NCBI RefSeq assembly: GCF_026341125.1
Contig: NZ_JAPEOR010000013.1
Coordinates: forward strand, 1-24,367
Length of the DNA: 24,367 nucleotides
From: Streptomyces sp. NBC_01142
GTDB taxonomy: Bacteria > Actinomycetota > Actinomycetes > Streptomycetales > Streptomycetaceae
Direction of reading: 5' to 3'
Part shown: piece by piece, positions 1 through 24,367 of the stretch
How positions within the stretch are numbered: the stretch's first letter is position 1
Layout: the number at the start of each line of letters is the position of its first letter
Notes under the pieces: model-generated
The model's input: the letters and a program-made list of their open reading frames with translations, nothing else
Told to the model about the DNA's origin: nothing
Databases searched by the model: none
Made by a program: the position numbers and the translations under genes

Positions 1-224
1 TGTACGGTTCGTACCACGGACGACCTCGCCGGCATTGCTCTACTCAGCGACTTGTTCGCACTTCCTAATCGGCGGCCGAGTCGTCGTGGGGCGCCGGGCG
101 GCGAAGCGAGGGAAGCCACCGTCGGCAGCAGCCTGATAGCCACACCCGACACCCCTGGGTGTCCTCACCCTACGAATGGGAGGACCAACCCGATCAAGAA
201 GGTAGAGCAGCCTGAGTCTGGAGC

Positions 225-474
225 TCAACGGTCGGCGAAGCCGTCCTCGAACCCGCGCAGCACGGGGTCCAGCTCCTGGGCGGTTCCGCACAGGGAGCAC
301 AGGCGGGTGCCCGGCTGCGTTCAGTGCCGACTCCGGCAGCAGCGGTGCGCCCTGCGGTGCCTCTTCGCAGTCCGGTGCGTGCACAACGGCGCGGACCGGC
401 CCGCGTGCGGCTTTTGCAGGACCCATCCGGAGGGCCGGCGGGGCCCCAGGGCCTCGCGCACCGTCGACGGCTTC
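225..474 (-). pseudogene. DUF6233-like pseudogene, copy 1
   Basis: The minus strand reads EALGPRRPSGWVLQK in one frame. It then continues as VVHAPDCEEAPQGAPLLP in a second frame, and returns to the first frame as RLCSLCGTAQEL before a TGA at 225-227. The same order of motifs occurs unbroken in the copy at 1999-2343 (ALGPRRPSGWVL, VVHTVDCEEAPAGAP, RLCSLCGAAQEL). I therefore read this as a paralogue damaged by two compensating frameshifts. The conserved Cys-rich C-terminus resembles the Streptomyces DUF6233 family, whose function is unknown. No matching N-terminal half is visible upstream; a stop lies just before the homologous segment. Sequencing errors are the alternative to real decay. Confidence 0.6.
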
Positions 475-838
475 TCGGCACCGGCAGCCGTTCACCCGGA
501 TGGCAGGTTTAGCTCGCCGGTTCGGGCGATCGTGCCGTCTCATGGGCTTGACCACTTCCTGCGTTCGAGTAGGAGGTGGCCGATGTACAACATGCGCGCC
601 GAACACGTGGCGACGAAGGTCGACGGGGGACTGCTCTGGCCCGTTCTCGACCGCGACTGCAGTGCCTTTTGTGCGGCCGAGTGATGAACAGCAAGGCGAT
701 CACCACATCGGATGCAGCGTACGACTGCGACGACCCGTCGGCCACGCTCCTTCCACAAGTGATAGGTCCACGTGAGTGGACTGGCGTGCGACGTAGAAGA
801 CCGTGGGCATAAGCGGGCCGAAGTTTGGAGTCCACTCC
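475..838. other. Gap with no recognisable gene
   Basis: Open frames here are antisense or out-of-frame GC-rich runs with no recognisable motif. I see no RNA gene, clear repeat or convincing promoter. It is probably decayed sequence between the DUF6233-like relic and the membrane protein gene. Confidence 0.4.
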
Positions 839-1390
839 ATGAAATGCGACACCTCGCGGCAGCACGCCCAAACCAGGCCGCGGCTCGTTGAGCGGTGGCG
901 GGAGTCGGCCGACCGGCATCTCACCCCCACGAAGCGATCGCTGATCGTGACCTGGGTTGCCTTCGGTACCACCTGGGGCACGGTCCGGCTGGTCACCCAC
1001 GGCATCCGCGGAGGCTGGCTGCCCTGGGGGAACATCTCCGCGGGCGGCGAGCATCTGCACCACTACAACTTCGGCATCGCCACCCTCGCCGGTATCGGCC
1101 TAATCGCCGTACGCGGCGACGAACGCGCCGTCGGCCACCCCGTCATCGCCGCTGCCTACGGCGCCGGAACCGCGTTGATCACTGACGAGTTCGCCCTGCT
1201 GCTGGACCTGAGCGACGTCTACTGGGCCGAACAGGGGCGGCTCAGTGTGGACGTCTCCCTCGGCTTCCTGTCCGCGCTCGGCACGTACCTGACCGCCAAG
1301 CCGTTCTGGGACGAGGTCACCCGGGTGACGCGCAACCACGTCGCCTCCGCGGCCCGGCGGGGACTGTCGGAGGCCACGACCGGGGCATAG
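839..1390 (+). CDS. Small integral membrane protein, function unknown
   Basis: The product has about 183 residues. The ATG at 839 is preferred over an in-frame upstream start because a GGAG lies 8 bases before it. Hydrophobic stretches suggest three to four membrane segments, roughly RSLIVTWVAFGTTWGTVRLV, FGIATLAGIGLIAV, PVIAAAYGAGTALI and VSLGFLSALGTYL. Conserved-looking features are the HHYNFGI motif and the acidic TDEFALLLDLSDVYW segment, a combination I associate with an uncharacterised actinobacterial membrane protein family. No catalytic motif is recognised. It stands alone between the DUF6233-like relic and the hypothetical gene at 1409. Its role is unknown. Confidence 0.7.
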   Translation: MKCDTSRQHAQTRPRLVERWRESADRHLTPTKRSLIVTWVAFGTTWGTVRLVTHGIRGGWLPWGNISAGGEHLHHYNFGIATLAGIGLIAVRGDERAVGHPVIAAAYGAGTALITDEFALLLDLSDVYWAEQGRLSVDVSLGFLSALGTYLTAKPFWDEVTRVTRNHVASAARRGLSEATTGA

Positions 1391-1408
1391 CTGCCGAACA
1401 GCGGGAAC

Positions 1409-2035
1409 ATGCGCGGACTTTATTTGCTGTGGGTGGTGGTTCCTCGGAAGCCCCGCCCTCCCGATCACTGGGCTCGCCCCGTATATGGGGCGCGAGTCCT
1501 TGGCGCCGCCCCCGTCATGCCGGCCCCGTCACCGACCGGTGCCCCAGGCCCTTACGTCGACGAAGCTCTGATCGCCGACCTGGAAGCCAAGGACTCCGCT
1601 CTCCAGCCCGACAAACTGCTCGCCCTGGTGGACGAGCTCAACGTCAACCACGCCAATCGGCACCCCTACGCCTGCCAGATGCTGCTGCGCGCCATCCTCG
1701 ACCATGTCCCGCCCGCCTTCGGACACCAGACGTTTGCGCAGGTCGTAGCCAACGTGATGTTCGGCAGGACCGACAAGGCGTACATCAAGAAGCTCGCCGA
1801 CTTCCGCAACGGCGGCGATGACGCCCTGCACCGACCGATGAGCACCAAGCCCAGCCGCCTCAACATGGACGACCTGCCGCCTCGCACATACATCAACGCA
1901 CTGCTTCAAGGCGTGCTCGACAGCCTTCGCCCGGTTCCGCAGCCCACAGCCCACGTCGGCGCGCGTGACGCGCAACGCGTGGCGCTCCGCCCTACCGCTC
2001 AGCTGTCGCCGAAGCCCTTGAGGACGAGCTCCTGA
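1409..2035 (+). CDS. Hypothetical protein with ELN / LLRAILDHVPP helical domain
   Basis: The recognisable part starts near YVDEALIADLEAKDS and runs through LVDELNVNH, LLRAILDHVPPAFG, a basic YIKKLADFRN segment and a final NALLQGVLDSL helix. This resembles the helical C-terminal domain of an uncharacterised bacterial family with ELN and LLRAxLDHxPPxFG motifs. Full-length members usually have a longer N-terminal part, so this copy may be a truncated remnant. The first 36 residues are low-complexity; the ATG at 1517 is an equally good start. No strong ribosome-binding site is seen for either. The last 37 bases overlap the convergent DUF6233-like gene. I do not assign a function. Confidence 0.55.
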   Translation: MRGLYLLWVVVPRKPRPPDHWARPVYGARVLGAAPVMPAPSPTGAPGPYVDEALIADLEAKDSALQPDKLLALVDELNVNHANRHPYACQMLLRAILDHVPPAFGHQTFAQVVANVMFGRTDKAYIKKLADFRNGGDDALHRPMSTKPSRLNMDDLPPRTYINALLQGVLDSLRPVPQPTAHVGARDAQRVALRPTAQLSPKPLRTSS

Positions 2036-2343
2036 GCGGCGCCGCACAGCGAGCACAGCCGGGTGCCCGGGTGCTGCGCCGCGTCCAGGGCCCGGTTGAG
2101 CGTGAGCACCGGTGCCCCGGCCGGGGCTTCCTCGCAGTCGACCGTGTGCACGACACCCCGGCCGGGACCGCGCCCGCCGGCCTTCGCCAGCACCCAGCCG
2201 GATGGCCGGCGCGGCCCCAGTGCCTGGTGGACGGCCGTGGGCGGCTCCAGATGCTCGGTAGGCACGCCGTCGTACGAGACGCCGTCCACGGGCCGTACAT
2301 GCTCAGGCGCCCGGACCCAGACCCGGTATTCGGCAGGCTCCAC
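1999..2343 (-). CDS. DUF6233-like protein, copy 2
   Basis: A GTG-started frame of 114 residues contains ALGPRRPSGWVLAKAGG, VVHTVDCEEAPAGAP and a C-terminal RLCSLCGAAQEL. The Cys-containing segments resemble the Streptomyces DUF6233 family of unknown function. It is the intact counterpart of the broken copy at 225-474. The same frame continues upstream as RTVEVLPLHQYGDS to an in-frame TAG near 2386. A neighbouring frame upstream starts RPYQIREPSPKLRNS, so the true N-terminus may have been separated by a frameshift and the gene may be a pseudogene spanning 1999-2432. The gene is convergent with, and overlaps, the hypothetical gene at 1409. Confidence 0.5.
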   Translation of the reverse strand: MEPAEYRVWVRAPEHVRPVDGVSYDGVPTEHLEPPTAVHQALGPRRPSGWVLAKAGGRGPGRGVVHTVDCEEAPAGAPVLTLNRALDAAQHPGTRLCSLCGAAQELVLKGFGDS

Positions 2344-2432
2344 ACTGTCGCCGTACTGGTGGAGAGGCAGTACTTCGACTGTGCGCTATTCCTCAGCTTG
2401 GGGCTGGGCTCCCGGATCTGGTAGGGCCGCAT

Positions 2433-2895
2433 GTTGAGGTGCCAGCGCTCCTGACCGCTGTCATCCGCGCGACGGCCTCAGCGCTCCTGGCGCAGCGAAA
2501 GGCCCGTCGCGAGTACGCGAACCGCGTTAGAGCTCTCGACCAGTGACCAGGCCCCTCCACTTGCTGTGGCTGCCATGGGCTGGGCCGCAGCCGCTTAAGC
2601 CGTCTCGTTTGGTTCACCGAGTCCGACTACAACACGTTGCCGCGCCACCGGTTGCGGCTTTGCACCGCGCATCGCTGTTGCAGTGCTGGAGGTTCTTACG
2701 ATCGGGCACGTGTGTGGCTCACCAAGGTGAGCCAGATGGCCGAGGCCGTCGGGAAAGGGGCGGGCGACGACCGATGAGTTTCTCCATGATCCACGGTCAT
2801 AGATCATGATTGCTGCACCGCAGCCACGGGTGTGGTCGAAGTGTGCACCGGCCGAACCCGCTGAGAACCAGACACGAGACACCGAGGAACTTGAG
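2433..2895. other. Gap with no recognisable gene
   Basis: No open frame here has a recognisable motif and codon usage is inconsistent. A ribosome-binding site for the next gene (GAGGAA) lies at 2884-2889. I see no clear terminator or structural RNA. Confidence 0.4.
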
Positions 2896-3468
2896 ATGCG
2901 TACCCTGATCAGCACCGCTTTCATATCGCTCGACGGCGTCGTGGAGGGCCCGGGAGGTGAGCCCGGTTACCGGAACTCTGGGTGGACCTTCAAGGACGTC
3001 GAGTTCCTCCCCGAGGCGTTCGAGATCAAGGGCCGGGAGCAGAAGGAAGCCTCCGCGATCCTGATGGGCCGGACCAGCTACGAGGCGTTCAGCCCTGTGT
3101 GGCCCGACATGGAGGACTTTGCCGACTACAAGGTGATGCCGAAGTACGTCGTCTCCACCACCCTCACCGAGGACGACCTGGTGTCGAACTGGGGCGAGAC
3201 GACGATCCTGCGTTCGCTCGACGAGGTCGCCGCGCTGAAGGAGACCGAGGGTGGCCCGATCATCGTCCACGGCAGTGCCTCTCTCAACCAGGCTCTTTCG
3301 GACGCCGGCCTGATCGACCGCTTCCACCTCGTCGTCTTCCCACTGCTGCTCGGCGCGGGCAAGCGGCTCTTCAGCGCCACCGACAAGGACACACAGAAGC
3401 TGAAGCTCGTCGAGCACGAGGCCTACGCCAACGGCCTGCAGAAGAACGTCTTCGACGTCGTCCGCTGA
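2896..3468 (+). CDS. Dihydrofolate reductase family protein (RibD C-terminal fold)
   Basis: The product has about 190 residues, a usual length for the stand-alone RibD-C / DHFR-like family found widely in actinomycetes. The start at 2896 follows GAGGAAC at 2884-2890. Family features are the N-terminal strand TLISTAFISLDGVVEG, the nucleotide-binding ILMGRTSYEAF, the YVVSTTL strand, IIVHGSASLNQAL and the C-terminal FHLVVFPLLLGAGKRLF. The fold binds NADPH and reduces pterin- or pyrimidine-like substrates, but the substrate of the stand-alone proteins is usually unknown. There is no riboflavin neighbour, so riboflavin synthesis is not supported. The gene appears monocistronic and intact. Confidence 0.88.
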   Translation: MRTLISTAFISLDGVVEGPGGEPGYRNSGWTFKDVEFLPEAFEIKGREQKEASAILMGRTSYEAFSPVWPDMEDFADYKVMPKYVVSTTLTEDDLVSNWGETTILRSLDEVAALKETEGGPIIVHGSASLNQALSDAGLIDRFHLVVFPLLLGAGKRLFSATDKDTQKLKLVEHEAYANGLQKNVFDVVR

Positions 3469-3514
3469 CAAGGCTCCCGCGCTCGCCCCGCCATCGAGGC
3501 ACTCGTCCTGGCCA

Positions 3515-3769
3515 GCACGCGGTGGCTCACCGCTCGACCGTGGTGCGCTGTTTGTATGCCGCACGGTCGGCTCGGACGCGGCCGAGCTCCAGGCATACGA
3601 GGTCTCGGTGATCCGCAAGAAGCTCACCTAGATCCGCCGGTTCATCACCGGCGTGGTCGCCCCGCACGCCACCCTCCAGCCGAAGGGCCGGTGGATCAAG
3701 CACCTCAACACCCAGCTCGGTTCCGTCGAGTCCACGCTCGACGTGATCGCCGGCTACATGGACGCCTGA
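3515..3769 (+). pseudogene. Relic of unknown gene with in-frame amber stop
   Basis: One plus-strand frame reads VGSDAAELQAYEVSVIRKKL, then a TAG at 3629-3631, then IRRFITGVVAPHATLQPKGR and onward to AGYMDA and a TGA at 3767. The sequence on both sides of the TAG looks like one continuous protein, since a single CAG-to-TAG change would account for the stop. The 5' end merges into unremarkable sequence with no start codon. The style, with charged helices and a short C-terminal fragment, resembles small proteins of integrated actinomycete plasmids, but I cannot name the family. Confidence 0.4.
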
Positions 3770-3821
3770 TCGCCCGGGTCGGCCGCGGAAGGCGGCTACT
3801 CGGGCCTTCGTCTGAACCCGG

Positions 3822-4061
3822 TCAGCCAGGGACGTCCTCATAGAGGCGCTGACGCAGTCGTAGAAGCACCGTGACATCGGCAACCCAGGCGAGGCGGGCC
3901 AGTAAGCCCCGGATCGCTGGATCGTCGCCGGCCCTGACCGCCAGGACTATCTGGTCGATGAGCAACTCACTGCCCTCCGGAACGGCCGACGGCCGAGACG
4001 AGGCCCAACCAAGGTCGTCTCGGCCGCCCAGCACTTCCGGATCCGTCCGCTCAGAAGACAT
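3822..4061 (-). CDS. Small hypothetical protein
   Basis: A 79-residue frame starts with ATG at 4061. Its C-terminal half, SELLIDQIVLAVRAGDDPAI followed by RGLLARLAWVADVTVLLRLR, looks like a real amphipathic helical domain. Similar short helical proteins occur in integrated plasmids of Streptomyces. The N-terminal half is polar and low in complexity. A GGGG run sits almost against the start codon, so the ribosome-binding site is poor. The frame stays open further upstream, but that part looks non-coding. No function is assigned. Confidence 0.45.
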   Translation of the reverse strand: MSSERTDPEVLGGRDDLGWASSRPSAVPEGSELLIDQIVLAVRAGDDPAIRGLLARLAWVADVTVLLRLRQRLYEDVPG

Positions 4062-4188
4062 CCCCGCATTCAACGACCCCAGCGGCCAGAGATCATCTCC
4101 CCGAAAGGGGGAAGGCCGAGGAGACCCGCAACCCCCGTCCATGACCAAGAACCTCACGAAGGGAGGAGGCAGGATGGGCCGGCGCCGC

Positions 4189-4245
4189 TGAGAGGCGGTC
4201 GCGGTGGTCGCGTCGGATCGCCGCGTACAGCTCGACCTTCGACAT
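4189..4245 (-). pseudogene. Possible IS21 istA N-terminal sliver
   Basis: The minus strand encodes MSKVELYAAIRRDHRDRLS before the frame loses resemblance. This matches the usual N-terminal opening of actinobacterial IS21-family IstA proteins, just ahead of their helix-turn-helix. It is only 19 codons long, so chance is possible. The istA copy at 18780-20253 lacks this N-terminal part. Confidence 0.3.
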
Positions 4246-4410
4246 CTGGCATGACCAGGGCCTTTCTGGGGTGCCGCATCGGCGGCCAGCGGCTCTTGCC
4301 TACAAGCTCGGAGAACTGGCAGGTCACAGGCCAGGTTCGACGCCAGGACAAGCACGCAGGGATCGGCTCCACAGAAGTTGAGCCAGAGGCACAACTGGTG
4401 ACCAAAGCCC

Positions 4411-4476
4411 CCCACCCCGCTTCGGCGTCCGGTCAGGTAGTCGCGGCTCGATCCGAGCCCACTGCACGTCAGTCAA
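4411..4476 (-). pseudogene. IS5-family transposase N-terminal fragment
   Basis: The minus strand reads LTDVQWARIEPRLPDRTPKR, the conserved N-terminal signature (DUF4096-type) of IS5-family transposases in Streptomyces. Both sides depart from the family immediately: the upstream residues are not conserved and the downstream frame lacks the DDE domain. This is a 22-codon relic of an otherwise deleted insertion sequence. Confidence 0.6.
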
Positions 4477-4921
4477 CGGCGTATTTGGGCGAAGGAGCAG
4501 GTGATCCAGACGAAACGATCTAGTTGTCTCCGACACCGGAACCGGGACGCGCCGAATCCACGTCGATCATCGGGACGATACCAGTGCGATATGCCGAGAT
4601 GACACGACGGAGACCGCAGCATGCCTACCGCCGAAGACCGTTTGTGAGAGTCGGGGTGGCCGTCTCCCGCAGGGCTGCGTCGACGGGTCGCAGAGACTGA
4701 GGCCGTCGTGCGGCGAGCTGCGTCACGGAGAAGGGGCCGGCCCTGGAGTGCGACCCCTTCGCGTGTCTTGGCCCGTTCGGCGTCTTCGTGCTCCATCCGG
4801 GCTGTCCGCCTGCCCGTACGGATCACGCCGGGAAGCCGACGGCGGTTGCGCATGGTCGGCTGGGCTCGGCTGGTTGCGGTCCCCTGACGGCCGGCCGTCA
4901 CCGCAGAAGGAGGAGTCTCCG
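4477..4921. other. Gap upstream of the secreted beta-helix gene
   Basis: No gene is recognised. The only item of note is an AGAAGGAGGAG ribosome-binding region at 4903-4913 serving the downstream gene. A promoter for that gene presumably lies here, but no -35/-10 pair stands out. Confidence 0.35.
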
Positions 4922-6310
4922 ATGTCTCGTCGGTATGTCCCGGCCGTCCTCGGCCTAGTGGCGGGCGCGCTGGTGGCGGTCCCCGTCCCGGCCGCTCACG
5001 CCGCCACGGCGCAGGTTCGCTGCTCGGTCCCGGATCTCGTCGCGGCGATCAACGCGGCGAACAGCTCACCGAGGCCGGACACACTCCGGCTGGCGCCCAA
5101 GTGCACGTACAAGCTGACGTCGCCGGACCCCGTGAACCCCGGCAACGGGCTGCCGGTGATCACCAGTGAGATCACCATCGACGGGCGTGGGGCCACGATC
5201 AGGCGGGACGGGCGAGAGAACAACGTGCCGAAGTTCCGGATCCTCTTCGTCGGTCCGACGGGAAACCTGACGCTCACCCGCACGACGATCAGCGGCGGCT
5301 TCGCCACGGACTGCCCTGCTTTCCCCGACCCCCCGGGCCTGGCCTGTGGCGGCGGTATCTCCAACACCGGAACGATGAAGGTGACCCGCAGCAAATTCAT
5401 CGGCAACACGTCCCGGTCCGACGTGTTCGCCCAGGGCGGCGGCATCGACAGCCCCGGTACCGGAAGCGTGAGCGAGACCGAAGTCACCGGAAACCACGTC
5501 ATCTACAGCGGGAGCGCAACCGGCGGCGGCGCTGCCGGCGGCGCCATCGCGAACGACGGTCCGCTGACGGTCACCCGCTCCCGGCTGACCGGGAACACCG
5601 CCACCGTCACCGAGGACACCCAGAGCACCGCCTTCGCGGCTGGCATCATCAGCTTCGCCGAGACGACCGTTGAGGACACGGTCATCAGCAAGAACCGTTC
5701 CTTCGCCCCGGGCGGGTTCGCGCGTGCCGCAGTCTCCAACGGCATTCCGGCGCCCGGCAGGATGACCGTGACCGGCGGCGCCATCAGCGACAACACATCG
5801 GACGCTCCGCACGGTGTCGCCCAGGGCGGCGGCATCGCGAACAACGGCCTGATGACTGTGAGCGATGTGAAGATCAGTGGCAACCGGGCGGTCGCCAAGG
5901 ACGGCACCGCGCGCGGTGGTGGCGTCCGCGTGGGCCCCTTCGGCACGCTCGACCTGAACGACAGCCGCATCACCGGCAACACCGTCGACGCGCCGAACGG
6001 CACCGCTCAGGGTGGTGGCCTCGACAACCCCGACGGCGGCACACTGACGGCCAGGCGGAACAAGGTCCTCCGCAACACCGTCACCGCGAAAGACGGCACG
6101 GCTCAGGGCGGCGGTCTCTACCACGCCGGGGGAACCACGGGGCTGGGCACCACCACGCTGGAGCAGAACACCATCACCCACAACCGGGCGGGCGACGGCG
6201 GCGGCATCTTCAAGGCGTCCGGCATCCTCACCCTGAACGGCGACGTCATCCGCGACAACCAGCCGAACAACTGCAGCCCGGCCGACGCGGTCCCCGGCTG
6301 CACCGGCTGA
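4922..6310 (+). CDS. Secreted right-handed beta-helix repeat protein
   Basis: The product has about 462 residues. The ATG at 4922 follows a near-perfect GGAGG Shine-Dalgarno and begins a classic Sec signal peptide (basic SRRY, hydrophobic core, AHA cleavage site near residue 27). The mature part consists of about nine imperfect coils of the type GGGI-x-N-x-G-x-MTVT-x-S-x-I-x-GNT, for example CGGGISNTGTMKVTRSKFIG and QGGGIANNGLMTVSDVKISG. These form a parallel beta-helix like those of polymorphic outer-membrane-like and pectate-lyase-like proteins. The N-terminal AAINAANSSPRPDTLRLAP block is the usual opening of this class. No catalytic residues are identifiable. It ends with two cysteines in a short tail. 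It is probably an extracellular adhesin-like or carbohydrate-binding protein. Confidence 0.85.
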   Translation: MSRRYVPAVLGLVAGALVAVPVPAAHAATAQVRCSVPDLVAAINAANSSPRPDTLRLAPKCTYKLTSPDPVNPGNGLPVITSEITIDGRGATIRRDGRENNVPKFRILFVGPTGNLTLTRTTISGGFATDCPAFPDPPGLACGGGISNTGTMKVTRSKFIGNTSRSDVFAQGGGIDSPGTGSVSETEVTGNHVIYSGSATGGGAAGGAIANDGPLTVTRSRLTGNTATVTEDTQSTAFAAGIISFAETTVEDTVISKNRSFAPGGFARAAVSNGIPAPGRMTVTGGAISDNTSDAPHGVAQGGGIANNGLMTVSDVKISGNRAVAKDGTARGGGVRVGPFGTLDLNDSRITGNTVDAPNGTAQGGGLDNPDGGTLTARRNKVLRNTVTAKDGTAQGGGLYHAGGTTGLGTTTLEQNTITHNRAGDGGGIFKASGILTLNGDVIRDNQPNNCSPADAVPGCTG

Positions 6311-6395
6311 CGGTCCCCCGGAGGCAGTGCAGCCCGCCGGGCTGTAAGGCCCACGAAATCGACGACTGACTGCCGAGCCGCCCGAGCTGCCCGGC

Positions 6396-6980
6396 TCATT
6401 CCTCTCCGTCGTCGTCATCGTCGTCCAGCTCGACCGCGTCCGGGTCGCGTAGGGGCCGCAGCCCCTCGCGCGGGACGGACGCGGTGAAGCTGTAGCGGCC
6501 AAGGACGTTCAAATTCCGGTGCTTGAGCGGGGACAGTCGGGCCACGTTCTCGTCGCGGATCTCGTGCCCCTGGGCGCGGAGCTGGGCGACGGCGGCGTCG
6601 ATGTACCGAGTCGTCCACAGCACCACCGCGTTCAGGACCAGGCCGAGCGCGCCGAGCTGGTCCTCCATCCCGTCCCGGTACGCCTGGTGGATGGTGCCCT
6701 TCTTGCCGTGGCAGATGTCCGGGGCCAGCTTGTGGCGGGACTCCTGGACGGTGAGCTGCTTGTGCATCTGCCGGCGGTAGGTGTCGTCGACCGGGTCGAC
6801 CACGGCGAGCAGGTGCAGGCTCTTGGCGATCCGCCCGTACTCGGCGAACGCCTGCCCCAAGGGCGTGGGATGCCCGTCGCGGCCGAATATCCGCAGCAGG
6901 TCGTAGGCGCGTACCTGGTTGGTGACCAGGGAGCCGGCCACCCGCAGCATGTCCGGCCAGTGCGTGAGCACCTTCTTCAC
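6396..6980 (-). pseudogene. tnpA: Outer Tn3-family transposase, C-terminal part
   Basis: The frame encodes the end of a Tn3-family DDE transposase: KKVLTHWPDMLRVAGSLVTN, the TPLGQAFAEYGRIAK block, LTVQESRHKLAPDICHGKKG, QEDQLGALGL-like GMEDQLGALGLVLNAVVLW, RLSPLKHRNLNVLGRYSF and an acidic tail. It starts precisely at the insertion boundary of the 6981-14025 element; the GTG 'start' is part of the TTCAC target duplication. The rest of the same gene lies across the element at 14026-14700. Joining the two after removing the element and one TTCAC gives an in-frame VNVKKVLTHW, as in intact relatives. The fragment is not functional. Confidence 0.93.
6976..6980. repeat. Target-site duplication TTCAC, left copy
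   Basis: TTCAC directly flanks the left inverted repeat and recurs at 14026-14030 beside the right one. Tn3-family elements characteristically make 5-bp duplications. Removing one copy together with the element restores the transposase frame. Confidence 0.85.
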
Positions 6981-7024
6981 GGTCCCGCCGGTAACGCTGC
7001 TGGATTGAACGCTAAGGAATGATC
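6981..7024 (+). repeat. Left terminal inverted repeat
   Basis: The repeat begins GGTCCCGCCGGTAACGCTGC and continues for 44 bases to AATGATC. It matches the reverse complement of 13980-14023 at all but one position (A at 7015 against T in the partner). Similarity stops abruptly after GATC. Confidence 0.93.
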
Positions 7025-7060
7025 TTGCCCCCTCGCCGGAGGTGGAGGGTAGCCGGTTGC

Positions 7061-7948
7061 CTACGACGCCAAAGGCGCGGTGGTCTGTTCGTCGTGTTCG
7101 CGCAGCATGCGCATGACGGTGGCGGGTGAGGGGTGCTGGCCCTTCTTCTGGCCGTTGGTGATGACGAGGCGGGAGGCGATGCCGCGGAGGCTCATCTCTT
7201 GCTCCCGCAGGTGGAGGGCCATGGAGAGCATGTGGTCGTCGGTGACGCCCGCGCCGCCGATGGTCTTGCCGCGCTTGCGGGCGGACTCGTGGCCTTCGAG
7301 GGTGCGGTCGCGGATGTACTCGCGTTCCATGCCGGAGAGAGCCGCCAGCACGGTGAATACGACGCCGGAGGGGTCGTGCGAGCCCTGGAGCTCACCGGTG
7401 AGGAAGTGAAGGCCGACGTCACTGGCCTTGAGCTCTTCGGCCAGCGTCGCCAGTTCGATGCCGCGGCCGAGTCGTTTGTGCTCGTGGACGACGAGGGTGA
7501 CGCGGACGCCGGAGGCGCGCAGTTCGCCGGCGAGCTTGACGGCCTCGTCCAGCTCGGGCCGTCGGGTGGCGCGGGTGGAGATCTTCTCGGAGAAGATCCG
7601 GGTGGCGCCCCCCTCGGTCAGCGAGTCGAGCTGGGAGTCCAGGGACTGGCGGGCCGTGGACGCACGGGCGTACCCGAGGCGGACGTGTCCGACCGGCTCG
7701 GTGCCGACACCCTTGGGCCGGGGCAGCTCGGTCCAGACCGAGCCGGGCTTGCGCACGGCGGGGGTCGGTTCGTTCAGCGCCTTGACGAGTTTTGGCACCA
7801 GCCGGAAGCGGGCGGTGTGGTACTGGATGGTCACCTTGCCCTTGCCGGTGCGGCACGGCGAGCCCGCCGGGGCGGCGCAGGTGGACATCGGGCAGGCGTG
7901 CGATTCCACGCGCTTGAAGTCGTCGCTCACGAGCCCTGACTGTTTCAT
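7061..7948 (-). CDS. tnpR: Serine recombinase (Tn3-type resolvase) with zinc-ligand-like N-terminal extension
   Basis: The product has 295 residues. The resolvase catalytic domain begins near residue 90 with RLGYARASTARQSLDSQLDS; Ser97 in the RAS motif is the expected nucleophile. It continues with TRIFSEKISTRATRRPEL, LVVHEHKRLGRG and LAALSGMEREYIRDRTLEG, and ends in a resolvase-type HTH (LRGIASRLVITNGQ). The first 60 residues are unusual: C19, C24, C32 and H44 in CPMSTCAAPAGSPCRTGKG form a probable zinc-binding module also seen in other actinobacterial mobile-element proteins. Its expected job is resolving cointegrates at the adjacent res-like site, which overlaps its start codon and may make it self-regulated. 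A downstream in-frame start would yield a conventional resolvase without the extension. Confidence 0.9.
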   Translation of the reverse strand: MKQSGLVSDDFKRVESHACPMSTCAAPAGSPCRTGKGKVTIQYHTARFRLVPKLVKALNEPTPAVRKPGSVWTELPRPKGVGTEPVGHVRLGYARASTARQSLDSQLDSLTEGGATRIFSEKISTRATRRPELDEAVKLAGELRASGVRVTLVVHEHKRLGRGIELATLAEELKASDVGLHFLTGELQGSHDPSGVVFTVLAALSGMEREYIRDRTLEGHESARKRGKTIGGAGVTDDHMLSMALHLREQEMSLRGIASRLVITNGQKKGQHPSPATVMRMLREHDEQTTAPLAS

Positions 7949-8056
7949 GAGGGTGTTTCAGCCGTCCAGCTATTTGCAACAACACATGAAACATGAAACC
8001 CGCAGCATGATCGGCGGGCGGCGCCGTGTTTCACGAGCGAACACCTATGAAACACG
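7941..8056. promoter_or_regulatory. Candidate res site / recombinase operator
   Basis: Six copies of the motif TGTTTCA or its complement TGAAACA (two with a one-base variant, TGAAACC and TGTTTCA ending in G) fall within about 115 bp: TGTTTCATGA at 7941, GTGTTTCAG near 7953, two in CATGAAACATGAAAC at 7984-7998, GTGTTTCACG near 8026 and TATGAAACAC near 8046. They occur in both orientations right at the 5' end of the resolvase gene, where Tn3-family elements place the three-subsite res region and the resolvase promoter. The assignment rests on position and repeat pattern only. Confidence 0.55.
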
Positions 8057-8648
8057 GCCCCCGGTTCGGACCGGTCAACTCGCGTCCGTGGAAACCACCT
8101 CAGAAGAACGGATGTGGCTCATGCGGTTCTACCGCTTGAACCGCGGATACGCGGTCCGCTCGATCGATGTTGCAATAGAGAGGCCTGCCCCTGGCCTCGG
8201 ACCGTCTGCGAGGCAATGGAGATCGGCGGCAGCATCCAGCCATTCAGGCAGAAGAAGCGGGGAAGGGAGCGCGGAGGCAGGATCGGAGTGCGCCCCGGCG
8301 GCTCCGTCCGGCTCCAGTCGGCGCGCCCTCTTCGCCACACCCACCGTGTGCTTCTCGATGCGCAGGCCGAATCGTTTTTCCGTCCTTGCGCGCATCCCGC
8401 TCGCCTGATGTTTCATTTTTGACGAACTTCGTGAGCCGCAGTACAGCTCTCTGGCCACTTTAGAACTTTACATATGATCCCAATTTCTCTAGCGACCTTG
8501 CTGTGGCATCCACCTATGCACGTAGCTATTTGGGTACACCCGCTTCCTTGTTCCGGCTCCGGATGAGCCTGGACGGGACGGCAGTGAACCGGTCTCCGGT
8601 TCCCGGCCGGCCAGGGGGCGGTCGTGACACCCCATGTGAGGAGAAGTC
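8057..8648. other. Leader region before the lasso precursor
   Basis: No protein gene is recognised in this 590-bp stretch. The part at roughly 8405-8545 is clearly AT-richer than the rest of the window (for example ACTTTAGAACTTTACATATG), as expected of a promoter region. It ends with GAGGAGA at 8638-8644, a strong ribosome-binding site for the precursor gene at 8649. Confidence 0.45.
8419..8447 (+). promoter_or_regulatory. Candidate promoter for the lasso peptide operon
   Basis: TTGACG at 8419-8424 is followed after 17 bases by TACAGC at 8442-8447, a plausible sigma-70-type pair in AT-richer sequence. It would leave a leader of about 195 bases before the precursor. A second candidate is TTGCTG at 8498 with TAGCTA at 8523. 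Neither is strong. Confidence 0.3.
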
Positions 8649-8759
8649 ATGAAGAAGGCTTACGAGGCGCCGACGCTGGTCCGGCTCGGGACGTTCCGGA
8701 AGAAGACCGGGCTCCTGCAGAGCTCCGGCAACGACCGTCTCATCCTGAGCAAGAACTGA
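8649..8759 (+). CDS. lasA: Lasso peptide precursor, citrulassin family
   Basis: This 36-codon gene is preceded by GAGGAGA. The leader (residues 1-21) contains the YxxP-type recognition sequence YEAPTLVRLGTF bound by the RRE protein, and ends KKTG with Thr at position -2, as lasso leader peptidases prefer. The core (residues 22-36) is LLQSSGNDRLILSKN. An isopeptide bond from the Leu1 amine to the Asp8 side chain would make an eight-residue ring (LLQSSGND), with RLILSKN as loop and tail. The GNDRL and LSKN motifs match citrulassin A (LLGLAGNDRLVLSKN, from memory), in which Arg9 is deiminated to citrulline. The QSS and Ile12 positions differ. The cyclase gene follows 26 bp downstream. Confidence 0.93.
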   Translation: MKKAYEAPTLVRLGTFRKKTGLLQSSGNDRLILSKN

Positions 8760-8785
8760 CGGGCGACGGTTCCTGACCCGACGTC

Positions 8786-10642
8786 ATGACTGAACTGCAC
8801 GAGAGTGCGGGGACGGGCCCCGGCGACGCGCACTTCACGGTCTTCACCGACCGGGAGGACGCGGCCGCCGTGGCCCGCTCCTTCGCCCGCCCCGCAACGC
8901 GAATCCTGCAGCACGCTTCGGGCCGGCCCTGGCTGGTGGGGCAGTGGCACGATGAGGAGATTGTCACCGCGCGCGCCGGCCACACGGCCCTCGCCGTCAT
9001 CGGCTGCTGTCCGGTCGACGCCGTAGAGCTCGGGCGCCACGCCGGCCGGCTACGTGATCTCGCCGAACTCGACGCACTGGCCCGCTCCCTTCCGGGGAGC
9101 TTCCATCTCGTCGCCGCGCTCGGCGGGCGGCTCAGGGTGCAGGGCACCGCCTCCGGGCTCCGGCTGGTCTTCCATGCCCCTGTTGACGGAACACAGGTGG
9201 CTGCCACCCGCGCCGACGTACTCGCCGCCGCGCTCGGCACCGACCCGGACGAGGAGCAACTGGCCGTCCGGCTGCTGTGGCCCATTCCCCATCCACTCGC
9301 CGGGGCACCCATGTGGCGAGGCATCACCGCCGTGTCCCCCCAGGACGCGCTGATCGTCTCGCCGGACGGCCGGACCGTACGCCACTCGCGCTGGTGGACA
9401 CCGCCGGAACCGGTACGCACGCTCGCCGATGGCGCCTCTCTCGTCCGCGAAGCCCTGGCCGCGGCGGTCGACGCCCGTACCCGGCAGGGTGGCGTGGTCA
9501 GCTGCGACCTGTCAGGCGGCCTGGATTCCACTTCCATCTGTTTCCTGGCGGACCGCTCACCGGCCCGGGTAGTGGCCAGCACCTGGCCTGGTCGTGACCC
9601 CGCCGACACCGATCTGTACTGGGCAGAACAGGCCGCCCGGTCGATGCCGGACATTGACCATGTGGTCTGGGACGCCGACGCTTCACCGCTGGTCTACACG
9701 GGCCTGCTCGGCATCGATGACCTGCTGGACGAACCGACTATCGGCGTCATGGACCGCTCGCGGGTCCTGCACCACCTGCCCGGCCTGGCGGAGCGGGGCA
9801 GCCGGTTGCACCTGACCGGCATCGGCGGCGACCACGTGGCCTGGTGCTCGGAGGCGTACTACCACCGACTGCTCCGCACCCGCCCGCTGTTCGCGCTGCG
9901 CCAGCTGCGCGGCTTCAGGGCCCTGTGGCAGTGGCCACTGGGCGGCACGGCACGCGCGCTGGCCGACTCGCGGCCGTACGGGAAGTGGCTGGCCGACTCC
10001 AGCGGCCGCCTGCGAGACCCACTACCCGCCACCGTCAGCACCAGCGTCGGCTGGGGCATGCCCCCTCGCCTCTTCGACTGGGTCACCCCCGACGCCGAAC
10101 GGATGGCCCAACGGGCGCTGCGCGAGGCCGCCTTGACCGCCGTACCGCTGCACCCGGACCGCGGCCTGCACACCGACCTCGAACAGATCCTTTCCTGCAC
10201 CCGCATCATCCGTCAGTGGGACGGGATGGCGGCCCGGGCCGGCCTGCCGATGGCATCGCCGTTCCTCGACGACCGCGTCATCGAGGCATGCCTCGCCGTG
10301 CGCCCGAGCGAGCGCGTCACGCCCTGGCAGTACAAACCCCTCCTGACCGCCGCCATGAGCGGGATCGTGCCCGATGCGTGCCTGCGGCGCACCAACAAGG
10401 CCGCCGCTTCCATGGACGCATCCAACGGACTGCGCGAACACCGCGCCGATCTGCTGGCGCTCTGGGAGGACTCCCGGCTGGAGCAGCTCGGACTGGTCGA
10501 CGGCGCAGCCCTGCGCCGGCTCGCCCAACGCCCGGCCACACCCGAACTGCGCGACGCGATCCTCTACTCGACCATCGCCGCTGAGGTGTGGCTGCGCGGC
10601 CTCCACCGAACCACCGGGCCCAAGGCTCCCGCCTCCTCATGA
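8786..10642 (+). CDS. lasC: Lasso peptide cyclase (asparagine-synthetase-like, C protein)
   Basis: The product has 618 residues, the usual size for lasso cyclases. The N-terminal half resembles the glutaminase-like domain of asparagine synthetase B but lacks the catalytic N-terminal Cys, as is normal for this family. The C-terminal half has the ATP-pyrophosphatase loop SGGLDSTS at about residues 243-250, then VVASTWPGRDPADTDLYWA, LTGIGGDHVAWC, the catalytic-face SPFLDDRVIEACLA block and TNKAAASMDASNGLREHR. It adenylates the Asp8 side chain and couples it to the core N-terminus, forming the macrolactam around the threaded tail. Its TGA overlaps an ATG (ATGA at 10639-10642). Only a poor Shine-Dalgarno is seen, so translation may depend on the upstream precursor gene. 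Confidence 0.95.
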   Translation: MTELHESAGTGPGDAHFTVFTDREDAAAVARSFARPATRILQHASGRPWLVGQWHDEEIVTARAGHTALAVIGCCPVDAVELGRHAGRLRDLAELDALARSLPGSFHLVAALGGRLRVQGTASGLRLVFHAPVDGTQVAATRADVLAAALGTDPDEEQLAVRLLWPIPHPLAGAPMWRGITAVSPQDALIVSPDGRTVRHSRWWTPPEPVRTLADGASLVREALAAAVDARTRQGGVVSCDLSGGLDSTSICFLADRSPARVVASTWPGRDPADTDLYWAEQAARSMPDIDHVVWDADASPLVYTGLLGIDDLLDEPTIGVMDRSRVLHHLPGLAERGSRLHLTGIGGDHVAWCSEAYYHRLLRTRPLFALRQLRGFRALWQWPLGGTARALADSRPYGKWLADSSGRLRDPLPATVSTSVGWGMPPRLFDWVTPDAERMAQRALREAALTAVPLHPDRGLHTDLEQILSCTRIIRQWDGMAARAGLPMASPFLDDRVIEACLAVRPSERVTPWQYKPLLTAAMSGIVPDACLRRTNKAAASMDASNGLREHRADLLALWEDSRLEQLGLVDGAALRRLAQRPATPELRDAILYSTIAAEVWLRGLHRTTGPKAPASS

Positions 10643-10671
10643 CCACCGTTGCTCAGCAGAAAGGCACACGC

Positions 10672-10926
10672 ATGGCATTGAAGTTCGGCGCCGATGTCTC
10701 CACTGCCGAGACGGACTACGGCACGGTCCTCCTGGACGAACGCGCCGGGGACTACTGGGAGCTGAATCCGACCGGCACCCTGGTGGTCAACACGCTGATG
10801 GCGGGCGGTGACGAAGCCGCCGCGGTCGCCGCGCTCGTCGACGAGTTCGACATCGACCTCGTCCAGGCGAAGCAGGACGTCGACGCCCTCGTACAGCAAC
10901 TGCGGACCTCGGGGCTGGCCGAATGA
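10672..10926 (+). CDS. lasB1: RRE / PqqD-like leader-binding protein (B1)
   Basis: The product has 84 residues beginning MALKFGADVSTAETDYGTVL. It is a PqqD-like winged-helix RiPP recognition element: YGTVLLDERAGDYWELNPTG, a hydrophobic helix TLVVNTLMAGGD, and VDEFDIDLVQAKQDVDALVQ. In split lasso systems this protein binds the YxxP leader region and delivers the precursor to the B2 protease and C cyclase. The chosen start has AGAAAGG upstream. An in-frame ATG at 10639, overlapping the cyclase stop codon, would add 11 residues and cannot be excluded. The 3' end overlaps the B2 start by 4 bp (ATGA), indicating translational coupling. Confidence 0.93.
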   Translation: MALKFGADVSTAETDYGTVLLDERAGDYWELNPTGTLVVNTLMAGGDEAAAVAALVDEFDIDLVQAKQDVDALVQQLRTSGLAE

Positions 10927-11357
10927 CGACGCCCAGCGCCCTGGAGCGGCCCACCGGCGTGCCCTTCGCCCGGCGCCTGGCCGCCCGTCTCGTCCTGATC
11001 CCCGCCCTCGTGCTCTCACTCCTGCCGCCCCGCCGGATCCGCGCCGTGCTCCACCTCGCATGCCGCCAAGCCACGCCGGCCACCGCCGCACAGGCAAAGA
11101 ACGCACGGGACGCGATGTGCGCGGTGAGCCTGCGCTGCGCCGGGCCGAAAGGCTGCCTGCCCCGGTCTCTGGGAGCCGCGCTGCTGTGCCGCCTGTCAGG
11201 GAGCTGGCCGACCTGGTGCACCGGGGTGCGCGTGGTGCCGCCGTTCACGGCGCACGCCTGGATCGAGGCGGACGGCCGCCCCGTGGACGAGGGCGTACCC
11301 GACGACTACTTCACCCGGCTCATCACGGTCGCTCCCGGGAGCCGGTCAGGCCGATGA
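10923..11357 (+). CDS. lasB2: Lasso leader peptidase (transglutaminase-like, B2)
   Basis: The product has 144 residues of the transglutaminase-like cysteine protease family that removes lasso leader peptides. The likely catalytic Cys lies in KGCLPRSLGAALLC and the His in TAHAWIEADGRPV; the third triad residue is probably the Asp of EADGRP. The N-terminal helices (RRLAARLVLIPALVLSLLPP) are typical. It should cleave after the KKTG sequence of the precursor when bound with the B1 protein, exposing Leu1 for cyclisation. Both ends overlap neighbours by an ATGA, showing a tightly coupled B1-B2-D unit. Confidence 0.93.
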   Translation: MTTPSALERPTGVPFARRLAARLVLIPALVLSLLPPRRIRAVLHLACRQATPATAAQAKNARDAMCAVSLRCAGPKGCLPRSLGAALLCRLSGSWPTWCTGVRVVPPFTAHAWIEADGRPVDEGVPDDYFTRLITVAPGSRSGR

Positions 11358-13213
11358 CCGACACCGCCGTGGATCAGGCACAGCCGACGGCCGCGGGCGA
11401 CCGCTCCACCCGGGCCGCGGTCGCCACCATGTACCGGCTCACCACCGGCCACCGGGCCACCATCACCGTCGCCACCGTACTCACCCTCGTCGGCTCGGCG
11501 CTCGGGCTTGCCCAGCCGCTCGTCGCCAAACAGGCCGTGGACGCGAGCGGACGGGGACAGGTGCTGTGGCCCTTGCTGCTGCTCCTGGCCGTACTGTTCG
11601 TCACCGAAGCGGCGACCAGCGCGGTGGGCCGCTTCGTCCTGGAGCGCATGGGCGAAAGCATCGTACGAGGGCTGCGCCACAGCCTGGTGGCGCGGCTGCT
11701 CCGGCTGGAGATGCGGGAGTACGACCGGCACCGCAGCGGCGACCTGATCTCCCGGGTCACCGCCGACACCACCCTGCTCAGAGAAGTCGTCTCCCAGGCA
11801 CTGGTCGATCTGGTGACGGGTGCCCTCGTCGCGGCGGGGGCGATCGTCCTCATGGTGTGGATCGACCCGCTGCTGCTCCTCCTGGTCGCCCTCACCGTAG
11901 CTACCGCCGCCGTGATCGTCGCCTCGCTTCTCAAGGGCATTCGGGCTGCCTCCGAACGCATGCAGACCTCCGTCGGCGCGATCGCCGCCGACCTCGAACG
12001 CGCCCTCGGCGCCCTGCCGATGGTCCGGGTTCACCGAGCCGAGGACCGTGAAGCGGCCCGCATCGGAGAACGCGTCGAGGCGGCCTACCGCGCCGGCGTA
12101 CGGACCGCGAAACTCGCCTCCCTGATGAGCCCCGCGGTCGAACTCGCCGTCCAGGGCTCCTTCCTGATCGTCCTGGTCATCGGCGGCCTGCGGGTCAACG
12201 GCCACGCCAACTCCCTCGGCGACCTGGTCGCCTTCCTGCTGTACGCCTCCTACCTGGTCCTTCCACTGTCCTCGGTCTTCCGGGCAGCAGGCCTGATCCA
12301 GCGTGGCATGGGGGCCTACCAGCGCATCGAGCAGGCACTTTCCCTGCCGGCGGAGCCCTCCCAGCAGACCCCGGCCGTCCGGGCATACACGCGCGAGGCA
12401 GCCCGGCAGACCATCCCGTACCAGGAACCCGCCCTCGCCCTGCGCAATCTCAGCTTCGGCTACGACCCGGACCGGCCGGTGCTGCGCGGCGTCTCGTTCA
12501 CTGTCCCCTACCGGCAGCAGACGGCCCTGGTCGGCCTGTCGGGTGCCGGAAAGAGCACGATCTTTGCCCTCATCGCCAGATTCCACGAACCGGACTCCGG
12601 GACCCTGCTCTTCGACGGCCTGCCCGCCACCGCACTGAGCCGCACCGCATGCCGCGGACGCATCGCCGTCGTCGACCAGAACGCCCACGTCGTCCACGGC
12701 ACCCTCTGGGACAACATCACCTATGCCACGCCCGACGCCACCCAGGCAGAAGTGCAACACGTCGTCGAGCTCGCCCAGCTGGAAGGCGTCGTGCGGCGGC
12801 TGCCGGACGGCTTGTCGGGAATGCTCGGCGAACGCGGCGGCACCCTGTCAGCGGGAGAGCGCCAACGGGTCGCCCTGGCCCGCGCCCTGCTCGCCCGCCC
12901 CTCGATCCTCCTGCTCGACGAGCCCACCTCCCACCTCGACACCATCAATGAGACCGCGCTCACCACAGTGATGAAGGACGTCGCCCGAGAATGCGCCGTC
13001 CTGGTCATCGCACACCGGCTCTCCACCGTCCAACACGCCGACCAGATCGTCGTACTGGACAACGGCCGCACCACCGCCCAAGGACGTCACCAGGAACTAC
13101 TCACCAGCAGCCCCATTTACCGCGAACTGGCCGCCGGACAGATGCTCCACCCAGCCAACGCCCAGACCTCCCCCGTGACGACCGTCCGCCCCCACCCACG
13201 CCACCCGCTGTGA
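11354..13213 (+). CDS. lasD: ABC transporter for lasso peptide export and immunity (D protein)
   Basis: The product has about 619 residues and is a half-size exporter fusing membrane and ATPase domains. The ATG at 11354 overlaps the B2 stop. Six membrane spans are expected in the first 340 residues, including ITVATVLTLVGSALGLAQPL, LLLLLAVLFVTEAATSAVG and FLIVLVIGGLRV. The nucleotide-binding domain has Walker A GLSGAGKS (about 394-401), signature LSAGERQR (about 498-505), Walker B ILLLDEPTS (about 518) and the H-loop VIAHRLST. In lasso clusters this protein exports the mature peptide and protects the producer. It is the last gene of the operon. The stop is followed by about 180 bp before a weak hairpin. 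Confidence 0.95.
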   Translation: MTDTAVDQAQPTAAGDRSTRAAVATMYRLTTGHRATITVATVLTLVGSALGLAQPLVAKQAVDASGRGQVLWPLLLLLAVLFVTEAATSAVGRFVLERMGESIVRGLRHSLVARLLRLEMREYDRHRSGDLISRVTADTTLLREVVSQALVDLVTGALVAAGAIVLMVWIDPLLLLLVALTVATAAVIVASLLKGIRAASERMQTSVGAIAADLERALGALPMVRVHRAEDREAARIGERVEAAYRAGVRTAKLASLMSPAVELAVQGSFLIVLVIGGLRVNGHANSLGDLVAFLLYASYLVLPLSSVFRAAGLIQRGMGAYQRIEQALSLPAEPSQQTPAVRAYTREAARQTIPYQEPALALRNLSFGYDPDRPVLRGVSFTVPYRQQTALVGLSGAGKSTIFALIARFHEPDSGTLLFDGLPATALSRTACRGRIAVVDQNAHVVHGTLWDNITYATPDATQAEVQHVVELAQLEGVVRRLPDGLSGMLGERGGTLSAGERQRVALARALLARPSILLLDEPTSHLDTINETALTTVMKDVARECAVLVIAHRLSTVQHADQIVVLDNGRTTAQGRHQELLTSSPIYRELAAGQMLHPANAQTSPVTTVRPHPRHPL

Positions 13214-13259
13214 ACCGGACACGGACACGACACCGAGCGCGCCTCAGGCAGTCCAGCCA

Positions 13260-13340
13260 GCCATCACCCTGGGCCAGGGCGACGGCGACGGCCAAGCCGT
13301 TGCTCCCTGCCGCGAAGGCGTCCGGCACCGACGACGTCAT
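13260..13340 (-). pseudogene. Possible FAD/NAD-binding oxidoreductase sliver
   Basis: The minus strand reads MTSSVPDAFAAGSNGLAVAV and continues ALAQGDG. This resembles the dinucleotide-binding start of phytoene-dehydrogenase-like oxidoreductases (GxGPNGLAAAVxLA), but with the glycine motif damaged. It is 27 codons long, so the match may be chance. If real, it is debris at the junction between lasso cargo and transposase remnant. Confidence 0.3.
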
Positions 13341-13395
13341 CGCCGGACACCTCCACGAGGCCACATCGGCACCACTTCGCCCGCGCTTACGTCAT

Positions 13396-13414
13396 CCCCG
13401 TCGGCTGACCGGGG
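13396..13414. terminator. Weak hairpin between convergent lasD and transposase remnant
   Basis: CCCCG and CGGGG form a 5-bp stem with a 9-base loop, followed on the plus strand by TTATT. It sits between the convergent exporter gene and the tnpA remnant, where a terminator would be expected. The stem is short. Confidence 0.3.
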
Positions 13415-13909
13415 TTATTCCTCGGAGGCGGCCAGGTCGCGCACCCGGTTACGCAGCAGCCACGTCACCGCCCGGTCGAACAGCGCCCGCAGCCCCTCGT
13501 TCGACACCCACACCCGCCCGGCGATGTACTCCCGCAGGGCCAGGTCGCCGTCCTCGAAGTCGCGGATCTTCAGCAGCCTCCGGATCTCGCGGGCGTGCTC
13601 GTGCTGGGTCGGCAGCCGCTCCGGGTACAGCTTCAGACACGACGGATCATCGATCCCCAACTGTTCCGCGACGAACTCGGCCACCCCAGGCGGCACTTCG
13701 GCCGGCGCCGACATGGAAGTGCCCAGCATCCGTACGGTGCCCCACTGAACCGCCCAGCCCAGCCGATTGTGAGGCCGACGCTTGGCCGCCGCCTGCTCCA
13801 GCGCCACCGTGTCCAGCCGGAAGAACTCCTCCAGCTCCTGCACTGACGGCTCCCCGGCGAAACGTCCATACCGGGCTGTCTGATCTTCTGAAAGATACCC
13901 AACAGTCAC
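13415..13909 (-). pseudogene. tnpA: Truncated Tn3-family transposase, N-terminal DUF4158 region
   Basis: A GTG-started frame encodes 164 residues opening with VGYLSEDQTARYGRFAGEPS. It continues through HNRLGWAVQWGTVRMLGTSM, VAEFVAEQLGIDDPSCL, HAREIRRLLKIRDF and ALFDRAVTWLLRNRV, the DUF4158 N-terminal domain of Tn3-family transposases. Family members are close to 1,000 residues; here the frame stops after RDLAASEE and everything including the DDE domain is gone. The gene starts about 70 bp inside the right inverted repeat and reads inward, as expected for the element's own transposase. The lost part appears to have been replaced by the lasso cargo. The fragment may still bind DNA but cannot transpose. 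Confidence 0.88.
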
Positions 13910-13979
13910 GACTCGTGACGCTAGGCAACAGGCGTCACAGTCGTCCCGGTAGTGATCGAACCGAGACCCCCCGACCCAT

Positions 13980-14025
13980 GATCATTCCATAGCGTTCAAT
14001 CCAGCAGCGTTACCGGCGGGACCCC
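13980..14025 (-). repeat. Right terminal inverted repeat
   Basis: Read inward on the minus strand it begins GGGGTCCCGCCGGTAACGCT and ends AATGATC. Positions 13980-14023 mirror 6981-7024 with one mismatch. The last two bases (14024-14025) are extra G residues, absent from the left end, that make the GGGG start common in the Tn3 family. Confidence 0.92.
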
Positions 14026-14030
14026 TTCAC
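14026..14030. repeat. Target-site duplication TTCAC, right copy
   Basis: This is the direct repeat of 6976-6980, immediately outside the right inverted repeat. It supports a genuine transposition event rather than a chance pair of inverted repeats. Confidence 0.85.
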
Positions 14031-14700
14031 GTTCACCTTGTTGCGGGCCAGTGCCTCCAACGGCCCGTAGTTGCCCAAGGCCTCGCCGCCGGGCATTTGG
14101 GCCTTCCAGAACCGCTGGTCTTCGAGGTCCTTGAAGCGCGGGGAGAAGCGGTAGCCGAGCATCTTGAAGATGCCGAAGACCATGTCGGAGTACGAGGCAT
14201 TGTCGGTGGCGACCATCTCCGGCTGAGTCGCGCGGGGTACCGGGCACCACCATCTGCCCGATCCCGATCACCTGGTCATTGATCGCGTTGAGCCAGGTGA
14301 TGCCCGTCTTCTTCGCGAAGTAGAGGGGCTCGGGGCGGCGTTGATGGTGCGGACCGGGACGACGAAGCGCAGGCCGTCGACAGAAGCGAGCAGCCCCTTC
14401 CCCCAGAACTGCACGATCGGCACCTGGGCCTGGGCCTCGATCAGGGCGGCGATGGTGTCGGCGCGAAGGTAGTACTGGTCTACGTGGACCAGGCGGGAAC
14501 GGGTGAGCGCCTCGATGTTCGGGTTGATGACCGGGGTCATGCCGATGTTGCACGCCTCGGAGACGAGCAGGGCGACGACCGAGGTCGTGAGGTCCTTCAT
14601 GCGGGTGCGTACCGCAAGGCCGGCGCCGCTGGCAACAGCCTTCGCCGACTGCGGGGCGCTCACGCCCTGGCCCTCCTTGCGGGAATCGTTGGGATTGGAG
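14026..14700 (-). pseudogene. tnpA: Outer Tn3-family transposase, central part, decayed
   Basis: The minus strand encodes the first part of the Tn3 DDE domain: MKDLTTSVVALLVSEACNIG, RLVHVDQYYLRADTIAALIE and LLASVDGLRFVVPVRTIN. After a one-base loss near 14328 it continues YFAKKTGITWLNAINDQV and MVVPGTPRDS. Then about 16 residues (the LHILDALLNLDGGVK block of relatives) are missing near 14230 and the frame changes again before EMVATDNASYSDMVFGIFKM and LGNYGPLEALARNKVNV. It ends at the TTCAC duplication; the C-terminal part is at 6396-6980. Upstream of about 14700 the resemblance fades, so the N-terminal half is lost. Part of the damage is independent of the later transposon insertion. Confidence 0.88.
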
Positions 14701-14925
14701 TGCCGGGCCAGGGCGAGTCCCAGGAGGCGGCCCGGCGGGTCAGCCGGCGGTCGAGGCGACGGACGTCATCGAGGAGGCGCATGATCACCTGCTTCCCGTC
14801 ATCCGGCACCCCACACACCAACCCCTGGGGTGGGGTCAGCGGTCGCCCGTGTCCTTGCGTTCCTCCATTTCGCGAGCAGTGGTCCGGCTGGCCGCTCTGG
14901 CGGGTGTCGACGGAAGCGCAGAGGC

Positions 14926-15861
14926 TCAGCGCGCTTGATGTGCTGCGAGGTGGATGACGTCGGCGTAGAGGCTGAAGAGGCGCGGTCGTGGACGGTTGTC
15001 CGCCGCCGCCACTTCTTGGTACTCGAGGAGCTGGGTCCAGCAGCGGGCCGCGAGGTGGCGGGCGTGCGTGCCGGTCCAGGGCTGGGGGAGGAGCTCGGGT
15101 GGGAGGAACGGGTCGGGTTCCATGGCGCGGGAGAACTCGGCTGCGAGTTCGATGGCGATGGTCAACTGCTCGGTATCGGTCGGGCTTGCGGTGTCGTCGA
15201 GTTGGTCGAGCCGGGCCTGGGCGAGTACGGCGAGCCGGTCATAGCGCTCGGCGATCTCTGCCAGGGGCCAGAGTTCGGAGGCGAGGTCGGTGGGGGCCCG
15301 GTGTTCGCCGATGCGCAGGTCGCTGCTGGTGAGGAAGGTGACGGCATCCAGGATGCCGAGCTGTCGCGCCTGGGCCTCGACGTGTTTCTCGATGGGGTTG
15401 GCGCTGACGTACAGACCGCCCTGGACGGCGGCTGCGCCGAGCCTGAGGAGGGAGTCGCGCAGGGTGTCGCGGGCGGCTCTGGCTGATTCCGGGATGGCGA
15501 ACGCGAAGAGGTGCCAGATGCCGCCCCACGGGGCGTGACCGTGGTCCTGTTGGTACGCGTAGCGGACGTATTCGACGTTCGGCGCAAGGGATCCGGTGAC
15601 GTCGGCGGTGGCACGCAGCAGGGCTTTGCGGCCGCGGCCTTCGTGGGTGAAGCGGCCTTCGGCGACGAGTCGTTTGATGCACAGGCGTACTTGCTGATCG
15701 CTCATTCCCAGGGTGCCCGCGATGGTGTAGAGCTCGCCGGCGTCGACGGTGCCGTCCTCGCGGACCATGGCATGCACGAGCAGGCGGGTGGGGATCTCGG
15801 GGGCGGCTTCGGGCATGGGCCGATCATAGGTGTGCGGGATGCGCCTCTCCCCGGTGGTCAC
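14926..15861 (-). CDS. PaaX-family transcriptional regulator
   Basis: The product has about 311 residues. The N-terminal winged helix (TRLLVHAMVREDGTVDAGEL, then MSDQQVRLCIKRLVAEGRF) and the central PaaX domain (WHLFAFAIPES, LRDSLLRLGAAAVQGGLYVS) match the PaaX family, which includes the phenylacetyl-CoA-responsive repressor of E. coli. No phenylacetate genes lie nearby, so the ligand is unknown. The GTG at 15861 overlaps the stop of the upstream GNAT gene (GTGA) and has a GGAG 9-10 bases before it, suggesting translational coupling. The ATG at 15816 would give a shorter N-terminus closer to the family norm. Confidence 0.85.
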   Translation of the reverse strand: MTTGERRIPHTYDRPMPEAAPEIPTRLLVHAMVREDGTVDAGELYTIAGTLGMSDQQVRLCIKRLVAEGRFTHEGRGRKALLRATADVTGSLAPNVEYVRYAYQQDHGHAPWGGIWHLFAFAIPESARAARDTLRDSLLRLGAAAVQGGLYVSANPIEKHVEAQARQLGILDAVTFLTSSDLRIGEHRAPTDLASELWPLAEIAERYDRLAVLAQARLDQLDDTASPTDTEQLTIAIELAAEFSRAMEPDPFLPPELLPQPWTGTHARHLAARCWTQLLEYQEVAAADNRPRPRLFSLYADVIHLAAHQAR

Positions 15862-16532
15862 GGCCGCTCTCCGGCAGGTGGGGCGACCTCTCCCACGGGT
15901 GGGGCGATGGAGCGGTGCATGGTGGTGACGGCGCCGAACCCTATCAGACGTCGCAGGTAGGGCGTCTGTTCGGTGCGGACCCCGGTGAATCCGTGCCGTT
16001 CGTACAGGGCGCGTGCGCGGGGATTGACGTCGATGACGTCAAGCCGGACCTCGCCGCAGAGGTGGTCGGCGGCGACCCGGAACGTCTCCCGCAGGAGCAG
16101 GCTGCCGATGCCGTTGCCGCGGAAGTCCGCGTCGACTGCGATGCCGTCCATGACCAGCTGCCCTGGCGCCGGGGTGCGTTCGAGCAGGGCCAGAACGGCG
16201 AGTCGTGGGATTCCCCTGAACAGGCCGTACGTATTGAGGACGTCGGTCACTCCTCCGCCGGTGAGCCCGCGCCCGCCGAGCTGGAACCCGGCCACTCCCA
16301 CTACCCGGTCACCGGCGAGTGCCACCACGGCCCGGTCCCGGTGCAGATGTGTCGCGATGAAGTCCCTGCCTGTGGCCGGTGGGTTGAGCGCTGCGCCCAG
16401 TTTCCGGCCGAACGCCTCCCAGTACAGCTCGGCGACGCGTTCCTCGGCTCCGTCCGGCACGCCCCGCCGGACGGTCACCGGTCCGCCTGCAGCGGTGCTC
16501 CTCGCGTCCCGCGTGTTCTCCGTGTTGGCCAT
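15858..16532 (-). CDS. GNAT-family N-acetyltransferase
   Basis: The product has 224 residues. The acetyl-CoA-binding motif A is visible as MDGIAVDADFRGNGIGSLLL, preceded by the beta-strand VVALAGDRVVGVAGFQLG and followed by the C-terminal LDVIDVNPRARALYERHGFT, the standard GNAT layout. The substrate is unknown. GGAGGG lies 7 bases before the ATG. Its 3' end overlaps the PaaX-family gene, so the two form a bicistronic operon. The upstream intergenic region is AT-rich and contains small dyads that may be operators. Confidence 0.88.
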   Translation of the reverse strand: MANTENTRDARSTAAGGPVTVRRGVPDGAEERVAELYWEAFGRKLGAALNPPATGRDFIATHLHRDRAVVALAGDRVVGVAGFQLGGRGLTGGGVTDVLNTYGLFRGIPRLAVLALLERTPAPGQLVMDGIAVDADFRGNGIGSLLLRETFRVAADHLCGEVRLDVIDVNPRARALYERHGFTGVRTEQTPYLRRLIGFGAVTTMHRSIAPPVGEVAPPAGERP

Positions 16533-16634
16533 TTTTGGCCCTCCTCGCTTCTCGTCCTGCGCGCCGTAGCGATGTCACTATCTACTGTAGTACGTTCGTA
16601 TGGAACACGAGAGTTTCTTAATCAATAGATAGAG
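16533..16634. promoter_or_regulatory. Divergent promoter region, GNAT-PaaX operon versus hydrolase
   Basis: This AT-rich interval separates divergent genes. It contains a near-palindrome CTACTGTAG at 16582-16590 and TACGTTCGTA at 16591-16600, adjacent to each other. Such dyads are typical repressor sites and PaaX is an obvious candidate ligand-responsive repressor, but no consensus was tested. Confidence 0.4.
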
Positions 16635-17516
16635 GTGAATGTGCGATCACGACAACGTGGGGGTGTGCCCGGGAGCAGGCGTCGCCGGGCGAAAGCAGTG
16701 ATCTGGTCCCTGGTCGGCGTGCTGCTGGTGACGCCGGGGCTGGGCGGAGTGGTGATCTGGCAGAACTCCTACGACATCCGGGAGGAGCGAGTCGTCCTCC
16801 GGCATGGTGGAGGTGCGCTCGATGGCGTCCTGGCCACACCGAAGGAGGGCCGGGGGCCGTACGGGCTGGTCGTCTTCGTTCACGGGGACGGGCCGGTCGA
16901 CGCAACCCATGACACCTTCTACCGGCCGCTGTGGGAGTCGTTCGCCAGAGCCGGGTACGCCTCACTGTCCTGGAGCAAGCCCGGCGTGGGGGGCTCGTCG
17001 GGCAACTGGCTGGACCAGAGCATGGAGGACCGGGTCGACGAGACCATGGATGCCATCTCCTGGGCGCGTCAGCGGCCGGACATCGACAGTCGCCGCATCG
17101 GACTGTGGGGGGCGAGCCAGGCGGGATGGGTGCTGCCCAAGGTCGCAGCCCGCACTCCCGGCCTGCGGTTCGTCATCGCCGTATCCCCGGCCGTGAACTG
17201 GCAGCAGCAAGGCCGCTACCACCTCCTCGCCCAGATGCGCGAGGACGGAGCCTCCGCCGAGCAGGTCGAGGCGGCGCTGCGGCGGAGGGAGATCACGCTG
17301 CAACTGGCTTCGTTGATGTCTAGGAACAGCGTTTGTCGACTGGTTCCGGAGTCAGTTGGTGATCATGCGGTTCTTGAATGTCGAGCAGAAGTGACGGCGT
17401 TCTCGCGGGGCGGCGAGAAAAGGGAAGGCGGAAGCCAACTGGCCGTTGACAGGATGTCCGCGCTGAACACCCGAGGGGAAAGGACCCCACGACCGTGGCT
17501 CGTGCCATTACTTTGA
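16635..17516 (+). pseudogene. Alpha/beta hydrolase, C-terminally truncated
   Basis: The N-terminus has a membrane anchor or uncleaved signal (AVIWSLVGVLLVTPGLGGVV). The alpha/beta hydrolase fold follows: GLVVFVHGDGPVDATHDTFY (oxyanion region), YASLSWSKPGVGGSSGNW, and the nucleophile elbow GLWGASQAGWVLPKV. After about residue 227 (near 17313) the sequence stops resembling the family, and a run of low-conservation residues continues to 17516, overlapping the next gene. The Asp and His of the catalytic triad are missing. A deletion or insertion scar near 17313 is the likely cause. GTG at 16635 or at 16641 may be the start; AGAGGTG precedes the latter. Confidence 0.75.
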
Positions 17517-17905
17517 TCCGCTCCACCGCCCTGTCCGACGTCGCCGAGTACGCCTACGCGGCCACTGCGCCCGCCGAGTCACGCCTGATCTTCCTTGCAG
17601 GGGCGTGTCCGCTGAACGATGACGGCTCCACAGCAGCGATCGGGGACTACGAGGGCCAAGCGGCGAAAGCCATCGAGAACATGCAGGCCGCTCTTACTGC
17701 CTCAGGCGCGTCACTCCAGGACGTCATTAGCACACGGGTTCTCGTCGCATCGGCCCGGCGGGAGGACCTGGTGGCCGCCTGGCAGGTTGTCCGGGACTCG
17801 TTCGCTGACCATGACGTCCCCAGCACGTTGATGGGCGTCACCGTGCTCGGCTACAAGGACCAACTCGTCGAGATCGAGGCCGTCGCCGCCGTGCTCGATT
17901 CTTGA
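17495..17905 (+). CDS. RidA/YjgF family protein
   Basis: The product has 136 residues, the family's usual length. The GTG at 17495 follows GAGGGGAAAGGA. Core features are the opening strand YAATAPAESRLIFLAGACPL, the AKAIENMQAALTASGASLQD helix, DVISTRVLVAS with the active-site Arg of the family, and the final VEIEAVAAVLDS with its conserved Glu. RidA proteins hydrolyse reactive enamine/imine intermediates; subfamilies differ in substrate, so I do not name it further. Its start lies within the run-on tail of the truncated hydrolase. It is followed by a perfect terminator hairpin. Confidence 0.9.
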   Translation: MARAITLIRSTALSDVAEYAYAATAPAESRLIFLAGACPLNDDGSTAAIGDYEGQAAKAIENMQAALTASGASLQDVISTRVLVASARREDLVAAWQVVRDSFADHDVPSTLMGVTVLGYKDQLVEIEAVAAVLDS

Positions 17906-17934
17906 GACATCTTCCAAGGACACCGCAAACGCGG

Positions 17935-17968
17935 GATGGCCAGCCGTCCGCCAGGACGGCTGGCCATC
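17935..17968. terminator. Strong bidirectional hairpin terminator
   Basis: GATGGCCAGCCGTCC pairs perfectly with GGACGGCTGGCCATC around a GCCA loop: a 15-bp stem with a 4-base loop. It lies between the convergent ridA-like gene and istB, so it can stop transcription from both sides. No poly-T tail follows, which is common in Streptomyces. Confidence 0.8.
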
Positions 17969-17986
17969 GAGGAACGTAGGCTGCGG

Positions 17987-18783
17987 TCAGCCGGCCTTGG
18001 CGGGCTCTTCGGCTCGGGCTCGGGTGCTGGCGAGGCGGTAGGAGTCGGTACCGGTCTCGATAATGGTGCCGTTGAAGGTGAGGCGGTCGACGATGGCAGC
18101 GCAGAGTCGGGGATCAGTGAAGGTCTTGGTCCAGCCCCCGAAGGACTCGTTGGAGGCGATGGCGACGCTGTTCTTCTCCTCGCGCTCGGTCAGAACCTGG
18201 AAGAGGAGTTCAGCGCCGCGGCGGTCCAGTTCCATGTAGCCCAACTCGTCGATGCACAAAAGATCGACGCGTCCGTAACGGGCGATGGTCTTGTTCAGCT
18301 GCTTCTCGTCGGCGGCCTCGACCAGTTCGTTCACCAGCTTCGTGGCGAGCGTGTAGCGGACTCGGTAGCCCTTTTTGGCCGCCTCGGTGCCCAGGGCGAT
18401 GAGCATGTGGGACTTGCCGGTGCCGGAGTCCCCGATCAGGCAGAGCGGCTGGCTCTTCTTGATCCATTCACAGCTGGCGAGTGTGTGGATGGTCGCCGCG
18501 TCGATGTTGGGGTTGGCGTCGAAGTCGAAGGCCCGCAGGGATTTCTCTCGCGGGAAGCCGGCCGCCTTGATCCGTCGTTCCGAGCGGCGGCGGGACCGGT
18601 CGTCGCACTCGGTCATCAGTAGTTCGGCAAGGAAGCCGCGTAGGTCATCTGGTCCTTCATCGCCCGGTCGGCGATGTCGGAGAACTCGTTGCGGATCGAG
18701 GGCAGTCGCAGCATTCGGCAGGCGGTGTCGATGGCGGCGTCGGCGGCCTGCTCGGTCAAGCCTCGCTGGCGGGGCAGGGTCAC
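17987..18783 (-). pseudogene. istB: IS21 helper ATPase IstB, frameshifted
   Basis: IstB is the AAA+ target-selection partner of the IS21 transposase. A GTG at 18783 starts LPRQRGLTEQAADAAIDTAC and runs to MKDQMTYAA. The frame must then shift to continue as FLAELLMTECDDRSRRRSER; one G inserted near 18640 would give TYAGFLAELLM as in relatives. The rest is intact: Walker A LIGDSGTGKSHMLIALG, Walker B DLLCIDELGYMEL, sensor region SNESFGGWTKTF and C-terminal RLTFNGTIIETGTDSYRL. Without the lost base the protein is split, so I call it a pseudogene. A sequencing error in the GCGG(G)C run is possible. Confidence 0.8.
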
Positions 18784-20253
18784 TGGGCTTCTCCCTCACG
18801 GTGGTCACCGCCGCTGATTCGGCGGTGGCGGAGCAATTGGTCATAGGGGGTCACCGACGGCAGCGGCCTAGTGTCCGCAGGAAGGTGCGCGAGCCGCCAT
18901 TCATGCAGGGACGTCACCATCGCCGGCGGGTTCCCGGAAATCATCTGGCCTGCCGCAGGGACGGGTTCGGTCTCGGCCTGGGCAGTCTTACGGGCCTCCA
19001 GGGCGACTGCGTCCGCGGTCATGGCGCCGGCTCGCAGGGGCCGCGGCCAGGCCAGCGACGACATGCTCGTGAGGCAGGTGACGGCCCAGCAGGAGGACCT
19101 CGATCAGGGCCCGGGTGCCGTCCCGCTCACCGTGGATCTTGCGGGCCTGGTCCCACCAGGCGTCGTGGACCGGGGTGAATCTTCCTGCCGAGCGGGCCTG
19201 TTCGAGGGCTGTGGAGCCGGGGAACGCGCCGGGTTTGCGGACCAGGACTTCCAGGTAGTGGTCCAGGTCCAGACGGACGGCGCCCTTCGCGATCAGCCGC
19301 TCGTGCCGGGCCACTTCCACGTTCTGGTCGTAAACCACCAGATGGGAAGCATGCAGCACGACGCGCACGCGTTTGCCGATCAGCCGGATCGGGACCGAGT
19401 AGCGGTTGGTGCGGACCGGGATCTGTCCGTAGCGGTCGACCCGCGGGGTGAAGAGCCGGCCCGTCTCGAACGGTTCCTCGGGCAACGGCATCAGCAGCGG
19501 TTGTTCGAGTGCGAAGTACTCCGCGACCGTCTTGGGCCTGGACCCGATGCGGCGGGCGTCGTCCTGCCGGTCCCACTGTTCGACCATCTCGTTCAGTTCG
19601 GCGAGAGAGGAGACTTCGGGGACGGGGACGAAGTGGTTGCGGCGGAAGTAGCCGATCATCCCTTCGACGCCGCCCTTCTCGTGGGCGCCTTCGATGCCGG
19701 GTCGGCAGTAGAAGCTCTCGATGCCGAAGTGCGAGCGGAAGGCGATCCACCGGTCGGCCTCGACTCTTCCCCGGCTCTGCCCCAGCACCCTGGCGACGGC
19801 GGCTTTCAGGTTGTCGTAGCGGACCTTGGTCCTCGGCACTCCGCCCAGGGTCCGCAGTGCGTGGACGTGGCCTTCGAAGAAGGCTTCCGGGCCGCAGGAG
19901 GCGAACACGCGGTGGACGGCCTTGCCCGAGTACGACAGCCGGAAGGAGAAGAGGTAGCAGGTCACCAGCTCGCCGGCCAGGCGCACGGTCACGTCACCGA
20001 AGTCGGCCTCCGCCTCGTGGCCCGGCAGGTGAGTCTGCGGGACGAACGCCTCCAGCGGTGCCTTGCCGGATTTGACCAGGATCTCGGGCCTCCGGCCGGC
20101 GACGTAGTAGCGCACGACGCCGTAGGAGACGTCCGCCCCGTGCTCCTCGACCAGCCGGTGGAAGATGCGAGTGACCGTGTGCCGCTGCTTGCGCGGCGCG
20201 TCCAGATCCGCCCGCAGGATCTCGTCGATCACCGTCTTGTACGGGTCCAGCAT
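18780..20253 (-). pseudogene. istA: IS21 transposase IstA, N-terminally truncated and frameshifted
   Basis: The frame starting at 20253 begins LDPYKTVIDEILRADLDAPR, which corresponds to a region after the N-terminal HTH of full IstA proteins. The DDE core is present: EADFGDVTVRLAGE (first Asp), TKVRYDNLKAAVARVLG (second Asp) and KGGVEGMIGYFRRNHF (Glu), followed by the C-terminal beta domain FTPRVDRYGQIPVRTNRYS. Near 19045 one extra C in a CCCC run breaks the frame. Removing it gives GLAAALRAGAMTADAVALEA and the normal C-terminus ending HREGEAQ at 18780, overlapping istB. The missing N-terminus and the frameshift make it inactive. Confidence 0.82.
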
Positions 20254-20305
20254 CGTGGCTCGGGGAGGCCAGGGCCCCGGCGTTTGCCCGGCTCGTCCGG
20301 TTTGA

Positions 20306-20713
20306 TCATGTGATGCCGTAGAGAGCGAGGACGCGGGGGCGGTCGGTGTGAGCTCGGCGTCCGGCGGTGGTGTTGACGTAGCCGGCGAGCTTGAGTGCGC
20401 TGCGGATCAGGTCACGGAGGGCAGCGAGGACGGCGGGCGCGTTGTGGGTTCTGACCTGGGACTTATCCTCTCCGAAGGCCACATCTCGGACCCAGTGGAC
20501 GGTGTTTTCCACCGTCCAGTGCCCGCGGGCCCAAGACGCGATCTCGGCCGCGCTCGCTTCTTCGGCGGTCAGGTCGGTGATGGCATAGACGGTCTCGCTG
20601 GACCATTTCTTGGCTCCGTAGAGGCGGCGTCGGCGCTGGATCCTCAGGGCCTGGGCCGCGTAGGGAAAGAGAAGGCCCGCGACGGTGACGACCTGGACGA
20701 TCCGTTGAGGTTG
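20306..20713 (-). pseudogene. ISAs1-type transposase C-terminal fragment
   Basis: The end of the open frame at 20306-21157 reads RIVQVVTVAGLLFPYAAQAL, KKWSSETVYAITDLTAEEAS, GHWTVENTVHWVRDVAFGED and KSQVRTHNAPAVLAALRDLI, then RPRVLALYGIT. This is the C-terminal third of an ISAs1-family DDE transposase, including the Glu-containing WTVEN-xx-HWVRD motif. It is joined in frame to an unrelated IS256-type segment and stops beside the truncated istA. Confidence 0.82.
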
Positions 20714-21157
20714 CTGGCGGGCTGCGGAGAGGCGGCCGTCGAAGGTGATGTCGAAGGCGTTCAGCGCAGTCTTCCAGCGGCTGGTCCAGCGGGCTTGTCC
20801 CTTGCCCGTCGGGTCCAGCGACATGATTGCCATGTAGACGCGCTTCAGTGCGGCCTGCTCGTTGGGGAAGTGGCCGCGGGCCTTGACCGCCCGGCGGATC
20901 CTGGCGTTCACGGACTCGATGGCGTTGGTGGTGCAGACGATCCGGCGGATCTCGCTGTCGAAGCGGAGGAACGGGGGTAACTCCTCCCAGGCGTTCTCCC
21001 ACAGCCTGACGATTGCCGGGTACTTCTTGCCCCATGCGTCGGCGAACTCGGCCAACCGGTCCAGCGCTGCCTCTTCGGTAGCGGTCATGCCCTTGTCCGC
21101 GAGGAGTGCTTGCGACCACGGGTACAGCCCGACCTCGCCGTGCAACAGCGACACCAC
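20714..21157 (-). pseudogene. IS256-type (Mutator) transposase C-terminal fragment
   Basis: From about residue 24 of this open frame the sequence follows IS256-family transposases: LDRLAEFADAWGKKYPAIVR, FDSEIRRIVCTTNAIESVNA, RIRRAVKARGHFPNEQAALK and SLDPTGKGQARWTSRWKTAL, ending NAFDITFDGRLSAARQ close to the family's normal C-terminus. The Glu of the DDE triad in TTNAIESVN is present but the two Asp residues are missing. The first 23 residues (SLLHGEVGLYPWSQALLADK) are of unknown origin and the frame remains open upstream into the end of the IclR-family gene. Confidence 0.82.
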
Positions 21158-21191
21158 CTCCTCGCCCTTGTCGGGGCCGATTGGCGCCGGA

Positions 21192-22001
21192 TCAGCCGGT
21201 CGGCTGCGCGACGGTGGCGATGGGCCGCGCCTCCCATGCCGCCCAGTCGGCGCTGATGGCGCTCGCCGTGCGCAGCAGCAACGGCAGATGGTGCTCGACG
21301 AGGTGCTCGATCGGGGTTTCTGCGGCGTGGGCGTTGACGTTCAGCGCGGCGACAGTGCGGCCCTGCCCATTGCGGATGGGTGCCGCGATGGAGCGGATGC
21401 CGGGGGCCAGCTCCTGATCGGTCACCACCCAGCCCTTGGCCCGCACATTGCGCAGCACCTCGTCCAGCTCGTCCCGCTCGGTGCGGTGACTCGGCTCGAT
21501 GCCCGACCGGCTGGGCGTGGCGAGGACCCGGTCGAGTTCCTGGGTGTCGAGGGCGGCGAGCAGCACCTTGCCCAGCGAGGTCTGTGCGGCGGGAAAGCGG
21601 GTGCCGATGGTCACCGCGAGCGCCACCAGCTTCGGCATGGCGACCCGGGCGACATACACGACGTCCGAGCCGTCGAGCTGCGCGATCGAGCATGATTCGC
21701 CTGTCTGGGCGACCAGCGAGCGCAGGTGGGGCTCGGCGAGTTCCCAGAGGTTGTGGGACCCGACATAGGCCATGCCCAGCTCGAGCACGCGCGGAGTCAG
21801 CGAGTATCCGGCTTGTTCACTGCGGAGGTATCCGAGCTGCTGAAGCGTGATCAGGACGCGGCGGGCTGTCGGCCGTGCGAGACCTGCCTGGGCGGCCACC
21901 TCGCTCAACGTCATGCACGGCCTACCGGGCTGGAAGCCCCGCAACACGTCGAGGCCGCGCGCGAGTGCCTCGATGAAGTTCGGATCGGCGTCCCGGCGCA
22001 T
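21192..22001 (-). CDS. IclR-family transcriptional regulator
   Basis: The product has 269 residues. The ATG at 22001 is chosen because GGAGGA lies 6 bases before it. The N-terminal winged HTH (MTLSEVAAQAGLARPTARRV then LITLQQLGYLRSEQAGYSLT) is followed by the IclR effector domain (LVAQTGESCSIAQLDGSDVV, FPAAQTSLGKVLLAAL, GWVVTDQELAPGIRSIAAPI). The opening FIEALARGLDVLRGFQPGRP is typical of the PcaR/PcaU/PobR branch, which controls aromatic catabolism. It diverges from the CoA-transferase gene and probably regulates that operon and itself from the shared 280-bp region. Confidence 0.92.
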   Translation of the reverse strand: MRRDADPNFIEALARGLDVLRGFQPGRPCMTLSEVAAQAGLARPTARRVLITLQQLGYLRSEQAGYSLTPRVLELGMAYVGSHNLWELAEPHLRSLVAQTGESCSIAQLDGSDVVYVARVAMPKLVALAVTIGTRFPAAQTSLGKVLLAALDTQELDRVLATPSRSGIEPSHRTERDELDEVLRNVRAKGWVVTDQELAPGIRSIAAPIRNGQGRTVAALNVNAHAAETPIEHLVEHHLPLLLRTASAISADWAAWEARPIATVAQPTG

Positions 22002-22181
22002 CTGTCGTCCTCCACGGAATACGGGTCCCGGCCGGCGTGGCCGCTGGCCGGATGGTTGTCCGACACAACACCCTATCGCCAGCCTGCCTGCGTACAGCCG
22101 CTCGGGCATCCGCCATCCGCGAAGATCTCGCCAACACTTCGGACTGGCGTCCGTTTCTGCTGGCCCATTTCTCCAGCAGAT

Positions 22182-22213
22182 TGGTTGACAGTTTAACCAT
22201 CAGTGCTCAGGCT
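22182..22213 (+). promoter_or_regulatory. Candidate promoter and IclR-type operator of the catabolic operon
   Basis: TTGACA at 22185-22190 is followed after 17 bases by CAGGCT at 22208-22213, a good Streptomyces sigma-70-type pair. The dyad TGGTT-8 bases-AACCA (22182-22199) overlaps the -35 element and lies between the divergent IclR and CoA-transferase genes, where an IclR-family operator is expected. Confidence 0.5.
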
Positions 22214-22282
22214 GTACGTGATGCAGACAGTTGTCCGCAGAGTGGCCAAGTCCGGGAGTCCGGCATGAGGAGTCGTAGTCGA

Positions 22283-23440
22283 ATGAGTGGTGATTCCCGA
22301 GGGCCGCTTGACGGTCTGCTGGTGGCTGACTTCTCCCGCATATTGGCGGGTCCGTACGCGACGATGCTGCTGGCGGACCTCGGCGCCGACGTGGTCAAGG
22401 TCGAGGGCCCGCGAGGAGACGACACGCGTAGCTGGAAGCCGCCGGTGCGGGATGGAGTGTCGACCTACTACCTGGGGGTCAACCGCGGGAAGCGGTCGAT
22501 CCTGCTCGACTTCCGCGACGAGGAGGACGCGCGGCTGGCCAGGGAGCTGGCGCGGCGTGCGGACGTGGTGATCGAGAACTTCAAGCCCGGCGGTCTGGCC
22601 AGGTACGGGCTGGACCACCCCTCGGTGAGCGTCGGCAATCCGGGCGTGGTCTACGCCTCGATCAGCGGATTCGGGCCCGGCCCCGGCCGACACGTCCCGG
22701 GCTACGACCTGATGGTGCAGGCCGTCTCCGGGCTGATGAGCCTGACCGGTGATCCACAGGGGCCGCCGTACCGGGCGGGGATCTCGGTGTTCGACGTGAT
22801 GGCGGGCAACCACGCCGCCATCGGGATCCTCGCCGCACTGCGTCACCGCGACGCCACCGGCCGCGGCCAGCTCGTCGAGGTGAACCTCCTGTCCTCCGCA
22901 CTGACGGGGCTGGTCAACCACAGCTCCGCCTACGTCGCCGGTGGCACCGTGCCCTACCGCATGGGCAACGCGCACCCCAGCGTCTTCCCGTACGAGCCGC
23001 TGCCGACGGCCGACCAGGACCTGATCGTCACAGCCGCGAACAACGGGCAGTTCCGCCAGCTGTGCGAAGTGCTCGGTATACCCCAGTTCGCCGACGACCC
23101 GCGCTTCCGGCGCAACGCCGACCGCACCGAACGCCGCGAGGAGCTCCGGCCGATCCTGGTCGAGCGGTTGCGGACGCGCAGCGCCCTGGAGTGGTTCGAC
23201 CTGCTCATTGAGGCGGGTGTGCCGTGCGGGCCGATCAACACCGTCGACGGCGGGTTCGCCATGGCCGAACGCTTCGGGCTCGACCCGGTCGTCGAGGTCG
23301 GGGAGGCAGACCGGGCGGTACCCACCACCCGGCACCCGATCCGGTTCTCCGAGACCCCCGCTAGCTACCGGCTGCCCCCGCCCGAGTTGAACGAACACGG
23401 CACCGAACTTCGCAAGTGGCTGGAGAGCGAGCATGCCTGA
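22283..23440 (+). CDS. Class III CoA-transferase (CaiB/BaiF family)
   Basis: The product has 385 residues, typical of the family. It opens GPLDGLLVADFSRILAGPYA and continues TMLLADLGADVVKVEGPRGD, YLGVNRGKRSILLDF and RADVVIENFKPGGLARYGL, the standard formyl-CoA-transferase-like series. The catalytic Asp is in HVPGYDLMVQAVSGLMSLTG (about residue 142), followed by PPYRAGISVFDVMAGNHAAI. These enzymes move CoA between carboxylic acids, often activating a dicarboxylate from succinyl-CoA. GAGGAG lies 10 bases before the ATG at 22283; an in-frame ATG at 22265 with GGGAG upstream is an alternative. The stop overlaps the next gene (ATGCCTGA), implying coupled expression with the lyase. Confidence 0.93.
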   Translation: MSGDSRGPLDGLLVADFSRILAGPYATMLLADLGADVVKVEGPRGDDTRSWKPPVRDGVSTYYLGVNRGKRSILLDFRDEEDARLARELARRADVVIENFKPGGLARYGLDHPSVSVGNPGVVYASISGFGPGPGRHVPGYDLMVQAVSGLMSLTGDPQGPPYRAGISVFDVMAGNHAAIGILAALRHRDATGRGQLVEVNLLSSALTGLVNHSSAYVAGGTVPYRMGNAHPSVFPYEPLPTADQDLIVTAANNGQFRQLCEVLGIPQFADDPRFRRNADRTERREELRPILVERLRTRSALEWFDLLIEAGVPCGPINTVDGGFAMAERFGLDPVVEVGEADRAVPTTRHPIRFSETPASYRLPPPELNEHGTELRKWLESEHA

Positions 23441-24269
23441 GTACCCCACCGCGCTTGGCGCGTCCTCCCTCGACAAGATCACCCTGCTCGGCCAGGATCT
23501 CGCGACCGATGTGATGGGTGAGGTCGGATTCGGCGAGCTGGCCTTCTGGCTCGCCACGCAGCGGCGCCCGACGCGGGGGGAGACGCGGGTGTTCGAGGCC
23601 GTGCTGGCCGCGCTCGCCGACCACGGATTCACCCCGACCGCGATCGTGACCCGTCTGACGTACCTGTCCGCGCCCGACTCGGTCCAGGGCGCCCTCGCCG
23701 CCGGACTCCTCGGGGGCGGCTCGCGCTTCCTCGGCGTGACGGAGGACTGCGGCCGGTTCCTGCACGACGTGCTGGCCGCAGCGGAGTGCGGCTACCCGGT
23801 CAACGAGGCAGGCTGGGACACTCTCGCGCTCGCCACCGTGCGTTCCCAGCGGGAGGCCGGCAGGTTCATCCCCGGGCTCGGGCACCACGTGCACAAGCAA
23901 GGCGATCCGCGCACCGCGCGGCTCTTCCAGATCGCCACCGAGGAGCAGCTCTTCGGCCCGCACTTGTCGCTGTTCGCCGCAATCGGCCGGGTCCATCCGC
24001 AGATCCTGGGCCGGACGCTGCCGCTCAACGGCGCCGGAGTCTGCGGCGCCGCGCTCGCCGACCTCGGCCTGCCGCTGGATCTGCTCCGCGGGTTCGCCCT
24101 GCTCGCCCGCACCGCCGGACTCATCGGCCAACTCGCCGAAGAACTGCGCAACCCCGTCGCCAACGACATCTTCCTGTCGGTCGATCTCAACAACAAGCCT
24201 GTTCCGCCGAGGTCTACCAGGAGCACCCGATCTGAGGCCGCCATCGCCACGCACCACCCCGCCGCATGA
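23433..24269 (+). CDS. Citryl-CoA lyase-like protein (citrate synthase superfamily), probable 3' frameshift
   Basis: The fold belongs to citrate synthase/citryl-CoA lyase: FGELAFWLATQRRPTRGETR, LADHGFTPTAIVTRLTYLSA, GALAAGLLGGGSRFLGVTED, the active-site IPGLGHHVHKQGDPR (around residues 148-162, matching GHxVxKxGDPR) and LPLNGAGVCGAALADLGLP. It lacks the large domain of full citrate synthase and fits stand-alone lyases that cleave a CoA-activated tertiary-alcohol acid. Near 24203 one base seems to be missing. The expected ending AEVYQEHPI followed by TGA at 24233-24235 is present one frame away, whereas the actual frame runs on to 24269 with a poor RSTRSTRSEA tail. The core is unaffected, so it may still be active. 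Confidence 0.85.
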   Translation: MPEYPTALGASSLDKITLLGQDLATDVMGEVGFGELAFWLATQRRPTRGETRVFEAVLAALADHGFTPTAIVTRLTYLSAPDSVQGALAAGLLGGGSRFLGVTEDCGRFLHDVLAAAECGYPVNEAGWDTLALATVRSQREAGRFIPGLGHHVHKQGDPRTARLFQIATEEQLFGPHLSLFAAIGRVHPQILGRTLPLNGAGVCGAALADLGLPLDLLRGFALLARTAGLIGQLAEELRNPVANDIFLSVDLNNKPVPPRSTRSTRSEAAIATHHPAA

Positions 24270-24283
24270 GGAAAGGAGCAGCC

Positions 24284-24367
24284 ATGGCCACCCTGGCCGC
24301 GGTCATCGCCTCCACCCACCATCCCTTCTACTACCGAGCGAGTACCGCGGTCGGCGAGGACCGGCCG
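24284..24367 (+). CDS. LigB-type extradiol dioxygenase, N-terminal part (runs off window)
   Basis: An ATG at 24284 with GAAAGGAG 5 bases upstream begins MATLAAVIASTHHPFYYRAS and continues TAVGEDRP to the end of the window. The THHPF motif at the start matches class III extradiol ring-cleavage dioxygenases of the LigB superfamily, whose N-terminal His residues bind the active-site Fe(II). Only 28 codons are visible, so the substrate cannot be predicted. Its place after the CoA-transferase and lyase suggests one catabolic operon. Confidence 0.6.
   Translation, partial: MATLAAVIASTHHPFYYRASTAVGEDRP

Follow-up and report, generated by a model that had tools for sequence, protein, structure and literature searches.

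A citrulassin-type lasso peptide pathway as the apparent passenger of a transposase-deleted Tn3-family transposon in Streptomyces sp. NBC_01142

Sequence comparison of a whole contig of Streptomyces sp. NBC_01142 (GCF_026341125.1; contig NZ_JAPEOR010000013.1 or C13, 24,367 bp, hereafter the window) indicates, with a probability that we put at roughly 93%, that a citrulassin-type lasso peptide pathway is the passenger of a Tn3-family transposon inserted in the remnant of a Tn3 transposase gene. The source genome amounts to 10.1 Mb in 15 contigs and no overlap was found between the ends of C13. The element spans 6981-14025 (7.05 kb), has paired inverted ends and a 5-bp duplication, TTCAC, and consists from the left of one end, tnpR on the minus strand, res, the precursor, cyclase, RRE, protease and exporter genes on the plus strand, a tnpA remnant on the minus strand and the other end. 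Based on the paired ends, the duplication, tnpR and res, the tnpA remnant and the sister transposons described below, it is best classified as a transposase-deleted, non-autonomous Tn3-family transposon that contains an entire RiPP pathway. The original prediction, in which a complete lasso pathway was the cargo of a discrete Tn3-family transposon, is confirmed as an observation by the ends, the duplication and a homologue of the target, while its interpretation was supported in part.

Terminal repeats and the interrupted gene

The ends were located by repeat search and by comparison with relatives. The left terminal inverted repeat, on the tnpR side, occupies 6981-7027 on the plus strand and the right one, on the tnpA side, 13977-14025 on the minus strand; the arms 6981-7027 and 13977-14023 are 47 nt long and 96% complementary. 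Exact inverted matches in 6000-15000 reached 34 nt, compared to a maximum of 17 nt in 50 shuffles of 3-base blocks, and a 44-base repeat pattern with up to 3 mismatches occurred twice in the source genome, both times at the ends of the element. The complete outer end, GGGGTCCC, is present on the right, up to 14025, and in relatives; the left end lacks its two outermost G. The predicted 44-bp repeats are accordingly real as paired ends, but their arms are longer, the right one reaches 14025 and the left one is without GG. TTCAC was read from the sequence at 6976-6980 and at 14026-14030, and its presence on both sides of the element and in a single copy in the homologue from G085 bears out the predicted 5-bp target duplication.

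Both flanks of the element belong to one gene. A match to PF01526 covers positions 173-230 up to the right junction and positions 230-389 from the left junction onwards, and from domain matches and homologues 6396-6980 represents the 3' part of an outer Tn3 transposase gene and 14026-14614 the remnant of its upstream part, both on the minus strand. That the target is another Tn3 transposase gene had not been part of the original prediction. A 120-base joined flank, with the element removed, was compared with 13 loci and scored at least 125 at eight of these (L222, L228, L231, L232 and L234-L237) and 110 at L238; it did not align at L229, L230 and the own-genome L205 and L210 (scores 31-42). 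In G085 (L222) 29 bases around the join are identical, TTCAC is single and the gene is uninterrupted, which provides the undisrupted target that had been proposed as a check. The other seven of these homologues each have one or more mismatches in the five TTCAC positions. On the right side, homology to the target ended at 14606-14614 in eight of nine loci from other genomes and at 14576 in one. As the homology stops here, the target gene was evidently already a remnant, and the element is judged to be inserted into a different Tn3 transposase gene that had been truncated before. The source genome has many Tn3 remnants, but it is highly improbable that unrelated Tn3 scraps merely landed on either side of a resident lasso cluster, as this is contradicted by the paired ends with their target duplication, by eight homologues in which the target gene runs on through the join, one of them with a single TTCAC, and by a layout as in the G051 transposon described below.

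Backbone, passenger and sister transposons

Members of the Tn3 family (Tn3, gamma-delta and relatives) have long inverted repeats that end in GGGG, a 5-bp duplication and a serine resolvase with a res site, and their passengers are located between tnpA and res. The element resembles Tn3 and gamma-delta in all of these respects, having paired long terminal repeats, the duplication, a resolvase with a predicted res site, the passenger slot and GGGG at its right end, as do the sister copies. It differs from them in carrying a complete lasso peptide pathway as passenger, in that tnpA is an internal-deletion remnant and in the additional N-terminal zinc-binding domain of its resolvase. TnpA with a Tn3 DDE domain is absent from the element; the full protein is present in the sister copies, with DUF4158 and DDE_Tnp_Tn3 domains as in the Tn3 family.

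A domain search identified tnpR (7061-7948, minus strand) as encoding a serine resolvase of 295 aa with an N-terminal zinc-binding domain (PF24623) and a Resolvase domain (PF00239), and the protein matches the Tn3 and gamma-delta resolvases in PDB. The predicted res site at 7940-8055, with coordinates read from the sequence, was recognized in an alignment of seven elements, all of which have GTTTCAT/ATGAAAC half-sites upstream of tnpR; the first dyad is at 8026-8055. Plasmid-borne copies of the tnpR-res stretch were 84.9-88.0% identical in the best six of 300 records, and in most of the best matches the similarity ended at 8053-8062, in one at 8099. The terminal repeat was not found in four of those plasmid loci (L239-L242, E up to 0.001), and the N-terminus of TnpA gave a weak match in one of the four (46% over 78 aa). 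Relatives of tnpR-res without the terminal repeat suggest that the element is a mosaic.

The lasso genes, all on the plus strand, were likewise assigned by domain search and comprise the precursor (8649-8759), with LLQSSGNDRLILSKN read as its core, a macrolactam cyclase of the asparagine synthase-like type (8786-10642), a PqqD-type RRE (lasso_PqqD_Strm, 10672-10926), a B2 leader protease (10923-11357) and an ABC exporter (11354-13213). In combination with the res alignment, this upheld the prediction of five lasso genes, a serine recombinase and a res site between inverted repeats. The genes form a citrulassin set, with Arg9 in a GNDRL core, cyclase, RRE, B2 protease and exporter. Citrulassin clusters are described in the available text of PMC12971885 as having a core with GNDRLILSKN and Arg9 and a PAD gene outside the cluster, and the element is like them in its gene set, in such a core and in an outside PAD gene. 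It differs in that, among the loci examined, paired transposon ends were observed at the window alone. The PAD gene of the source genome is located elsewhere (PF03068, 388 bits, C3:649938-651239), and a second PF03068 match of 30 bits was observed on C1. The product of the cargo would be a LLQSSGNDRLILSKN lasso peptide whose Arg9 could be citrullinated, given the PAD gene elsewhere in the host.

Homology of the cargo to other lasso loci of the genus lies within the element, at 8189-13257. Homology of the backbone ends close to res on the left and on the right continues for about 46 bp beyond tnpA, where a stretch at 13367-13412 (minus strand) aligns with the G051 transposon; these 46 bp past the tnpA stop are homologous in G051 and not in G166 or G370. 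Judged by these limits, the lasso cargo fills the passenger slot, which is bounded by the 3' end of tnpA and by the res-tnpR module.

The tnpA remnant, identified by domain search and TnpA alignment at 13415-13909 on the minus strand (the DUF4158 end followed by the last 8 codons), consists of the first 156 and the last 8 codons, so that the predicted part of a transposase is indeed one. Over the 156 aa it is 91% identical to the TnpA of G051 and 90% to that of G166. Its C-terminus reads RDLAASEE followed by a stop, and full TnpA ends with RDPAASEE in G051 and RDPNAAEE in G166. This N-terminal match, followed by an ending like that of full TnpA, argues that tnpA lost about 2.5 kb by an internal in-frame deletion.

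The original prediction had also proposed a search for the same ends elsewhere. A 27-base core of the repeat, allowing up to 3 mismatches, was present in 11 of the 392 genomes of the genus sample, own included, and in none with a reversed-pattern control. G166 (L116) contains an 8 kb transposon with an intact TnpA of 1016 aa and both ends flanked by GGAAA, whose cargo includes a B12-binding radical SAM protein, LysE and a tyrosine recombinase; tnpR was not detected in it. In G051 (L117) both ends are present, along with tnpA in two frames, a tnpR that is 59% identical and 13 kb of different cargo (FtsX-like permease, hydrolase, glycosyltransferase and others), and a matching duplication was not found at these ends. 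The terminal repeats of the two are 92-96% identical over 39-46 bp to the consensus derived from the window, and the N-terminus of their TnpA is 90-91% identical to that of the window over 156 aa. The same ends do in fact occur elsewhere, G166 with its GGAAA among them, but the cargo differs from that of the window element.

Citrulassin-type loci elsewhere and the G294 locus

Citrulassin-type cyclases, defined by at least 59% identity and with two split or partial genes counted, were found in 48 of the 392 genus genomes, own included, with two copies in one genome. The 128 other loci compared comprise 48 from the genus and 80 named ones (80 kept of 103 found in genome_contigs); these sets overlap, and 101 cyclase loci are distinct when the window is included. 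At 7 of the 101 the core reads LLQSSGNDRLILSKN, at 2 the rule used detected no precursor, and the core at L184, LLGLAGNDRLVLSKN, is presumably that of citrulassin A.

Locus flanks were considered up to 8-10 kb, shorter at contig ends. Comparison of the 48 genus loci with 6000-15000 of the window, the range to which the matches of most of these loci refer, gave homology in 8189-13257, apart from a tnpR fragment at L066 and a 73-bp match at L080. A match to TnpR, TnpA or the terminal repeat was observed at one of the 128 other loci, namely L066 of G294. Among the distinct loci, 70 of 97 had a left flank, and 63 of 94 a right flank, that was not shared; one group had common surroundings (8 loci on the left, 11 on the right), and 34 pairs had both flanks in common. 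From the mostly unshared flanks and the single Tn3 match, the citrulassin cluster evidently sits at many places, apart from G294 without Tn3 traces.

A scan for inverted repeats bracketing the cluster, in which 117 of 129 loci were testable, window included, and a mismatched-pair control reached a maximum of 25, identified no other locus with transposon-type ends among those testable. L112 (score 49) and L111 (39) compare with 41 for the window; the two repeats recur inside their own loci, 5 and 6 times, and were rejected as ends. The repeats of L100/L187 (score 27) were rejected for the same reason, recurring 3-6 times across the rejected set, and the bracketing repeat of L181 is a run of N. 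A second intact copy with lasso cargo was not found among the 48 genus loci, the 80 named loci and plasmids. The support that the original prediction had called for, this cargo within these ends at a different site and with a different duplication, was likewise not found in the 128 loci and plasmids. None of 300 matching plasmid records covered 80% of the element, and six plasmid records matched the cyclase (E up to 1e-80), all below 60% identity. A repeat draw from the genus (n=333, 326 genomes) gave matches at E up to 1e-250 in 35 genomes, none of them new. The second-closest cargo, RP5T/G242 at 93%, is on a contig of 8 kb that breaks off at the exporter gene, its right side being outside view. 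The suggestion that the element explains the scattered distribution of citrulassins is not supported, with Tn3 backbone at 1 of 128 other loci and no other bracketing ends.

At the G294 locus, the cargo aligning with 8189-13257 (plus strand) is 93.9% identical to the window over 5 kb and the precursor is identical; the surroundings are unlike those of the window, with no common flanks. The cargo is directly preceded by a tnpR fragment (aa 36-161, two frames) and followed, after about 100 bp, by a terminal repeat. The left end and tnpA were not found at the locus, and since the left end is missing G294 is at most a presumed, not a demonstrated, former transposon. With confidence just short of even, we favor that G294 and the window derive from one capture, the transposon having reached different sites and the G294 backbone having decayed or been partly exchanged. 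The tnpR fragment, the lasso cluster and the terminal repeat are in equal order and orientation, and the identical precursor together with the lack of common flanks points the same way. The tnpR fragment differs however from that of the window at 68 of 365 sites (34 of 123 third positions), above the divergence of the cargo at 4-fold sites (cyclase 8.0%, ABC 11.3%; upstream non-coding 10.1%), and it is about as near to four plasmid tnpRs (79.6-82.9%) as to that of the window (81.4%).

Such excess divergence of the tnpR side, along with a terminal repeat that has also diverged (86-88% over 37-40 aligned bases), is what two independent captures by related Tn3-family transposons would leave. We regard this as unlikely in view of the equal order and orientation, the similar cargo limits and the lack of a left end in G294. 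Less likely still, the cluster may be present in G294 for other reasons, with the Tn3 scraps as chance neighbors: there are just fragments, and neither a left end, a duplication nor an empty site was found (a match was obtained in 10 of 150 genomes, G294 among them, and in the rest it began at least 766 bp beyond the right repeat). In addition, the S. nigrescens citrulassin locus L162, where Tn3 traces are absent, has on its corresponding side a gene with 90% identity to the one at L066:3614-4786, which lies farther out than the tnpR fragment. Scraps of the same transposon type do however flank the cluster, ordered and oriented as in the window, which was seen at no other of the 128 loci. Going further, it is conceivable but doubtful that Tn3 transposons of this type captured the lasso pathway at least twice (window and G294), that small RiPP pathways are recurrent Streptomyces Tn3 passengers as resistance genes are elsewhere, and that most captures decay unseen.

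Present mobility and wider context

The element entered the Tn3 transposase remnant with a 5-bp duplication, as read from the sequence. By analogy with its family this would have been replicative (cointegrate) transposition, TnpA acting on both ends and TnpR resolving at res. The in-frame deletion of about 2.5 kb in tnpA, before or after insertion, would have made it non-autonomous and dependent on a related TnpA in trans, and since its left end has lost two outer bases it is probably static now. The N-terminal TnpA remnant matched nothing but itself in the source genome. The second piece of G051 TnpA gave 13 matches there; a long open frame was 23% identical, and the best-scoring matches were 51% identical with an internal stop (C2) and 52% (the outer gene of the window). 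With these two queries no close TnpA was found in the genome. The 90% cluster of the remnant in the protein database holds four member sequences, on one contig. The deleted tnpA, the lack of a close TnpA and the left end two bases short make it probable that the element is immobile unless a related element enters. The predicted compact spreading vehicle stands as a discrete insertion but, for these reasons, is doubtful as a vehicle today.

The vehicle is of a known kind, its passenger was not found reported, and it is rare among citrulassin loci. The titles and abstract openings covered gave no report of a lasso pathway in a Tn3 transposon; the terms 'transpos', 'horizontal' and 'mobile' have 0 occurrences in the available text of PMC12971885, and the nearest subject in the material available is lanthipeptide clusters near genetic-exchange genes (PMC12715929). 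The target duplication and the uninterrupted homologue indicate that an entire pathway for a natural product, about 5 kb long, can be the passenger of a unit transposon, and the element offers a concrete test case for the movement of small RiPP pathways. As the PAD gene is outside the cluster, a jump would bring the lasso core pathway, and not this gene, into a new host, and the product may then depend on whether that host has PAD.

Surroundings of citrulassin loci

The flanks of citrulassin loci were compared among the 48 other loci of the genus sample (L066-L113) and 80 named loci (L125-L204). Counting distinct loci, 70 of 97 left flanks and 63 of 94 right flanks were unshared, so that most citrulassin loci have surroundings of their own. 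Upstream of the cluster, genome G294 (L066:3614-4786) and S. nigrescens (L162:7575-8737) carry a gene that is 90% identical between the two, which exceeds the 77–79% identity of their lasso genes. A single genome, G006, carries a pair of citrulassin-type cyclases on separate contigs (L071 and L072), both with 86% identity to the cyclase of the window.

Related transposons and resolvases

The sister transposon of genome G166 (L116:2051-10033) spans 8 kb, encodes an intact TnpA and is bounded by a GGAAA duplication; its cargo includes a B12-binding radical SAM protein as well as an exporter of the LysE type. A related intact tnpA in locus L120 adjoins an open frame of 1806 aa (L120:14008-19428), for which the only match was a weak one to DUF3626.

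The window TnpR (7061-7948, minus strand) has a PF24623 zinc-binding domain at its N-terminus, as does the TnpR of the other sister transposon, in G051. In the strain's own genome, fragments of tnpR occur at three places (C1:7211-7445, C3:14732-14966 and C10:414-648), and every one of them shares 82% identity with the window tnpR. All lie near contig starts and are perhaps copies of a chromosome or plasmid end.

Insertion sequence in the window

An IS21-type copy with istA and istB occupies 17986-20269, and a second, short match to it lies at about 4200.
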